Shown here: positions 1 to 64,000 of the stretch, one piece after another
How positions within the stretch are numbered: position 1 is the first letter of the stretch
Layout of the letters: every line of letters starts with the position of its first letter
Assembly (NCBI GenBank): GCA_018268055.1
Contig: JAFDXF010000093.1
Coordinates: 1-64,000, forward strand
DNA from: Bacteroidota bacterium
GTDB taxonomy: Bacteria; Bacteroidota; Bacteroidia; Chitinophagales; Chitinophagaceae
DNA: 64,000 nucleotides
Direction: 5' to 3'
Notes under the pieces: model-generated
The model's input: the letters and a program-made list of their open reading frames with translations, nothing else
What the model was told of the DNA's origin: nothing
The model's database searches: none
Program-made: the position numbers and the translations under genes

Positions 1-145
1 CTTCAACTTAATTCATGAAGATCCCGATTTTATCGGGACGACCCCCTTCAACTTAATTCATGAAGATCCCGATTTTATCGGGACGACCCCCTTCAACTTA
101 ATTCATGAAGATCCCGATTTTATCGGGACGACCCCCTTCAACTTA
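1..145. repeat. 45-bp tandem repeat, three full units plus a 10-bp partial
   Basis: Three identical 45-bp units lie head to tail at 1-45, 46-90 and 91-135. The first 10 bp of a fourth unit run straight into the 3' end of tRNA-Pro. Each unit holds a short hairpin with a 7-bp stem (TCCCGAT/ATCGGGA) around TTT. The array begins at the window edge, so it probably continues upstream. No spacer sequence separates the units, and no coding potential was seen. It lies downstream of the minus-strand tRNA genes, so it would be transcribed as their 3' trailer if transcription reads through. Confidence 0.9.
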
Positions 146-147
146 TG

Positions 148-221
148 TCGGGAAGACAGGATTCGAACCTGCGACCCCCTGGTCCCAAACCAGGTGCGCT
201 ACCGGCCTGCGCTACTTCCCG
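148..221 (-). tRNA. tRNA-Pro (anticodon TGG)
   Basis: The minus strand folds as a 74-nt cloverleaf. The acceptor stem is CGGGAAG/CTTCCCG with discriminator A. The anticodon stem CCTGG/CCAGG encloses the loop TTTGGGA, giving anticodon TGG (Pro). The T-loop is TTCGAAT. The terminal CCA is not encoded. It lies 9 bp downstream of tRNA-Ser on the same strand, so the two are probably co-transcribed. Confidence 0.95.
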
Positions 222-230
222 GATATTCAG

Positions 231-319
231 CGGTGAGGGAGGGATTCGAACCCTCGGTACAGTTTAACCCGTACGGCAGTTTAGCAAACTACTGGTTTGA
301 GCCACTCACCCACCTCACC
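231..319 (-). tRNA. tRNA-Ser (anticodon GCT)
   Basis: This is an 89-nt cloverleaf with a long variable arm, as expected of a class II tRNA. The acceptor stem is GGTGAGG/CCTCACC. The anticodon stem GTAGT/ACTGC holds the loop TTGCTAA, giving anticodon GCT, which reads AGC/AGU serine codons. CCA is not encoded. It lies between dnaA and tRNA-Pro, all on the minus strand. Confidence 0.94.
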
Positions 320-429
320 TTTTTTAATGAACTATTTTCAGGGTTGCAAAAATAGCTTTAAACCATCAAGCAACCAAACAAAAATCTTAAACTTCCAATA
401 AAATTTGAATTTATTTTCTTTTACCAACG

Positions 430-1863
430 TTACATTGCCGCTAATTGAACTTTTTGTTGCAGCTCCAACACGTTCTCCCTGAATATACCATCCGTATCCA
501 TCAAATCTTTTACCGTTTGGCAAGAGTGTATCACTGTGGTATGATCTCTACCTCCAAAATGCTCACCAATCGTTTTCAAAGAATTTTTGGTAAATGCTTT
601 CGCAAGGAACATTGTTATTTGTCTTGCCTGCACAATTTCCCTTTTACGTGTTTTTTGAAGTAGCTTGTCATAAGATACATCAAAATAATCGCACACCATT
701 TTCTGAATGGTTTCTATTGTAATCTCCTTATTAGACGATTTCACAAAATTGCGTAATACTTTTTTAGCTAAATCCAAATCAATTTCTCTTCTATTCAATG
801 ATGATTGTGCTAATAGTGATATTAATGCACCTTCCAACTCTCTTACATTGTTATTAATATTATAGGCAATGTATTTCACTACTTCTTTAGGCATTTCCAA
901 TCCATCATTCTTCATCTTACGTTCCAAAATCTCTATTCTCGTTTCGTAATCCGGCATCTGCAAGTCTGCACTAAGTCCCCAGCGGAATCTGCTCAACAAT
1001 CTTTCTTGTACACCTTCCAAATCTTTGGGCGATTTATCAGAAGTCAACACCAATTGCTTTCCCGATTGATGCAAGTGATTAAAAATTGCAAAGAATGCAT
1101 CTTGAGATTTTTCTGCTTTCGCAAAAAACTGTACATCATCTAATATTAATACATCAATCAATTGATAAAAGTGAATAAAGTCATTAATCGCATTATTGCG
1201 ACTATGATCCATAAATTGGTTGATGAACTTTTCAGAGCTTACATATAATACAACTTTGTTGGGATGTAGTCTTTTTACTTCATTTCCTATTGCCTGAGCC
1301 AAGTGTGTTTTACCAAGACCAACACCACCATATATAACTAACGGATTGAAAGAATTAGCTCCGGGCTTTTCAGCCACTGTTTTTCCTGCTCTTCTGGCTA
1401 CCCTGTTGCAATCTCCTTCTATAAATGCTTCAAATGTATATATAGCATTTAATTGCGGATCAATCTGCATTTTTTTCAACCCCGGAATTACGAAGGGATT
1501 CTTTACAGGATTATTTATAACGAGCGGAAAATCCATTTCATTATTTGAAAATGTTTTGAAACCCTGCCCGCTCACATCCATTGTCTTTGGCTTATTGCGA
1601 CTATTACCGCTATCCACCATTATTCTGTATTCTAATCTTGCTTCTTTCCCTAATTCACGTTTCAATGTCTTCGCCAATAAATTTACATAATGTTCTTCAA
1701 GGTATTCGAAGAAAAATTGGCTGGGTACTTGAATAACCAAAACATTACTTTTTAATGAAACCGGTTTAATGGGTTCAAACCAAGTTTTGTAATGTTGCCT
1801 TTCAACGATATCATTGATTATTTTTAAACAATTGCTCCAAACTTTTTCTGCATTCTTCTCCAT
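430..1863 (-). CDS. dnaA: Chromosomal replication initiator protein DnaA
   Basis: DnaA binds DnaA boxes at the origin, melts the DNA and loads the helicase. The 477-residue protein shows the full domain order. An N-terminal helicase/DnaB-interaction domain covers about residues 1-85 and is followed by a short linker. The AAA+ core has Walker A GGVGLGKT near residues 179-186 and Walker B LILDDVQFF. The C-terminal helix-turn-helix carries the DnaA signature GGRDHTTVIHS. Length is normal for Bacteroidota. The ATG at 1863 has no Shine-Dalgarno sequence. dnaN and recF are not adjacent, and the upstream neighbour is a phosphoesterase, so this is not the classical dnaA-dnaN arrangement. An 8-bp inverted repeat lies in the upstream gap. 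Confidence 0.98.
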   Translation of the reverse strand: MEKNAEKVWSNCLKIINDIVERQHYKTWFEPIKPVSLKSNVLVIQVPSQFFFEYLEEHYVNLLAKTLKRELGKEARLEYRIMVDSGNSRNKPKTMDVSGQGFKTFSNNEMDFPLVINNPVKNPFVIPGLKKMQIDPQLNAIYTFEAFIEGDCNRVARRAGKTVAEKPGANSFNPLVIYGGVGLGKTHLAQAIGNEVKRLHPNKVVLYVSSEKFINQFMDHSRNNAINDFIHFYQLIDVLILDDVQFFAKAEKSQDAFFAIFNHLHQSGKQLVLTSDKSPKDLEGVQERLLSRFRWGLSADLQMPDYETRIEILERKMKNDGLEMPKEVVKYIAYNINNNVRELEGALISLLAQSSLNRREIDLDLAKKVLRNFVKSSNKEITIETIQKMVCDYFDVSYDKLLQKTRKREIVQARQITMFLAKAFTKNSLKTIGEHFGGRDHTTVIHSCQTVKDLMDTDGIFRENVLELQQKVQLAAM

Positions 1864-1913
1864 GAAACAGGTTAGTGATTTATGATGCGTTATCTATAGT
1901 TGTTCTTTTCAAA

Positions 1914-1961
1914 CTGTCCAAAAAAATCTTCCACACAGTGTCAATAAAAAAAGTTGGACAG
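1914..1961. promoter_or_regulatory. Inverted repeat upstream of dnaA
   Basis: CTGTCCAA (1914-1921) and TTGGACAG (1954-1961) form a perfect 8-bp inverted repeat with a 32-bp A/T-rich spacer, in the short gap upstream of dnaA. Two poor DnaA-box-like 9-mers (7 of 9 matches) lie at 1890-1898 and 1927-1935. A role in control of dnaA is possible, but only the symmetry is seen. Confidence 0.3.
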
Positions 1962-2000
1962 GAGGGCGAATATCACTAAAAGTTTTAATAAAAAAAATTT

Positions 2001-2936
2001 TTAGCCAATTGTTTTTTGTGAAACAAAAAGATTGTGATTTCCCATAATTTTTTTGCCTGAAAATTTGGAGAATTCAAAATCTATTCTACCTAATACTATT
2101 CCTGCCCAACCTACTTGATTTACAATAACATCACTACCTTTTTTGTTTTTATAAATGATTGGATTGTCAAAAAAAGTATGTGTATGCCCTCCAATTATTA
2201 AATCAATCCCTTCAGTTTCTTTGGCCAAAATTTCATCACTTATTTTATTATCCTTATATTTAAAACCAAGGTGTGATAAACAAATGATCATATCACATTT
2301 TTTTTCTCGCAGCAGTAAATCACTTAGCTCATTTGCTTTTTGCACCGGATCAAGATACTTTGTATTGCCAAATAAATTATCCGCAATCAGCCCGCTGCCT
2401 TCAATACCTATTCCGAATACACCAATCTTTAATCTTCCTTTTTTAAATATCTTATATGGTGCTGTTTTGTATTCCATTGGTGTATTGGTGAAATCGTAAT
2501 TGCTTACCAACATCGGAAAGCTTGCATGATTGGTTAATTGTGTTGCTAAATTTTCCATCCCTGCATCAAAATCATGATTGCCGATAGTACAAGCATCATA
2601 TTTCATGGCAGCCATTGCTTTGATTTCAGTCTCTCCTTTAAAAACATTGAAATATGGAGTACCCTGAAAAATATCTCCGGCATCCAACAACAATACATGC
2701 TCTTCTGCTGCTCTTATTTTTGAAATCAACTCAGCTCTTGCCGTTACACCACCTAAGCCTTGATTGCTGCTACCATCCATTGGGAAAGGATCAATACGAC
2801 TGTGCGTATCATTGGTATGCAATATAGTAAGTCGAATGGGCGTAATATAATCTGCAGCTGATGCAACAGATGAGTTGAACATGATTGCACCTGAAGCAAG
2901 TGCCGCTTGCTTTATAAATTTTTTTCTACTGAGCAT
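2001..2936 (-). CDS. Metallophosphoesterase, 5'-nucleotidase (UshA-like) catalytic domain
   Basis: This is the calcineurin-like catalytic half of a periplasmic 5'-nucleotidase, expected to hydrolyse nucleotides or related phosphoesters with two metal ions. Metal-ligand motifs appear in order: HTNDTHSR near residue 40, LLDAGDIFQG, TIGNHDFD, CLSHLGF and IGGHTHTF. The N-terminus has a Tat-like motif (SRKKFIK) before a hydrophobic stretch, suggesting export as a folded metalloprotein. At 311 residues it lacks the C-terminal nucleotide-binding domain of full UshA. That domain is encoded by the preceding gene, whose stop overlaps this start by 11 bp, so the two are translationally linked. The exact substrate is unknown. 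Confidence 0.92.
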   Translation of the reverse strand: MLSRKKFIKQAALASGAIMFNSSVASAADYITPIRLTILHTNDTHSRIDPFPMDGSSNQGLGGVTARAELISKIRAAEEHVLLLDAGDIFQGTPYFNVFKGETEIKAMAAMKYDACTIGNHDFDAGMENLATQLTNHASFPMLVSNYDFTNTPMEYKTAPYKIFKKGRLKIGVFGIGIEGSGLIADNLFGNTKYLDPVQKANELSDLLLREKKCDMIICLSHLGFKYKDNKISDEILAKETEGIDLIIGGHTHTFFDNPIIYKNKKGSDVIVNQVGWAGIVLGRIDFEFSKFSGKKIMGNHNLFVSQKTIG

Positions 2937-3687
2937 AAGTTACTCTATTTTCTACTTGAGCGGTAATATGTTTCCCTGCTGCGCTTAATTCTTTAATATA
3001 GTCAAACAATGCATCACGCACTAAATACCCTGCCGATATCTGCGGTATATTTTTCAGCATAATAGCATCATCACCACCATTTGCCACGTAATCGGGATTC
3101 ACTACATTATATATTGCATCGGGATCTATTGGCTTCCCACCGATTAATACATCTATTGCTTTTTTACCTGTTTGCGAATCGACTATACGCATGGTCATTC
3201 CCGACATTGGCACACCACCTTGGCTTGCTGTCAGATCAAGGAATTTTTGCAACACATTACCCTTCAGTTTTTGTATAATTAATAAGTTATCAAAAGGCAT
3301 CAACTCATAAATCTGCCCTTTTGTAATATTCCCTTTCGGTATTTCCGATAATCGGATTCCTCCGTAATTCACAAAAGCCACATCGATATTTGTTTTGTAT
3401 TTTTTTTCAGCCATTTTAAAGCAAGCATCCGCCATAAAATTCCCCAATGAAGATTCCGGTAATTTTTTATCCAACAATTTGTCTGCATGGCCAATTACCA
3501 CGCCCATATTTTTTTGCATACTGTCCTTATATGGCTTCACCAACGACTGTATTGTTTTGCTAACTTGTATGGTATCGCTTATTTTATAATTTTTGAATTG
3601 TAGTACTGTAGCTCTGTAAGTAACCTTGCAGGATGCGATGAATATTGAAAAAGAAATAATAAATAGTAGGAATAATTTTTTCTTCAT
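2926..3687 (-). CDS. 5'-nucleotidase C-terminal domain lipoprotein
   Basis: The 253-residue protein matches the 5'-nucleotidase C-terminal domain, which binds the nucleobase in UshA/NT5E enzymes. Visible features are the ESSLGNFMADA segment, the NYGGIR motif near residue 107 and NPDYVANGGDD near residue 199. The N-terminus is a lipoprotein signal with lipobox IASC, acylated at Cys20, so it should be membrane-anchored in the periplasm or at the outer membrane. Its 3' end overlaps the metallophosphoesterase start by 11 bp. The pair looks like a 5'-nucleotidase split in two, with the C-terminal domain encoded first. Confidence 0.9.
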   Translation of the reverse strand: MKKKLFLLFIISFSIFIASCKVTYRATVLQFKNYKISDTIQVSKTIQSLVKPYKDSMQKNMGVVIGHADKLLDKKLPESSLGNFMADACFKMAEKKYKTNIDVAFVNYGGIRLSEIPKGNITKGQIYELMPFDNLLIIQKLKGNVLQKFLDLTASQGGVPMSGMTMRIVDSQTGKKAIDVLIGGKPIDPDAIYNVVNPDYVANGGDDAIMLKNIPQISAGYLVRDALFDYIKELSAAGKHITAQVENRVTYAQ

Positions 3688-3804
3688 GAGCTGTACACGA
3701 TTGAAGGTATAAAGTTTTTAAAGAAGCGACAAGAACATTTTCTTTAATTATACAGAAAAATATTTTTTTGATTTCATAGCAACACAAAAATCTGTTTTTC
3801 AGCC

Positions 3805-3840
3805 CAACCCTTTGGGCGGGGTACCCCGCCCAAAGGGTTG
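3805..3840. repeat. Perfect 36-bp GC-rich palindrome
   Basis: Sixteen bases on each side of a central GTAC are perfectly complementary, so all 36 bp are self-complementary. It is much more GC-rich than its surroundings. It sits in the gap between the divergently transcribed 5'-nucleotidase pair and the FAD dehydrogenase, about 118 bp before either start. A terminator is not expected between divergent genes, and no T-tract follows. It could be a REP-like genomic repeat or a protein-binding site. Confidence 0.85.
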
Positions 3841-3957
3841 AACAGGTGTTGCACTTGTTACTTGAACTTAGTTACATTTAAAATGTATGGCTTAAAAATT
3901 ACATCTCAATCTTTACACTACCTTCGCATCTCCATTTCAGGATAAAAACCTGACAGT

Positions 3958-5535
3958 ATGCAAAAAACAATTACTTTAAAATTACTTCCCTCAGAAGCTG
4001 CCAATGAGGCCATTGTAAAAAAATATATTGCGCAAACAGTAGCAAAGAATGAATCAGAAGTCTCCGGTTTTTATATTACCAAGCAATCTATTGATGCACG
4101 CAGTAAACAAGTTTGGATCAATCTAACGGTACAGGCATTTATCAACGAACCTTTTCAACAAAGAGCGAAACAATCCTTTCAGTTTCATGACGTTTCAAAA
4201 GCAAACAAATCGGTTGCCATTATCGGAGCCGGGCCAGCAGGACTTTTCGCCGCACTACAATTGATTGAAAAAGGCATTAAACCCATTTTGATAGAAAGAG
4301 GCAAAGATGTAAGAGCCAGAAGAAGAGACCTTGCACAATTGAATAAAGAAGGTGAAGTAAATCCTGAAAGTAATTACTGCTTTGGAGAAGGTGGTGCTGG
4401 CACCTACAGCGATGGCAAACTCTATACACGAAGCTCTAAGCGAGGTGATGTAAACAGAATTTTAAACCTGTTTGTTCATTTTGGAGCAGATGAAAAAATT
4501 TTATACCAAGCGCATCCACATATTGGCACGAATAAATTACCTCAAATTATTACGGCTATGCGTCACACCATTTTGGAATGTGGCGGCGATTTTCATTTTG
4601 AAAAAAAAGTGGTTGATTTCAAAATAAGGAATGAAAATATATCAGCCGTTATTACTGCAGAAGGAGATTCAATCATTGCAGATGCTTTCATATTGGCAAC
4701 CGGACATTCGGCAAGAGATATATTTGAATTACTGCATCATAAAAATATTTTGATAGAGGCCAAGCCTTTTGCATTAGGCGTTCGAGTGGAGCATCCGCAG
4801 TCGTTAATAGACAGTGCACAATATCATTGCAATGTTCGAGATAAATATTTGCCTCCTGCCTCATATAGTTGGGTGCAGCAAGTAAATGGTAAAGGCGTTT
4901 TTTCCTTTTGTATGTGTCCCGGTGGCATCATTGCACCTGCAGCTACTGCACCCGGCGAATTGGTGGTAAACGGATGGAGCCCCTCCAAAAGAAATAATCC
5001 ATATTCCAACAGTGGTATCGTAGTTTCTATTGAAGAAAAAGATTGGCAGGTATTTAAAAATAAAGGGCCACTCGCTGCAATGTATTTTCAACAGTCCATA
5101 GAAAAGAAAGCTTTTGCCGAAGGCGGTGGAAAATTTGTAGCGCCTGCACAACGCTTAGTTGATTTTTGTGAAAACAAAATTTCTTCTTCATTGCCTGATT
5201 GTTCTTATCTACCGGGTGTACACTCCGCTCCATTAAAAAAAGTATTTCCTGAATGGGTTTATAAAAATTTGCAACAAGGATTTAAAGACTTTAGTAATAA
5301 AATGCCGGCTCGCAATGGCAGAAATGGATATTACACCAATGAGGCAATAGTAGTGGCTACAGAATCAAGAACATCATCACCGGTGCGTATCCCACGTAAT
5401 GCAAATACCTTTCAACACCCGCAAATAAAAAACCTCTACCCTTGTGGCGAAGGAGCAGGATTTGCCGGTGGCATTGTGAGTGCTGCGATGGATGGCGAGC
5501 GAGTGGCCAATGAAATTGCTTTATTACATAGTTAG
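3958..5535 (+). CDS. FAD-dependent dehydrogenase (COG2509-like)
   Basis: This is a 525-residue flavoprotein with an N-terminal extension of about 85 residues before the Rossmann dinucleotide-binding motif (AIIGAGPAGLFAA, near residue 90). A GEGGAGTYSDGKLYTR segment follows, and the C-terminal FAD-closing motif is YPCGEGAGFAGGIVSAAMDG. This layout matches the uncharacterised FAD-dependent dehydrogenases of COG2509. Substrate and electron acceptor are unknown. No signal peptide is seen, so it is probably cytosolic. It is monocistronic on the plus strand and divergent from the 5'-nucleotidase genes. Confidence 0.85.
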   Translation: MQKTITLKLLPSEAANEAIVKKYIAQTVAKNESEVSGFYITKQSIDARSKQVWINLTVQAFINEPFQQRAKQSFQFHDVSKANKSVAIIGAGPAGLFAALQLIEKGIKPILIERGKDVRARRRDLAQLNKEGEVNPESNYCFGEGGAGTYSDGKLYTRSSKRGDVNRILNLFVHFGADEKILYQAHPHIGTNKLPQIITAMRHTILECGGDFHFEKKVVDFKIRNENISAVITAEGDSIIADAFILATGHSARDIFELLHHKNILIEAKPFALGVRVEHPQSLIDSAQYHCNVRDKYLPPASYSWVQQVNGKGVFSFCMCPGGIIAPAATAPGELVVNGWSPSKRNNPYSNSGIVVSIEEKDWQVFKNKGPLAAMYFQQSIEKKAFAEGGGKFVAPAQRLVDFCENKISSSLPDCSYLPGVHSAPLKKVFPEWVYKNLQQGFKDFSNKMPARNGRNGYYTNEAIVVATESRTSSPVRIPRNANTFQHPQIKNLYPCGEGAGFAGGIVSAAMDGERVANEIALLHS

Positions 5536-5639
5536 TAATCCAATATGCAGTTTATCGTTAAAAACATGCAATTCACCTATTAAATTATTACTGCTACCTT
5601 TAACCTCTTTACATTTACACAGACAAACCAACCAATAAT

Positions 5640-6572
5640 ATGTCGCTACTTGAAGTAAAAAATTTAAAAAAGTATTTTGCTACGCAAAAAGCTGTTGATG
5701 ACATCAGCTTATCAATTGACAAAGGCAATATTTTCGGATTGCTCGGTCCGAATGGAGCAGGAAAGACCACATTGATCAGAATGATTACCGGTATTTTTTA
5801 TCCCGATTCGGGTGAAATATTTTTTGACGGAAAAAAATTTGATCCGGTGAATGATGTTGGCCTGATTGGCTATATGCCTGAAGAGAGAGGCCTTTATAAA
5901 AAAATGAAAATTGGTGAGCAGACATTATACTTGGCTCAATTGAAAGGCATGTCTCGTAAAGATGCTACTGCAAAAGTAAAAGACTGGTTTGTGCGCTTTG
6001 GCATGGAATCGTGGTGGAACAAAAAAGTAGAAGACCTTTCTAAAGGTATGAGCCAAAAATTGCAATTCGTTACTACTGTACTTCATAATCCAAAGCTGAT
6101 TATTTTGGATGAGCCATTCAGTGGTTTAGATCCTGTAAACAGTAACCTGATTAAAGATGAAATTTTTAGATTGGCTGCAAATGGCTCTACAATTATATTT
6201 AGTACGCACAGAATGGAACAGGTAGAAGAAATTTGCAATAGAATAGCATTGGTAAATAAAGGACAAAAAATTTTAGACGGCACCATCAAACAGGTAAAGC
6301 AGGACTTCAAAGAAAATTTATACTCTATTGGAGCTGATAGTTTACCTGATACAACCGGCAATGAGCCTTATGAAGTAATCGGGAAAAAAGAGCAAAATTT
6401 TATTGTACGCATCAAACCCAATGACAAACCCAATGATGTATTGCAATATCTGTTGCAACAAGGAGTATCTATATCATCTTTTAATGAAATACTGCCATCG
6501 CTGAATGATATTTTTATCAAATTAGTAGAAGGCACTGAAACAGCAAGACAGTTTCAAAATATCAAAAATTAA
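5640..6572 (+). CDS. ABC transporter ATP-binding protein (NatA/ABC-2 type)
   Basis: This is the 310-residue ATPase subunit of an ABC-2 family exporter. Walker A GPNGAGKTT is near residue 36, the ABC signature is LSKGMSQ, Walker B is LIILDEPFSGLD and the switch histidine is in STHRME. The C-terminal ~80 residues resemble the DUF4162 extension typical of Na+-export-type (NatA) ATPases. The permease gene follows after 25 bp in the same direction, so the two form a transporter operon. The substrate (sodium, drug or lipid) cannot be told from sequence. Confidence 0.94.
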   Translation: MSLLEVKNLKKYFATQKAVDDISLSIDKGNIFGLLGPNGAGKTTLIRMITGIFYPDSGEIFFDGKKFDPVNDVGLIGYMPEERGLYKKMKIGEQTLYLAQLKGMSRKDATAKVKDWFVRFGMESWWNKKVEDLSKGMSQKLQFVTTVLHNPKLIILDEPFSGLDPVNSNLIKDEIFRLAANGSTIIFSTHRMEQVEEICNRIALVNKGQKILDGTIKQVKQDFKENLYSIGADSLPDTTGNEPYEVIGKKEQNFIVRIKPNDKPNDVLQYLLQQGVSISSFNEILPSLNDIFIKLVEGTETARQFQNIKN

Positions 6573-6597
6573 TTTTTAGTTTTTCAACTATTGCTTT

Positions 6598-7872
6598 ATG
6601 AAAAAAATTGGACTGATCATAGTAAGAGAATATTTGACAAAAATCAGAAAGAAAACATTTATTCTAAGTACAGTATTATTCCCATTACTCTATCTTGCTC
6701 TTATAGTGGGTACAGGCTATATGGCGTCAAAAGGTGGGCGCAAATTAAATATTGCCCTCATAGATTCATCCGGAGTATTTACACCAGACAAACTCGGCTT
6801 AGCAAATATCAGCGATAGCAGTTCGTCTATTGCATTAACTACGCTTCCTGCAGATAGTATTAAAAGCAATTTTGAAAAATTAGGATATGATGGATATATC
6901 ATAGTCCCTTCGTCTGCATCATGGGATAAACCACTTCCACCGCTCAGTTTGATGACTACTAAGACAATGAGTATGGAAGGCTCGCTACCAGTTCAAACAA
7001 AACTCAATGACCTATTGCGTGCAGTAAAAAATGAAAAATTAGGTATTGATGCTGAAAAGAAAACAATATTGGCACAAAACTTAGTGCTCATACCGCATAA
7101 TGTAAACGACCTGAAAGCAAACTCCAATATTGCTTCGGTAATGGGTTCTATTTCAGCTATACTTATTTACATCATTCTGCTGCTCTATGGCTCTCAGGTA
7201 ATGATGGGCGTGATGGAAGAAAAAACAAATCGTATTGCCGAAGTAATTGTTTCTTCCGTTAAACCTTTTCAATTGATGATTGGAAAAATATTGGGCATTG
7301 GATTAGTTTGCCTTACACAAATTCTACTTTGGGTAGTATTCATTTTCGTTATATATAACATTACAATAGCTTCCGGAAAAGTAAGTTCAATGAATGAAGT
7401 AATCGGTGGTATTCAACAAGTATTTACTAGCACCAATATGCCTTTGCTTATTTTCTGTTTTGTATTTTACTTGATCGGCGGTTTCTTCTTCTATGCAGCA
7501 TTATTTGCAGCAGTAGGTAGTGCAGTAAACGAGGATATGCGTGAAGCACAATCGCTCAGTTTCCCATTGATGATGCCCATTATTTTTGCAGTAGCTACAA
7601 TGTCGGTTGTATTGAAAGATCCTTCCGGCCCTATAGCATTTTGGGGAAGTATCATACCATTCACCTCTCCTATATATATGATGATAAGATTGCCTTTCGG
7701 TGTGCCGGCTACTGTTCCTTGGTGGCAATTGGGCTTGAGTATGGTCACATTAGTGGCAGGGTTCATCTTCACCACTTGGTTTGCCGGAAAAATTTACAGA
7801 ACAGGAATTTTAATGTATGGCAAAAAACCAAGCTGGAAAGAACTCATTAAATGGGCGTTTCGGAAAAATTGA
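6598..7872 (+). CDS. ABC-2 type permease (NatB-like)
   Basis: The 424-residue membrane protein has one N-terminal transmembrane segment, an extracytoplasmic domain of about 140 residues, and then a cluster of about five helices from residue ~180. The EEKTNRIAEVIVSSVKPFQLMIGK segment, shortened here to its key run EEKTNRIAEVIVSS, is characteristic of ABC-2/NatB permeases. It pairs with the ATPase encoded immediately upstream. A convergent hairpin terminator follows the stop. Confidence 0.92.
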   Translation: MKKIGLIIVREYLTKIRKKTFILSTVLFPLLYLALIVGTGYMASKGGRKLNIALIDSSGVFTPDKLGLANISDSSSSIALTTLPADSIKSNFEKLGYDGYIIVPSSASWDKPLPPLSLMTTKTMSMEGSLPVQTKLNDLLRAVKNEKLGIDAEKKTILAQNLVLIPHNVNDLKANSNIASVMGSISAILIYIILLLYGSQVMMGVMEEKTNRIAEVIVSSVKPFQLMIGKILGIGLVCLTQILLWVVFIFVIYNITIASGKVSSMNEVIGGIQQVFTSTNMPLLIFCFVFYLIGGFFFYAALFAAVGSAVNEDMREAQSLSFPLMMPIIFAVATMSVVLKDPSGPIAFWGSIIPFTSPIYMMIRLPFGVPATVPWWQLGLSMVTLVAGFIFTTWFAGKIYRTGILMYGKKPSWKELIKWAFRKN

Positions 7873-7902
7873 GTTTGGAACTGATTAATATCCAAACTCT
7901 TT
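7871..7902. terminator. Bidirectional terminator between the ABC permease and chitinase
   Basis: A 9-bp stem GAGTTTGGA (7871-7879) / TCCAAACTC (7891-7899) encloses an 11-nt loop. It overlaps the stop codons of both convergent genes. The plus strand is followed by a short T run and the minus strand by ATTTTT, so it can serve both directions. Confidence 0.55.
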
Positions 7903-9018
7903 ATCAATAGTTTTCAGCAGATATAATTTTTTATCACTGAAGTATTCCCAAAACATCGCACCGGCCAACTTATGTTTGCGAACATAATTGCATTTTGCTT
8001 TTACGGATTCTTCATCATCGTAGGTGATAAATATTTTTTTATCTGCATTGAATAAATAAGGAGCTTTTGCGCCATCATCCCAATAACGAACATAACCTTT
8101 TTGATTGACCAAACTATCTTTAAGATAGGTATAACCGCCTCCGAAAATCGGTTTTACTGCTTTTGCATAGAGACCATTATTATCGGTTGATGCTACAATT
8201 TTGCCTTTGCCATAAAAACCTATTCCTATTACTATTTTAGAAGAAGGAACTCCGGCTTTCATCAGATTTTGAATAGACACATCTGCAGAATACATATCTG
8301 CATGCCCTTTAGAATTATAAAGATTGGTGTGATGTGCAGCAATCGTATCATAAGTGCCATCAAAATCATAACTCATTACATTGATAAAATCGGTATATCG
8401 TTGCACCTTCTTCATCTCGGTATGTTGCAAAAATTCTCTAGAGCCGCCAATAGCAGTAGTGACCAAATATTTTTTCTTTGTTGTATTGCTTAATTGATCC
8501 AGATGCTTGCGCAAGTATTGAAACATTCGGGTGTAGTTCTGCCTGTCTTCATCACGATATTTATTATTGTCACCTATCATCCCCGGATATTCCCAATCAA
8601 TATCTATTCCGTCCAAATCATATTGAGCGACAATTGCTACTGCACTTTCCGCAAATTGTTGTGTGGATGTATCCGTAAGCATCGCATCAGAAAAGTTTTT
8701 ACTCCAAGTCCATCCGCCTATGGAAATCAAAATCTTCAAATTCGGGTTTTTCCTTTTCAATGAATTTAAACTTCTAAAATTAATGGTATCTGTTTGCTCA
8801 TTGTGCAGCCATGCTTTATTATCTTTTATATCTACAAATGCATAGTTGATATGCGAAAGTCTTTTAGCCTCAATTGAATCGGGGTTAATGAGCTGCCCAT
8901 TATAACCACCAACATAGCCAATGATTACTGGCTTAGATTTATGTTGTGCAACACTCATATTATTATTCATTAATAACAGTAAAACAATCATCCACAAATA
9001 GTGTTTCATTATATTCAT
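7885..9018 (-). CDS. Glycoside hydrolase family 18 chitinase
   Basis: This is a secreted 377-residue GH18 enzyme that cleaves beta-1,4-N-acetylglucosamine polymers through substrate-assisted catalysis. The catalytic signature DGIDIDWEYPG (DxxDxDxE) lies near residues 136-146, with the general acid Glu present. SIGGW is found near residue 101 and MSYDFDG near residue 215; the C-terminal FWEYFSD holds the barrel-end Trp. A signal peptide (hydrophobic MIVLLLLMN... ending before AQ) directs export. No chitin-binding module is fused. Start may be ATG 9018 or 9009; the second gives the more typical MKHYLW start. Confidence 0.94.
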   Translation of the reverse strand: MNIMKHYLWMIVLLLLMNNNMSVAQHKSKPVIIGYVGGYNGQLINPDSIEAKRLSHINYAFVDIKDNKAWLHNEQTDTINFRSLNSLKRKNPNLKILISIGGWTWSKNFSDAMLTDTSTQQFAESAVAIVAQYDLDGIDIDWEYPGMIGDNNKYRDEDRQNYTRMFQYLRKHLDQLSNTTKKKYLVTTAIGGSREFLQHTEMKKVQRYTDFINVMSYDFDGTYDTIAAHHTNLYNSKGHADMYSADVSIQNLMKAGVPSSKIVIGIGFYGKGKIVASTDNNGLYAKAVKPIFGGGYTYLKDSLVNQKGYVRYWDDGAKAPYLFNADKKIFITYDDEESVKAKCNYVRKHKLAGAMFWEYFSDKKLYLLKTIDKEFGY

Positions 9019-9092
9019 TTTTTATTATGTAATATAGGCACAAACACTTTAGCGAATTAACCATTTATAAAATAACTTTTTGCAGGAGTATT

Positions 9093-9788
9093 TTATTTAA
9101 TCCAAAACTCTCTCCGTACTGAAAACACCGTTGTAATACGTCCACCTTCTTTAGTGCCATTCATAATAGGTTTAGATAGCTCACGGCTTAACTTCAAAGT
9201 AATCGGCCCTTTGGCCAAATTTTTCAAATCTTCATTCGCAACCACTATTTTATTATCATAAACAGGAAGATTTTTGTCAACACCATTACTGCGAAAAACA
9301 GTATCAGCAAGATTTACATTCAACAACTCACCTTCCTTAGTACCACTCAATTGAATAATTAATGAATCTGAGTTTTTGATAGAAGCGATTTCAGTGGGTA
9401 CTGAGAAAGTAGAAAAATCAAATGTTTCGTTGTATTGTTTCCCGTTGGGATTGGTGAAACGTATTAGATGCTTTCCCGAAAAGTTATTCAAAGGTTGTTG
9501 CCATTCATAATAAGCACCTGTAATTCTTGTACTGTCTGCCTTTAATTCATGATCATCAAATTCTACCTTGCCCGGCTTACCAATGGTCAAAGTAGTGCCA
9601 TTAACGCCGCCAAACCGATATTGCAATAAAACAGTGGCTTCCGAATTTTTCTCCTCTCCGGAAATTTGATAATCAAAATAAATTGTTTCAGGATTCACAT
9701 CTTCTGCCCTACCTATTTCGGTGCTATTGCAGGAGAAAAACAATACAGACATTAAAGCACAAAAAGCGGAAAAAATAAAATATCTCAT
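9093..9788 (-). CDS. Hypothetical lipoprotein
   Basis: The protein is 231 residues from the preferred ATG at 9788, which places a lipobox (FFSC, Cys20) correctly; the longer frame starting at 9824 adds an unlikely N-terminus. I recognise no family. The body looks beta-rich, with repeated short hydrophobic strands and segments such as HLIRFTNPNGK, suggesting an Ig- or jelly-roll-like extracellular fold. It lies downstream of no clear operon partner and precedes the chitinase on the same strand by a gap of about 74 bp. Confidence 0.7.
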   Translation of the reverse strand: MRYFIFSAFCALMSVLFFSCNSTEIGRAEDVNPETIYFDYQISGEEKNSEATVLLQYRFGGVNGTTLTIGKPGKVEFDDHELKADSTRITGAYYEWQQPLNNFSGKHLIRFTNPNGKQYNETFDFSTFSVPTEIASIKNSDSLIIQLSGTKEGELLNVNLADTVFRSNGVDKNLPVYDNKIVVANEDLKNLAKGPITLKLSRELSKPIMNGTKEGGRITTVFSVRREFWIK

Positions 9789-10094
9789 AACAAGGTTTAG
9801 CATTAATACCAAATACATGGGCAAGGTACGTTAAGAAAAAAAGAAAATTCTGAAAACAGTAGTCCGATAACCCATTAAAACTGCCAAAAGGCTGCTTTCT
9901 ACTAAGGCAGATTGACTATCTTTGCAAACCTGAAAACAGGCCTTTCTGCCAATTTGGCTTAGAGAGGATTTCAGCATTTATTTTGACAATAAAAACAGAG
10001 TTTTTAATCCATATTGATTCAATAGTGCATTTTAAAATCACTGGATCAAAAATTGGACGAAGAATTATTAAATAATTAAAATTATCAACCTCTT
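9789..10094. other. Divergent intergenic region upstream of secA
   Basis: About 306 bp separates the lipoprotein (minus) from secA (plus). Apart from a Bacteroidota-type promoter box at 9917-9924, I see no coding frame, tRNA or strong hairpin. If that box is used, secA has a leader of about 165 nt, long for this phylum and big enough to hold regulatory structure. Confidence 0.5.
9896..9924 (+). promoter_or_regulatory. Putative promoter of secA
   Basis: TATCTTTG at 9917-9924 matches the Bacteroidota -7 consensus TAnnTTTG exactly. TTTC at 9896-9899, 17 bp upstream, is one base from the -33 element TTTG. It points toward secA. Confidence 0.5.
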
Positions 10095-13000
10095 ATGATA
10101 GGTTTTATTTCAAAATTGTTTGGCGGCAGCAAGTCTGATAAGGATGTAAAAAAAATTGAGCCGTACGTTTCTAAAATCAACCAGCATTTTGCAACTTATC
10201 AATCATTAACCAATGATGAATTAAGAAGCAAGACGCAAGATTTTCGCAAACGCATCAAAGAACATTTAACAGATATCGAAGCAGAGATTGCAGCAAAGAA
10301 TAAGGAAGCAGAAGATCTGCCGTTTAATGACTTGCTGGGGAAAGATGCCGTTTATCAAGAAGTAGATAAACTGAAAAAAGACAGAGATAAAAAAATTGAA
10401 GATGCATTAAATGATATTCTTCCAGAAGCGTTTGCAGTGGTAAAAGAAACGGCACGTCGCTTTAAAGAAAATACGGAGATGGTTGCTACAGCCACTCAAT
10501 TAGATCGTGATTTAAGTGTCAAGAAAAATTATATCACTATAAATGGCGATCAGTCTGTCTTCTCCAATACATGGACTGCTGCAGGCGGGCAAGTGACTTG
10601 GAATATGGTGCATTATGATGTTCAGTTAATCGGTGGCATCGTATTGCATCAAGGAAAAATTTCTGAAATGGCCACCGGTGAAGGTAAAACCCTTGTATCC
10701 ACGCTGCCTGCATACTTAAATGCATTAGCCGGCGAAGGAGTGCATCTTGTTACGGTGAATGACTACTTAGCTCGTCGTGACCAAGAATGGAATGGCCCTA
10801 TCTTTGAATGGTTAGGTATTACTGTTGACTGTATTGATAAATATCAACCTAATAGTGAAGATAGAAGAAAAGCATATCTGGCAGATATCACGTATGGTAC
10901 TAATAACGAATTCGGCTTTGACTATCTCCGAGATAATATGGTGCACAATGCAGATGAAATGGTGCAACGCAAACACCACTATGCAATGGTGGACGAGGTG
11001 GACTCTGTATTGATTGATGATGCTAGAACGCCATTGATTATTTCCGGCCCGGTACCTAAAGGTGAAGACCAGCAATTTCATATTCACAAACCAAGGATAC
11101 AGCAAATAGTACAAGAGCAAGAACGAATCGTACGTAACTGTCTTAATGAAGCGAAAAAGCGTTTTGCCGAAGGCGATGACGATCCAAAAGGTGGTGGCTT
11201 ATATTTATACAGAGCCTTCCGAGGCCTTCCAAAATATGGCCCGGTAATCAAATACTTGAGCGAACCCGGTGTGAAAGTAAAATTGCAAAAAGCAGAAAAT
11301 TATTACATACAAGATCAAGAACGTAATCTTCATATTATAGACGCCGAATTACTTTTTCATATTGATGAGAAAAATAATTCAGTAGATCTTACAGACAAAG
11401 GATTAAATATGATCACCCGCAGCGGAGAAGATCCTGAATTTTTTGTACTGCCCGATATCGGCGTAAAACTGGCTGAAATAGAGAAAGTAAATTTAAGCAC
11501 AGAAGAAAAACTACATGCTAAAGAAAATATATTGAATGACTATGCACAGAAGGCAGATCGCATTCACACTGTACAGCAGTTATTGAAAGCATATACGTTA
11601 TTTGAAAAAGATGTTGAATACATCATTGACGAAGGCGCTATCAAAATTGTAGATGAACAAACAGGTCGTGTACTGGATGGAAGAAGATACTCCGATGGCT
11701 TGCATCAAGCGATTGAAGCAAAAGAAAATGTAAAGATTGAAGCAGCAACACAGACTTATGCCACTGTAACGCTGCAAAATTATTTCAGGATGTATCACAA
11801 ACTTGCGGGTATGACGGGTACGGCCGAAACAGAAGCGGCAGAATTGTGGAGCATTTATAAGTTAGACGTTGTTTCTATACCAACGAATCTTACAATGGTT
11901 CGTAAAGACAAACAAGACTTGGTATATAAAACAAAAAGAGAAAAATATAAAGCCGTAATTGACGAAGTAGAAATTCTTCGCAATGCCGGAAGACCAATAC
12001 TTGTTGGTACTACCTCTGTAGAAATCAGTGAACTACTGAGTCGTATGTTGCAACAGAAAAAAATTCCGCATAATGTATTGAACGCAAAACAACACGCCAG
12101 AGAAGCACAAGTTGTAGCCGAAGCCGGATTGCCGGGTGCCGTTACGATAGCAACGAATATGGCCGGAAGAGGTACGGATATTAAATTAGGTGCTGGTGTA
12201 AAAGAAGCAGGCGGGCTTGCAATTATTGGTACTGAAAGACATGAAAGCCGTCGTGTGGACAGGCAGTTACGTGGTCGTGCAGGTCGTCAAGGCGATCCCG
12301 GTACATCGCAATTCTATGTTTCACTCGAAGACGACTTGATGCGTATGTTCGGTAGTGAACGTATCGCTTCTATGATGGATAAATTAGGCTATAAAGAAGG
12401 TGATGTCATTCAGCATAGCATGATCAGCAACAGCATTCAGCGAGCACAAAAGAAAGTAGAAGAAAATAACTTTGGTATTCGTAAAAGATTATTGGAATAC
12501 GATGATGTAATGAACAAACAAAGAAATGCTGTTTATGAAAAAAGAAATCACGCATTGTTTGGTGAGCGATTAGCGCTGGATATTGACACCTCATTCTCTA
12601 CACTGGCAGAAGGCGTTGTTTCTTCTTTCAAAGAGCAAGAAGACTACGAAGGATTTAAAATGGCCTGCATTGTAAACTTTGGAACAGAAACAACCATCAC
12701 TAAAGAAGATTTTCAAAAAACTGATTTAAACTCATTGGTTGATAAACTTTATACAGAAGTTACTGAAAAATATCAACAACATAAGCAAGAACTTAGCAGA
12801 GTTGCACTACCTGAGTTCAAACGCATCAGAGCTACGCAAGGCAGCCATATTGAAAATGTGATTGTACCTTTTACAGATGGAGTAAAACAATTTAATGGTA
12901 GGCCGGAACTTGCAGTATTGGCCAATCTTGATAAAGTAGTACAAACAGAAGGTCAGGAATTAGCTGTTGCTTTAGAGCGTAGCCTCACACTTAATGTAAT

Positions 13001-13409
13001 CGATGATTCATGGAAGGAACATTTAAGAGCTATGGATGATTTGAAACAAAGTGTGCAGACGGCATATCTGGAACAAAAAGACCCATTGGTGATTTATAAA
13101 ATGGAAGCCTATAACCAATTCAAAAGAATGAATGATGAAGTGAACAGAAACATTGTTTCATTTTTATCACATGCCAATATTCCAATTCAGGAACAAAGTG
13201 CTCCATTGAAAGAAGGCAGGCAACAGAAAACAGATATGAGTAATATGCATGCCAATAAAGAAGAAGTAGATGAAGCAGGACAAGATTATGCAGCTAATGA
13301 AAGAGACAAACCTGTTCCGGTAAGTGCAGCACCAAAAATTGGCCGCAATGAACCTTGCCCTTGTGGTTCAGGAAAAAAATATAAGAATTGCCACGGTGTG
13401 GATGCCTAA
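10095..13409 (+). CDS. secA: Preprotein translocase ATPase SecA
   Basis: SecA drives post-translational export of unfolded proteins through SecYEG using ATP. The 1104-residue protein has Walker A in MATGEGKT near residue 192, Walker B in [14 protein letters not shown], and the helicase motif [17 protein letters not shown], shortened here to [20 protein letters not shown]. The C-terminus carries the zinc/SecB-binding motif [14 protein letters not shown]. It is about 200 residues longer than E. coli SecA. The extra length includes a large segment after ISGPVP (about residues 320-465), as known for Bacteroidota SecA. It is monocistronic and followed by a clear intrinsic terminator. Confidence 0.98.
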
Positions 13410-13440
13410 TGAATAATAGATCAAAATAATTTCTTTAAAT

Positions 13441-13477
13441 GCAGATAGTAAATTTTCAAATCACTATCTGCTTTTTT
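13441..13477 (+). terminator. Rho-independent terminator of secA
   Basis: The 9-bp perfect stem GCAGATAGT (13441-13449) / ACTATCTGC (13463-13471) has a 13-nt loop and is followed directly by six T residues. It lies 31 bp after the secA stop. Confidence 0.85.
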
Positions 13478-13544
13478 ATTTTTCTTACTCAACAAAAAGA
13501 AATATGTTTGAATTTCAATAATTTTTTTAATTCAAAACCCAACA

Positions 13545-13940
13545 ATGAAGAAACTGTTTACAGTACTTGCAATGGCAAGCGTTATGATTTCTTGCGACAG
13601 CAAGAAAAAAGAATCAACACCCGGTGAAGACAAAAGCGCAACAACTGTAGCGCCACCAGCAGCACCACCATCTACACCTGCTTCTGACGTTCCAAAATTT
13701 TCAGATCCGGAGGTTCAAAAAGCAGCAAATGATTATGCCGCATTTATGGCAGAATACATTGCAGCAAAAAAAGATCCAGCAAAACTTACTGCAATGCAGA
13801 AAGATATGGGAGAATGGATGGACAAAAGCGAACAAATTCATTCCGGCCTAGCACAGAAGCCTGATGAAGCAACTGCATGGGCAAACTGGGCAATGAAACT
13901 GCTGGATGAAGCAACAGCAGAAGCGCCTAAAGGAAATTAA
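13545..13940 (+). CDS. Small Ala/Pro-rich lipoprotein
   Basis: This 131-residue protein has a lipoprotein signal with Cys17 in the lipobox (MISC). A low-complexity, Pro/Ala/Thr-rich linker covers about residues 20-50 and probably spans the periplasmic or surface space. The rest is a helical, charged domain with ANDYAAFMAEYIAAKKD. No family is recognised. It is flanked by terminators on both sides, so it should be transcribed alone. Confidence 0.75.
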   Translation: MKKLFTVLAMASVMISCDSKKKESTPGEDKSATTVAPPAAPPSTPASDVPKFSDPEVQKAANDYAAFMAEYIAAKKDPAKLTAMQKDMGEWMDKSEQIHSGLAQKPDEATAWANWAMKLLDEATAEAPKGN

Positions 13941-13950
13941 TTACAAAAAA

Positions 13951-13980
13951 ATACCCTTCATAACGGAGGGTATTTTTTTT
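13951..13980 (+). terminator. Rho-independent terminator of the small lipoprotein gene
   Basis: Stem ATACCCTTC (13951-13959) / GGAGGGTAT (13965-13973, with one G-T pair) and a 5-nt loop are followed by a run of eight T residues. It begins 10 bp after the stop. Confidence 0.88.
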
Positions 13981-14099
13981 ATTAGGCTATTGCAATAAAC
14001 AATTAACTGAGCCCGAAAAATATTAGATAAAGTATTATCTCGCTAATAATTTTTTTTGAACAACTGTTTTTCTAATTTCACAAAAAAAATTAACCATTT

Positions 14100-16943
14100 A
14101 TGAGAAAGGTCTTTCTGTCACTCCTATTCACCGTATATTCTTTCATTCAGATTTTTGGTCAACAAAACATTAACGGGAAAATTACAGATGCAAACGGTAC
14201 TCCATTACAAGATGTAACTGTTAAGGCATTAAAAAGCGGTAAGATAACAGCAACCAATCAAAACGGTACTTTCACCATTACTTCAGCACCTGGAGATGAA
14301 TTAGAAATTACTTCTATCGGTTTTAAAACTATAAAAGTTAAGGCAGGAAATAATCTCAACATCACCTTAGAACAATCATCGGAGGAATTATCTCAGGTAG
14401 TAATGATTGGCACACGCAGTTCCGGAAGAGCTAAAATAGAAACACCTGTTCCGGTTGACATCATTCATATCAATCAGATAGGAGAACCTACAGCGCGAAT
14501 GGATTTAACATCAATCCTAAATATAGCCGCACCTTCTTTCAACTATAACAAACAAAGTGGAGCAGATGGTGCTGACCATATTGATTTAGGAACACTAAGA
14601 GGATTAGGCCCCGATCAAACATTAGTGCTCATCAACGGCAAAAGAAGACATCAAACAGCTTTTGTTGGATTATTTGGCGCTAGAGGAAGAGGTAATTCAG
14701 GAGCAGATCTAAACAGTTTTCCTCAAATAGCAGTGGATAGAATTGAAATACTTCGTGATGGTGCTTCTGCACAATATGGTTCAGATGCAATGGCCGGAGT
14801 CATCAATGTAATTCTGAAAAAAGACGTAGGCACTTGGACAATTGATGCAGGCTGGGCCGGTTATCTTGACAAAAAATTCAATGCCAACTATAATAAAAAA
14901 GACAAACAATATTATTACGGAAATCACATTGACGGAGGCACACTTTTTTTTGCTGCAAATTATGGCGCAGCTATCGGTAAAGATGGTGGGTTCATTAATT
15001 TCTCATTAGACTTTCGTGATCAAGCAAAAACATATAGACAAACAAAAGATACCAATGTGCTAACAAATCCTAAAGCACTGCCACTCAATACCAGCAGACG
15101 TGCATTTGGAGATGCATCATTATCCACTTATGGAGCAATGTACAATATGGAAATCCCGGGTAAACACAATACTACATTTTATTCTTTTGGAGGATATAAT
15201 CATAAAGCATCAGATGCTTTTGCCTATACTAGAAATTACAGCGGTAGGCCCGATCGTTTTCCGATAGATGGTAGCGGCCATTTAATTTTTGATGGTTCTA
15301 TTATGCGAACGGCTATTGATGGAGAAATATATTATAACCCACACATTCAAACCAATATAACAGACGCTTCTATCGCATTGGGTTTAAAAGGCATTACAGG
15401 AAGAGGATGGAACTGGGATTTAAGTAACACACTTGGCCGAAACAATTTCCATTATTATGGCGATAAAACTTATAATGCATCAATGATGGGAAAAACATCG
15501 CCCAATCATTTTGATGATGGTGGTTTTAATTTTTTGCAAAACACGGTGAATCTTGATTTCAGCAAAGCGTTAAAAGATATAGCACAAGGTATGAACTTAG
15601 GCATCGGTGCGGAATTTCGCTATGAGCGATACAATATTTTCAAAGGAGAAGAAGCCTCTTACAAAGGGTATCCAAATACTTATGATCAGGCACCCGGCTC
15701 TCAAGGTTTCCCCGGTTTTAGTCCGACAGATGTTATAACAGGAAACAGAAATAATATTGCACTTTATGGCGATGCAGAGATTAATGTTACAAAAAAGTGG
15801 CTTACAGATTTCGCATTGCGTTTTGAAAACTATTCGGATTTTGGTGCTATCGTAACCGGAAAATTTGCAACACGCTACAAAGTATCAGAGCATTTTAATC
15901 TGCGAGGCTCGGTAAGTACAGGTTTTCGTGCACCTTCATTACAACAAATAAATTTTAGTAACACACTTACTTCCTTCAGTGGCGGGCAATTGGTTCAAAG
16001 CCGTATTGCACGCAATGGCGATGAAATTACAAAGGCAGCCGGTGTGCCTTCATTAAAAGAAGAAAAATCCGTGAATACCAGTGTGGGATTTTCGTCATCA
16101 CCTGCAAAAGGTTTCACATTTACTTTGGATGGCTATATGGTAAAAGTAAAAAACAGAGTAGTATTGTCCGGATTGTTTAGCGCTGATGATGCCACACTTC
16201 CGGTATCATTTACGAATAGCTTGAAAGCATTGAATGTATCTACTGCTCAGTTTTTTGCCAACTCAGTTAATACTACCAATTATGGTTTGGATGTTGTATT
16301 GGATTACAAAAAAAATTGGAGCAATGGCCACCAAAGTTTCAGAACAATATTCACCGGAAATATCCAAAATATGAAAGTGAATAAAACAAATATCCCATCT
16401 GTTTTAGATGATAGTTATGTTCATCGCAAGACATTTTTCAGCGATCGCGAAGAAGCCTTTCTCATCGCATCTGCACCCAAAGCAAAATTTGCTTTCAATA
16501 CACAGTATCACATTAACAAATTAGGTTTTGGTATCGCATTTACTTATTATGGCAAAATGAAAACATTGGGTTTTGGATGGACAGGCCTCGCGTCAATGGC
16601 AGGTACAGGCGGCCCCGGCGATCCTACTATTTCAGGAAGCTTCACCGGTATAGATCCTTATGTAGATATTGACGGATACAGCGATGGCATACATGTAGCC
16701 AAAGAAGAATTTATATATAGAGGGAAAATGACCACAGACATATTTGCTTCATATAAATTTTCAAAAAAAGCAACGCTGTTTATTGGGGCAGATAATTTGA
16801 TGAATGTACATCCAGATTATGCAGCAGTGCCAAATGCCCGTTATGAATCTTTCGATAATGAGGCAGGCGGACCTTGGGAATCTGTTCAGATGGGCTTTAA
16901 CGGAATACGCATATTTGCAAAATTATATGTTCAGTTAAAATAG
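14100..16943 (+). CDS. TonB-dependent outer-membrane receptor
   Basis: The 947-residue protein has a signal peptide ending near IFGQQ. A carboxypeptidase-regulatory-like beta domain (about residues 22-95, GKITDANGTPLQDVTV) follows. The plug domain (about 100-240) includes LRGLGPDQTLVLINGKRR and DRIEILRDGASAQYGSDAMAG. A 22-strand barrel ends in an aromatic-poor but regular C-terminal strand (IFAKLYVQLK). It should import a siderophore, vitamin or glycan with TonB-ExbBD energy. There is no SusD partner next to it, so it is not a polysaccharide-utilisation pair. The plug-to-barrel architecture resembles the iron-siderophore/vitamin branch, but the ligand cannot be assigned. Confidence 0.94.
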   Translation: MRKVFLSLLFTVYSFIQIFGQQNINGKITDANGTPLQDVTVKALKSGKITATNQNGTFTITSAPGDELEITSIGFKTIKVKAGNNLNITLEQSSEELSQVVMIGTRSSGRAKIETPVPVDIIHINQIGEPTARMDLTSILNIAAPSFNYNKQSGADGADHIDLGTLRGLGPDQTLVLINGKRRHQTAFVGLFGARGRGNSGADLNSFPQIAVDRIEILRDGASAQYGSDAMAGVINVILKKDVGTWTIDAGWAGYLDKKFNANYNKKDKQYYYGNHIDGGTLFFAANYGAAIGKDGGFINFSLDFRDQAKTYRQTKDTNVLTNPKALPLNTSRRAFGDASLSTYGAMYNMEIPGKHNTTFYSFGGYNHKASDAFAYTRNYSGRPDRFPIDGSGHLIFDGSIMRTAIDGEIYYNPHIQTNITDASIALGLKGITGRGWNWDLSNTLGRNNFHYYGDKTYNASMMGKTSPNHFDDGGFNFLQNTVNLDFSKALKDIAQGMNLGIGAEFRYERYNIFKGEEASYKGYPNTYDQAPGSQGFPGFSPTDVITGNRNNIALYGDAEINVTKKWLTDFALRFENYSDFGAIVTGKFATRYKVSEHFNLRGSVSTGFRAPSLQQINFSNTLTSFSGGQLVQSRIARNGDEITKAAGVPSLKEEKSVNTSVGFSSSPAKGFTFTLDGYMVKVKNRVVLSGLFSADDATLPVSFTNSLKALNVSTAQFFANSVNTTNYGLDVVLDYKKNWSNGHQSFRTIFTGNIQNMKVNKTNIPSVLDDSYVHRKTFFSDREEAFLIASAPKAKFAFNTQYHINKLGFGIAFTYYGKMKTLGFGWTGLASMAGTGGPGDPTISGSFTGIDPYVDIDGYSDGIHVAKEEFIYRGKMTTDIFASYKFSKKATLFIGADNLMNVHPDYAAVPNARYESFDNEAGGPWESVQMGFNGIRIFAKLYVQLK

Positions 16944-16997
16944 CAAAACAAGCCAATATCAACACTTATTTTCTTTCAGAATTCAGGTGAAAATCAC

Positions 16998-17005
16998 TAT
17001 TTTTG
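16998..17005 (+). promoter_or_regulatory. Putative -7 promoter box of tRNA-Met
   Basis: TATTTTTG matches the Bacteroidota consensus TAnnTTTG exactly, 39 bp before the tRNA 5' end. A TTTC, a weak -33 candidate, lies 20 bp upstream (16974-16977). Confidence 0.5.
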
Positions 17006-17044
17006 CCGCCCAATTATCAGGTGCATTTTTAGCATTTGAGAAAG

Positions 17045-17118
17045 GCCGGGGTAGCTCAGCTGGTTAGAGCACAGGATTCATAACCCTGAGGTCGGCAGTT
17101 CAAGTCTGCTCCCCGGTA
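17045..17118 (+). tRNA. tRNA-Met (anticodon CAT)
   Basis: A 74-nt cloverleaf: acceptor stem GCCGGGG/CCCCGGT with a closing G-T pair, D-arm GCTC/GAGC, anticodon loop TTCATAA giving CAT, and T-loop TTCAAGT. The last pair of the anticodon stem is A-C in this sequence. CAT may read Met or, if modified to lysidine, Ile AUA; the elongator Met reading is preferred. CCA is not encoded. A strong terminator follows. Confidence 0.92.
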
Positions 17119-17121
17119 CTA

Positions 17122-17159
17122 AAAAAGCCTAAGTAATGAATAAACTACTTAGGCTTTTT
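17122..17159. terminator. Bidirectional intrinsic terminator after tRNA-Met
   Basis: The 14-bp stem AAAAAGCCTAAGTA (17122-17135) / TACTTAGGCTTTTT (17146-17159) has a 10-nt loop. It ends with a T-run in both directions, closing tRNA-Met on the plus strand and the metallo-hydrolase gene on the minus strand. Confidence 0.88.
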
Positions 17160-17175
17160 GATTTTGAAAAATATT

Positions 17176-18588
17176 CTATCCCAACCCCACTTCATAATGC
17201 AATTCAGGAATCTCCACATCATGAAAATCTTTTTTCAAAAGTCTTTGTTTGAAATCTAACTGCACATTATACTCTCCGTGCACAATAAATAATTTTTTAA
17301 CTTGCCTTGGATCCTGACAAGCAAGCCATTGGCAAAGATCGTCATAATCGCCATGCGCACTCATGCTGCGAATAGAACCAATTTCTGCATGCACTTCGTG
17401 TTTAACACCATAAATACCTACTTCTTTTTCGCCTGCAATAAGTCGTCCGCCTAACGAGTGTGGCTCACAATAACCGGTAAACAAAATAGTATTGCGACTG
17501 TTTTCAATATTATTGCTGATATGATGTTTTACTCTGCCGGCATCTGCCATACCGCTTGCAGAAATAATCACCATCGGTTCATCCAAATAATTCAATTGCT
17601 TTGACTGATCTACGGTCTGAATATAGCGCAACCCTTTAAATGCAAAAGGATCATTATCCTTTTGCATTAACTTCTGAATGTTATTATTAAAATATTGAGG
17701 GTACTCTTTAACAATTTCTGTTGCTTTAATACTCAAAGGACTATCTACAAAATAGTTCAGATTAGGTAATCTGTTTTCTAATTCGAGTTGATTTAATGAA
17801 AATAATAATTCCTGAGTTCTTCCTACACTGAATGCAGGCATAATAAGTTTGCCTTTCTTTTTCAAGCAAGCCTTTTCAATCCATTCAAGGAGCATATCAG
17901 GTGTTGTAGTATTATTATCATGCAAGCTATTTCCATAAGTAGATTCCATAATAATATAATCTGCCTGTGGAAAAACATCAGGTGATCTTAAAATAATATC
18001 CCGATAACGCCCTACATCGCCACTAAAGGTAAGTGTAGAATCCTGCCCGCCCCACTTACTTTCATTTATCTTGAGATTCACACATGCACTACCAATAATA
18101 TGGCCGGCATCAGCAAACATTACCTGCACTCCTTCTATTATTTCAAACCATGTTTTATACTCAACTTCAGAAAAATGCGATAGAGCCTTCATTGCATCTT
18201 CCATATTATACAAAGGTTGCAGATCGGGTTTTTTATTAAATGAATGGCTTTTATTAGCATACTTTACCTCACTTTCTTGAATCTCGGCAGAGTCTTTTAA
18301 TAGTACTTCTGTTAGCGATTTCGTAGCAGGCGTACAATAGATTCTACCGGTATATCCTTCTTTTACTAATTTAGGTATCAAACCCGAGTGGTCTATATGT
18401 GCATGAGAAAGCACCATCACATCAATTTCTTTAGGGTCAAAACCAAATTCACGATTCAGAAAATCTGTATCATCGCCCAGTCCCTGAAACATACCGCAAT
18501 CCAACAAAACTTTTTTTCCATTCTTTAATGTGAGTAAATGTTTGGAACCGGTTACGGTTCTTGCAGCACCATGAAAAGCTACTTTCAT
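17176..18588 (-). CDS. MBL-fold beta-CASP metallo-hydrolase (RNase J/CPSF-like)
   Basis: This 470-residue protein is a metallo-beta-lactamase-fold hydrolase with a beta-CASP insertion and a C-terminal RMMBL/Zn-dependent RNA-specificity region. The HxHxDH motif is SHAHIDHSG at residues 61-69. Other metal ligands follow in FADAGHIIGSA and LTFSGDVGR. MPAFSVGRTQELL marks the start of the beta-CASP domain, and VHGEYNV lies near the C-terminus. Family members act as RNA endo- or exonucleases in RNA processing and turnover. No signal peptide is seen, so it should be cytosolic. Its natural RNA targets are unknown. Confidence 0.92.
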   Translation of the reverse strand: MKVAFHGAARTVTGSKHLLTLKNGKKVLLDCGMFQGLGDDTDFLNREFGFDPKEIDVMVLSHAHIDHSGLIPKLVKEGYTGRIYCTPATKSLTEVLLKDSAEIQESEVKYANKSHSFNKKPDLQPLYNMEDAMKALSHFSEVEYKTWFEIIEGVQVMFADAGHIIGSACVNLKINESKWGGQDSTLTFSGDVGRYRDIILRSPDVFPQADYIIMESTYGNSLHDNNTTTPDMLLEWIEKACLKKKGKLIMPAFSVGRTQELLFSLNQLELENRLPNLNYFVDSPLSIKATEIVKEYPQYFNNNIQKLMQKDNDPFAFKGLRYIQTVDQSKQLNYLDEPMVIISASGMADAGRVKHHISNNIENSRNTILFTGYCEPHSLGGRLIAGEKEVGIYGVKHEVHAEIGSIRSMSAHGDYDDLCQWLACQDPRQVKKLFIVHGEYNVQLDFKQRLLKKDFHDVEIPELHYEVGLG

Positions 18589-18685
18589 AAATTATATTTT
18601 TTGTGATATTTTTTATTACCTCTTAAAATTAGGGATTATTATTTGTACCATAATATAATCATTGGTTAAACAATAAATTATAACC

Positions 18686-18766
18686 GCCCAATGCGCCCCC
18701 ATTATCGTCGCCTAATGCGCCGCTGCGCTTGCATTAGGCTCAATGAATATTTGCCTTTCAGGCAAT
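18686..18766. repeat. 81-bp direct repeat, copy A
   Basis: This is identical over 81 bp to copy B at 18912-18992. It carries a 9-bp stem GCCTAATGC (18710-18718) / GCATTAGGC (18731-18739) and a second stem TTGCC (18751-18755) / GGCAA (18761-18765). The copy begins with GCCCAATGCG, which also occurs at 18848. After the copy, a further shared 21-bp block follows at 18809-18829 with stem AAGGC/GCCTT. Confidence 0.9.
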
Positions 18767-18835
18767 GCGTGCAAATTTGAAATGTCATCAAATTTTCGGA
18801 ATAGCTGCCAAGGCTGAAGGCCTTGTTTACATTTA

Positions 18836-18856
18836 GCATTGGGCATCGCCCAATGC
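18836..18856. repeat. Perfect 9-bp hairpin between the two repeat copies
   Basis: GCATTGGGC (18836-18844), loop ATC, then GCCCAATGC (18848-18856). It shares the GCCCAATGCG element with the start of both 81-bp copies, so it is probably a partial or truncated member of the same element. Confidence 0.85.
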
Positions 18857-18911
18857 GATACAATTGAACAACGTAACAACATTCAATTCATTATCATCAT
18901 TTGCAATCGTT

Positions 18912-18992
18912 GCCCAATGCGCCCCCATTATCGTCGCCTAATGCGCCGCTGCGCTTGCATTAGGCTCAATGAATATTTGCCTTTCAGGCAAT
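18912..18992. repeat. 81-bp direct repeat, copy B
   Basis: Exact duplicate of copy A, 226 bp downstream, with the same two internal stems (18936-18944/18957-18965 and 18977-18981/18987-18991). The shared 21-bp AAGGC/GCCTT block follows again at 19018-19038, but the DNA between the 81-bp unit and this block differs. The repeat therefore consists of conserved hairpin modules with variable joints. Confidence 0.9.
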
Positions 18993-19089
18993 AACTCCGT
19001 TAATTGAAAATAACGATCAAGGCTGAAGGCCTTGTTTATATTGAATATAATGGCAACGGCAAGTAGGTTTTTATAAAACAATCCATTTA

Positions 19090-19584
19090 CTATGCATTTG
19101 TCTTCTTTGCTTTAAATGACCAAGTGATATAAAATTCAGCAATTTTATTTCCTTCGTTATCTGTACCAATAGATTGTGCAGTTACTATTCTCGCCTCCCC
19201 TGTATTCATTGTTTCTTGAATGGCATTTTCAAATAATTTTCCATCCACACATTCAAAATATGTTCTTGCAGTAGCTTTTTTAAAATATTCCGATTCCACT
19301 TTCACTACCAGCATACTCACCGCAGGATTACTCTTATATAGATGCGCCATGGCCAAACTACCTGTACTCATTTCTGCCGCCATACTCAGGCAGGCAAAAT
19401 AAGTAGAATGAAAAGGATTTTGTGAAAGCCATTTATAGGGTACAGAAACCACGCATCGTTTTGTATCTACTTCTCTTATTCGTACACCTGCAAGAAATGC
19501 TGCGGGTAGCCTAAATAAAAGAAACATCCTGAATTTTACAGGATGTTTCATCAATTGTATAAACTTATCGGTATAAGGTGTCAT
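19090..19584 (-). CDS. Hotdog-fold protein, DUF4442-like (possible thioesterase)
   Basis: With the ATG at 19584 the protein has 164 residues; a longer frame from 19620 would overlap the upstream gene by 14 bp. It resembles DUF4442 and PaaI-type hotdog proteins, which hydrolyse acyl-CoA thioesters. Motif-like segments are NPFHSTYFACLSMAAEMSTG, shown here as HSTYFACLSMAAEMSTG near residue 60, and VVKVESEYFKKATART. The catalytic residues are not obvious. No signal peptide is seen. It lies 22 bp downstream of the papain-like protease and may be co-transcribed. Confidence 0.7.
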   Translation of the reverse strand: MTPYTDKFIQLMKHPVKFRMFLLFRLPAAFLAGVRIREVDTKRCVVSVPYKWLSQNPFHSTYFACLSMAAEMSTGSLAMAHLYKSNPAVSMLVVKVESEYFKKATARTYFECVDGKLFENAIQETMNTGEARIVTAQSIGTDNEGNKIAEFYITWSFKAKKTNA

Positions 19585-19606
19585 TACAAACACAATTAAT
19601 ATTCTG

Positions 19607-21181
19607 TTACTGCTTATCAATTGCCACTATACTGGCTACTGCTTTATTGGTATTAGCATCAACTTTAAAATACATAGTACCTGTGTTCGTGCTATTGAAT
19701 CGTGCACTTGGTATTGAAATATTTTGTACTGCTTCATTTACCTTGCCTTGATAAGTACTTTGCTTGCTCTGATTGATTGCATTATTCAATTGGTTATAAT
19801 CCAATTCATCTTTACTTACTACAACTGCTATGTAATCTTTATTGCCCAGAGAATCTGCTTCCAATGATTGAGATTTTGGGAACAATCTGTAACCAGTGAT
19901 ACCACAATATGGTGAGTGCTTGGAAACTGTTTCTCCTTTTTTCAGATAAGGGAATAAAACGTAGCTGCTACCATCCGTTTCCTGACCGAATACATAGATA
20001 TAACATTCTGTAACATTATTAATTTCCATTTTGAAACGAGTGCCAACTTTTATAGGAGATACCGTTTCAAATAGATTACTACCTGAAGAACGAAGCTTGA
20101 TGTATTGTCTGTCAGCATTGTTTACAAGACCTATTGAACATTCCAATGGAATATTAGCTACATCACTTCTTTTGGGCATCGGATCCATGCCATAGGCTTC
20201 ACGTACATAATTTTTAAAATCTCCGTAGCGTACCCAACCTATTCCATTGTTTCCCCATTGTGGTGTCCAACTGTTCATTATCTGAAATGCGCCACCAAAT
20301 TTTCTATCATCATAACCGATGACACACATTGCATGTCCGCCCTGCCCCATTCCCGAAGCATCCATGTTAGTTGGTGTCCACAATTCTTTTCCCATCATAT
20401 CTTGCATAAAGCTCTGACCTACCATCATACCGATTACCACCGGTACATCTTTTGCCAAATGCTCTTTTATTGCTCTTGTATTTATTTGTTCATTATCATT
20501 TGTAAGGCGTGTAAAACCATGAATTCTGAATTGCTGACCTTGTTGAATCTGAGTTCCCGTAGGCATACGATCGCAATCCTGATCGCTGTATGGATAATTG
20601 CTCAGTGGCACACCACCGTTTCTGCTCATCGCTTCCATTGCTCTTTGTACATAAGAGCCTTGGCATCCGTCTAATTTAATTTGATTGTATAAATAAGATG
20701 GGCTGAATTTTATTTGATTAGGATCGGCATGTGTTGCGGCCGAAAATAAAATTGTTTGTGCTGCATAAGCACTGCTCCATGCCACACAGCTACCTTGCTG
20801 GCCTTGATCGCCTCTTTCCGGCGCAAAGCGTAGTAGAGATACTGCTTCCGGCAATGCTTTTTGGTTAGCAGGATTTTTTGGATCCAGTTCCTCATAGATA
20901 GATGCTTTATTAAAAGTGTCCTTATTGAAATTGTAACCACTTTGAGAAAAAAGATTTTGCACTGCTTGTGTACTGCATCCGCTGCCTTTTCCCAATAGAA
21001 AATAAGCGCCTACTGCAAGAGCAATTAACAAAATGGAGCCTTTGCCTCTGAAAAGGCTTAATAACAAAGGTAGCAGTCCCATTAAACCACCACCGCCGCC
21101 ACCGGGGAAATTGGAATTACCACCACCACTATCATCTTGTTCGTTCGGATCAAATGGGTCATCGGTCATTCTAATTGGCAT
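19607..21181 (-). CDS. Papain-like C1 family cysteine protease with N-terminal membrane anchor
   Basis: The protein has 524 residues from ATG 21181 (a longer frame from 21232 is less likely). The N-terminus is Asp/Gly-rich with a poly-Gly run, then one transmembrane segment (about residues 50-65, SILLIALAVGAYFLLG). The peptidase domain shows catalytic Cys in QGSCVAWSSAYA near residue 130, His in GQGGHAMCVIGYDD near 282 and Asn in NSWTPQWGNNGIGWV near 302. The C-terminal ~170 residues resemble DUF4384, with YIYVFGQETDGSSYVLFPY. It is a probable membrane-bound protease facing the periplasm. The N-terminal Gly-rich/TM layout resembles YpfJ-type zinc metallopeptidases, but the catalytic domain is different. 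Confidence 0.88.
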   Translation of the reverse strand: MPIRMTDDPFDPNEQDDSGGGNSNFPGGGGGGLMGLLPLLLSLFRGKGSILLIALAVGAYFLLGKGSGCSTQAVQNLFSQSGYNFNKDTFNKASIYEELDPKNPANQKALPEAVSLLRFAPERGDQGQQGSCVAWSSAYAAQTILFSAATHADPNQIKFSPSYLYNQIKLDGCQGSYVQRAMEAMSRNGGVPLSNYPYSDQDCDRMPTGTQIQQGQQFRIHGFTRLTNDNEQINTRAIKEHLAKDVPVVIGMMVGQSFMQDMMGKELWTPTNMDASGMGQGGHAMCVIGYDDRKFGGAFQIMNSWTPQWGNNGIGWVRYGDFKNYVREAYGMDPMPKRSDVANIPLECSIGLVNNADRQYIKLRSSGSNLFETVSPIKVGTRFKMEINNVTECYIYVFGQETDGSSYVLFPYLKKGETVSKHSPYCGITGYRLFPKSQSLEADSLGNKDYIAVVVSKDELDYNQLNNAINQSKQSTYQGKVNEAVQNISIPSARFNSTNTGTMYFKVDANTNKAVASIVAIDKQ

Positions 21182-21280
21182 AACAGAAGTTTTTAGTTTG
21201 TTTAAAAGTAAAAAATTATGATGAAACAACAACCTAAAAGGATGCTGCTCGTAATTTTTTTTCTAAAATTGGCTAATTCC

Positions 21281-22501
21281 CTAAAGATTTAAAAACTCAA
21301 TTTGATTTTTAGTCAAATCTTCCATATTATCTCTTCTACGAATCAGATTAGGCACATCATCTAAAAATAAAACTTCGGCAGGTTTATAGCGTGAATTATA
21401 ATTAGATGCCATTTCAAAACCATAAGCCCCGGCATTTTTTATTGCGAGAAAATCTCCTTCACTCACTTCGGGCAATAACCGAGCTTCTGCAAAAGTATCT
21501 GTCTCACAAATATTGCCTACCACATTATATTTTTTTAATACACCATCTGGATTAGAAATATTTTCAATTTCATGCCATGCATCATAAAACATCGGACGAA
21601 TCAAATGATTTAATCCGCTATCTACACCCGCAAATAAAATATCGCCTGATTGTTTCAACACATTCACTTTAGTAATCAAATATCCGGCTTCGCTTACTAA
21701 AAATTTACCGGGCTCAAACCAAACTTGTAAATGTCGCCCTGTTTCTTTTTCAAAATGCTCAAATTTTTCTTGTACTCTTTTTCCAAGCTCATGCATATCT
21801 GTGCCGGTTTCATTTTTTTTGTAGGGCACTTTGAAACCTCCACCTAAATCTATCACTTCTAATTGTGAAAAATGTTTTACCAAATCTAAAAGTAAATCAA
21901 TTCCTTGTACAAAAATTGAAACATCTTTTATCTCGCTACCGGTATGTATATGCAAAGTGCGAATGTGTAATTTGGTTTCTTGCTGCAATTTTAAAATTAA
22001 TTCAATGTCTTCTATCGGAATACCAAACTTACTATCACTATGTCCGGTGGCAATTTTTAAATTTCCTCCGGCCATAATGTTTGGCCTTAAACGGATGCCA
22101 ACCGGATAACTATTTCCATAAGCGTTTCCAAATTTTTCTAAATTAGAAATACTATCAATGTTGATATGCACACCTGCTTCTTTTGCATTTTTTATTTCAT
22201 CAAAAGAAATATTATTCGAAGTGTATAAAATTTGGTTCGGTGCGAATCCTGCTTTCAACGCCAATTGTACTTCATTAAATGAACTGCAGTCCACATTGCA
22301 ACCAATGCTTCGGATGTATTTTAAAATACTGATATTGGTCAACGCTTTTGCAGCATAAAAAAAACGTGTATCTGCATCTTGAAAAGCATGCAACAATTTT
22401 TCATACTGCTCTTTTATTTTTTCTGCATGATAGACATAAAGCGGAGTACCAAAACCTTCGGCTGCTTCTTTTAGTTGTTGAGGGCTAAGTGTTAACGACA
22501 T
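21281..22501 (-). CDS. lysA: Diaminopimelate decarboxylase
   Basis: LysA converts meso-diaminopimelate to L-lysine, the last step of lysine synthesis, using pyridoxal phosphate. The 406-residue protein has the PLP lysine at K52 in FFYAAKALTN. HTGSEI binds the cofactor phosphate region. WFEPGKFLVSEAGYL and GNICETDTFAE are the conserved C-terminal barrel motifs, with the substrate-contact Cys in CETD. A Bacteroidota -7 box lies 5 nt before the ATG. The neighbouring protease and M28 genes are not lysine-related. Confidence 0.96.
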   Translation of the reverse strand: MSLTLSPQQLKEAAEGFGTPLYVYHAEKIKEQYEKLLHAFQDADTRFFYAAKALTNISILKYIRSIGCNVDCSSFNEVQLALKAGFAPNQILYTSNNISFDEIKNAKEAGVHINIDSISNLEKFGNAYGNSYPVGIRLRPNIMAGGNLKIATGHSDSKFGIPIEDIELILKLQQETKLHIRTLHIHTGSEIKDVSIFVQGIDLLLDLVKHFSQLEVIDLGGGFKVPYKKNETGTDMHELGKRVQEKFEHFEKETGRHLQVWFEPGKFLVSEAGYLITKVNVLKQSGDILFAGVDSGLNHLIRPMFYDAWHEIENISNPDGVLKKYNVVGNICETDTFAEARLLPEVSEGDFLAIKNAGAYGFEMASNYNSRYKPAEVLFLDDVPNLIRRRDNMEDLTKNQIEFLNL

Positions 22502-22506
22502 CTGTG

Positions 22507-22514
22507 CGAATATA
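22507..22514 (-). promoter_or_regulatory. Putative -7 promoter box of lysA
   Basis: On the minus strand TATATTCG (a TAnnTTCG variant) is followed by CACAG and then the lysA ATG. If this box is used, transcription starts at or within a few bases of the start codon. No convincing -33 element was found. Confidence 0.4.
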
Positions 22515-22580
22515 GTACAAACACAAAAGAAGTACTACGTTGAAATTCAAATTAATGCACTATGTAAATTTGGAGTTCAT

Positions 22581-24206
22581 TTATTTCCGATATCTTTTAA
22601 ATTCTGAGCCATCTTTCCAACCGGGCCACTTGCTTTCATTAGCTAATCGGTTGCCAACTAAATACAACAGCTTCAAATCGTCAATAGCGCCATTCAAGTC
22701 CCAAGTATTATCATATTCATCAGTTGGGCGATGATATTTTTTACTGGTGTACTCTTCATCTTTTTGTGCGCCATACTCTTTTGGCTTACCTATTACTTCA
22801 CTGCCAGAGCCAATGTAGAGTCCGGGTACACCTACTTTAGCAAAGTTGAAATGATCGGAGCGATAATAAAATCCTGATTCAGGATGCTTTTCAAAAACTA
22901 ATTTTCTGTCTAGTTTATCTGCGGCATCTTTCAGATAATCTTCCAAGTCTGATTGACCTTTGCCCACTACTGTAATATCTGCAGTCTTTCCCTTTACATT
23001 CACAATATCCATATTGATAATGCCAGCGGTTTTATCCATTGGGTAAATGGGATTCTGTGCATAATAAGCCGAGCCCCACAAACCTTGTTCTTCAGCAGTT
23101 ACTGCAAGAAAAATGACTGTGCGTTCGGGTTTTTCTTTTTGATTTTTAAATACTGAAGCTAATTGCAAAAGTGCAGCAGTGCCGCTTGCATTATCTAATG
23201 CGCCATTATAAATAGAATCGCCTGCTTCATTTGGTTTCCCGATTCCTAAATGATCCCAATGCGCTGTATATATCACATATTCATTAGGCCGTTTGCTTCC
23301 TACTATTTTACCAATTACATTTTTAGAGTTGTTGTAGGTGGTTTTAACTGAAATCTGAGTAGTCAATTTTTCATTCAATGAAAATCCTTTAAATCCCGGA
23401 ACAGACGCCTTTTTAAAAACAGTAGAATCATACCCCGCTGTTTCCAATAATTTCACTGCTGCATTTTCCGAAATCCATCCTACGATATCGCAATGCTTTA
23501 CATCTTTTCCTCTTTCATCCAATCGCAAAGCAGAGCTGTTCCAATGATTCTGAGGAACACTAAATGGGTAACTTGCAGCTTTTGTATTATGAATCACCAA
23601 ACAGCCTTTGGCGCCTTGCCTTGCTGCTTCTTCAAATTTATAAACCCATCTGCCATAATAAGTCATTGTATCGCCTCTGAAGAGTGTGGTATCCACGCCA
23701 AAGCCCGGATCATTGACCATTACCATAATCACTTTTCCTTTTACATCTAAGCCTGCAAAATCATTCCAATTACGTTCGGGTGCATCCACACCGAAGCCTG
23801 CAAAAACAAGTTCATCCGCATTGAAACTTACTGATGGCACATCTTTATCCGTCCAGATTACATAATCATCAAACCCTTTAAGACTGAATGTTCCATTCTT
23901 TGATTCTACTTTCATTTCAGGGCTTGCTTTTGTTTCAATGTTTGCCATTGGCACATCTTGAAAATAGCTATCATCATTACCGGGTGCTAACCCAATTTCT
24001 TTGAACCGATTTTTCAAATAATCTACTGTCAATTCTTCGCCTTTGGTAAAAGGTTTTCGTCCCATAAAAGAATCAGACGCCAACATTTTGATATCGCTTG
24101 CAAAAATATTTGCATCAAATCCTTTGAATTGTTCGCCGGCATCTTTACTGCTTTTGCAGCTCGCAAGAATGAAAATGATAGCTAAAAGTTGAAAGAGGGT
24201 TTTCAT
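22581..24206 (-). CDS. M28 family zinc aminopeptidase, lipoprotein
   Basis: From ATG 24206 the protein has 541 residues and a lipoprotein signal with Cys17 (LASC). A protease-associated (PA) insertion lies around residues 120-220 (GCLVIHNTKAA). The M28 catalytic domain shows zinc ligands and catalytic residues in YTAHWDHLG, YNGALDNASGTAALLQLA, TAEEQGLWGSAYYAQNP and the C-terminal FYYRSDHFNFAKVGVPG. It is likely a surface or periplasmic aminopeptidase releasing amino acids from peptides. The more upstream start at 24251 would bury the lipobox. Confidence 0.92.
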   Translation of the reverse strand: MKTLFQLLAIIFILASCKSSKDAGEQFKGFDANIFASDIKMLASDSFMGRKPFTKGEELTVDYLKNRFKEIGLAPGNDDSYFQDVPMANIETKASPEMKVESKNGTFSLKGFDDYVIWTDKDVPSVSFNADELVFAGFGVDAPERNWNDFAGLDVKGKVIMVMVNDPGFGVDTTLFRGDTMTYYGRWVYKFEEAARQGAKGCLVIHNTKAASYPFSVPQNHWNSSALRLDERGKDVKHCDIVGWISENAAVKLLETAGYDSTVFKKASVPGFKGFSLNEKLTTQISVKTTYNNSKNVIGKIVGSKRPNEYVIYTAHWDHLGIGKPNEAGDSIYNGALDNASGTAALLQLASVFKNQKEKPERTVIFLAVTAEEQGLWGSAYYAQNPIYPMDKTAGIINMDIVNVKGKTADITVVGKGQSDLEDYLKDAADKLDRKLVFEKHPESGFYYRSDHFNFAKVGVPGLYIGSGSEVIGKPKEYGAQKDEEYTSKKYHRPTDEYDNTWDLNGAIDDLKLLYLVGNRLANESKWPGWKDGSEFKRYRK

Positions 24207-24287
24207 TAGAAAAAATTTACTCGAAAAGTAAACTATTATTTTAAAAACCATAGTAAGATTTTTTTATAGCCTTTTAAACTTTTATCT

Positions 24288-24316
24288 ATAAAAAAGCCGG
24301 AGTTTAAATCTCCGGC
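24288..24316 (-). terminator. Intrinsic terminator of scpB
   Basis: The perfect 7-bp stem GCCGGAG (24296-24302) / CTCCGGC (24310-24316) has a 7-nt loop and, on the minus strand, is followed by a T-tract covering 24291-24295. It lies 29 bp after the scpB stop. Confidence 0.85.
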
Positions 24317-24344
24317 CAATCTTATAAATATATATTTTCAGCTA

Positions 24345-25013
24345 TCACTCTCCCGCGTCCGTATTCACTACTAATTCACCATCTTCTGCTACCGAAAGCA
24401 TTTCACCTTCGGAAGTTTCATCTTCTTTTTTCTCTTCTGTAGGTTTGATAATGGTAGCTTCTACTTGTTCGGCTATTATTTCTTTCAACTTTGGTAAGTC
24501 ATCAGAAGTGTTGATGCCAAAATAATCCATAAATGATTTGGAAGTAGCATATAATAATGGCTGCCCCGGTGCATGTTCATTTCTGCCGGTAATCACAATC
24601 AATTCTTTTTCCAAAAGTTTTTGAATGGCATAATCGCAGCTTACTCCACGAATAGATTCTATTTCACTTTTGGTTACCGGTTGTTTATACGCAATGATGG
24701 CCAATGTTTCCATTGCTGCGGTAGAAAGTCTTTTCAAAAATTTATCGCCATTCAACTGAGCGACAGTTTTATGAAATTGAACTCTTGTTAAAAACTGCCA
24801 GCCACCGCCACTCTGTTTTACTTCAAATGGATAAAAATCAGCGCTGTATTTTTCTACAATTCCTGCCAATGCTGCTTCTACTTTATCCAACGTAATCTTT
24901 TCTTCCAGATCGGGGAACGCATTTACTATTTCTACTATTTCTAAGGTAGTAAGTGGTTTTTCGCTGGCAAAAATCAACGCTTCAATATGTGGTATCAGGT
25001 CGGATGTTGTCAT
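24345..25013 (-). CDS. scpB: SMC-ScpA-ScpB condensin subunit ScpB
   Basis: ScpB is a winged-helix kleisin-interacting subunit of the bacterial condensin that compacts and segregates chromosomes. The 222-residue protein has two winged-helix domains, with IEALIFASEKPLT at the N-terminus and LSTAAMETLAIIAYKQPVTKSEIESIRG, shown here by TLAIIAYKQPVTKSEIE, as its signature near residues 102-118. An acidic tail of about 50 residues rich in Glu follows. scpA and smc are not in the window. Confidence 0.94.
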   Translation of the reverse strand: MTTSDLIPHIEALIFASEKPLTTLEIVEIVNAFPDLEEKITLDKVEAALAGIVEKYSADFYPFEVKQSGGGWQFLTRVQFHKTVAQLNGDKFLKRLSTAAMETLAIIAYKQPVTKSEIESIRGVSCDYAIQKLLEKELIVITGRNEHAPGQPLLYATSKSFMDYFGINTSDDLPKLKEIIAEQVEATIIKPTEEKKEDETSEGEMLSVAEDGELVVNTDAGE

Positions 25014-25269
25014 AAGTTAATAATTCAAAAAAAAATCAAATTGTAATTTAATTGGGAAGCAAGATAACTACTGAATGGAAAAAGTGAAAATCAGTTTATG
25101 CACAATTATTCATCACTTTTCAAGATAGTATATTTCCAAAAAAGCAATGCTTAAAAGACAAAATCACAGCAATTATTATAAATGAAAGGCAAAATTTTGC
25201 TGAAGTTATTCTTACTCATTTCCCACAACTATAAACCCTAAAACTTTCAGCATACCTACCCCTTCTGCA

Positions 25270-26169
25270 TTATCCTTGAAGTGCAGCAGCGCCACTTACA
25301 ATCTCAGTAAGTTCGGTTGTAATAGCAGCTTGTCTTGCGCGGTTGTAAGATATTTTGAGTGAGCGCAACATTTCATTGGCATTTTCACTCGCTTTATCCA
25401 TTGCCGTCATTCTTGCGCCATGTTCAGATGCATTAGAGTCCAGCACTGCTTTGTACAATTGTGTATTTAGAATCTTGGGCATCAATTCAGCAACCAAAAG
25501 TTCTTTGGATGGATCGTACAAGAAATCTGCTTTCATTGCAGCTTTACCTGGGTTATCGGTTGGCTTATTTTCAGATTTTGGTATAGGCAAAAATCTTTCT
25601 ACTTCAAATTTTTGAGTCGCAGCATTTTTAAATTGGCTATAAACAAGCTCTACTACATCAAATTGTTTTTCTGCAAATGCCTTCATAGCTGCTTGTGCGG
25701 CTTGTTGTACGTGTTCAAAAGTCAGGTTTAGAAAAATGTCTTTGTAAGCAGCGTCAGTATTATATTTATTTTTTACAAAATATTCAAAACCTTTTTTACC
25801 AATTCCCCAAACTGTTACATTCCCCTTTTTGTGCTGCTCCGGGTATTTTTCATTGATGGTATTTCTTGCTAATTTTATCACATTGGCATTGAAAGCACCA
25901 CAAAGACCTCTATCGCTGGTAATCACTATCATCAACACTTTTTCAATCGGTCTTTCTGCTGCAAGCGACATTCCTTCTCCGGCTTCACTATTGCTCACAA
26001 TATTGCTCAGCATATCTTGCAATTTCTGAGCATAAGGACGCATTTGCAAAATAGAATCCTGTGCTTTACGCAGTTTGGCAGCACTTACCATTTTCATTGC
26101 TTTGGTAATTTGCTGTGTACTTTGTACTGACTTTATTCGGTTTCTTACTTCTTTTAACTGGCCGGCCAT
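25270..26169 (-). CDS. atpG: ATP synthase F1 gamma subunit
   Basis: AtpG is the rotating central stalk of the F1F0 ATP synthase. From ATG 26169 the 299-residue protein starts MAGQLKEVRNRIKSV and has the N-terminal helix TQQITKAMKMVSAAKLRKAQ. The Rossmann-like middle part includes TSDRGLCGAFNANVI, and the C-terminal helix includes NRARQAAITTELTEIVSGA. A longer open frame reaches a TTG at 26331 but adds 54 residues without homology, and a promoter box lies inside it (26269-26276), so the shorter start is right. No other atp genes are adjacent, which is unusual. Confidence 0.95.
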   Translation of the reverse strand: MAGQLKEVRNRIKSVQSTQQITKAMKMVSAAKLRKAQDSILQMRPYAQKLQDMLSNIVSNSEAGEGMSLAAERPIEKVLMIVITSDRGLCGAFNANVIKLARNTINEKYPEQHKKGNVTVWGIGKKGFEYFVKNKYNTDAAYKDIFLNLTFEHVQQAAQAAMKAFAEKQFDVVELVYSQFKNAATQKFEVERFLPIPKSENKPTDNPGKAAMKADFLYDPSKELLVAELMPKILNTQLYKAVLDSNASEHGARMTAMDKASENANEMLRSLKISYNRARQAAITTELTEIVSGAAALQG

Positions 26170-26268
26170 TTGAATTATTTTAGCGTTGTCGGTTTTTATG
26201 TTTGTGAACAGATTGCTCCGTTCTTTCCCCCATCCAAACCATTGAAAAAAGCTCTCTTTTTCAGGCCG

Positions 26269-26276
26269 CAAAGGTA
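26269..26276 (-). promoter_or_regulatory. Putative -7 promoter box of atpG
   Basis: TACCTTTG on the minus strand matches TAnnTTTG exactly, about 100 bp before the atpG ATG. It falls within the N-terminal extension of the longer open frame, which argues against that start. The -33 region shows only a TTTT run at a short spacing. Confidence 0.45.
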
Positions 26277-26375
26277 GGGTGTAGAGTTGGAAAATCCTGA
26301 AAAAAGAAAGCGAAAATAGTACTTTATGCAAGCCTATTTTCGCTCATATAAGAGGCTATCAATTAAATCTTTTTA

Positions 26376-26777
26376 TCAAAACCCAATTCCCGTAGAAAAC
26401 GGGGAAGGCATAATGTCTAAATCATCCAATTCAAACATCTCAATACTGAGCTGAACTCCTTCGGGCTTTACAACTATTTTGTCCTTAGTAACTTTTTTAA
26501 ACCCTGCTTTTTCAAAAATAAATTTATAGATGCCCGGTTTTAAATCTTCCAAGTTAAAAATACCATCTTCATCTGTTGTGGTAACTTTTTCTTTTTTGCT
26601 GGCAAGCATAGCAGTAACACTTACATCTTTCAGTGGTTTCTTTGTTTCTGCATGTATTACTAAACAAATAGGATCATCCTTTGTAGTTTTTTCATCACCA
26701 GGTTCGCTTTGTCCTGCTTTAGAAGCAATTGCGAAAGTGAGCGTGAAAGCGAATAGCAACAACAATTTGCGTTTCAT
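26376..26777 (-). CDS. Small secreted carboxypeptidase-regulatory-like protein
   Basis: The 133-residue protein from ATG 26777 has a signal peptide (LLLLFAFTLTFAIAS) and one CarboxypepD_reg-like beta domain with VIHAETKKPLKDVSVTA and the GIFNLEDLKPGIYKF motif. Such domains form extracellular Ig-like sandwiches and occur as prefixes on TonB receptors in this phylum; here the domain stands alone. Function is unknown. It lies upstream of atpG in the same direction but is separated by about 200 bp. Confidence 0.75.
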   Translation of the reverse strand: MKRKLLLLFAFTLTFAIASKAGQSEPGDEKTTKDDPICLVIHAETKKPLKDVSVTAMLASKKEKVTTTDEDGIFNLEDLKPGIYKFIFEKAGFKKVTKDKIVVKPEGVQLSIEMFELDDLDIMPSPFSTGIGF

Positions 26778-26841
26778 ATCACAGTGTTTTGACGTGTTAA
26801 ACGACAAGGTTTATGGTTCTAACAGTTCAGAGCCCATAAAA

Positions 26842-27795
26842 TTAAGTCATTTCAATTGGATTGGCCAAAGCTTTTATGAACTCATTCCACATATTTTCCA
26901 CTATCGCTTTTGCAGGCAATATTTCGTGCAAAATGGCACTTACTTGGCCTATTTCTAATTCACCTTGCTCCAAATCGCCTTCAAACATGCCTTTTTTAGC
27001 TCGAGCCCGGCCAAGTATTTCCATCAATTCTTCCTTTGTGGCACCCCGATGTTCGGCTTCTTGCACCTTTTCGGCAAATTCATTCTTCAATAATCTCACC
27101 GGAGTTAGTTTTTTTAATGAGAGCATTGTTTCGCCTTCTTCAGCATCAATCACCGCATTTTTAAAATTAATATGAGAGGATGCTTCTTCGCAGGCCACAA
27201 ACCGACTGCCTATCTGCACACCGGCTGCCCCAAGTACCATTGCGGCCAACATTTGTTTTCCGGTAGCAATTCCTCCGGCAGCTATTATAGGAATTTTTAC
27301 CGCAGCTGCCACTGCCGGTATCAATACTAATGTTGTTGTTTCTTCTCTTCCATTATGTCCGCCGGCTTCGAAGCCTTCGGCTACCACCGCATCACACCCT
27401 GCTTCTTCTGCTTTGTGTGCAAATTTTGAAGAACTCACAACATGCACCACAGTTATTCCTTTTTCTTTTAATAATCCTGTCCATGTTTTAGGATTGCCGG
27501 CAGATGTAAAAACGATTTTTACACCTTCATCTATGATGATTTGAATATGCTTTTCAATGTCCGGATATAGCATGGGTAAGTTTACCGCAAAAGGTTTTGA
27601 AGTTGCCGCTTTACATTTTTGAATATGCGCTTGCAATACATCGGGATACATAGAACCTGCTCCAATTATTCCTAATCCTCCTGCATTACTCACGGCACTG
27701 GCCAATCGCCAACCACTTGCCCATATCATTCCTGCTTGAATGATGGGATAATCAATACCGAAAAGTTTAGTAACCCGATTTGAAAATGTGTTCAT
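26842..27795 (-). CDS. Nitronate monooxygenase family protein (NPD/FabK-like)
   Basis: This is a 317-residue FMN-binding TIM barrel of the nitronate monooxygenase/2-nitropropane dioxygenase family. Typical motifs are PIIQAGMIW at the N-terminus, AVNLPM, the phosphate-binding GFEAGGHNG and AAGGIATGKQM. The gene is often annotated as nitronate monooxygenase, but close relatives serve as FabK enoyl-ACP reductases; sequence alone does not separate them. No fatty-acid synthesis genes are adjacent. It is cytosolic. Confidence 0.85.
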   Translation of the reverse strand: MNTFSNRVTKLFGIDYPIIQAGMIWASGWRLASAVSNAGGLGIIGAGSMYPDVLQAHIQKCKAATSKPFAVNLPMLYPDIEKHIQIIIDEGVKIVFTSAGNPKTWTGLLKEKGITVVHVVSSSKFAHKAEEAGCDAVVAEGFEAGGHNGREETTTLVLIPAVAAAVKIPIIAAGGIATGKQMLAAMVLGAAGVQIGSRFVACEEASSHINFKNAVIDAEEGETMLSLKKLTPVRLLKNEFAEKVQEAEHRGATKEELMEILGRARAKKGMFEGDLEQGELEIGQVSAILHEILPAKAIVENMWNEFIKALANPIEMT

Positions 27796-27859
27796 CTATT
27801 TCAAATAAATTTTAAATAAAGATAAACACTTCGACTTGCTTGATGCAGTATAAAATATT

Positions 27860-28849
27860 TTATCCTAAATCAATGCTTGTATTATCGCCAATATTCAGCG
27901 AGCGGGTTTCGCCTCTAAGGTTTGCATCACTTCCGATTATCGATTCATCCAAAACAATATCCAATAAGTTGGAAAATGAGCCGATAATAGAATTGCGGAC
28001 AATGGATGAACCAATAATTGTGTTTTCGCCTATTGCAACGTTTGGCCCGATGATAGAATTATTAATGCTACAACCGTCGCCTATACTAACTGGAGGAATA
28101 ATGACCGTATTTTCAAATTGATTTGCATTAACCGTAGGTGAAAACTTTTTCAACAACGTAGCATTCGATTCCAGCAAGGTTTCTTTCTTGCCACAATCAA
28201 ACCAATTCTCTACTTTAAATGATTTGAACTTTACGCCTACTTGAATCATACAATCCAATGCATCAGTAAGATTATATTCTCCATGACTTTTTAATCCGTG
28301 TATTATATTTTTTTCAATGCACTGAAACATTTGTGCAGTCTCCCGAATTTTATAAATACCCACCATAGCCATATTTGACTTTGGTATCTGTGGTTTTTCT
28401 ACAACATGTAAAATATTACAATCCTCATCAATTTCTGCTACGCCAAAATTTCGGGGATCATCTACTTTACGTACACCAATCATGGAAACGGTGCTTTCTA
28501 CTACTTCTTTTACATTGTATTCGCAAATTGTATCTCCTAAAACCACAATAATTTCATCATTGGCGATTAAATTATAGGTCAATCGGATTGCATGACCTAC
28601 ACCTTGCCTATCTCCTTGATGAACATAATGTGCACTGATTTCCGGATGTTTTGCTTTTACATAATCTTGAATTTTATCACCAAGATAACCGACAATAAAT
28701 ACAAATTCGTTCACACCGGCTTCTTTCAACTGGTCAATAATTATACTCAATACTGTTTTACCTGCAAGTGGTATCAGCGCCTTGGGTTGTGTGTAGCTGT
28801 GCGGACGTAGTTTGGTCCCAGCACCGGCTACCGGTATTATAGCTTTCAT
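27860..28849 (-). CDS. Sugar-1-phosphate nucleotidyltransferase with short left-handed beta-helix tail
   Basis: The 329-residue protein joins an N-terminal nucleotidyltransferase domain (AGAGTKLRPHSYTQPKALIP, the NTP-binding signature, then GYLGDKI and VVLGDTI) to a C-terminal hexapeptide-repeat helix of about five coils (from residue ~250, with INNSIIGPNVAIGENTIIG, trimmed here to SIIGPNVAIGENTIIG). It probably activates a sugar-1-phosphate to an NDP-sugar for cell-envelope glycans; glucose-1-phosphate thymidylyl- or uridylyltransferase is likely but unproven. A separate acyltransferase active site is not evident in the helix. Confidence 0.86.
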   Translation of the reverse strand: MKAIIPVAGAGTKLRPHSYTQPKALIPLAGKTVLSIIIDQLKEAGVNEFVFIVGYLGDKIQDYVKAKHPEISAHYVHQGDRQGVGHAIRLTYNLIANDEIIVVLGDTICEYNVKEVVESTVSMIGVRKVDDPRNFGVAEIDEDCNILHVVEKPQIPKSNMAMVGIYKIRETAQMFQCIEKNIIHGLKSHGEYNLTDALDCMIQVGVKFKSFKVENWFDCGKKETLLESNATLLKKFSPTVNANQFENTVIIPPVSIGDGCSINNSIIGPNVAIGENTIIGSSIVRNSIIGSFSNLLDIVLDESIIGSDANLRGETRSLNIGDNTSIDLG

Positions 28850-28885
28850 TCAGCTTATTGATTTGATCACTAATAAAAAGCCAAC

Positions 28886-28893
28886 GAAAGTAA
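28886..28893 (-). promoter_or_regulatory. Putative -7 promoter box of the nucleotidyltransferase gene
   Basis: TACTTTCG on the minus strand fits TAnnTTCG and lies 37 bp before the ATG. It is close to, and divergent from, the glyA box at 28950. No convincing -33 element was found. Confidence 0.35.
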
Positions 28894-28949
28894 GATATTT
28901 AAAATAAATAAGTTTTTTGCACAATAACGGCTAATCAATTACTTACCAT

Positions 28950-28957
28950 TATTTTTG
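28950..28957 (+). promoter_or_regulatory. Putative -7 promoter box of glyA
   Basis: TATTTTTG fits TAnnTTTG exactly and ends only 4 nt before the glyA ATG, which would put the transcription start at or next to the start codon. No TTG is found at the expected -33 distance, so support is moderate. Confidence 0.4.
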
Positions 28958-28961
28958 CTTT

Positions 28962-30239
28962 ATGCAAAAAGACAATCTTGTTTTCGAACTCATCAACAAA
29001 GAGTTGGAACGTCAGCGAAATGGTATTGAATTAATTGCTTCTGAAAACTTTACTTCTTTGCAAGTAATGCAAGCTATGGGCACTGTACCTACCAATAAGT
29101 ATGCAGAAGGCTATCCTGGCAAACGCTATTACGGCGGCTGCGAAGTAGTGGATGAAATAGAATCATTGGCGATAGATCGTTTGAAAAAAATATTCAACTG
29201 CTCTTGGGCTAATGTGCAACCACATAGTGGTGCATCGGCAAATGCAGCAGTTTTCTTAGCAGTGATGAAACCACACGAGAAATTTTTAGGCCTTGATTTG
29301 AGCATGGGCGGACACCTCACTCACGGAAGTCCAGCAAATTTTAGTGGCAAGATTTACAATGCAATTCATTATGGCGTAACGAAGGAAGGCATTATCGACT
29401 ACGATCAAATGGAAGCAAAAGCGAAAGCCGAAAAACCGAAAATGATTATTTGCGGCGCTTCAGCTTACAGTCGCGATTGGGATTACAAAAGAATCAGAGC
29501 TATTGCAGATAAGGTAGGTGCAATTGTCTTTGCAGATATTGCTCATCCTGCAGGACTTATTGCCAAAGGTTTATTAAACGATCCGTTCGACCATTGTCAT
29601 ATTGTATCTTCTACCACACATAAAACACTCAGAGGACCAAGAGGCGGTATCATCATGTTGCGCAATGATTTTGAAAATCCTTGGGGCATAAAAGACCCGA
29701 AAGGAAATTTGAGAATGATGAGTTCATTACTTGACCTTGCTGTATTCCCCGGTTCACAAGGTGGGCCATTGGAACATGTTATTGCAGCAAAAGCAGTTTC
29801 CTTTGGCGAAATTTTAGATGATAGTTTTACAACCTATGGCAAACAAATCATTAGTAATGCACAAGCTTTAGCAAAATCATTTGTTTCAAAAGGATACAAT
29901 CTAATCAGTGGCGGCACAGACAATCACTTGATGTTGATTGATCTACGCAATAAAAATCTTACGGGCAAAAAAGCACAAGAAACTTTGGATAAAGCACATA
30001 TTACTTTAAATAAAAACGCAGTACCTTTTGATGACAAATCTCCGTTTGTTACTTCAGGTATCAGAGTAGGTGTGCCTGCTGTTACTACACGAGGAATGAA
30101 AGAAAATGATATGGAAACAGTTGCTTCATTGATTGATAAAGTATTGATGCATACAGAAAATGATTCTGTGATTCTATCTGTAAAAGAAGAAGTAAAATCA
30201 TTTATGAAACAATTTTCGCTTTACCCTGAATTAGGCTAA
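28962..30239 (+). CDS. glyA: Serine hydroxymethyltransferase
   Basis: GlyA converts serine and tetrahydrofolate to glycine and 5,10-methylene-tetrahydrofolate, supplying one-carbon units. The 425-residue protein has the expected length. Motifs are [10 protein letters not shown], the substrate loop [26 protein letters not shown], the PLP lysine in [13 protein letters not shown], and C-terminal [10 protein letters not shown]. The following DUF4293-like gene starts 17 bp downstream and is probably co-transcribed. Confidence 0.97.
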
Positions 30240-30256
30240 TCGTTTAAATACAAGTT

Positions 30257-30679
30257 ATGTTACAAAGAAAACAAACCCTTTGGCTGCTATTAGCTTTAAC
30301 CTGTAGTTGCCTTACTTTCTTTTTTCCTTTTTATAGTGGCGATAAGTATGTACGAGAACATATTGTACCCAATGGCGTATTCCTGGGTGATACCACTTTT
30401 TTTGTCTTCGTTACTACATTATTTACATTGCTGCTTTCAGCTTTTGCAATTGGGCTTTTTAAGAAGCGAAAAATGCAGTTTTGGATAACACTTTTATCAT
30501 TGGTATTATCTGTACTTACAATTGTATTTTATTTCAGAGGAATAAAAACCAATTTCCAAGGCGGCCACATCTTACTGACCAGCATTTTCTCTTTTGCAAT
30601 ACCGGTATTTTTATTCTTTGCATTACGCGGAATTCGCCATGATGAAAAATTAGTTAAGAGCCTTGACAAGCTGAGATAA
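30257..30679 (+). CDS. DUF4293-like membrane protein
   Basis: The 140-residue integral membrane protein has four predicted transmembrane segments (about residues 7-27, 48-65, 74-93 and 107-122) and starts MLQRKQTLWLLLA, typical of the Bacteroidota-specific DUF4293 family. Function is unknown. It follows glyA by 17 bp. Its stop abuts the stop of uvrA on the opposite strand with no gap. Confidence 0.8.
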   Translation: MLQRKQTLWLLLALTCSCLTFFFPFYSGDKYVREHIVPNGVFLGDTTFFVFVTTLFTLLLSAFAIGLFKKRKMQFWITLLSLVLSVLTIVFYFRGIKTNFQGGHILLTSIFSFAIPVFLFFALRGIRHDEKLVKSLDKLR

Positions 30680-33511
30680 TCAGAGATAAGGAGCGGTAGG
30701 GCTGTTCTTTTTCTTTTTCAAATCAGAAGGCACTCCGGCAAACACTAATTCGCCACCGGCATCACCTGCTTCCGGCCCTAACTCAATCACCCAATCTGCT
30801 GATTTAATCACATCTGTATTGTGCTCAATCACAATGATAGAATGCCCTTGCTCTATCAATGCATTGAAAGAAGCTAATAATTTTTTTATATCATGAAAGT
30901 GTAAACCGGTTGTTGGTTCATCAAAAATAAATAAGATCTTTTCGCTATATCGACCTCTTCCAAGAAAGGATGCCAGCTTCACTCTTTGTGCTTCACCGCC
31001 TGATAATGTGTCGGATGATTGGCCTAATTTGATATAACCCAAGCCAACATTACTCAATGGTTGAATAGCATTCGCTATGTTTTTCTCTTCAGAAAAAAAT
31101 TGAATAGCTTCGTCCACACTCATTTCCAACACATCAAAAATATTTTTATCCCTATATTTTACTTCCAAAACTTCTTCCTTAAATCTTTTTCCTCCACAGG
31201 ATTCACAAACCAAATGCACATCTGCCAGAAACTGCATTTCTACTACCTGTTCTCCTTCGCCTTTGCAAGTATCACATCTGCCTCCATCCACATTGAAAGA
31301 AAAATGTTTGGGTTGAAAGCCACGCATCTTACTCAATGGCTGATGCGCAAATAAATTTCTGATTTCATCATAGGCTTTAATGTAAGTAACCGGATTACTT
31401 CTGGACGATTTTCCAATCGGGTTTTGATCCACCATTTCTATTTGCCCGATACTTGCTATATCGCCACTTATTTGTTTGTGGTGTCCGATTTTGTCGCCAA
31501 ATTCTCCTTTCAGTTTTTTTAAAGCAGGATATAGAATTTGTTTTACCAAAGTTGTTTTCCCACTACCACTCACACCACATATAACATTAAAAACATTCAG
31601 TGGAAATTCAACCGTTATATTTTTCAGATTGTTTTGACGAGCACCCTCCACTATTATGCTTTTATTCCACTTCCTTACTTGCTTCGGCGGATCTATAGAG
31701 AGTTGATGACTTAAATATTTTCCGGTTAAGCTATTGGGATTTGAAACAATTTCTTCATAATCGCCTTCGGCTACTACTTCACCGCCAAGATGCGATGCTA
31801 ATGGCCCCATATCGATAATATGATTGGCTTCACGCATCATCATTTCATCATGCTCTACCACCACCACAGTATTATGCAGGTCACGAAGCTCTTTTAATAC
31901 CTTAATCAAATTAACAGTATCTCTGGAGTGAAGCCCGATTGAAGGTTCATCTAAAATGTATAATGAATCAGTAAGATTGCTACCCAAACTACGAGTTAAT
32001 TGAATACGTTGACTTTCTCCACCGCTCAATGTATTGGCTAAACGGCTCAAGGTCAAATAAGACAATCCGACTTTAATAAGTGTATCCAATCTATTATTTA
32101 ATTCAATTAGAATTCTCTTGCCAATCTCTTGCTCATGAGTAGATAGTTTCTTTTCTAAATCACCGAACCATTTCTTTAAGTCTCTAATCGGCATTGCACT
32201 CAATTCGCCGATATTCATATCGTTTATTTTTACAAACAATGCTTCTTTGCGCAAGCGATAACCATTACAGTCCGGACATTCAGTACGGCCACGATAGCGG
32301 CTTAACATCACTCTATATTGAACTTTGTACAACTGAGATTCTACATCTTTAAAAAAATCATGAATACCAATTCCATCTACCCCATCCCAAAGTTGTTTGT
32401 ATTGCTGCTTAGTAAGATCGGCAATGGGTTTATGAATTGGAAAATTGATACTCTTTGCTCGCTTAATAAAATTTTGTCGCCACCAATCCATTTTCTCTCC
32501 TCGCCATGCTACCACTGCACCTTCATAAACACTCAATGACGTATCGGGAATAACCAAATCAGGATCAACGCCCAACACTTGAGAAAAACCCTCACACGTA
32601 GGGCAAGCACCATAAGGATTATTAAACGAAAAAAGATTGGGTTGTGGTTCTTCAAAAACAATTCCATCTAATTCAAACCGGTTGTTGAAATGTAAAAGCC
32701 TTTGATTATTTACTTCCAAATACATATCACCTTCGCCTTCATAAAAAGCAGTGCCAACAGAATCGGCAATGCGATGCAAATCATCTGCATCAAAATTCTT
32801 TTTGATAATTCTATCTATCAGCAGATGTGTAATATTTTTGGCTTTCAATTCTTTTAGAGATAGTTCAAGTAGGTCTTCAATTCTGTGTATTTCACTAGCA
32901 GCAATATCTGAATCAATGCAACTATAAACTCTACTAAAACCTTTTTGAATTAAAATATTCAATTCTTCTTTTGCATCTCTGTTTTTATGTTGTTTGAAAT
33001 CCGATAAAATAAATATTTTATCGCCTTCGTTCAATGATTCAATTGTTTTCAATACATCAGTTACATCATCTTTTTTTACCACTTTGCCTGATATTGGAGA
33101 TATCGTTTTTCCAATGCGAGCATACAGCAAACGCAAATAATCATAAATCTCTGTCATACTGCCCACCGTGCTGCGTGGTGTGCGGGTAATTACTTTTTGC
33201 TCAATCGCTATTGCAGGACATAAACCTTTTATATAATCCACATCCGGTTTATTCATCCTATTCAAAAACTGACGTGCATAAGCACTAAGACTCTCTGCAT
33301 AACGTCTTTGGCCTTCGGCGTACAATGTATCAATCGTAAGTGAAGACTTTCCCGATCCGGACACTCCGGTAACGACAATAAATTTATTTCTCGGAAATTC
33401 CACAGTTACATTTTTCAAATTATGTACTCGTGCACCTTTGATGAAAATATTATTTGTGGAAATTACGGTACCCGCATCTGAGGAATTATCCCTTTTTTTG
33501 TTTGTATTCAT
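30680..33511 (-). CDS. uvrA: Excinuclease ABC subunit A
   Basis: UvrA scans DNA for bulky damage and loads UvrB in nucleotide-excision repair. The protein has 943 residues from ATG 33511. It has two ABC ATPase modules with Walker A GVSGSGKSS (near residue 49) and GVSGSGKTT. Signature sequences are in NTLSGGESQRIQL and DTLSGGEAQRVKLA. Zinc-finger cysteines occur in CPTCEG/CPDCNG and CDTCKGEGE/CESCGG. A TACATTTG promoter box 11 nt before the ATG supports this start over the in-frame ATG at 33571. uvrB is not nearby. Confidence 0.97.
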   Translation of the reverse strand: MNTNKKRDNSSDAGTVISTNNIFIKGARVHNLKNVTVEFPRNKFIVVTGVSGSGKSSLTIDTLYAEGQRRYAESLSAYARQFLNRMNKPDVDYIKGLCPAIAIEQKVITRTPRSTVGSMTEIYDYLRLLYARIGKTISPISGKVVKKDDVTDVLKTIESLNEGDKIFILSDFKQHKNRDAKEELNILIQKGFSRVYSCIDSDIAASEIHRIEDLLELSLKELKAKNITHLLIDRIIKKNFDADDLHRIADSVGTAFYEGEGDMYLEVNNQRLLHFNNRFELDGIVFEEPQPNLFSFNNPYGACPTCEGFSQVLGVDPDLVIPDTSLSVYEGAVVAWRGEKMDWWRQNFIKRAKSINFPIHKPIADLTKQQYKQLWDGVDGIGIHDFFKDVESQLYKVQYRVMLSRYRGRTECPDCNGYRLRKEALFVKINDMNIGELSAMPIRDLKKWFGDLEKKLSTHEQEIGKRILIELNNRLDTLIKVGLSYLTLSRLANTLSGGESQRIQLTRSLGSNLTDSLYILDEPSIGLHSRDTVNLIKVLKELRDLHNTVVVVEHDEMMMREANHIIDMGPLASHLGGEVVAEGDYEEIVSNPNSLTGKYLSHQLSIDPPKQVRKWNKSIIVEGARQNNLKNITVEFPLNVFNVICGVSGSGKTTLVKQILYPALKKLKGEFGDKIGHHKQISGDIASIGQIEMVDQNPIGKSSRSNPVTYIKAYDEIRNLFAHQPLSKMRGFQPKHFSFNVDGGRCDTCKGEGEQVVEMQFLADVHLVCESCGGKRFKEEVLEVKYRDKNIFDVLEMSVDEAIQFFSEEKNIANAIQPLSNVGLGYIKLGQSSDTLSGGEAQRVKLASFLGRGRYSEKILFIFDEPTTGLHFHDIKKLLASFNALIEQGHSIIVIEHNTDVIKSADWVIELGPEAGDAGGELVFAGVPSDLKKKKNSPTAPYL

Positions 33512-33522
33512 TATTAAGAATA

Positions 33523-33530
33523 CAAATGTA
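33523..33530 (-). promoter_or_regulatory. Putative -7 promoter box of uvrA
   Basis: TACATTTG on the minus strand is an exact TAnnTTTG match, 11 nt before the uvrA ATG at 33511. It lies inside the longer frame starting at 33571, so it argues for the shorter protein. No SOS-like operator was recognised nearby. Confidence 0.4.
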
Positions 33531-33790
33531 AACCATTGAGTAGCTTTATGTTCCATTTTAAGTCTTAACATTTTTTTTGCAATTCAAAATGAAATTATGT
33601 TTACAATTATTTGACAATTAACCAAAAAGGATTACTTTTAAACCTGATATCCGTTCATTATGAAAAACTTATAAATTTTTATACGCCTATCGCCAGACAT
33701 CTACACAGTTATTAACATTATTTTTTAGTTGGAATCCATTTACCCATACTTGTTAAAAACAAGTAAGGAAAACTAAACTGTTGTAGAAAT

Positions 33791-34372
33791 ATGAAAGCAT
33801 TGTCTAAAAAATCAGACCACGAATTAGTGTACCTTTTCTCCGAAGGGCAATCCGAAGCGTTAGAAACATTAGTGCTACGCCATAAGGACAAACTTTACAC
33901 CTCTATTTATTTTTTGGTAAAAGACAAATACCTTGCTGAAGATATTTTTCAGGAAGTGTTTATTCGTGTTATCGACACGATGCGTGGTGGTCGATATTCG
34001 GAAGAAGGAAAGTTTTTGCCCTGGGCAATGCGTATTGCACACAATCTGTGTGTAGATCATTTTAGAAAAGTAAAACGTACTCCGGTTATCCGTACCAGCG
34101 AAGACACCGATATTTTTGAAGTGCTTAATTTTTCAGAAGGTAGCGCAGAAGATAAAATGATGCGTCGTCAAAGCCATGATCGTGTAAGAGATTTATTAAA
34201 TAAGCTTCCTGAAGACCAACGCGAAGTAATCATTCTCAGGCATTATGCCGATATGAGTTTTAAAGAAATTGCTGCTGCAACCGATTGCAGTATTAACACC
34301 GCTTTAGGCAGAATGCGCTACGGATTGATTAACTTGCGTAAGATGATGACCTATAAGCAAGCTGCTGTATAA
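33791..34372 (+). CDS. ECF-type RNA polymerase sigma factor
   Basis: This 193-residue sigma-70 family ECF factor has region 2 (LVLRHKDKLYTSIYFLVKDKYLAEDIFQEVFIRV; the core DKYLAEDIFQEVFIRV is clear) near residues 50-66 and region 4 (LPEDQREVIILRHYADMSFKEIA) near 140-160, with a helix-turn-helix. It would direct RNA polymerase to a specific promoter set. No anti-sigma gene (FecR-like or zinc-binding) follows, so this is probably not a signal-gated TonB-type ECF pair. Confidence 0.92.
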   Translation: MKALSKKSDHELVYLFSEGQSEALETLVLRHKDKLYTSIYFLVKDKYLAEDIFQEVFIRVIDTMRGGRYSEEGKFLPWAMRIAHNLCVDHFRKVKRTPVIRTSEDTDIFEVLNFSEGSAEDKMMRRQSHDRVRDLLNKLPEDQREVIILRHYADMSFKEIAAATDCSINTALGRMRYGLINLRKMMTYKQAAV

Positions 34373-34378
34373 AGATCT

Positions 34379-34466
34379 TGTCATTCTGTATCTCCACCCG
34401 GAGTTAAGGAGTTCTGATAAAAGAATTTTCTTGCTTGCCAGACCGGAAGGCTGCTACAGAATGACA
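34379..34466. mobile_element. MITE-like relic with 12-bp terminal inverted repeats
   Basis: TGTCATTCTGTA (34379-34390) and TACAGAATGACA (34455-34466) are perfect inverted repeats 88 bp apart end to end. The start TGTCATTCTG resembles a short repeat family widely seen in bacterial genomes. The region has no transposase. It lies in the gap just after the sigma-factor stop, before the terminator. Confidence 0.6.
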
Positions 34467-34474
34467 CCAAACTG

Positions 34475-34511
34475 AAAAGCCTCTCATATATTTTGAGAGG
34501 CTTTTCTTTTT
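34475..34511. terminator. Bidirectional terminator between sigma factor and dsbD
   Basis: The 12-bp stem AAAAGCCTCTCA (34475-34486) / TGAGAGGCTTTT (34494-34505) has a 7-nt loop and is followed by a T-rich tract on the plus strand and an A/T stretch on the minus strand. It serves the convergent sigma factor and dsbD genes. Confidence 0.82.
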
Positions 34512-34528
34512 ATATTGTATCAAGCATT

Positions 34529-36490
34529 CTATTTACTGCTATGCTTTTTAAATGCATCCAATCCATGTTGCAGCCATGTCAAAAACTCAGCAGCACTTGG
34601 TGTGTAAAACTTAGTTCTTAATAATGCTTTTTCATCGGGGCTGATGATAGCATATTGAGGTTGTGAAGTAGCATGGAAGTTTTCTAATTGAAACGTTGCC
34701 CATTTATCACCTACCGTTACGATGTGCTTTTCTACACCGTCTTTGGTTTTGTAAACCATTTGCTGGCAAGAAGGTAATTTCAATTTCTCATCCACATATA
34801 GAGAAACAAGTATATAATCCTCCTTCATCATTTTTTCCACTTTAGGATTGGTCCATACTTTCTCTTCCATTCTACGACAGTTCACACAAGCCCATCCGGT
34901 AAAGTCTATCAATACTGGTTTGTTCTTTTGCTTTGCAAGTTGAATAGCTTCTTCATAATCTAACAATGGCTTATCACAATTTATAGGAGCGCTGTAAACA
35001 CTGTAGCATACAGGTGGTGGAAAACCGCTGATTAATTTTAAACGTGCTGCGGGTGTATTAAATAATCCGGGAACAAGATAAATTGTAAACGCCGCAAACA
35101 TTGCTATAAAAAATATTCTTACCGGCGTAAATTTTGTTTTAACTCCAGAACTTCTTTTTTTCAGTATCCCTAATAAATAAAGTACAATACATACTCCTAT
35201 CACAATCCAAATGGCAATAAATACTTCACGTTTTAAAATTCCCCATTGCTTTACATTATCTGCATTGGCCAAAAACTTGACAGCTAATGCAAGCTCTACA
35301 AATCCTAACACCACTTTTATATCAGTCATCCATCCGCCGGATTTGGGTACTTTTTTCAACCAATTGGGGAACATAGCGAATAAAGCAAACGGAAGTCCTA
35401 AGGCAACACCAAATCCGGCAGCTGCTGCCGTTAATGGCCATGCGCCTTGTTCTAATACACTTGCCAAAAATGTTCCGAACACAGGTCCGGTGCAGGAGAA
35501 AGAAACAATGGCAAGAGTTAATGCCATAAAGAAAATACCGGCAATACTACCGATACCTGCTTTAGCATTCATTTTATTGGCTACCGATGATGGAAGCGTT
35601 AATTCATAAAGTCCAAAAAATGATAATGCAAACACAATAAATATGACAAAGAAAAACAAGTTCAGTCCTACGCCTGTTGAAATATTATTAAACACCTCCG
35701 GATTGGTATGTCCTGCTATGTGAAATGGAATCGTAAATAATACATAAATCAGAAAAATAAAAAAACCATATAGAAATGCTTTTTTAATACCACCGCCTTT
35801 ATTCTCAGATTGCTTTGTGAAAAAAGAAACAGTTAGCGGTATCATCGGGAAAACACAAGGCGTAAGCAATGCAACAAAGCCGCCCAATAAACCTAATAGA
35901 AATATAGCAAGCATGCTGCTATTTTTATTGATATCGTCTCCATATTCTTCTACGGGATGCTCAATATCTATAGAAGGAATTAACATTCTGAAACTACAGT
36001 CTGCCCCACCCTCTAAGGTTGTAGAAAACGCATAAGTATTGCTTGGTTGAAATTCATCTAAGCCTGCCCCAAAAGAATAAGTAAGTGTACCGTGCAGTTT
36101 TGCCGGCACAGTTCCTTTAATTTGAATTACTGCTTTCCAGATTACAGGTGATTCAAAAATACCAAAAGCCGAATCTTCGGACAAAGGTGTTTTCACAAGT
36201 TTGGGCTGCACACTAAAAGTAAATGGGCCTTCTTGCGTAATCAATGAATCAGAAAAAATTAGCTCTGATGTTTTAAAATCATCAACAGAAATATTAGGCG
36301 AATAAAGTTGCTTCCCGGATAACGGCGCTACTTTAAAATCCAATTCATATTTTCCTTCACTAATTTTTTTACTTTCTACTGACCAACCTTTTGTTGAAAC
36401 AGAATCCTGTGCTCGCACACCTGATGTCAACATTAAGGCAAATATGAAAAAGTAAGCTTTTGTTTTTGCAATTTTTATTAAAGCAGTCAT
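34529..36490 (-). CDS. dsbD: Thiol:disulfide interchange protein DsbD
   Basis: DsbD moves reducing power from cytoplasmic thioredoxin to periplasmic thiol proteins. The 653-residue protein has a signal peptide, an N-terminal DsbD alpha-like beta domain (about residues 30-165), a middle region of eight transmembrane helices (about 190-480, with [15 protein letters not shown] and [12 protein letters not shown] carrying the redox cysteines), and a C-terminal thioredoxin domain with the CVNC active site near residue 535. A paralogue of the N-terminal domain is encoded just upstream, separated by a terminator-like hairpin. Confidence 0.93.
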
Positions 36491-36496
36491 TTCTTA

Positions 36497-36529
36497 AAAA
36501 AATAAAACGGGCTCTTCGCAAAACCCGTT
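36497..36529 (-). terminator. Terminator-like hairpin in the leader of dsbD
   Basis: On the minus strand, the 6-bp stem AACGGG/CCCGTT (36524-36529 and 36506-36511) has a 12-nt loop and is followed by a T-rich tract ending about 6 nt before the dsbD ATG at 36490. It would terminate the upstream gene, but it occupies almost the whole dsbD leader, so dsbD expression would depend on readthrough or its own promoter. Confidence 0.6.
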
Positions 36530-36554
36530 GTATGATTATATAAATAAAATATTT

Positions 36555-37007
36555 TTAGTTTAAAGCCACATTGAAATTAACGGTTTTCGGTGGCAAACAT
36601 TTTTTATCATCACAAGTCTGAAACTCTACCGATCCTGCAAAATTCGTTTTCACATTCGATTTCAATTTTACGGTCTGTACAAAGGAAACTGAACCTGAAT
36701 ATTGATTTGCCGAAGTGCCTAATGTGGCATCTTTAAATTTCTCCATTTTTCCCACTTCTTTTATTTTATCTTCTTTGGTAAAAAGCGGATTATTGGTTAG
36801 TGTAAAAGTGGTAGGCATAGCGATCGCATCAGAGGGTTGTGATTGTGAATAAAGATGCCAGCCACTTTGAATTGTAGCCTTCATGGAAACTTCATAAACT
36901 TTATCTGCTTTCTTTTTTGCCGAAAAAGACCACACTATAGGATTTAGCTGCGCATTACCAGCTATAGTAGCGGAAATCAAAATAATTAAAAAAGTAAATT
37001 TCTTCAT
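36555..37007 (-). CDS. DsbD N-terminal-domain-like periplasmic protein
   Basis: The protein has 150 residues from ATG 37007, with a signal peptide ending near GNAQ, and a domain matching the DsbD alpha/N-terminal beta-sandwich (about residues 25-150). It has a CDDKKC cysteine pair near residue 135, which could be redox-active or bind metal. It may receive or pass electrons from the DsbD encoded downstream. A -7-like box TACTTTTG lies at 37028-37035. Confidence 0.8.
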   Translation of the reverse strand: MKKFTFLIILISATIAGNAQLNPIVWSFSAKKKADKVYEVSMKATIQSGWHLYSQSQPSDAIAMPTTFTLTNNPLFTKEDKIKEVGKMEKFKDATLGTSANQYSGSVSFVQTVKLKSNVKTNFAGSVEFQTCDDKKCLPPKTVNFNVALN

Positions 37008-37027
37008 TTTCAATAATTTATACTGTT

Positions 37028-37035
37028 CAAAAGTA
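37028..37035 (-). promoter_or_regulatory. Putative -7 promoter box of the DsbD N-domain gene
   Basis: TACTTTTG on the minus strand fits TAnnTTTG and lies 20 bp before the ATG at 37007. A TTGG at 37062-37065 is 26 bp upstream, beyond the usual spacing. Confidence 0.35.
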
Positions 37036-37104
37036 ATTAAAGTTCTTAATTTGGTATGTAACCAAGATAACAAAAACAGTTAAAGCAACGATAAGATGTA
37101 GTTT

Positions 37105-37779
37105 TTATCCTACAAGTTGCTCATTCATTAACAGATTCTGAATAATTTCTCTCCCATCAATATTATTCAAAGCTAAAGAGCATGCTCGCTCCGGATGTGG
37201 CATCATTCCAAAAACATTTCTCGTTTCATTACATATTCCTGCTATGTTCCTACTTGCACCATTCGGATTAGCAGCAGCCGTTTTATTTCCGTTTTCATCG
37301 CAATAATAAAAAAGTATCTGTCCGTTTGATGCTAAATTATCCAACGTTTTATCATCGGCATAATATCTTCCTTCTCCGTGTGCCACAGGAATTTTAAAAA
37401 TTTTCCCTTCATCATTTGTAATAAAAGTATTCTTACAAATAAATTGCTGCTGATCGTTGCGCAATAAGGCTCCGGGCAATAAATGCGATTCGCAAAGAAT
37501 CTGAAACCCATTGCATACGCCAAAAACCTTACCACCTGATTTCGCAAATTCTATCACACTTTGCATCATTGGGCTAAAGCGAGCAATTGCACCGCATCTG
37601 AGATAATCACCATAAGAAAATCCACCCGGAAGTATAATACAATCTTCTTTACTAAATGATGACAAGTCTTTGTCTTTGTGCCAAAGCATCGTAACATCTT
37701 GCTGAAGGTCATACTTTAGTGCATCATACATATCTCTGTCACAATTGGACCCCGGAAAGACTACTACTCCAAATTTCAT
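37105..37779 (-). CDS. purQ: Phosphoribosylformylglycinamidine synthase, glutaminase subunit PurQ
   Basis: PurQ hydrolyses glutamine and passes ammonia to PurL in purine synthesis. It has 224 residues with the class I amidotransferase fold. The catalytic Cys is in VCNGFQIL near residue 86 and the His-Glu pair in MMPHPERA; LPGGFSYGDYLRCGA is characteristic. A separate small PurQ together with PurS and PurL is a known arrangement, but purS and purL are not in the window. Confidence 0.95.
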   Translation of the reverse strand: MKFGVVVFPGSNCDRDMYDALKYDLQQDVTMLWHKDKDLSSFSKEDCIILPGGFSYGDYLRCGAIARFSPMMQSVIEFAKSGGKVFGVCNGFQILCESHLLPGALLRNDQQQFICKNTFITNDEGKIFKIPVAHGEGRYYADDKTLDNLASNGQILFYYCDENGNKTAAANPNGASRNIAGICNETRNVFGMMPHPERACSLALNNIDGREIIQNLLMNEQLVG

Positions 37780-37798
37780 AATAGAATCGCTTAGAGCG

Positions 37799-37806
37799 CA
37801 AAGATA
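37799..37806 (-). promoter_or_regulatory. Putative -7 promoter box of purQ
   Basis: TATCTTTG on the minus strand is an exact consensus match, 19 bp before the purQ ATG. The -33 region has only a weak TTTTA. Confidence 0.4.
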
Positions 37807-37913
37807 AGCATAGTCGGTAAAACCATTCTCGATAACATCTCATTGAGAAAAGACTTTTTCGGGCTGTTTACTTTTCTCTTAGCTTTAATTTGAAAAATCA
37901 TTAAAGCATACTT

Positions 37914-39158
37914 ATGCGTCAATTTTTAAATACTTTTATTGGGTTTATTATTTTCCTGATTCCACATATTGCTTTTTCTCAGACGATGGATAATGACTCA
38001 CTACCCAACCATGAAAAAGATTTAAAAGACATATTGCAAAATATATTTAAGCACAAGAAGGCAACAAATTTAAAACCCAAAAAAAATTTTCAACTATCCG
38101 CTTATCCGGCAATTGGATATTCCACAACCACCAGTTTGGCTGCTTCTGTAGGAGCAAGTGCATTATACACGTTGCACGGAGCTTCGAAGCAATCAACTTT
38201 GTCCACGAGTATTACATACACGCTCAATGAACAAACGCTGATACCCTTTCAGGCAAACCTCTGGGCAAAAGGTGATAAATTCAACATTATTTTTGATTAT
38301 CGTTATATTAATTTCCCCTCCGATGCTTTTGGCTTACGAGGTAGGAAAAGAACAGATAGCAGCTATTCTATAAATTTTCAATGGTTAAAATTACACACCA
38401 CTGTCTTAACAAGAATTGCAAATAATTTTTACATAGGAGCCGGAATTAATGTAGATCATTTTTGGAATATAAACGAAGAAGACTTGTCTGATACAAGCCG
38501 AAGAGGTTATGTTTCTGCATTTGAGTATTATGTAAAAAAGAAAATACCTCCTCAAAAACAAATAGCAGTAGGGCCTTCCGTTAAACTACTTTTTGATTCA
38601 AGAGATAACCCTATAAATGCATCAAAAGGCACATACTTATCCGGAAGTTTTCAACCTTATATGAAAGGATTGGGCAGTGATAATAGTTGGATAAATGTGA
38701 TTTTGGAAGGAAGAAAATATTTTCATTTTTCAGAGAAGAAACAAAGCGTATTGGCCCTTTGGAGTTACATCTGGCAATCTTATGGCAAGGTTCCTTTTCT
38801 GATGCTACCCAGTACCGGTTGGGATGAATATTGGAATACCGGAAGAGGAACTCCACAAGGACGATTTAGAGGAAAATCCATGCAATACTTAGAAGCAGAA
38901 TATCGATTCCAAATTTCAAAAAACGGATTGATTGGCGGTGTAGTCTTTACAAACTTTCAAAATTTTTCCAATGAACTATTTACTTCTTTTTCAGATTACA
39001 GAGGAAGAAAATCGACAAATGTTGCAGCAGTTGGAGCAGGCACAGGAATACGTATCAAATTCAACAAGTTTTCAAAAACTAATATTGCTTTTGATTTAGG
39101 CTATGGTCAATTATTTCCTCGTACTTGGATAGCAGTGAATCTTGGAGAGGTTTTTTGA
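37914..39158 (+). CDS. BamA/TamA-like outer-membrane beta-barrel protein
   Basis: The 414-residue protein has a signal peptide ending near AFSQ, then a region that resembles the Omp85 C-terminal barrel (surface antigen family) without POTRA domains. Signature-like features are GPSVKLLFDSRDNPINASKGTYL near residue 220 (core FDSRDNPINASKGTYL) and GAGTGIRIKFNKFSKTNIAFDLGYG near the C-terminus (core AGTGIRIKF). It is probably an outer-membrane transporter or assembly factor. It is monocistronic on the plus strand. Confidence 0.8.
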   Translation: MRQFLNTFIGFIIFLIPHIAFSQTMDNDSLPNHEKDLKDILQNIFKHKKATNLKPKKNFQLSAYPAIGYSTTTSLAASVGASALYTLHGASKQSTLSTSITYTLNEQTLIPFQANLWAKGDKFNIIFDYRYINFPSDAFGLRGRKRTDSSYSINFQWLKLHTTVLTRIANNFYIGAGINVDHFWNINEEDLSDTSRRGYVSAFEYYVKKKIPPQKQIAVGPSVKLLFDSRDNPINASKGTYLSGSFQPYMKGLGSDNSWINVILEGRKYFHFSEKKQSVLALWSYIWQSYGKVPFLMLPSTGWDEYWNTGRGTPQGRFRGKSMQYLEAEYRFQISKNGLIGGVVFTNFQNFSNELFTSFSDYRGRKSTNVAAVGAGTGIRIKFNKFSKTNIAFDLGYGQLFPRTWIAVNLGEVF

Positions 39159-39164
39159 TTGGTG

Positions 39165-40157
39165 TTAAACCCAACTATGCCCAAAGTATTGCCATGCCAA
39201 CACAAAAATTAATGAAACCCAAAAAAGAATTACAGGAACGATTTTATAAGATGAATACAAATATGCACAGGCATGAAATGCAGCAAATGGCACTGCAGCA
39301 ATAATCCAACCTTCAAAAGATTGATTTTCGCCCACCAAAGGAAGAAAAAGTGAAATCAATAAATAAAGTAAAATCAATGACCATCCTTTGCGTACTTGTA
39401 TCAACATACGTCTTAAATTATTTTGCACATACCAAGCACCCACTAAAAAAGGAACAACGATAAGAAATACAGCACCTGCCAGCCAAAGTGATTGTTGCAC
39501 TGAGGGAAGTTGCACATCTATTGGAGGGAATAATGTATGCCAACTCCATTGATCCGTAATAAAAAGATATACTGCATAAAAATAGTATGGAGTAGTAACA
39601 CCCAGCAAACTAAGTACCCACTCATTAATTTTAAATGGGCGCATGATCATGATCGCCAATAAAATCCAAACAGCAATAACGATGGACGGGAAATAAATAA
39701 AAGTTGCAACACCGGCAGCAAATGCAGCATTAAAAATAATTCCACCGGCTTTTTCATTATTATAAATCTTAAACAAGGAAAATATAATAAACAGAAAAAT
39801 AGTATTTACAATAAGCGGAGCAGAAAAATAATTCCAATCAGGGAGCAAAGTAGTGAGTAATAAATAAGCCATACCGGGGAGGTAAGTTAATTTCCCCATC
39901 AATCTTTGAGAATTTACAAACCGATTGAGCATAAGCCCTTGCATCAAGAGTAAAATCAGCGTCAATAATGGATATAGCTTTGAAAAAGAATTTGCTGTCG
40001 GCTTTAATATTTCAATTAAAGACTGATATAATATTCCATCATCAGCTTTGGGCAATTCAAATACGGCACGATTAAAAATCGGTAATTTGATTAAAATTCC
40101 CAATACAACCAATAGAAATACATTGGCCGGGTTTTTTGTTTTAAATATTCCTGTCAC
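39165..40157 (-). CDS. DUF6427-like multi-pass membrane protein
   Basis: This is a 330-residue protein with about eight to nine hydrophobic helices distributed along its length. It starts MTGIFKTKNPANVFLLVVLG and resembles the Bacteroidota-specific DUF6427 family of unknown function. It converges with the BamA-like gene (6-bp gap) and lies 20 bp downstream of the next minus-strand gene, with which it is probably co-transcribed. Confidence 0.72.
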   Translation of the reverse strand: MTGIFKTKNPANVFLLVVLGILIKLPIFNRAVFELPKADDGILYQSLIEILKPTANSFSKLYPLLTLILLLMQGLMLNRFVNSQRLMGKLTYLPGMAYLLLTTLLPDWNYFSAPLIVNTIFLFIIFSLFKIYNNEKAGGIIFNAAFAAGVATFIYFPSIVIAVWILLAIMIMRPFKINEWVLSLLGVTTPYYFYAVYLFITDQWSWHTLFPPIDVQLPSVQQSLWLAGAVFLIVVPFLVGAWYVQNNLRRMLIQVRKGWSLILLYLLISLFLPLVGENQSFEGWIIAAVPFAAFHACAYLYSSYKIVPVILFWVSLIFVLAWQYFGHSWV

Positions 40158-40177
40158 AGTATTTGAACGAATAAAGA

Positions 40178-41716
40178 TTAATTATACTCCACTTTTGCAA
40201 AGCAAATATAATTACGATAAGCACAAGGAATAATAAGTTGTCGGCTACTTACCTGTTTTCCGTACTTAGGCATAAAATCATACCCTTTATCTAAGTTTTT
40301 TAAAGTAGGATTACGTGCTAATTGTCCGTCGGGCGCTATGCTGAAATCCGTCAATAAATTATTTCGCCTTTCTTGCAAATTGAATAAAAAGTGAAGTTCG
40401 CCACCGGTGTTCACGATTTGATAAGACAAAAGATCGTCTGACGAATCATCATATTGGCTTTTTCCAATTACATTATTCCACTCCAAAGTCCCTTTTGATG
40501 AAAAAGAAAGTACTGCTATGTCATCCGCATGATAGCGAACAGCTTGGTTATTATTAAACCGCGGGCCATTTAACCAATAATTGTTGTAATAAGGATAATA
40601 ATAACTACTGCCATAAGAACTCATATAAGGTGAGCCATATAAATAATCCCATCGGTTCCATGTATTGAAGCGTGAAGTGGTATAATAAGATTCGCTGCCA
40701 ATTATAAAACCACCATCCTTTCTCATTATAAGGTTTCGGACAAAATAATCATTAAAAGCAGATTTCATTGAGGCGTCACCTTTAGCATCACGTCTCAATT
40801 CTTCGGGGAAAGCATAGGTGGTTTCTGCATACGAACCGGCAAGTTGCTTATCCCAAACATAAAAATAATATCCTTCTACATTACCTCTACGCTCTTTGTA
40901 ATAAAATGAACTCACTAAGTATCTTTTATTATTGTTGTCCACTTTAATATTTATTTCATCCAACCATATTTTATCAAGATTCAAGTTTACACCAAGAACA
41001 GAATCAGCTACAGCGTTTTTGAATACCAATTGAGCAGCGGTAATATTATCATTGCTGTTTCTTTGAAATTTTGTAAATACAAAATCACCGTCATTGTCCA
41101 ACTGAAATTCGCTTAAATATTCATTTCGCTCTTCCATCGGTATTTGTAATTGGCTTTCCTTCATAAGACTCAGGTTAGCGGTAAATAACTTTGTAGTCAA
41201 CCAATACATTTTCCGGTTCTTCATATTTATTTTAAAAACCATCATCTTACTCTTGTCATCACTGCTTACCACAGAATATAATTTATTATTCGCAGCAAAA
41301 CCAATATGTGTTGTATCCAACTCTACAGGCTCGCCAAGTTTATTCCCCATACCATCTACTTTGGCTGCCATACAATAAACTACATTTTTCTTTTGGTACT
41401 GATATATTAAATAGCAAAAATCGCTGTAAGGGAAAAAGTCAATGTTAATAACTCTGTCTCCGGATGGCATATAATCTTGTACCGAAGATGCAATTTCTTT
41501 CATGTCATTATCCAGCACAGAAATAAGATGCCGATTAGCTCTTGTGTTTTTATAGATTAAAAAATTTCCACTTACTTTTCCTGCAATTTCAAAAACCATT
41601 TTTCGAGTATCGTCTTTATCCGGCTCTGAATAAACAATTTTTTGAGCACTCCCCTGCAAAACAACTGCAACGAAAAAAAGAAAAAATAAAACTCGCTTCT
41701 TCATCATAATGTTCAT
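40178..41716 (-). CDS. Large secreted protein of unknown function
   Basis: The 512-residue protein has a signal peptide (VLFFLFFVAVVLQGSAQ). The rest is beta-rich with repeated segments such as the SDFCYLIYQYQKKNVVYC stretch and a YYYP/SYG-rich loop near residue 370 (SSYGSSYYYPYY). The overall pattern suggests a beta-propeller-like extracellular protein, but I recognise no family. In-frame ATGs at 41704 or 41707 are as likely as 41716 for the start. It lies 20 bp upstream of the DUF6427-like gene and may share its transcript. Confidence 0.7.
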   Translation of the reverse strand: MNIMMKKRVLFFLFFVAVVLQGSAQKIVYSEPDKDDTRKMVFEIAGKVSGNFLIYKNTRANRHLISVLDNDMKEIASSVQDYMPSGDRVINIDFFPYSDFCYLIYQYQKKNVVYCMAAKVDGMGNKLGEPVELDTTHIGFAANNKLYSVVSSDDKSKMMVFKINMKNRKMYWLTTKLFTANLSLMKESQLQIPMEERNEYLSEFQLDNDGDFVFTKFQRNSNDNITAAQLVFKNAVADSVLGVNLNLDKIWLDEINIKVDNNNKRYLVSSFYYKERRGNVEGYYFYVWDKQLAGSYAETTYAFPEELRRDAKGDASMKSAFNDYFVRNLIMRKDGGFIIGSESYYTTSRFNTWNRWDYLYGSPYMSSYGSSYYYPYYNNYWLNGPRFNNNQAVRYHADDIAVLSFSSKGTLEWNNVIGKSQYDDSSDDLLSYQIVNTGGELHFLFNLQERRNNLLTDFSIAPDGQLARNPTLKNLDKGYDFMPKYGKQVSSRQLIIPCAYRNYICFAKVEYN

Positions 41717-42109
41717 ATAAATAAGTTCAGTTTATTAAATTATTTCCACTATCAACGGATGCGGCAATTACCCAAATTACATTGCTGACTATTATACCCC
41801 GAAGTTAGTTGCATTCTCTGAGTATTTTTTCCATAAAAATCAATCACAAGTTATGATTCTCAAAAATAAGCCAAAGCGATGGTCAAAATTTTACTGCCCC
41901 CAACTTTACATTATACTCAAATTCAACTTTGTAGTAATAAAAACCGAAAAGTGCATTTTCATTTTACACTTACAACTGTTCTTTTGTGCTTAAAAACAAG
42001 TTCGGAAAAAAATTAAAGAATAAATTTTATTACTTGATAACAAGTGCTATAAATTTGCCTGTTAAAATCAAAGTTAACTTCTCAGTAATAACTTACCGAC
42101 CAACACACT
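41717..42109. other. Divergent intergenic region upstream of kup
   Basis: This 393-bp gap separates a minus-strand secreted protein gene from kup. It has no coding frame or tRNA. Features seen are a -7-like box TAAATTTG at 42050-42057 pointing to kup and a 5-bp inverted repeat ACTTG/CAAGT (42032-42045) directly upstream of it. No known riboswitch fold was recognised. Confidence 0.5.
42032..42057 (+). promoter_or_regulatory. Putative promoter and operator of kup
   Basis: TAAATTTG at 42050-42057 fits TAnnTTTG. ACTTG (42032-42036) and CAAGT (42041-42045) form a small inverted repeat just upstream that would overlap the promoter. The repeat may bind a regulator; the support is weak. Confidence 0.3.
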
Positions 42110-44068
42110 ATGTCCATTAATACAAAAAAAGTTTCTGCCCTTGGGCTTTTGATAGCTCTTGGAATTATTTTTGGCGATATCGGCACATCACCGCTTTACG
42201 TTTTTAAAGCCATTGTAAATTCAAAAGAGGTATCAGAAGATCTGATTATAGGAAGCCTTTCCTGCATCATTTGGACACTTACACTCCAGACGACAGTAAA
42301 GTACATGATTCTAACACTCAAAGCAGATAACAAAGGCGAGGGTGGCATTTTCTCTCTATATACTCTTGTAAAACGGAGAAGAAAATGGCTGGTTATCGCT
42401 GCCATGATTGGTGGTGCAGCACTTATAGCAGATGGTATGATTACACCTCCGGTAACGGTCACTGCCGCTATCGAGGGTCTAAAACAAATACCGGCAGTAG
42501 GAGAAATATCAACTAATACAATTATAACTATAACCATAATTATCCTTACGTTGCTGTTTTTAATGCAGCAATTCGGATCGGGATCGATTGGTAAATTCTT
42601 TGGGCCGATAATGTTTATCTGGTTCATCATGCTGGCGATTATGGGCAGTATTCATCTTTTTGATTATGGGCGTATTTTCCATGCATTCAATCCTGCTCAT
42701 GCGATTAATTTATTAGTCAATTATCCAAATGGCTTTTGGATCTTAGGCGCTGTATTTCTTTGTACTACCGGAGCAGAAGCGCTTTATAGCGACTTAGGAC
42801 ACTGTGGTCGTGGCAATATTCAAGTATCTTGGATTTTTATAAAAGTTTGCCTTCTCCTGAATTACTTAGGTCAAGGAGCTTGGATTCTGGCCAATTATAA
42901 TCATCAGCAATTCGATACTTATGCATTGAATCCGTTTTTCGGCATCATGCCCGACTGGTTTCGATTAACAGGAATCATCATTGCAACAGTAGCAGCCATT
43001 ATAGCCAGTCAGGCACTTATTTCAGGAGCTTACACACTGGTAGGCGAAGCAATACGTCTGAACCTTTGGCCAAAATTGAAAATCAAATATCCCTCTGAAG
43101 AAAGAGGCCAATTGTATATTCCCGGTGTAAATCTTTTGCTATTCGTAGGTTGTATTGGCATTGTATTACATTTTAGAAAGTCAGATAATATGGAGGCGGC
43201 ATACGGATTGGCCATTACGCTCTGTATGATTGCTACTTCCATTTTATACGCCAATTATCTTGTCCTTAAAAGAACAAAACCCATTTTCATTTATTTATAC
43301 CTCATCGTATATTTTACGATTGAAGGAGCATTCTTAGGAGCCAACCTAAGCAAATTTCCTCACGGCGGTTATGTAGCATTAATTGTAGGAGGAATCTTAT
43401 TTGCCGTTATGTATATCTGGTATCGTGCCCGAAAAATTAAAAATCGTTATGTGGAATTTGTTCGCATGGAGCACTACCTACCAAAAATTCAGGAATTGAG
43501 TAATGACCGAATGATACCGAAATATGCCACACACTTAGTATATCTGACAAGTGCCAATAATGATAAAGAAATTGAACATAAAATCATTTATTCCATTCTC
43601 AATAAAAAACCAAAACGGGCAGACATCTATTGGTTTGTACACGTTGATACGCTGGATGAACCATATACTTGCGACTATACTGTAGAGCATATTATACCCA
43701 ATGAGATTATCCGTATTGATTTCAAGCTCGGATTCAGAAGACAACCACGTATCAATTTATTGTTTCAGCAAGTTGTTGAAGAACTAGCTGCAAAACGAGA
43801 AATTAATATTTCGGCCAAGTATGAAACCTTTGACAAAAACAGAGCCCCGGGCGATTTTCAATTTGTAGTATTGGAAAAATATCTGAGCCAGGATAGAGAA
43901 CTTCCTTTCTTTGAAAGAGTCATAATGCAATGTTACTTCTGGCTCAAAGAAGTAAGCCTTTCCGAAGAAAAAGGTTTTGGTCTTGACCAAGGTAATGTAA
44001 CTGTCGAAAAATTTCCATTGATTATTGGCGACGTACAACGATTACCACTAAGAAGATTGAACCAATAA
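42110..44068 (+). CDS. kup: Kup/HAK/KT-type potassium transporter
   Basis: This is a 652-residue potassium uptake permease with proton coupling. It starts with the conserved GLLIALGIIFGDIGTSPLYVFKA (core FGDIGTSPLYVFKA near residues 21-34). Twelve transmembrane helices fill residues ~15-440. GEGGIFSLYTLV near residue 77 and GAEALYSDLGHCGRGNIQ near 222 are diagnostic, followed by a soluble C-terminal domain of about 200 residues. The downstream hydrolase begins 39 bp after the stop. Confidence 0.96.
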   Translation: MSINTKKVSALGLLIALGIIFGDIGTSPLYVFKAIVNSKEVSEDLIIGSLSCIIWTLTLQTTVKYMILTLKADNKGEGGIFSLYTLVKRRRKWLVIAAMIGGAALIADGMITPPVTVTAAIEGLKQIPAVGEISTNTIITITIIILTLLFLMQQFGSGSIGKFFGPIMFIWFIMLAIMGSIHLFDYGRIFHAFNPAHAINLLVNYPNGFWILGAVFLCTTGAEALYSDLGHCGRGNIQVSWIFIKVCLLLNYLGQGAWILANYNHQQFDTYALNPFFGIMPDWFRLTGIIIATVAAIIASQALISGAYTLVGEAIRLNLWPKLKIKYPSEERGQLYIPGVNLLLFVGCIGIVLHFRKSDNMEAAYGLAITLCMIATSILYANYLVLKRTKPIFIYLYLIVYFTIEGAFLGANLSKFPHGGYVALIVGGILFAVMYIWYRARKIKNRYVEFVRMEHYLPKIQELSNDRMIPKYATHLVYLTSANNDKEIEHKIIYSILNKKPKRADIYWFVHVDTLDEPYTCDYTVEHIIPNEIIRIDFKLGFRRQPRINLLFQQVVEELAAKREINISAKYETFDKNRAPGDFQFVVLEKYLSQDRELPFFERVIMQCYFWLKEVSLSEEKGFGLDQGNVTVEKFPLIIGDVQRLPLRRLNQ

Positions 44069-44107
44069 AAGAATTCTTAATATCTTCAAGGCTACAAAAC
44101 TATTTGC

Positions 44108-44896
44108 TTGCCTCCATTTGTTGGGTATATTTTAATTGGTATAGCAATACTATCAGTATTAGCTTATCTGCTTCAGGAGCGACTTATTTTCAAACCTGAA
44201 AAGCTAAAACAGGATTTTCAATTTCGATATGATGCACCTTTCAAAGAATATTTTTTTGATATTGAACAAGGCGTACGCATCAATGGTTTACATTTTTACA
44301 GAGAAAATCCCAAAGGTTTGATACTTTATTTTCACGGAAATACACGAAGTATAAAAGGATGGGCACGCTACGCAAAAGACTTTTACCGATATGATTACGA
44401 TGTTGTACTCGTTGACTACCGCGGTTTTGGCAAAAGCACCGGAAAGCGTAGTGAAAAAGATATGTTGAACGATATGCAATTTGTGTATGATAGATTAAAC
44501 GAAAAATATAATGAAGATCACTTAATCATATACGGCAGAAGTATGGGTAGCGGATTTGCTACCAAACTGGCATCTGATAACAATCCAAGATATTTAATTT
44601 TGGATGCTCCGTATTTTAACTTTCTAAGAGTGATAGAAAGGTTCTTACCTATTTTGCCTGTAAGATTTGTACTCCGTTATCACTTGCGCACAGATAAATG
44701 GTTACCCAATGTGAAATGTCACACCTATATTATCCACGGCACGAAAGACTGGTTGATTCCGATAAAACAAAGTGAAGCACTACAAAAAATCAATCCTAAC
44801 AAAATTACACTCATTCGTATTCAAGGAGGCGGACATAACAATTTGCCTTCTTTTCCCGAATACCACCATTTTATCAGAGATATTTTGAAATATTAA
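44108..44896 (+). CDS. Membrane-anchored alpha/beta hydrolase, paralogue 1
   Basis: The 262-residue protein has one N-terminal transmembrane segment and an alpha/beta hydrolase fold with the nucleophile elbow GRSMG (Ser in IIYGRSMGSGFA near residue 144), oxyanion motif YFHGNTRS and His in GGGHNNLPSF near the end. Aspartate is expected in IHGTKDWLIP. It is similar to the Bem46/ABHD family. The only credible start is TTG at 44108, because a stop lies upstream in frame and the first in-frame ATG is internal. The next hydrolase at 46249 is a paralogue. Confidence 0.86.
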   Translation: MPPFVGYILIGIAILSVLAYLLQERLIFKPEKLKQDFQFRYDAPFKEYFFDIEQGVRINGLHFYRENPKGLILYFHGNTRSIKGWARYAKDFYRYDYDVVLVDYRGFGKSTGKRSEKDMLNDMQFVYDRLNEKYNEDHLIIYGRSMGSGFATKLASDNNPRYLILDAPYFNFLRVIERFLPILPVRFVLRYHLRTDKWLPNVKCHTYIIHGTKDWLIPIKQSEALQKINPNKITLIRIQGGGHNNLPSFPEYHHFIRDILKY

Positions 44897-44983
44897 GTTA
44901 TTATCATTCATCTGTTAATGTTTTTCTAATTAGCTTCTTTTGGCTTCTTATTGGACTATTATTTGAACAGTACTTAAAGTAAA

Positions 44984-44989
44984 AGGAGG
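44984..44989 (+). promoter_or_regulatory. Strong Shine-Dalgarno AGGAGG before the lipoprotein ATG
   Basis: AGGAGG ends 5 nt before the ATG at 44995. This is a near-perfect ribosome-binding site, which stands out because most genes in this window lack one, as is usual in Bacteroidota. Confidence 0.6.
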
Positions 44990-44994
44990 CTATT

Positions 44995-46158
44995 ATGAAA
45001 TCAAAAATCTACATACTTATTTCACTGATGTTTAGCGCTACGCTGTTTAGTTGCAAGACAGTAAGTAAACTGTATGACAAAGGCAACTATGATGAAGCCG
45101 TAGAGCTGGCAGCTAAGAAATTGCAAAAAGACCCGAATGATGTTAAACTAATAAGCATGATTCAAGATGCTTATCAATATGCACTTACCGGCCATGAAAA
45201 TAAAATCAGAAGAAATAATGAAAGCACCAATGAATTAAAATGGGAATGGTTGTATAACGAATATACTGCATTGCAAAAAATGTATAATGCAATAAATAAA
45301 GTGCCTGAAATAAACAATATTATTCAACCTACTGATTATTCATCTTACATCGCTACGTATTCGGATAAAGCCGCTGATGTACGTTATAGCAGAGGCCTTT
45401 CACTAATGAATGGTTATAACAAAAAAAATTTCCAAGATGCTTATAATGAGTTTAAAACAGCGTTGAAATTCCGACCAAACGATAGAGATGCTATTGTAAA
45501 AATGGATGAAGCCTATCAAAATGCTGTGACCAACATTATCATACTGCCATTACAACAGCCTTGGAACTATAATTACAGCACCTACAATAACAATAACATA
45601 AATTATGGTGCGCAGAATTTTGAAAACGAATTATTGCACAATCTTCAATTCTATGGTAGAAATAATTTTGTAAAATTTTACAACGATTGGGATGCACGCA
45701 GAGACAATATCAGAGTAGATGAAGTTTTAGATACCCGTTTGAACACAATGGACATTGGCAGATATGTTGATAATCGCAGTACAAGAAAGGTAACTAAAGA
45801 AGTGGTAATAAGAGAAATCGTATATAAGCCCGATTCAATTGTAAAAGTATATGGAACTGTAACGGCAGAAATAACAACAACCAAAAGGCAGATGATTTCT
45901 CAGGGAAACATGCAAGTAAGTTTAAGAGATGCCGATGGCCGATGGTTGTGGAATGATAATTTTTGGAGTACTAACCGATGGGAAACTGAGTTTGCCACTT
46001 ACACCGGCGACGAAAGAGCATTGAGTGATACAGATAGACAACTGATCAATCGCAGAACGCAGTTGCCACCACCGGAAAACGAAATATCACGAAACCTAAT
46101 TAATGACTTGCAAAACAAAGCGCTCACACGCATCAAAGAATATTTTAACAGATATTAA
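44995..46158 (+). CDS. Lipoprotein with TPR-like repeats
   Basis: The 387-residue lipoprotein has Cys20 in its lipobox (LFSC) followed by TPR-like helical repeats (YDKGNYDEAVELAAKKLQKDP near residue 27, core GNYDEAVELAAKKLQKDP, and FQDAYNEFKTALKFRPNDRDA near 140). The C-terminal half (from ~180) has low-complexity Asn/Tyr-rich stretches and a beta-rich domain. It is probably exposed in the periplasm or on the outer membrane as a protein-interaction module. It sits between two paralogous hydrolases, and a terminator follows. Confidence 0.82.
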   Translation: MKSKIYILISLMFSATLFSCKTVSKLYDKGNYDEAVELAAKKLQKDPNDVKLISMIQDAYQYALTGHENKIRRNNESTNELKWEWLYNEYTALQKMYNAINKVPEINNIIQPTDYSSYIATYSDKAADVRYSRGLSLMNGYNKKNFQDAYNEFKTALKFRPNDRDAIVKMDEAYQNAVTNIIILPLQQPWNYNYSTYNNNNINYGAQNFENELLHNLQFYGRNNFVKFYNDWDARRDNIRVDEVLDTRLNTMDIGRYVDNRSTRKVTKEVVIREIVYKPDSIVKVYGTVTAEITTTKRQMISQGNMQVSLRDADGRWLWNDNFWSTNRWETEFATYTGDERALSDTDRQLINRRTQLPPPENEISRNLINDLQNKALTRIKEYFNRY

Positions 46159-46176
46159 TCCGTACCAATTATTACT

Positions 46177-46204
46177 AAAGGGGCAATCAAAATTGTCCCT
46201 TTTT
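46177..46204 (+). terminator. Intrinsic terminator of the TPR lipoprotein gene
   Basis: The 10-bp stem AAAGGGGCAA (46177-46186) / TTGTCCCTTT (46193-46202), with one G-T pair and a 6-nt loop, ends in a T-run at 46200-46204. It lies 19 bp after the lipoprotein stop. Confidence 0.8.
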
Positions 46205-46248
46205 AATTTAATCTTTGCACAACATTAGAAAATACAATTTTGGTTAAT

Positions 46249-47061
46249 ATGTGGAAGCGCAAAGCAATTAAATGGCTAAAAATAATTTTTATAATATATG
46301 TTGCAGGCGGCATTGCATTGTATTTTTTGCAAGATGCCATTTTGTTTCACCCCGTTACATTAAAAAATAATCATCGTTACAATTTTCCGGAGCCACATAA
46401 AGAACTACGAATGGCTGTATACGAAAAAGACACTATAAGCCTGATCAATTTTTTAAGTACTGATACTATCACAAAAGGAGTTGTTCTATATTTTCATGGC
46501 AACAAAAGAAATATTTCTTGGTACAATCGTTTTATGCCGTACTTCACAAGGCATGGATATGAAGTATTGATGATTGACTATCCCGGATATGGAAAAAGCA
46601 CCGGCAAACTGACTGAAGAAAAACTATATGACTGGGCGCACAGGGTTTATCAAATGGCATTACAGCGTTTTAAACCGGAAAGCATCATCATCTTTGGCAA
46701 AAGTATGGGTACGGGCATTGCAGCTCAGTTGGCATCTATCAATCAGTGTAAGCAACTAATTTTAGAAACTCCTTACTATGATTTTCCTTCTGTCATCAGT
46801 CATTATTTACCTATCTATCCTATACGCTGGATGTTGCATTACGAATTGCCCACTTACCGTTATTTACCAAAAGTAAAAGCGCCTATTACCATTTTTCAAG
46901 GCACTGATGATCGGCTGGTAACTTACAGCAATGCGATTAGACTTAAACCATTACTGAAACAAGGCGATGAATTTATTACCATTGAAGGCGGAAGCCATAA
47001 TGATCTTTTTCAATTCAAAGAATTGACCGATAAGTTAGACTCTATTTTAAGGCTACAATAA
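46249..47061 (+). CDS. Membrane-anchored alpha/beta hydrolase, paralogue 2
   Basis: The protein has 270 residues from ATG 46249 (the upstream TTG at 46240 adds three residues). Layout and motifs match paralogue 1: N-terminal transmembrane segment, YFHGNKRN, nucleophile elbow IFGKSMGTGIA near residue 146, IFQGTDDRLV and GGSHNDLFQF near the end. Its stop overlaps the stop of the convergent LD-carboxypeptidase by 9 bp. The substrates are probably lipid or peptidoglycan-related esters, but this is not shown. Confidence 0.86.
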   Translation: MWKRKAIKWLKIIFIIYVAGGIALYFLQDAILFHPVTLKNNHRYNFPEPHKELRMAVYEKDTISLINFLSTDTITKGVVLYFHGNKRNISWYNRFMPYFTRHGYEVLMIDYPGYGKSTGKLTEEKLYDWAHRVYQMALQRFKPESIIIFGKSMGTGIAAQLASINQCKQLILETPYYDFPSVISHYLPIYPIRWMLHYELPTYRYLPKVKAPITIFQGTDDRLVTYSNAIRLKPLLKQGDEFITIEGGSHNDLFQFKELTDKLDSILRLQ

Positions 47062-47967
47062 TTCTTTCAATTGAACTTTCGTTTTACCCACTTTCAATTG
47101 ATGGCGCACGCCAATTTTTATTGCATAATTTTTATCGGTGTGGCTCACCGGAAATTCAAAACAAACAGGATATTTATATTCACTTACAATATCAAAAAGC
47201 ATTTGATGAAACTCAGAACCAAAAGGCCTCTCTGTATCTTTTGTATCAGAGAAAATTCCAAACACAAGTCCATTCAGATCTTTTAGTTTTCCTGCTCTTT
47301 TTAATTGGTGCATCATACGGTCAATATTGTATTGATACTCGCCTACATCTTCAATAAAAAGAATTTTTCCTTTTGTATTTATATCCGAACGAGAACCAAT
47401 CAAATGTGCCAACATTGCAAGATTCCCTCCTATTAATTCACCCATACCTTCGCCTTTGCGATTCAAAAAATGACCATCACAGTGATAAGTTGTTTTTTTC
47501 CCTTTCAATACATCACGAAGCGAAAGCACATATTCATTTGTATTGCCCCCATCATTGAAGGCAGCAGCCATTGGTGAATGAATCGTTGAAATTCCAAAAT
47601 TGGAATAGATATGTGCATGTAAAACAGTAATGTCGCTATAGCCGATAATCCACTTAGGTGATTTTTTAAACTTTTTAAAATCAATAGAATCAATAATCCT
47701 TCCCGTTCCATATCCGCCTCGCCCACATAGAATAGCTTTCACATCAACGTCATCCAACATATTTTGAAAATCAATCAGCCTTTCTTCATCAGTACCGGAA
47801 AAATAAGTTTCGGAATGACCGCCAACAGTTTTACCCACTTTTACATTATAGCCCCACTCTTTTAATGTTGCAATACAAGTGGTTACTTTTTCTGCAGCCA
47901 TGAAACCGGCGGGGCATACCATTCCTATTGTATCGCCTTTCTTTAAAAACGGAGGTAGTTTTATCAT
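47053..47967 (-). CDS. LD-carboxypeptidase (peptidase S66)
   Basis: S66 peptidases cut the L-Lys(meso-DAP)-D-Ala bond of murein tetrapeptides during peptidoglycan recycling. The 304-residue protein has GDTIGMVCPAG near the N-terminus, the catalytic Ser in IIGYSDITVLHAHI near residue 113, Glu in FIEDVGEYQYNIDRM near 204, and His in FPVSHTDKNYAIKIG near the end. No signal peptide is seen, consistent with a cytosolic recycling enzyme such as LdcA. Confidence 0.92.
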   Translation of the reverse strand: MIKLPPFLKKGDTIGMVCPAGFMAAEKVTTCIATLKEWGYNVKVGKTVGGHSETYFSGTDEERLIDFQNMLDDVDVKAILCGRGGYGTGRIIDSIDFKKFKKSPKWIIGYSDITVLHAHIYSNFGISTIHSPMAAAFNDGGNTNEYVLSLRDVLKGKKTTYHCDGHFLNRKGEGMGELIGGNLAMLAHLIGSRSDINTKGKILFIEDVGEYQYNIDRMMHQLKRAGKLKDLNGLVFGIFSDTKDTERPFGSEFHQMLFDIVSEYKYPVCFEFPVSHTDKNYAIKIGVRHQLKVGKTKVQLKELL

Positions 47968-48036
47968 TTTGCTAAAATACTTTAAAAAAATTTAAGAAAG
48001 AAGTGAACGAAAAGATTAAAAAGTTGCACTTGTTAG

Positions 48037-48067
48037 TTGAATCTGCCTACGAAAATTATTATCTTTA
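48037..48067 (+). promoter_or_regulatory. Putative promoter of the DUF1016_N-repeat gene
   Basis: TTG (48037-48039) is 20 bp upstream of TATCTTTA (48060-48067), a near match to -33/-7 Bacteroidota elements. The ATG at 48076 follows after 8 nt, implying a very short leader. Confidence 0.45.
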
Positions 48068-48075
48068 ATACTATT

Positions 48076-49320
48076 ATGGATAATGAAAATAAACTAACAT
48101 CCGAAATCTCAAAAATTCTTGCACGAAGAAGGGATATTATCAAACAATCCATCAACAGTAAAACTTTATTACTATTTTGGAATATAGGAAAGTATTTTCA
48201 TGATTTACAGAATGACCAACGACAGTCAAAAACCAAAAAAGAAAATATTCACTTTGTTTCAGAATGGTTAGCTCTACACTACGGACAAATTTTTGACGAG
48301 AAAGGGTTATCTCAAATGCTGCAATTTTATAAATCCTTTCCTCAACTTACTAAAGATAATTATGAATTATATCTTGTTGATTGGGATGATATATTAGAAC
48401 TATTAAAAGTATCTAATTCAAATAAGCAACAATTTTATTTTAATCTAAAAATAAAACAAGGGTTAAGTACTCAGGAATTAAAACAAGCTATCCGGTTAAA
48501 TAAATATACCGCAACCAATAAAGAAACAACTGCTGATTTGCATCAATTGTTGAGCAGTAAGAAAAACAAAAAAGATGCGGAAACACTCAAGCACATAATT
48601 GAAATAAACGACAAGAGCATAACCTCTTTTTTCATTAACACATTTACGAATAAAATATTTCCCCATCTAATATCAACAAAACAAATTCAAAAAATCCCAA
48701 AGCATTTAATACATTATGAATCACTCATCAATTTAATAAACGATTATAAAAATCAGGTAAAGGAAGGATTAGTCGAGCATTTCAGCTATTTGTATTGGGA
48801 AATAGGAGCTACTTTAAATCAAAAAAATCAAGCTATTAAAAAAACAAGAGTACAATCAGTCGACAATAAATATTTAAAGAAAATATCACAACCGGATGAA
48901 AACCTATTCAGTCTTAAAGAGTTGAAAAAAATGCAGCAGTTCGCACTGTATTTTCCTGATGCACCCGATGCTGTTCAGGTTTTAAAATCACTCAGCATGA
49001 ATCAATTGAATATTTTGCTGCAACTACATAATCATAATGAATTTAACTTCTACTTTGATCTATTATTCATACAGAATCTCCATCTCAAAGATTTAAAGCA
49101 AAAAATAAATTTAAAAAAGAATAAGTCGATCCCCACAAAATATCAATCAGCTATATTAGCAACGTTCAGACAAAATCTGCTCAAAGAGGTACAAATAACA
49201 AAAGCAGGTAACTCTATAGTTCAAACTACTTCCTTAATAATCAAATCTAATGTAGAGATAAAAACAAATTACAATATTCTTAAAAATAAACTTTTCCTTG
49301 ATTTGCTCATGAGGGCTTAA
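48076..49320 (+). CDS. Protein with two DUF1016_N-like repeats and no nuclease domain
   Basis: The 414-residue, Lys/Asn/Gln-rich protein resembles the winged-helix N-terminal domain (DUF1016_N) of YhcG-family PD-(D/E)XK nucleases. I see it twice. Repeat 1 spans about residues 8-140 (LARRRDIIKQSINSK, LLFWNIGKYFHDLQ, GLSQMLQFYKSFPQL) and repeat 2 about 215-345 (YLYWEIGATLNQK, LKKMQQFALYFPDAP, then FNFYFDLLFIQNLHLKDLKQ). The usual C-terminal PD-(D/E)XK domain is absent; only about 70 residues follow repeat 2. The start is ATG 48076, not the upstream TTG at 48037. Its stronger A/T bias suggests recent acquisition. Function may be a protein- or nucleic-acid-binding adaptor. Confidence 0.7.
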   Translation: MDNENKLTSEISKILARRRDIIKQSINSKTLLLFWNIGKYFHDLQNDQRQSKTKKENIHFVSEWLALHYGQIFDEKGLSQMLQFYKSFPQLTKDNYELYLVDWDDILELLKVSNSNKQQFYFNLKIKQGLSTQELKQAIRLNKYTATNKETTADLHQLLSSKKNKKDAETLKHIIEINDKSITSFFINTFTNKIFPHLISTKQIQKIPKHLIHYESLINLINDYKNQVKEGLVEHFSYLYWEIGATLNQKNQAIKKTRVQSVDNKYLKKISQPDENLFSLKELKKMQQFALYFPDAPDAVQVLKSLSMNQLNILLQLHNHNEFNFYFDLLFIQNLHLKDLKQKINLKKNKSIPTKYQSAILATFRQNLLKEVQITKAGNSIVQTTSLIIKSNVEIKTNYNILKNKLFLDLLMRA

Positions 49321-49381
49321 CGAAGAATATGCAACAAACGTAAACTTTCTAAATTATCAAAATCGGTTGCATTTGTTTAAC

Positions 49382-49389
49382 TATTTTTG
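49382..49389 (+). promoter_or_regulatory. Putative -7 promoter box of metG
   Basis: TATTTTTG is an exact consensus match 24 bp before the metG ATG at 49414. The only upstream TTG (49367-49369) is 12 bp away, shorter than the usual spacing. Confidence 0.35.
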
Positions 49390-49413
49390 CGGATTATTTA
49401 CGACAATTCAATT

Positions 49414-51519
49414 ATGGATAATCCAAAAAGATATTTAATTACTTCTGCCCTACCCTACGCCAATGGTTTAAAACACATCGGGCACTTAGCAGGTGCATAT
49501 ATTCCTGCAGATATATATGTGCGCTACTTACGGGCACAAAAGCGAGATGTCGTATTCGTTTGCGGCAGCGATGAGCATGGTACTGCAATTCCCATTCAGG
49601 CCGCAAAAGAAGGGACTACTCCACAAGCTATTATTGATAAATATCATGAAGCAATGAAACAGGACTTTGCAGACCTGAGTATCAGTTTTGATATTTATCA
49701 CAGAACATCTTCGCCACTTCATCATGAAACAGCACAAGCCTTTTTTACAAAGCTGAATGATGCAGGTGAATTAGAACTAAAAGAAACCGAGCAATATTTT
49801 GACGAAGCAGCAAAAACATTTCTTGCAGACCGATACATAAAAGGCACTTGTCCCAACTGTGGAAGCGATAGAGCTTATGGCGATCAATGCGAAAATTGTG
49901 GCAAAGCATTAAGCCCCGAAGAATTAATCAATCCAATTAGTACATTAAGCGGTTCAAAACCCATTAAGAAAAAAACAACACACTGGTATCTTCCATTAGG
50001 CAAGCACGAAGAATTTTTAAAGAAATGGATTTTGGAAGAACACAAGAATGACTGGCGTGCAAATGTAGTGGGACAATGCAAAGGATGGATTGAAGGCGGA
50101 TTACAATCAAGAGCCGTAACGAGAGATTTGGACTGGGGAATCAAAGTGCCGGTGCAAGGTGCAGATGGTAAAGTATTATATGTATGGTTTGATGCACCAA
50201 TTGGTTATATCAGCGCTACAAAACAATGGGCAATTGATAATGACAAAGACTGGCGCCCTTATTGGGAAGATAAAGAAACAAAATTGGTTCATTTTATTGG
50301 AAAAGACAATATCGTTTTTCATTGTATTATATTTCCAATCATGCTCAAATTGCATGGCAATATTTTGCCCGACAATGTGCCTGCCAATGAATTTTTAAAT
50401 CTCGAGGGAGATAAAATGAGTACCAGCCGCAACTGGAAACTTGAAATGCGTGACTACATTAATGACTTTGTAAAAAAAGATAATGGCGGCGGCCAGATGG
50501 TGGATGCATTACGTTATTACCTCACAAGCATAGCTCCAGAAACAAAGGATAGTGAATTTACATGGAAAGGTTTTCAAACCGCTTACCGAAGCGAGCTCAG
50601 CGATGTGTTTGGGAATTTTGTCAATAGAACTTTTGTATTGATGCACAAACTCTGTGGCGGCAAAGTCCCAGTTTTTCATCAAGACATTTTAGATGAAAAT
50701 GATAAAACAATTATAGCAGAGTTCGAAAATACAAAAGGTTCTGTTCAATCAGCCTTAGAGTATTATCATTTCAGAGATGGACTTTTTCAAGTGATTGAAT
50801 TAGCCAGAAAAGGCAATCAATACATGCAGAAAAAAGAGCCATGGATTGTGGCAAAACAATTAACCGAAAATCCAGATGCGCAAAAGCAAATAGATAATTG
50901 CATTTATATCTGTTTACAATTGTGTGCCAACCTATCTATACTCATTAATCCATTCTTGCCGAATACGGCAAAAAAAATGTTGTACATGATGAAAGTAGTG
51001 GACAAAATGCTGGAATGGGAAAATGCAGGCAAATTGAATTTACTCAAAACAGGCTATTCGCTTCGCTCACCGGAAATTTTATTTAGAAAAATGGAGGATA
51101 GCGAAATAGATGCTCAAATAGAAAAATTAAAATCCGGTTTAACAAAAGAAACAAATAAAAAAGTGGAAGAAATAAAAAACACAACTGCGAAGTCTGAAAT
51201 CGTCTATGATGATTTTGCAAAATTGGAATTAAAAGCAGGAACTGTTACTGCTTGCGAGAAAGTAGAGAAAGCAGATAAACTTCTAAAATTAGAAGTTGAT
51301 TTAGGAGCAGAAAAAAGAACCATCGTTTCCGGTATTGCATTACGATACAAACCAGAAGAAATGGTGGGAAAACAGGTTGTAGTTGTAACGAATCTTGCAC
51401 CAAGAAAAATGAAAGGAATAGAAAGTCAAGGAATGATATTGACTGCAGAAGATAAAGACGGAACGCTACAATTACTCAAACCTGAAAACTTAGTTGCACC
51501 CGGCTCTAATGTCAGCTAA
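49414..51519 (+). CDS. metG: Methionyl-tRNA synthetase
   Basis: MetG charges tRNA-Met. The 701-residue protein starts at ATG 49414 (MDNPKRYLITSALPYANG), and an upstream in-frame TTG at 49387 is not needed. HIGH lies at residues 21-24, the zinc-binding CPNCG/CENCG pair near 149-165, and the KMSKS motif appears as KMSTS near 335. The C-terminal 110 residues form a tRNA-binding OB-fold (Arc1p/EMAP-II-like) with FAKLELKAGTVTACEKVE. A -7-like box TATTTTTG lies at 49382-49389. Confidence 0.97.
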   Translation: MDNPKRYLITSALPYANGLKHIGHLAGAYIPADIYVRYLRAQKRDVVFVCGSDEHGTAIPIQAAKEGTTPQAIIDKYHEAMKQDFADLSISFDIYHRTSSPLHHETAQAFFTKLNDAGELELKETEQYFDEAAKTFLADRYIKGTCPNCGSDRAYGDQCENCGKALSPEELINPISTLSGSKPIKKKTTHWYLPLGKHEEFLKKWILEEHKNDWRANVVGQCKGWIEGGLQSRAVTRDLDWGIKVPVQGADGKVLYVWFDAPIGYISATKQWAIDNDKDWRPYWEDKETKLVHFIGKDNIVFHCIIFPIMLKLHGNILPDNVPANEFLNLEGDKMSTSRNWKLEMRDYINDFVKKDNGGGQMVDALRYYLTSIAPETKDSEFTWKGFQTAYRSELSDVFGNFVNRTFVLMHKLCGGKVPVFHQDILDENDKTIIAEFENTKGSVQSALEYYHFRDGLFQVIELARKGNQYMQKKEPWIVAKQLTENPDAQKQIDNCIYICLQLCANLSILINPFLPNTAKKMLYMMKVVDKMLEWENAGKLNLLKTGYSLRSPEILFRKMEDSEIDAQIEKLKSGLTKETNKKVEEIKNTTAKSEIVYDDFAKLELKAGTVTACEKVEKADKLLKLEVDLGAEKRTIVSGIALRYKPEEMVGKQVVVVTNLAPRKMKGIESQGMILTAEDKDGTLQLLKPENLVAPGSNVS

Positions 51520-51554
51520 TGGATACAATAATTTTTTACAAAAAGGTCAGATCA

Positions 51555-51571
51555 AAAAAGTCAGACTTTTT
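51555..51571 (+). terminator. Weak terminator after metG
   Basis: A short A/T-rich stem AAAAAGT / ACTTTTT with loop CAG is followed by further T residues. It is probably weak, but the gap to the convergent kinase gene has no better candidate. Confidence 0.4.
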
Positions 51572-51598
51572 TTATACGTTTTCTCGAGAAATAATTGA

Positions 51599-53464
51599 CT
51601 AAGGAAACTCCACTTTAAGAACGCATCCTTCACTGGGAGCAGATTGAATAATAATTTTGCCACCTATTGCAATTGCCCGATTATTCATATTGATTAAACC
51701 GATGCCTACATTGTCTTGTTTTGCAGTATCAAATCCTTTTCCATTATCAGAAACGATTAACACATTCATATTTCCATTTCTTTCCAATAGAATACTCACT
51801 AAAGAAGCATCGGCATATTTGATTATATTATTAGACTGCTCTTGAATAATTCTGTAAAGATGTAATTTAACAGTTTCCGTTAATTGTTTTTCTATTTCCG
51901 AATCAATGCCCACATTCACTTTGATATTTTTGAAAGCTTCCAAGTTGTGTACAACATTTACAATATTTTCATGCAAAGAAGATGATCTTACAGACAAGGT
52001 ATTTAATGAATGAGAAAGTTTTCTAATCTCGTGCATCGCCAACATTTGATATTCAATAGCCTTCTCCAAAAGTTTGTCTGCATTCTCCGGCGTTTGCTTT
52101 GCAGTCTCCATATAGAGTTTGGCGCTTAAGATTATTTGGTTCACATTATCGTGCAGTTCGCTGCTGATATTTAGCTTTTCTCTTTCTTGCGCTTGAAGTA
52201 CTGCCAATGCAATATTTTTTTGAGCTTTTGCTTGTTCATCTATCAACTGTTGTTTCATACGTCTAGCTTCAGTAATGTCTTTTATTGCTCCTATCATACG
52301 CACCGGTTGATCTTGCTCATAGAGAATTATAGCTGAGTCTTTAATTATTTTGTAAGTACCGTCAGCATAAATAAATCTGTATTCATCTTGCCAGCGTTCA
52401 TTTTTTGCTAACAATGCCTTATCTAAACTATCTTTTACACGTTCTACATCCTCCGGATGAATTTTACTCATTGACCAATCAAGACTTTTCCCAATATGTT
52501 CAGATGCATATCCCGAAAGTTTTACAAATGTTTCACTTCTATAAATTTCATTTTTTTTCAAATCAAAATCCCATATAGCATCAGAAGTGACTTTTGCCGC
52601 ATAATCAAATCGTTCATTGCTAATTGTCAGCTCATGCTCTGCTAAAACAAATTGAGTAATATCTGTCATAGAAACGACCACTGCATAAGGGCTAAACTCC
52701 CCGAGATGAATCAATGCCTCAGTGTTAATAGATACCCAATTCATTTGCCCGTCTTCTTTTTCAAAACCCATCACTACATTTCTTTGCGGAAAACCTGTTT
52801 GCAAACTCACTAATGCAGGATATTGTTCGATTGGGAAAGGGGTGCCATCCGGTTTTATTCCTTTCCATGTTTTGCTATTTAAACTACCTTCTACTAACAA
52901 ATATTCTTCCGTAATTCCAAGAATCTCCGTTGCGTTTTTATTGCATAATAATATTTTCCCTTTTGTATCCATGAGCATAACACCGCTCGAAAGTGCATTG
53001 AGCAGCCCATTAAACTTTTTATCAGCAGCGGCTAGCTCTAACTCTTTCCGGGCAAATGCTTCCAGATTATTACAAACTATTACAAAGTAGAGTGGCTTAT
53101 TTGAAGAATCAGATACAAGCGTAATCGTTACCTTATATTCCAATGTTTTTCCTACATAATGCTGGTATGTAGCATGCCCTTCCCAAAAACCTGTTTTAAA
53201 AAGATCCGCTTTCACATCTTCTACACTCCATCCTACAATTTTAATATCATCAATATCTAATAAATTAATACTGGGAATCTCTTCATCGGTACAATTAAAA
53301 ACAATTTTAGCACTTTCATTAAAATAGGTAGCTTGGAAGTCTATGCTTGTGTGGATGATTAAATCAGCTGATAAATTCAAATTTAAATTAATGTCAGCCA
53401 AATTATTTTTTACTACAGAAAAATAATCGGGAATTCTTTTACCGAATGAAGATAATAGATTCAT
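51599..53464 (-). CDS. PAS-domain sensor histidine kinase (HisKA_3/NarL-type)
   Basis: The 621-residue protein has about three PAS domains (around residues 25-140, 150-270 and 280-400, the last with DEYRFIYADGTYKIIKDS) followed by a HisKA_3 phosphoacceptor (SSELHDNVNQIILSAKLYME, trimmed here to ELHDNVNQIILSAK, His near 433) and an HATPase domain (VSDNGKGFD). No transmembrane segment is seen, so it should be a cytosolic sensor of redox, light or small ligands. No response regulator gene is adjacent, so it is an orphan kinase. Confidence 0.9.
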   Translation of the reverse strand: MNLLSSFGKRIPDYFSVVKNNLADINLNLNLSADLIIHTSIDFQATYFNESAKIVFNCTDEEIPSINLLDIDDIKIVGWSVEDVKADLFKTGFWEGHATYQHYVGKTLEYKVTITLVSDSSNKPLYFVIVCNNLEAFARKELELAAADKKFNGLLNALSSGVMLMDTKGKILLCNKNATEILGITEEYLLVEGSLNSKTWKGIKPDGTPFPIEQYPALVSLQTGFPQRNVVMGFEKEDGQMNWVSINTEALIHLGEFSPYAVVVSMTDITQFVLAEHELTISNERFDYAAKVTSDAIWDFDLKKNEIYRSETFVKLSGYASEHIGKSLDWSMSKIHPEDVERVKDSLDKALLAKNERWQDEYRFIYADGTYKIIKDSAIILYEQDQPVRMIGAIKDITEARRMKQQLIDEQAKAQKNIALAVLQAQEREKLNISSELHDNVNQIILSAKLYMETAKQTPENADKLLEKAIEYQMLAMHEIRKLSHSLNTLSVRSSSLHENIVNVVHNLEAFKNIKVNVGIDSEIEKQLTETVKLHLYRIIQEQSNNIIKYADASLVSILLERNGNMNVLIVSDNGKGFDTAKQDNVGIGLINMNNRAIAIGGKIIIQSAPSEGCVLKVEFP

Positions 53465-53621
53465 TGAGCAGGTATTTTCAATTTTTGGATATTAAGACAA
53501 TTCTCACACTAAGTTCGGAAATAAAATTTCAAATCCTTCTATTTTACCATTTTCTCTTTTCTATATTTTTAGATACAGTAAAATCCCTTTATCTGGCTAA
53601 GAAAAATTACGATACGTTTAT

Positions 53622-53650
53622 TTTGTAAAAACTAAAATAACTTATCTTCG
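53622..53650 (+). promoter_or_regulatory. Putative promoter of the FadN-like gene
   Basis: TTTG (53622-53625), a 17-bp spacer and TATCTTCG (53643-53650) fit the Bacteroidota -33/-7 pair well. The predicted leader is about 32 nt to the ATG at 53688. This is the best two-part promoter in the window. Confidence 0.6.
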
Positions 53651-53687
53651 TTCAATAAATGGTTGCATAACTAACTAATTTTATTTT

Positions 53688-56069
53688 ATGTCAAAAAGGA
53701 TAATTAAAAAGGTAGCTGTATTAGGTAGCGGTGTTATGGGTTCTAGAATCGCATGCCACTTTGCAGGAGCAGGTCTTCAAGTAATACTATTAGATATTGT
53801 TCCAAAAGATATTGCTGCTGATGCTAAATCTTCAGAAAGAAATAAAATCGTAAATGATGCACTTTCGGCTGCAATAAAAAGTAATCCATCACCTGTTTAT
53901 TATAAAGATGTTGTAAAAAAAATTACCACGGGAAACTTCGAAGACAATATGAAAGATATTGCTTCTTGTGATTGGATTATAGAAGTAGTGATAGAGCGAT
54001 TAGACATCAAACAAAAAGTATTTGAGCAAGTAGATCAATACAGAAAGCCGGGTACTTTAATAACGTCCAACACATCAGGCATTCCAATTCACCTGATGGC
54101 AGCAGGAAGAAGTGATGATTTTAAAAAACATTTTTGTGGCACACACTTTTTTAATCCACCACGCTACTTAAGGTTATTAGAAATTATTCCTACTCCTTAT
54201 ACCGATCCGGAAGTAATTAATTTTTTGATGGAGTATGGTGATTTATTTTTAGGAAAAACAACGGTGCTGTGTAAAGACACACCTGCTTTTATTGCAAACA
54301 GAGTCGGGGTGTTTAGCATGATGTCAATCATGAACATCAAAGAAAAATTGAAATTGAGTGTAGATGAAATAGAAGCATTGACCGGCCCCATTATCGGCAG
54401 ACCAAAATCTGCAACATTTCGCACAGGCGACGTAGTAGGTTTGGATACATTGGTAAAAGTAGCAAAAGGTGTTGCTGAAAATTGCCCCAATGATGAAGCA
54501 AAGGATCAGTTTACAATTCCCGCATGGTTAGATAAAATGATTGCTAATAATTGGCTCGGCGATAAAACAGGTCAAGGATTTTTCAAAAAGACTAAAAATG
54601 TAAATGGTGAAAAAGAAATATTGACATTAAACTTAGACACACTTGAGTATGGGCCAAGAGTAAAACCAAAATTTGCAACTCTTGAAGCCGCCAAACCAAT
54701 AGATGATTTGTATAGCCGATTAAAAATGCTTGTAGCAGGGCAAGACAAGGCGGGAGAATTTTATCGCTTATTTCATTATGGTTTATTCTCTTATATCTCA
54801 CACCGTATTCCTGAAATCAGTGATGAACTTTATAGAGTAGATGATGCAATGATGGCAGGCTTTGGTTGGGAAATCGGTGCTTTTGAGAGTTGGGATGTTT
54901 TAGGCGTTGCAAAGACTACAGAAGCATTGAAAGCATCCGGCTACAAAGTAGCACCTTGGATTGAAGAAATGCTCGCTATCGGAAATAAAAGTTTTTATAA
55001 AGTAGAAAACGGGAAAAAATATTGCTATGACCCTGCTTCCAAATCTTACAAAGCTTTACCCGGCGGCGAAGCATTTATTGTAATGAGCAACTTCACAGAT
55101 AAAGAAGTGTGGAAGAATGGAAGCTGTCGTTTATACAATCTTGGCGACGATGTACTCGGCTTGCAATGGTTTACCAAAATGGGCAGCATCGGTGGTGATG
55201 TATTAAGTGGTATCAGTACAGCAATTGATAAAGCAGAAAAAAATTACAAGGGCTTGGTCATTGCAAATGAAGGCGCTAATTTTTCGGCCGGTGCTAATGT
55301 AGGAATGATATTTATGCTGGCCATAGAACAAGACTATGATGAATTGGATATGGCCATTCGTATGTTTCAAAATACAATGATGCGAACACGTTATTCTTCT
55401 ATTCCGGTTGTCGTTGCACCACATGGATTAGCATTGGGCGGCGCTTGCGAATTAAGTCTGCATGCGGATAAATGTCATCCTGCTGCAGAAACTTATACCG
55501 GACTTGTTGAGTTGGGCGTTGGTTTGATTCCGGGTGGAGGCGGCACCAAAGAATTTACATTGAGAGCTTACGATGAAATGCATGAAGACGAGCCGGAAAC
55601 AATCACATTGAAAAATCGTTTTCTTACTATTGCAACTGCTAAGGTAGCCACTTCGGCACACGAAGGTTTTCAAAACGGAGTGTATCGCAAAGGCTTGGAT
55701 GAAATAGTAATGAATCAAGGCAGACGCATTGCCGATGCAAAAAAATCTGTGATAGAAATTTTTGATAGTGGCTATGTTGCTCCCGTACAAAGAAATGATA
55801 TTAAAGTATTAGGACGCTCTGCATTAGGCGCACTTTATTCAGGCATACATGGAATGAATACTGCAAAGTACGCTACCGATCATGACTCTGTTGTTGCAAA
55901 AAAATTAGCTTATGTAATGTGTGGTGGCGACTTGAGTGAACCAACATTTGTTTCTGAACAATACATATTAGACTTAGAAAGAGAAGCCTTTTTATCTCTT
56001 TGCGGAGAAAAGAAAACATTGGAAAGAATACAAAGCGTATTGAAAAGCGGAAGACCAATCAGGAATTAA
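53688..56069 (+). CDS. 3-hydroxyacyl-CoA dehydrogenase/enoyl-CoA hydratase (FadN-like)
   Basis: This is the bifunctional beta-oxidation enzyme: the NAD-binding Rossmann domain is at the start (VAVLGSGVMGSRIACHFAGAG near residues 9-29, core VLGSGVMGSRIACHF), followed by the hydroxyacyl-CoA C-terminal domain and, from about residue 490, a crotonase-like hydratase domain (ANEGANFSAGAN and GLALGGACELSLHADK). The 793-residue length and domain order (dehydrogenase first) resemble Bacillus FadN, unlike E. coli FadB/FadJ. A thiolase lies at 59.7-60.9 kb on the opposite strand, so the two are not one operon. Confidence 0.9.
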   Translation: MSKRIIKKVAVLGSGVMGSRIACHFAGAGLQVILLDIVPKDIAADAKSSERNKIVNDALSAAIKSNPSPVYYKDVVKKITTGNFEDNMKDIASCDWIIEVVIERLDIKQKVFEQVDQYRKPGTLITSNTSGIPIHLMAAGRSDDFKKHFCGTHFFNPPRYLRLLEIIPTPYTDPEVINFLMEYGDLFLGKTTVLCKDTPAFIANRVGVFSMMSIMNIKEKLKLSVDEIEALTGPIIGRPKSATFRTGDVVGLDTLVKVAKGVAENCPNDEAKDQFTIPAWLDKMIANNWLGDKTGQGFFKKTKNVNGEKEILTLNLDTLEYGPRVKPKFATLEAAKPIDDLYSRLKMLVAGQDKAGEFYRLFHYGLFSYISHRIPEISDELYRVDDAMMAGFGWEIGAFESWDVLGVAKTTEALKASGYKVAPWIEEMLAIGNKSFYKVENGKKYCYDPASKSYKALPGGEAFIVMSNFTDKEVWKNGSCRLYNLGDDVLGLQWFTKMGSIGGDVLSGISTAIDKAEKNYKGLVIANEGANFSAGANVGMIFMLAIEQDYDELDMAIRMFQNTMMRTRYSSIPVVVAPHGLALGGACELSLHADKCHPAAETYTGLVELGVGLIPGGGGTKEFTLRAYDEMHEDEPETITLKNRFLTIATAKVATSAHEGFQNGVYRKGLDEIVMNQGRRIADAKKSVIEIFDSGYVAPVQRNDIKVLGRSALGALYSGIHGMNTAKYATDHDSVVAKKLAYVMCGGDLSEPTFVSEQYILDLEREAFLSLCGEKKTLERIQSVLKSGRPIRN

Positions 56070-56250
56070 GAGTAAGAAAGAAGTGTTGAAAAGTGTAGAA
56101 TGATTTTATAAAACAGTTTAAAGCTTGTTATGCCTTTGAACCTAAGGCACAAACTAAAAATCTATTGAAATAATATTAAGCAATCCTTTCATGGTTATTA
56201 GCTAATCGTTGATAATAACCTTGCCTATTTCATTCAGTATCTTCTACATC

Positions 56251-57849
56251 TTACTCTCGCACTTTTAGCATTGGCCAAACAGTCTGATTTATTCCGTTTT
56301 GTAAACGTGCATAGTAAATACCGGTGGGCAATCTTTCTGCATTAAATTGTATTTGATCGCTGACGGGACCTGCATAATCTTTTTCAATTAAAGTTGTAAT
56401 CAGCCTTCCAAGCGTATCAAAAATCTGAAGTAATGTATGTCCTCCTTGCGTTTTAAAATAAATAGTTGTGTTTTTAGAATAAGGTGCAGGACTGTTCCAT
56501 ATTACTTTATCTATATTGCCGGAAGGAGGTGTTGTATTGGTGCAAGAGCCCGGTTTTACAATGGGCAGATTTTGCAACTGATTATTGATATTTGGAGGAA
56601 ACAAACCATCCACTACCGTTTTATCTAAGCAAAACCAATTTTGCATGATAGAAGAATAAATACTTCTGAAATCATATTGCATTGGCACATTATCATTCAC
56701 CGTTGCCACAGTTGGTATTGTAGGATTAGTACCCAACATACCGGGAACTATTTTGGACCCAAATAAGAACATAGGTGCAGCTGAACCATGGTCGGTTCCA
56801 GTACTGGAGTTTGATTTTATTCTTCTTCCAAATTCACTGTAGGTCATACCAATTACTCTATCTTCAACACCAAGATATTTTAAATCATCTTGAAATGCTT
56901 TGATGGCATCGGATACACGACCTAATAAGGTAGCGTGTGCTCCTATAGAAGTATCGCCGTTGGTAACCTGAACGGAATGTGTATCAAATCCGCCAAAACT
57001 TGTCATATAAATTCGGGTCTTCAAACCACCTTTCACCAAACGTGCTACAATTTTTAATTGATCGGCTAATGAGTTGTTGGATGGATATGTGCTTTGTTGT
57101 GTCACTGCATTTGCTGCGTTTTTTATAGATGTAGCATACTTCTGTGTTTGCTGATTGATGGTGCGTATAAATTTCAACTCTTTTCCGGCTTTTGTGTTAG
57201 GCACTGGATCTACTACACCGGTTACCAAATTATAGAAAGAAGTTGGATTGGTAATACTCATTGCCATATTTACACTTGGCCCTTGCGTTGTAAGTGTAGT
57301 AGTAGAACCTATTTGTATCGCTAAGGGATCAGGCATATTACTATTGGGATAGCCTGTTGGAAAGTTTGGATATTCATAATTCAAATAACGACCTGCCCAA
57401 CCATTATATACCTCTTGATCACTGTTACTACCACTCATCCATATATCGGTAGCCCTGAAGTGAGAAAAGTTGGGTTGTGGATAGCCAACTGCTTGTATGA
57501 CTTTTGCTTTACCATCGGTAAACAGTGATTGCAAACCAGTCATAGCAGGATGTATTCCTGTTCCGCTCACTCCGGCAAGTGTAAGAATTTTGTTTTGTGC
57601 AATGGCAATATTAGTTCTTGCATTATAATAATTGGTGTAATCACTAATCGGTAACACCATATTCAAACCATCATTTCCACCGGAAAGTTGAATGATTACC
57701 AAAACGTGGTCGGTAAGTGTAAGACCACGCATTAACGCTTGCACCAAAGGTGAATTTTCATTCAGTGCTTTTACCGAATACCCATTTATCACTTCGGGCA
57801 GTATAGCCGCAGCAGGAAGCGTACTGAGTAAAAAATCTTTTCTTTTCAT
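56251..57849 (-). CDS. DUF1501 protein with type IX sorting tail
   Basis: The 532-residue protein belongs to DUF1501 (sulfatase/phosphatase-like alkaline fold), with a Tat-like start (KRKDFLLSTLP), LVIIQLSGGNDGLN near residue 50 and the core GYPQPNFSHFRATDIWMSG (about 118-136). The last ~85 residues form a Por secretion (T9SS type A) C-terminal domain, with the motif LPTGIYYARLQNG near residue 514, which directs export to the surface. It is encoded 25 bp downstream of the DUF1800 gene in the same transcript. Confidence 0.88.
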   Translation of the reverse strand: MKRKDFLLSTLPAAAILPEVINGYSVKALNENSPLVQALMRGLTLTDHVLVIIQLSGGNDGLNMVLPISDYTNYYNARTNIAIAQNKILTLAGVSGTGIHPAMTGLQSLFTDGKAKVIQAVGYPQPNFSHFRATDIWMSGSNSDQEVYNGWAGRYLNYEYPNFPTGYPNSNMPDPLAIQIGSTTTLTTQGPSVNMAMSITNPTSFYNLVTGVVDPVPNTKAGKELKFIRTINQQTQKYATSIKNAANAVTQQSTYPSNNSLADQLKIVARLVKGGLKTRIYMTSFGGFDTHSVQVTNGDTSIGAHATLLGRVSDAIKAFQDDLKYLGVEDRVIGMTYSEFGRRIKSNSSTGTDHGSAAPMFLFGSKIVPGMLGTNPTIPTVATVNDNVPMQYDFRSIYSSIMQNWFCLDKTVVDGLFPPNINNQLQNLPIVKPGSCTNTTPPSGNIDKVIWNSPAPYSKNTTIYFKTQGGHTLLQIFDTLGRLITTLIEKDYAGPVSDQIQFNAERLPTGIYYARLQNGINQTVWPMLKVRE

Positions 57850-57874
57850 ATTCTAATTTTGATAATGAATAGAT

Positions 57875-59551
57875 TTACATTAATTGGTATTCAGAAAGAT
57901 TAAAAAAGTATTGAAACAAACTTTTCAGTCTTGCATTGATTGTATTAAAATTGGCTGTAGTAGGATTTGATGTATATGCTGCCCATGCATTAGCCCAATA
58001 ATAATCCCATTGCTGACCGGTAAGTAATATTTGTGTTTTAATTTGTGCTTTTGATTGCGCTGATAAGTCATTCCTAAAGAATATTCTCAATGCATCATCA
58101 ATCAAGTCATTAGGATTTCCGGGATTGGGCAATAGTTGTGCAAAAGCCACACAATTAAATTGCACTCTGATATTATTCACTGAATAGCCATTCAAAATCA
58201 TTGTGTCGGTAAATTGATTTCGTTTGGGTAATGAATCTGAATTAATCCATAATTCATGAAAACTGGGTTCTTGATAGTAAGGTGGCATTCCCGATACATT
58301 AGGTGGGTCGTGCAAATTTTGTCCCATATTTACCATCCAGTTATTAAACAAACTCCACATACCATAGTTAGTACTCCAATCAGTAAGAGAGGGGAATTGT
58401 GTATTCATTTCTCTGATAGAGCCAATAATATGATCCGCCGGTGTTTTGATATAACACCCACGATTCATTACATCAAAAAAATGTTCACTCTTAAGCAGTG
58501 CAGCAAGCATCGGTACAATCTGATAATTATTGGTGCGGAAAATATCCGCTAAAGGAGTAATTACATTTGCTTCTACTGCAGCATCAATATCATAATATAC
58601 AAACCACCGATAAAATTTTCTTACAATAAATTTTGCAGGCTCTTGTTGTGCAAAAATCATATTGAGTAAATCAGTTAATTCCAATTGCCCCGCTGTTGCG
58701 CCTGTTCTTCCGGTAATAACTGTATTTCCAAAAAAAGAAGAAAATGTTTTATTGACAGTACTATGTCTTGAAGGCGTAAACATAGAATTATAAGTAGTGC
58801 CGTTTATTTGCCAACCTGTAAGTACTTTAGCAGCTTCTTTTACATCACTTTCTGTGTATTTTGAATCAGGCCCTTTGCCAATAGTGAATAGTTCCATCAA
58901 TTCTCTACCATAGTTCTCATCCGGCGCTGAAGCATTATTCAAATAGCCATTGAGGTAGCGAAGCATCGATACATCTTTGGTGATAGCATCCACTAATTGT
59001 TTGAAATTTCCTAAAACATTTTGTCTGATTAAATCATGTTGTTTATATATCCAGTTTGCATTGCCCACATCTACTGTTTCATTGCCAAAATGATCAATCA
59101 AAAACATCAATAATTTTTCACGAATACTACGATCCTGATTAACCATTACACCCACCCACCATTTTTTATAGGAAGCCCTGCGTTGTGATTGCACTGTGCC
59201 ATCGCCATTAATATCGTTGACCCAAGTAGTGCCTTGTGCAATATTCCCATCCGGATTAGCGGCACTTACAGAAGTAACATATTCTTTAATAGGTATGGCA
59301 GGTGCGGGTGCTGTAGGCGTAAGCAACTCATCTACTGCCTGTGATAATGTCTTTGTTTTAAAATAATCTATATCTGCTTTTGCAGCTCCAAACATAGTTC
59401 TCTTCAGCAAATGAATGACTTCATTTTCACTCCATGTGCCTGTGTAAGGATTGATGCCGGACAAAGTGCGGAAAGGTTTAGAAGAACCACTGTCTTCTAC
59501 TTTGTGCCGATTGCGGTGTGCAGCCAGAAACTCTCTTCTGTCCATAAGCAT
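57875..59551 (-). CDS. DUF1800 domain protein
   Basis: The 558-residue DUF1800 protein has WSENEVIHLLKRTMFGA near the N-terminus and NYGRELMELFTIGKG near residue 215 as typical motifs, plus FHELWINSDSLPKRNQF (about 425-441). DUF1800 and DUF1501 genes are paired in many bacteria, but the function remains unknown; the pair may be an outer-surface enzyme system. The start codon is ATG 59551; a strong signal peptide is not obvious. Confidence 0.86.
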   Translation of the reverse strand: MLMDRREFLAAHRNRHKVEDSGSSKPFRTLSGINPYTGTWSENEVIHLLKRTMFGAAKADIDYFKTKTLSQAVDELLTPTAPAPAIPIKEYVTSVSAANPDGNIAQGTTWVNDINGDGTVQSQRRASYKKWWVGVMVNQDRSIREKLLMFLIDHFGNETVDVGNANWIYKQHDLIRQNVLGNFKQLVDAITKDVSMLRYLNGYLNNASAPDENYGRELMELFTIGKGPDSKYTESDVKEAAKVLTGWQINGTTYNSMFTPSRHSTVNKTFSSFFGNTVITGRTGATAGQLELTDLLNMIFAQQEPAKFIVRKFYRWFVYYDIDAAVEANVITPLADIFRTNNYQIVPMLAALLKSEHFFDVMNRGCYIKTPADHIIGSIREMNTQFPSLTDWSTNYGMWSLFNNWMVNMGQNLHDPPNVSGMPPYYQEPSFHELWINSDSLPKRNQFTDTMILNGYSVNNIRVQFNCVAFAQLLPNPGNPNDLIDDALRIFFRNDLSAQSKAQIKTQILLTGQQWDYYWANAWAAYTSNPTTANFNTINARLKSLFQYFFNLSEYQLM

Positions 59552-59700
59552 TGATTTTAAACTGCCCTAAGAAACAAAAACGAAAGACAGTATTTGAAAA
59601 TAAAACTAAAATTAATTTTAGAATTTCCAAACAATCTTTATGCCTAAAACGAACGATTAACAATCAAGTGGAACAAAAATGAATGACGAAACTGAAAAAG

Positions 59701-60876
59701 CTACAAATTTTCAATAATACCGGCAATTCCCTGCCCACCACCTACACAGGCTGTAATCATTCCATACTTTTTGCCCAGCCTTTTCATATCGTGTAGATTC
59801 TGTATGGTCAATTTTGCTCCGGTACACCCAAGAGGATGGCCGAGTGCAATAGCGCCACCATTGACGTTTACTTTAGCAGGATCCAATCCGGCTTCTCTGA
59901 TTACTGCAACCGACTGTGCTGCAAATGCTTCATTCAATTCTATTAAATCAATTTGAGAAAGATTCATTCCGCTTTGCTGCAACACCTTTGGTATTGCCGC
60001 AACAGGACCAATGCCCATAATACGAGGATCCACGCCTGCTACGGCACTATTTACCAATCGTCCGATTGGTTTTAATCCTAATTCATTCATCATCTTCTCG
60101 CCCATCACAATTACAAATGCAGATCCGTCTGATGTTTGAGATGAGTTTCCGGCAGTAACTGTGCCGCCTTGTGCAAATGCCGGTTTCAGTTTTGCCAACA
60201 CTTCCAATGAAGTATCTGCACGTGGTCCTTCATCTGTATCCACAACGTATGATTTTGTTTGCCTCTTACCTTTTGCATCTACATAAACATCTTCTACTGT
60301 TATTGGTAAAATGCCTGATTTAAAATGACCGTCTTTTATTGCTGCAATCGCTTTTTGATGTGAGTGAAAAGAAAACTCATCTTGCATTTCCCGGCTTATC
60401 TGATAATCTTTTGCCACTGCTTCCGCTGTTAGTCCCATATTGAGATAATAATCAGGAGCATCTTTTGCTATATTGTAAGATGGAACTGTTTTCCATCCTG
60501 CCGTAGGCACTAAACTCATACTTTCTGTACCACCTGCAATGATACACTCAGCCATACCGGAACGAATTTTTGCAGTAGCCATTGCAATCGTTTCCAACCC
60601 CGATGCACAATAGCGATTTACTGTTACACCCGGCGCTTGAATACCCAATGCCCTTGCTGCAATAATTCTGCCTACTTGCAAGCCTTGTTCAGCTTCCGGC
60701 ACTGCATTGCCTACGATTACATCATCTACTCTTTTTGCATCCAGCTGCGGCACTGATGCCATCAATCCCTTAATTACTTCAATGGCTAAATCATCCGGGC
60801 GATAAAAACGAAATCCACCCTTCTTAGCTTTCCCTACTGCTGTTCTGAATCCGGCTATTATGTACGCTTCTTGCAT
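59701..60876 (-). CDS. Acetyl-CoA C-acyltransferase (thiolase)
   Basis: The thiolase has 391 residues from ATG 60876 ([16 protein letters not shown]). It carries the acyl-accepting Cys90 in [23 protein letters not shown], the His in [15 protein letters not shown] and the C-terminal Cys in TACVGGGQG. It probably cleaves 3-ketoacyl-CoA in beta-oxidation, pairing with the FadN-like enzyme at 53.7-56 kb. The upstream in-frame start at 60918 adds a poorly conserved N-terminus. Confidence 0.94.
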
Positions 60877-60992
60877 GATAATATTAAAAAAGTTGTTTAT
60901 GCAACTTTCTAATATCAAAAATAAAAACTATTGTGTGATTCACCAAAAAAGGAGGCATAAGATCCAACGTATCCTACTTCCTCAAAACACAT

Positions 60993-61000
60993 TATTTTCG
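60993..61000 (+). promoter_or_regulatory. Putative -7 promoter box of pyrD
   Basis: TATTTTCG fits TAnnTTCG and lies 20 bp before the pyrD ATG. No TTG is found at the expected -33 distance. Confidence 0.35.
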
Positions 61001-61020
61001 TTGCAACTTACAATTCAATC

Positions 61021-62049
61021 ATGTATCGCATTCTTAGGAGTTTGTTATTTTTAACACCGCCCGAATGGGCGCATTATTTTTCTATGAACTGTCTCCGGTT
61101 ATTTTGCCGGATAGGTTTAAAAAAGTTGATTCAGAAAATATATGCACCCAAAACAAATCAATCAACAAAGATTTTTGGTTTGGAATTTTCAAACAAAGTA
61201 GGCCTCGCCGCAGGCTTTGATAAAAATGCAGCATACTTGAATGAATTAGAGGCACTAGGTTTTGGCTTTGTAGAAATAGGAACAGTGACACCGCTTCCTC
61301 AAGTCGGCAATGAAAAGCCTAGATTGTTCCGCTTGCCAAAAGATAAAGCTTTAATCAATAGAATGGGTTTCAATAATGATGGCGCAGCAGTCATTGCTTC
61401 CCGATTAAAAAAATGGAAAAAGAAATCTTCGTCTTTAATAATCGGTGGCAATATTGGTAAAAACAAAATAACTCCGAATGAAGATGCATGGAAAGATTAT
61501 GAAATCTGTTTCCTTACACTACATCCCTACGTTGATTATTTTGTAGTCAATGTCAGTTCGCCCAATACGCCGGGGCTTAGAGCGCTTCAAGAAAAAGAAT
61601 CGCTACGAAAAATATTAACACATTTACAATCACTCAACAAAACACAAACTGTTCAAAAACCTATACTTCTGAAAATAGCTCCCGATTTGAATCAAGAACA
61701 AATAGATGACGTGATTGATTTATCATTAGAAATAAAATTAGACGGATTGGTTGCTACAAACACAACTATTCAAAGAGAAAACTTAAATACAGCTAAAAAT
61801 AAAATTGAATATATAGGCGCAGGCGGACTTAGTGGTTTGTCGATTAAAACAAAAGCAACAGAAATAGTAAACTATATTGCTGAAAAAACAAAAAGGCAAA
61901 TTCCGATTATTGCATCCGGCGGAGTTTTCACAGGTGCAGATGCAGTAGAAAAATTAAATGCAGGTGCATCATTGGTGCAAGTATGGACAGGGTTTATTTA
62001 TGAAGGTCCATCAATAGTAAAACGCATTAATCAGGCTATTGAAGCTTAA
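61021..62049 (+). CDS. pyrD: Dihydroorotate dehydrogenase (quinone), class 2
   Basis: PyrD oxidises dihydroorotate to orotate in pyrimidine synthesis, feeding electrons to quinone. The 342-residue protein has a membrane-associating N-terminal extension (about 40 residues) typical of class 2 enzymes. It also has KVGLAAGFDKNA near residue 57, NRMGFNNDGA near 112, the catalytic Ser in NVSSPNTPGLR near 180, and IIASGGVFTGADAVEKLNAGAS near the C-terminus (core ASGGVFTGADAVEKL). It has no linked pyrimidine genes in the window. Confidence 0.96.
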   Translation: MYRILRSLLFLTPPEWAHYFSMNCLRLFCRIGLKKLIQKIYAPKTNQSTKIFGLEFSNKVGLAAGFDKNAAYLNELEALGFGFVEIGTVTPLPQVGNEKPRLFRLPKDKALINRMGFNNDGAAVIASRLKKWKKKSSSLIIGGNIGKNKITPNEDAWKDYEICFLTLHPYVDYFVVNVSSPNTPGLRALQEKESLRKILTHLQSLNKTQTVQKPILLKIAPDLNQEQIDDVIDLSLEIKLDGLVATNTTIQRENLNTAKNKIEYIGAGGLSGLSIKTKATEIVNYIAEKTKRQIPIIASGGVFTGADAVEKLNAGASLVQVWTGFIYEGPSIVKRINQAIEA

Positions 62050-62058
62050 TCCTTTCCA

Positions 62059-63288
62059 TTAATCAAACGTATATCCCAAACAAAATGTCAATGGCAGTTT
62101 CACTCCGCCATTATACGGATAAATATTTCCATTACTAAAATGACCAATATTGATTTCGGCATTTACTTTTCTATTTTTCCCAATAAAAGTACCAATGCCT
62201 AATATATCCTGAAAAGTGAAATGCCTTCCGGTTAGTTCATTATCCAAAATGTTTTTTGAAATAAATGTTGGCCCTGCAATGGAATAAAAGAAATATCCAT
62301 CTGCTTTCTTAGTATGCACCACATTAAAACGCAAAACAGGAAATACAGATAAAGTAAAAAAGTTCTCCCGTTGTTTTCTTGTTTGCCAAACGCCTGCGCT
62401 CACGCCCCAGTCAAATGAAAAAACTTTTTTAGCGTGAAAAATATTTCTATGATAATGAATAGCAACGCCTGAGCGAACTTCTACATCTCCACCCCAGAAA
62501 AATGGTATCGGGCTTTTTTCAGAAGCAAAATTATTAACACCATATCCTAATCCATTTGTCGATACGCCCAACTGAATTGTATTTTTCGGAAACTTATATC
62601 CTGCTTTCTTTTTCTCGTCTATTTTTTCTTTAGCAAGCGGCCTCATATTGTAAGTGAATCCGGCAGAATAAAAATATGAAGCAGGTTGTTTTTCATTTTT
62701 ATTTTTAGGAGTATAAGACACACCGGCTATTAAATCCCATTTTTGATTGACGCGGTAGCGAAGGCCTGTTTCTAAAAAAGTAGTTGCAAAGCTTGTATTT
62801 TTAACAGCCCATTGATTGTTTACTTTAAACCCTTTTCGGGTAACAATTCCTAAACCTGCTTCACCGTACCAAGACATTCTATCAGTAAATGGTATCTGAT
62901 CTTGTAAAGTAAGACCTACTATATTCATCCAAACAGTATGCGTAGTGTTATCGCCATTTACATTTTTATACTCTACCCAACCAACGGGACGTAGATAATG
63001 TATATTAGCTGACAGGTTTTTATTAAACCGAAATCCCATAAGGTTAACGCGTACTCCAATAGGTGGAACATGAACAGAAGCAACAGAAAATCCGGGTTCT
63101 AATTGTTGCTCATTAAAATTATAATGTAAATTACCGATGCTTACTCCGAAGTTTCCGTTGATTAAACCCGGTGGGTATTGTAGTCGTTTATTAGAAATTA
63201 CAGAGTCGTCTTGTGCGTTTAAAACAGTGATGGGCATCACCAAAAACAAAAGACATAGTAACTGAAGTCTATTTTTATTCATATACAT
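62059..63288 (-). CDS. Outer-membrane beta-barrel protein with PagL-like C-terminal domain
   Basis: The protein has 409 residues from ATG 63288 (or 63282), with a signal peptide ending near VLNAQ. The N-terminal ~190 residues form a beta-rich outer-membrane domain. The C-terminal part shows the pattern of lipid A 3-O-deacylase (PagL, PF09411), with HFSNGNIYPYNGG near the C-terminus (catalytic His-Ser pair expected in HFSN). A two-domain protein of this kind could deacylate lipid A or another lipid in the outer leaflet. The longer frame from 63411 would overlap rsmE. Confidence 0.65.
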   Translation of the reverse strand: MYMNKNRLQLLCLLFLVMPITVLNAQDDSVISNKRLQYPPGLINGNFGVSIGNLHYNFNEQQLEPGFSVASVHVPPIGVRVNLMGFRFNKNLSANIHYLRPVGWVEYKNVNGDNTTHTVWMNIVGLTLQDQIPFTDRMSWYGEAGLGIVTRKGFKVNNQWAVKNTSFATTFLETGLRYRVNQKWDLIAGVSYTPKNKNEKQPASYFYSAGFTYNMRPLAKEKIDEKKKAGYKFPKNTIQLGVSTNGLGYGVNNFASEKSPIPFFWGGDVEVRSGVAIHYHRNIFHAKKVFSFDWGVSAGVWQTRKQRENFFTLSVFPVLRFNVVHTKKADGYFFYSIAGPTFISKNILDNELTGRHFTFQDILGIGTFIGKNRKVNAEINIGHFSNGNIYPYNGGVKLPLTFCLGYTFD

Positions 63289-63346
63289 TTTAGAGCTACA
63301 ATAATAGATAATCCTTGAGAAAGATATTGATTCAGTTAAAAGAAAA

Positions 63347-64000
63347 TTATACGGCCAAAAGTACAGCAGCCACAACGCCCGCTGTTTCTGTTCGCAGCCT
63401 TGTATCCCCAAGACTCACGGGTTGAAAATTATTTTTCAAAGCAAGTTCTACTTCTTCTTGTGTAAAATCGCCTTCAGGGCCAATAAGGATGCAAGATTGA
63501 CGAGCTTCCTTTTTGATTTGTATCGCTAATTCATTTTTCTTTTCATCGTAGCAATGTGCAATAAACTGCTCCTCTAAAGATTGTAATTTATCAACTACAT
63601 CTTGAAACACAACCGGCTGATGCAAAATAGGCAACCAACATTGTTGCGATTGCAACATTGCACTGATGCAAACCGCATTCATTCGATCATGACGGAATTT
63701 TTCTCTTTCAGTTCGTGTGCATATCATTGGGATTATTTCCGTTACCCCAATTTCTGTTGCTTTTTCCAAAAACCATTCAAAACGATTCGCATTTTTAAGC
63801 AATGAGATGGCGACAATAATTTCTTTTTTATTGGAGGGTACTGTAGCTGTATGTTGTATTCTTACAGCACAATGTTTTTTATTAGCCTCTTCAATAATGC
63901 AATGAATCAGTTGTCCTTTACCATCGGTAATGCTCAATTGCTCGCCTACTTTCATACGCAGCACCTGCACTACATGGCGACTGGTATCTTCATCCAAAAG
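63347..64000 (-). CDS. rsmE: 16S rRNA m3U1498 methyltransferase RsmE, partial
   Basis: This SPOUT-class methyltransferase modifies U1498 of 16S rRNA. The 3' portion in the window encodes about 217 residues, and the beginning of the gene (about 15 residues) lies beyond the window edge. Motifs are HVVQVLRMKVGEQL near the start, the knot motif LIGPEGDFTQEEVELA and SLGDTRLRTETAGVVA at the C-terminus. A TTG at 63997 is internal, not the start. Confidence 0.93.
   Translation of the reverse strand, partial: LLDEDTSRHVVQVLRMKVGEQLSITDGKGQLIHCIIEEANKKHCAVRIQHTATVPSNKKEIIVAISLLKNANRFEWFLEKATEIGVTEIIPMICTRTEREKFRHDRMNAVCISAMLQSQQCWLPILHQPVVFQDVVDKLQSLEEQFIAHCYDEKKNELAIQIKKEARQSCILIGPEGDFTQEEVELALKNNFQPVSLGDTRLRTETAGVVAAVLLAV

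Follow-up and report, generated by a model that had tools for sequence, protein, structure and literature searches.

Two identical hairpin-rich repeats stand in an intergenic gap of a Bacteroidota genome (Chitinophagaceae; GCA_018268055.1), and the locus raises the question whether they belong to a mobile element, to a structured RNA or to a local duplication. The window, that is the whole stretch of DNA analysed, comprises 64,000 nucleotides of contig JAFDXF010000093.1. We consider it probable that the gap repeat is a REP/MITE-like multi-hairpin mobile element that lacks a GTAG tag and is served in trans by a TnpA of the Y---Q--HH type.

Hairpin modules of the gap and its junction

The original prediction of two identical 81-bp copies with internal stem-loops, 226 bp apart, was confirmed. 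Positions 18686–18766 and 18912–18992 (+ strand) are 100% identical over 81 nt with a start-to-start distance of 226, and the recent duplication that had been proposed is plausible for this part. Each copy contains hairpin D (18710–18739 and 18936–18965), in which a 9-bp stem, GCCTAATGC..GCATTAGGC, encloses a 12-nt loop, and hairpin A' (TTGCCTTTCAGGCAA, TTGCCT-TTC-AGGCAA; 18751–18765 and 18977–18991). The second shared block, rightly expected at a different distance, is 34 nt long with 85% identity (18800–18833 and 19009–19042, spacing 209 versus 226) and covers hairpin C (CAAGGCTGAAGGCCTTG, CAAGGC-TGAAG-GCCTTG; 18809–18825 and 19018–19034). The GCATTGGGC hairpin seen between the copies is hairpin B (18836–18856), GCATTGGGC-ATC-GCCCAATGC with a 3-nt loop. 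All these hairpins lie on the + strand, and the window repeat comprises four hairpin types in the fixed order D, A', C and (once) B, with variable joints: the two copies are unlike in the A'-C spacer and in the sequence after C. GCCCAATGCG stands at 18686 and 18912, and 18836–18848 and 18908–18920 form an inverted pair; GCCCAATGCG resembles what a truncated B hairpin would leave of its right arm, a joint that had not been noticed before, and copy 1 would then consist of a B right-arm remnant, D and A'.

Folded as DNA, the 365-nt stretch gave z-scores of −5.16 on the + strand and −4.17 on the − strand, and none of 100 dinucleotide shuffles folded as well on either one; with RNA parameters the values were −3.90 and −3.58, respectively. 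The stems also covary within the window's own family: among D stems found via A', 130 of 171 cells were paired as compared to a shuffled mean of 114, a value reached by 0 of 2000 shuffles. Superior RNA folding, covarying stems and the position of the gap between two co-directional genes would all agree with a structured RNA, such as a terminator, an mRNA stabiliser or a UTR element, that was multiplied by duplication. However, the folding as DNA is at least as outstanding, the copies described below stand in differing gene contexts, and an Rfam search of the window returned tRNAs and no other match, which spoke against the tandem structured RNA of the original prediction. We regard such an RNA as highly improbable. 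Just before two minus-strand tRNA genes, at the start of window and contig (1–156), a 45-bp unit occurs about three times, and at 27840–27873 of the window there is an imperfect, AT-rich palindrome whose 24-nt arms overlap and are 88% complementary.

Both neighbours of the gap are encoded on the − strand: a 470-aa gene (17176..18588), which by likeness we take to be of the MBL fold, and a 176-aa ORF (19090..19620) that is presumably thioesterase-like, again by likeness. Orthologues of the two were adjacent in 26 of 29 relatives examined, and the hairpin element was absent from the junction in 26/26 relatives with both neighbours. The spacing between the neighbours amounts to 6–134 nt in 25 relatives (BLAST ends) and to 505 nt in the source genome. 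On this comparison the hairpin element is an addition to the junction in the source genome. One relative (L199, 794–1501) has 707 nt between the neighbour genes and no triloop hairpin there, presumably a different insertion at the same place.

Copies in the source genome and the transposase gene

A BLAST search of the 401-nt stretch against its own genome yielded 28 matches at 12 places on 10 contigs, the window included. A tandem duplication confined to this locus and lacking element identity, for which the identity of both 81-bp copies could be quoted, is refuted by these 12 places and by the presence of the same modules in a transposase array (see below), and has next to no probability left. 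The original prediction would have fallen with a single locus and no conservation in relatives; this condition fails on the genome count, though the search of 147 genomes (threshold 1e-6; at most 4 candidates scored per genome) revealed the exact DNA of the element in none besides its own.

All 13 of 13 element stretches are intergenic, that is outside any ORF of at least 120 aa. In a module scan the order D-A'-C-(E)-B recurred place after place, some places having modules missing. Hairpin B (up to 3 mismatches) was detected on contig C8 and in the window, with 0 matches for the reversed control. At four of the 12 places (C31, two on C84, and C89) we found a gene-less unit of 183–184 nt, measured from the start of D to the terminal hairpin, with the same hairpin order, D-A'-C-A, and the same spacing; it closes with hairpin A, GCCCTGAAAGGGC. 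A MITE would be a short gene-less unit with constant ends that is moved in trans, and the constant unit at these four places makes the element a candidate for this class. With 12 places the element has few copies by the standard of REP families, for which more than 100 are described as usual (PMC2817692). Two of the 12 places are at contig ends, as is expected of repeats in a draft assembly.

The earlier suggestion of a dispersed REP/BIME-like or MITE-like element was right. The canonical REP label does not fit: neither GTAG nor GTGG occurs on either strand of the window element, and the transposase linked to it belongs to the Y---Q--HH type and not to the class 2 RAYTs. We also considered CGTC, which precedes the D stem in both window copies, as a tag of the element and rejected it, since most other copies have ATC, GTC or GCC before D. 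The statement that there is no transposase applies to the window gap but not to the genome. Three PF01797 genes are present in the source genome, and one of them is flanked on both sides by the window's repeat family: a Y1 (IS200-like HUH) transposase gene for a 151-aa protein at C8:8055–8510, inside an array of window-type hairpins, with GCCCTTTCAGGGC directly after its stop codon. The other 11 of the 12 places are without transposase.

The C8 protein has the motifs HIH (NHIH), WQ and YIENQKEHH, corresponding to Y---Q--HH and not to Y---NP, and matches Pfam Y1_Tnp and the NCBIfam IS200/IS605 family transposase. A structural model of a relative's protein (L083; 33-row alignment) reached a mean pLDDT of 91.7 and a pTM of 0.85, and a fold search with it ranked the TnpA proteins of IS608 and ISDra2 best and the RAYT of E. 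coli (4er8) at position 30. Both the nearest folds and the NCBIfam name would suit an ordinary insertion sequence of the IS200-like kind, with hairpins at its ends, of which the copies seen here were decayed remains. This, however, we consider unlikely: the genome's two further Y1 proteins share 37% and 39% identity with the C8 protein, so that near-identical IS copies are missing; most places have no transposase, and the gene-less units are fixed in order and length.

The other two Y1 genes carry repeats of their own, unlike the window family. On C66, five tandem copies of ≈220–275 nt (L029, 177–1517) that are full of GAA/TTC triloop hairpins lie beside a Y---Q--HH gene and gave 8 matches, all on this contig. 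The third gene, on C31 (L031, 1282–2153), is bordered by 25-nt inverted ends (88% complementary) as an IS-sized single unit; a single, weaker match to its repeat was seen on C73.

Flanking hairpins at loci of the Y---Q--HH type

A scan with alignment A1 gave 580 confirmed loci in named genomes, of which the best 80, from several phyla, were taken; the sample therefore lies near the query and represents the family with a bias. Y---Q--HH is present in 76 of these best 80 of 580 loci, and most proteins other than that of C8 have DHIH or DHVH. Sixty of the best 80 of 580 loci were usable (full flanks and at least 5 controls). At least 40 bases common to both flanks (12-mers) were found at 43/60 of them versus 20/968 control windows of the same loci, and at least 80 common bases at 31/60 versus 5/968; control windows were drawn from genic and intergenic DNA alike, and general measures of this kind gain contrast by it. 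The exact-word results are less open to this: among the best 80 of 580 loci, GCCCTTTCAG occurred in 45/80 flanks and AGCCCAGGGC in 18/80, each versus 0/1333 control windows. A loop motif, GCTGCGCTT, that we had picked by eye from the window's D and a Blastocatellia repeat was not enriched (1/80 flanks versus 20/1333 controls) and was discarded.

Triloop hairpins recur in the flanks across phyla. In the best 80 of 580 loci their density was 7.4 per kb upstream and 6.8 per kb downstream of the transposase gene and 0.63 in the controls. Stem lengths had two maxima: stems of 5 bp reached 3.19 per kb versus 0.39 in the controls, and stems of 8 bp 0.69 versus 0.016 per kb. Upstream loops were GAA in 77 and TTC in 21 cases, downstream loops TTC in 82 and GAA in 30 (best 80 of 580 loci), which indicates that the triloop hairpins are inverted around the transposase gene. 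The 8-bp stems of the same best 80 of 580 loci carry a 5' AG, mirrored inward, in 21/40 cases upstream and 21/33 downstream, with the opposite mark in 6 and 2 cases. A polarity mirrored around the transposase gene is expected of DNA ends and argues further against the structured RNA discussed above.

For a covariation test of the 8-bp hairpin, the B type, the GGGCNNNGCCC core nearest to the gene was selected per locus with pairing disregarded; 33 of the best 80 of 580 loci have one. In the four pairs outward of this core 117/132 cells are Watson-Crick paired (shuffled mean 72.1; 0/5000 shuffles as high), eight different fully paired outer quartets occur around it, and the pairing ends sharply past the four pairs, with 0.06 at the fifth.

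Canonical REP/BIME elements of a class 2 RAYT, whose hairpins carry GTAG or GTGG as a tag at their foot, would likewise be intergenic, palindromic, dispersed and linked to a transposase. The class 2-type model NF047646 has matches in 92 of 144 relatives, and 25 of its 30 best loci share flanking repeats, so that flanking repeats are not unique to the Y---Q--HH type. In the source genome, however, NF047646 gave one weak match, and the gene in the array has the Y---Q--HH and not the Y---NP motif. At 1020 hairpin feet of the best 80 of 580 loci GTAG was found once versus 6.8 times expected, and GTGG 6 versus 8.9 times. Given also the untagged window element, a class 2 system is a very unlikely source of the repeat. 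Triloop hairpins of 5 bp are more characteristic of the Y---Q--HH type than of the class 2-type RAYT, at whose loci their density was 0.40 per kb versus 1.69 per kb.

The link between transposase and hairpins is weaker inside the window's own order. In a set of 30 loci of this order, flank repeats were present in 9 of 25 with adequate flanks, only 5 loci had the 8–9-bp triloop hairpin, and the GAA/TTC polarity was not clear; with an unrelated gene as control, 1 of 29 flank pairs shared repeats. In Algoriphagus ratkowskyi (L137, 8200–10600) the end of another transposase gene, closely resembling the matched one, is seen just upstream of it, in an array whose repeats recur every ≈180 nt.

Genomes other than the source also contain gene-less copies of flank DNA. 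Queries of flank DNA gave 57 matches, with dispersed gene-less copies, in an acidobacterium (Blastocatellia) and 70, likewise with dispersed gene-less copies, in a planctomycete (Pirellulaceae), where none of six dispersed loci examined had a Y1 gene within 1.5 kb. Bacteroides xylanisolvens XB1A gave 6 matches; one gene-less C-B-A copy could be followed over its whole length, and two others border masked stretches.

Mechanistic model and relation to known systems

The hairpin element is real, dispersed and transposase-linked, and we infer its movement as follows. The gap would contain roughly 1.5 copies of a mobile element that is non-autonomous and has several hairpins; its complete dispersed unit of 183–184 nt has the order D - A' - C - E/B - A. 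The Y1 HUH transposase encoded at C8:8055–8510 would be supplied in trans. The hairpins may fold when their strand becomes single-stranded, as on the lagging-strand template, and a TnpA dimer would bind them in the folded state. The tyrosine of TnpA could then cut next to the hairpin feet, and the unit would be joined elsewhere. Intergenic copies presumably outlast selection, and tandem arrays may arise from repeated joining or from recombination between modules.

In a wider sense, we somewhat favour the assumption that the Y---Q--HH (subclass 1.2-like) TnpA represents a further ancient REP lineage apart from the class 2 RAYTs. This lineage would have a hairpin code of its own across phyla, in which an inverted 5-bp triloop pair, GCCCTGAAAGGGC, near the gene and a triloop hairpin of 8 bp with covarying outer half and 5' AG replace the GTAG tag. 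Gene-less units of several hairpins would be mobilised by such TnpA proteins in trans. Quentin et al. (2018, PMC6006769), in the part of their study that deals with the Y---Q--HH branch, report no REPs for it; if the branch does have untagged hairpins of its own, searches that rely on the tag underrate how common, and perhaps how old, REP-like systems are, and the taming of an IS200-like transposase together with its repeats would have happened in a line other than class 2. The system also offers a short, defined substrate set for how such enzymes choose hairpins without GTAG.

As far as the classification in PMC6006769 is concerned, subclass 1.2 of TnpA-Y1 is defined by Y---Q--HH and has a 'no' under REP in Table 1, and the automatic REP search described there needed a GT[AG]G tag. 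The C8 transposase matches this subclass and is a putative member, assigned by motif and not by the authors' profile. Features given there for subclass 1.2 and shared by our type are DH[IV]H or NHIH, WQ and Y---Q--HH, a length of about 150 aa (≈148), low copy number, low identity between the copies of one genome and Bacteroidota hosts; the difference lies in the untagged flanking hairpin repeats at most of the loci nearest the query (best 80 of 580). Subclass 2.6 of the Bacteroidetes, with 'atypical secondary structures' in the same account, resembles our case in its hosts and in hairpins other than GT[AG]G that were found by hand and have copies elsewhere in the genome, but its tyrosine motif is YIH[QN]NP whereas the C8 type has Y---Q--HH. 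The CGTC-tagged and untagged REPs covered by PMC3733652 are short palindromes as well, and the window copies share the CGTC before the D stem, while most other copies of the element are without it; CGTC REPs are reported to be without a dedicated transposase.

In the literature on RAYT, REP, TnpAY1 and IS200 palindromic repeats in Bacteroidetes we found no paper on repeats of the Y---Q--HH type, and two exact hairpin strings had 0 matches in papers. The main text of a 2021 TnpA-REP study (PMC8266576) contains neither 'class 1' nor 'Bacteroidetes', and the text of one paper with a 'RayT' gene near abeS in Chryseobacterium, as far as it was available, contains neither 'REP-associated' nor 'palindrom'.

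With IS200/IS605 elements (IS608, ISDra2) the present system has the protein fold, the catalytic motifs and end hairpins in common, but it lacks near-identical gene copies and has gene-less multi-hairpin units. The closest parallel in organisation is the REPtron (REP plus TnpA-REP/RAYT, e.g. in E. coli): a single-copy HUH-Y1 gene lies between palindrome arrays, and the palindromes are also dispersed gene-less in intergenic DNA. In this general sense two features of a REPtron were found, namely multicopy intergenic palindromes (12 places) and a transposase gene whose flanking repeats recur dispersed in other parts of the genome. The system differs in that it lacks the GTAG/GTGG tag, that each unit combines several types of hairpin, many of them with 3-nt loops, and that its transposase has Y---Q--HH and WQ and in the fold search was closer to IS200 TnpA than to the RAYT of E. 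coli. The system presumably works like a REPtron and, its hairpins having no GTAG tag, represents a type apart from the class 2 RAYT/GTAG family.

Follow-up and report, generated by a model that had tools for sequence, protein, structure and literature searches.

YhcG proteins are widespread and usually combine an N-terminal DUF1016_N domain (PF17761) with a C-terminal PD-(D/E)XK nuclease domain, YhcG_C (PF06250), and they are counted amongst the phage-defence candidates in PADLOC. Our literature searches found no paper establishing YhcG function and none treating ParB together with DUF1016. A 2005 paper characterised this N-terminal domain as helical and as lacking a confident structural match (PMC1189080). 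Here we analysed a 64,000-nucleotide stretch of DNA from a member of the Chitinophagaceae (assembly GCA_018268055.1, contig JAFDXF010000093.1; "the window" below), in which a gene with two DUF1016_N domains lies between genes that, named from their sequences, are those given in the initial annotation, an LD-carboxypeptidase gene and metG.

An intact tandem DUF1016_N gene without a nuclease

The tandem gene (48076-49320, forward strand) is one uninterrupted open reading frame of 414 aa, with an in-frame TTG at 48037 as a possible alternative start that would add 13 aa. The initial annotation had placed two DUF1016_N repeats at about residues 8-140 and 215-345, and Pfam drew nearly the same limits, with domain 1 at aa 10-144 (48103-48507, forward strand; 76.1 bits) and domain 2 at aa 219-346 (48730-49113, forward strand; 47.3 bits), both above the family cut-off of 32.8 bits. 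The likeness of the repeats to each other, also claimed there, held up as well: the two halves aligned with a BLOSUM62 score of 109, against 39.8 ± 7.4 and a maximum of 80 in 1000 shuffles, and a profile-profile comparison of the first and second domains of the tandem proteins gave E=4e-25.

The predicted absence of a nuclease was likewise confirmed, in that Pfam found no YhcG_C match in the window protein or at the locus, and no nuclease motif could be read in the C-terminal 45 aa, a tail of low model confidence. This tail (aa 370-414; 49183-49317, forward strand) carries a KxGNS...F motif that is conserved in alignments of relatives, and it is mostly unmodelled with low pLDDT. DUF1016_N was the only family above cut-off in the Pfam scan, in which an N-terminal CTPase domain was not found, PHROGs and NCBIfam profiles gave nothing credible, and a PDB sequence search with the window protein (P0001) and with the YhcG protein of the same genome returned no match at a meaningful E-value. 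A Glycos_transf_1 match (E 0.011) fell under its cut-off and was set aside. The window gene thus encodes an intact nuclease-free tandem protein rather than a broken YhcG. Its richness in A/T, Lys and Asn was as annotated, with a GC content of 0.288 vs 0.361 and 0.376 in the neighbouring genes, 12.8% Lys and 8.9% Asn, and the protein is basic (pI 9.6).

Distribution of the tandem family and its relation to YhcG

Relatives were sought in several hundred related genomes, up to phylum level. The same two-domain layout recurs at ten other loci, spread over nine genomes that are mostly from Chitinophagaceae, which makes eleven genes in ten genomes with the window; the other carriers are G056 (two copies), G047 (Chitinophaga tropicalis), G264, G489, G556, G699, G550, G819 and G304. 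G819 lies outside the window's order, the G556 gene is cut by the beginning of its contig, and the G304 protein, which was located via its neighbour gene, is more diverged, with a recognisable first domain and a tail that is alike by eye. DUF1016_N was matched by all eleven proteins, and a K-x-G-N-S-like tail motif is common to most of them in alignments. GC content was lower than in the flanks for each of the ten tandem genes measured (G556 was left out), and the window gene was probably acquired horizontally. The second tandem gene of G056 (L081:4947-6230) is very diverged and has no lipoprotein gene beside it.

Searches of broader collections added little to this distribution. Single-protein pattern scans of genome-contig and viral-contig collections recovered no relatives; with an alignment of three rows, two loci were recovered from the genome-contig collection and none from the viral-contig one. 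Plasmid and phage records gave partial matches only, none covering 80% of the protein and the best up to about 44%, and the best rows were annotated mostly as PDDEXK nucleases.

Both repeats are related to the N-terminal domains of YhcG (profile-profile E 3e-28 and 8e-25), whereas the tandem form differs in having two such domains, a tail of its own, no PD-(D/E)XK domain and a separate position in the domain tree. In a tree of single domains, the tandem domains and all 58 YhcG N-domains fell on opposite sides of a branch with an SH-aLRT of 99, and the window domains were not especially close to the YhcG of their own genome. Most second domains grouped together, with long branches that leave the details unsure, and this grouping fits one old duplication; an old origin of the tandem arrangement is therefore supported. 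By these sequence comparisons the tandem proteins are a small, scattered and nuclease-free offshoot of the YhcG family. That the genes are decaying, functionless remnants of duplicated YhcG genes is very improbable: they are indeed sporadic, fast-evolving and devoid of the nuclease, but they remain intact open reading frames at about 20% identity, with invariant tryptophan and phenylalanine and a common tail, and they are repeatedly linked to one type of neighbour.

The initial annotation had also envisaged a binding or regulatory partner of a YhcG nuclease encoded elsewhere, and a complete YhcG is in fact present in the same genome (C8:90211-91275; DUF1016_N 149.9 bits, YhcG_C 197 bits), where YhcG_C matches occur on contigs C8 and C43 only. 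Since its domains are homologous to those of this intact YhcG, the tandem protein could pair with the N-domains of the full-length enzyme and steer or block the nuclease, as an adaptor or dominant-negative form. We consider this unlikely, as YhcG_C was detected in 6 of the 10 carrier genomes and had no match in G056 (which holds two tandem genes), G304, G556 and G819, all 98-100% complete, and no tandem gene adjoins a YhcG gene in the loci read. Retention of the tandem gene thus does not need a YhcG nuclease. Accordingly, the description as a nuclease-free derivative of the YhcG N-domain stands, and the partnership with YhcG does not hold as a general role, the commonest neighbour being instead a secreted lipoprotein.

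Likeness of DUF1016_N to ParB and Noc

The AlphaFold2 model of the window protein showed the same series of helices twice, with a mean pLDDT of 74 and values of 78-96 over most of domain 1. VIA-align ranked ParB, Noc and Spo0J first (Z 6.1-8.0 for the whole model, rising to 8.6 for the C-terminal half), values that are modest for helical folds, in which a Z under 9 can reflect a chance arrangement; the next unrelated protein, Raf1, scored 4.9-5.9. Domain 1 (model residues 29-149) aligned to Noc 7ol9 with Z 6.8, and domain 2 (237-350), which was covered by only one other sequence in the full-length alignment, still matched Noc 7ng0 with Z 7.4, or 8.6 in the C-half model. Foldseek E-values were weak (0.5 or worse), and its high-probability matches were to ParB and Noc. 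A search of a viral fold library with the model gave no significant match.

Sequence comparisons pointed in the same direction. HTH_ParB (PF17762) was matched by 12 of 27 DUF1016_N sequences (best E 2.3e-5; spanning about 43 residues in the two rows inspected) and was, besides DUF1016_N, the only Pfam family matched by more than one of them. A DUF1016_N profile searched against PDB sequences placed Spo0J 6sdk first (E 0.0038), and profile comparison with 28 ParB proteins yielded E-values of 3e-4 (YhcG N-domains), 0.012 (first tandem domains) and 0.12 (second tandem domains), in about the same register. Taken together, structural and sequence lines that are each weak alone make a relation of DUF1016_N to Noc and to the chromosome-partition protein ParB likely, and they support a putative assignment of the predicted fold to that of the ParB/Noc helix-turn-helix DNA-binding domain. 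Each half of the window protein would thus resemble the central DNA-binding domain of ParB/Noc/Spo0J in predicted fold, and YhcG N-domains resemble it weakly in sequence.

The tandem proteins differ from ParB/Noc/Spo0J in lacking the N-terminal CTPase domain and any detectable HTH_ParB match (none of 11), and in a presumed recognition helix that carries fewer basic residues. The mean charge of this helix was +2.2 in YhcG, +0.7 in first and -0.2 in second tandem domains (p 0.001 and 0.0002, kinship ignored), and four of the eleven proteins have a pI of 5.4-6.1. The reduced helix charge, these pI values and the missing HTH_ParB match count against a regulatory, DNA-binding role of the tandem proteins, as does the lack of a significant operator palindrome at the start codon of the window gene, where 18 of 300 shuffles gave a dyad as good.

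The LD-carboxypeptidase-metG slot

metG was present in all 40 genomes of the genus, and 30 of the loci, some incomplete, were read. In the closest relatives a divergent LD-carboxypeptidase gene adjoins metG with 84-480 bp between them, and amongst the genus loci read the tandem gene occupies this slot in the window alone. Because the gap is empty in the nearest relatives, the tandem gene was probably inserted. A -7-like box, TATTTTTG (49383-49390, forward strand), read from the sequence and assigned by the Bacteroidetes consensus to the metG promoter, is shared with the nearest relative, which would place the tandem gene upstream of a kept metG promoter. At the tandem gene start codon, ATTATGGATAAT (48073-48084) is repeated at the metG start (49411-49422), and these 12 bases lie within a 35-nt stretch that is 74% alike (48055-48089 vs 49393-49427); they are perhaps a microhomology of the insertion, or chance.

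Two further features of these surroundings were recorded. In several genus members (L158, L159 and L160-L164) the slot is occupied by a secreted-looking gene of about 380 aa that begins with a signal-like sequence, so that this site seems to accept insertions. Elsewhere in the window, two similar-looking alpha/beta-hydrolase-like open reading frames (44108-44896 and 46240-47061) flank one of 387 aa.

A secreted partner and the proposed role

In 6 of the 11 loci (the first copy of G056, G047, G264, G489, G550 and G304), a gene for a secreted protein lies 21-81 bp upstream of the tandem gene on the same strand. As read from sequence, five of the six partners have a lipobox-like start and that of G489 a plain signal-like one. 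A C-terminal domain of about 108 aa is common to four of them and turned up in only 8 of the 244 family genomes; its profile led to the G304 partner, and the open reading frame downstream of that partner then turned out to encode a DUF1016_N protein. The G264 partner is related to that of G304 (E 7e-22). Lone copies of the secreted protein occur in G574 and G378, with another near a contig end in G047. No partner matched a Pfam family above cut-off and the five tested gave no credible PADLOC match; an AbiTii match on one partner (E 0.012) was under cut-off and was set aside.

The window gene has no adjacent secreted-protein gene, and none was detected in its genome, though the search could have overlooked a diverged one of the G264 type. 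Altogether, five of the eleven tandem genes lack an adjacent partner, one of them being the G556 gene inside which the contig starts, and this weakens the case for a two-gene cassette.

One explanation of the linkage is that the tandem protein has lost DNA binding and binds the lipoprotein, as an immunity protein, export helper or sensor, in a cassette with a possible part in phage defence or competition. This would fit the tight linkage seen at six loci, each in different genomic surroundings, as well as the loss of basic helix residues and the matches of the N-domain to PADLOC candidate PDC-S02 models. Both window domains match many of these models (best 1e-35), whereas the models that span the entire YhcG of the same genome also contain the nuclease; to our knowledge there is no defence assay of the tandem form. 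We regard such binding as possible but doubtful, because the predicted signal peptide and mostly lipobox-bearing start of the partner would put the mature proteins on opposite sides of the membrane, the partners lack Pfam matches above cut-off and the five screened lack credible PADLOC ones, and none was detected for the window gene.

Our preferred reading, itself tentative, is that the window protein is a nuclease-free YhcG offshoot, probably acquired horizontally, whose ParB/Noc-like domains would act in the cytosol to regulate or scaffold a mobile lipoprotein cassette, from which it is orphaned here. On this view the YhcG N-domain would supply the nuclease with its DNA-binding half. If DUF1016_N has the ParB/Noc DNA-binding fold, a chain with two copies would mimic the dimer of YhcG or ParB and may act as a built-in one. 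The tandem protein would remain in the cytosol and regulate or scaffold the two-gene cassette, most simply by controlling its own operon, a role in which we have modest confidence, and the window copy may persist as an orphan without its lipoprotein.

A broader interpretation is rather unlikely, namely that a mobile two-gene system of Bacteroidota joins a cytosolic YhcG-derived protein with two ParB/Noc-like folds to a secreted lipoprotein whose C-terminal domain is undescribed, that both act jointly in defence or competition, and that DUF1016_N is generally a ParB/Noc-type DNA-binding domain. Were the last part true, YhcG nucleases would gain a DNA-targeting module. A ParB/Noc relation gives DUF1016_N a testable role, and the tandem form coupled to a lipoprotein shows a reuse of this domain apart from its nuclease. 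Acetyl-CoA synthetase-like genes were also seen near three tandem or lipoprotein loci (L080, L182 and L183).
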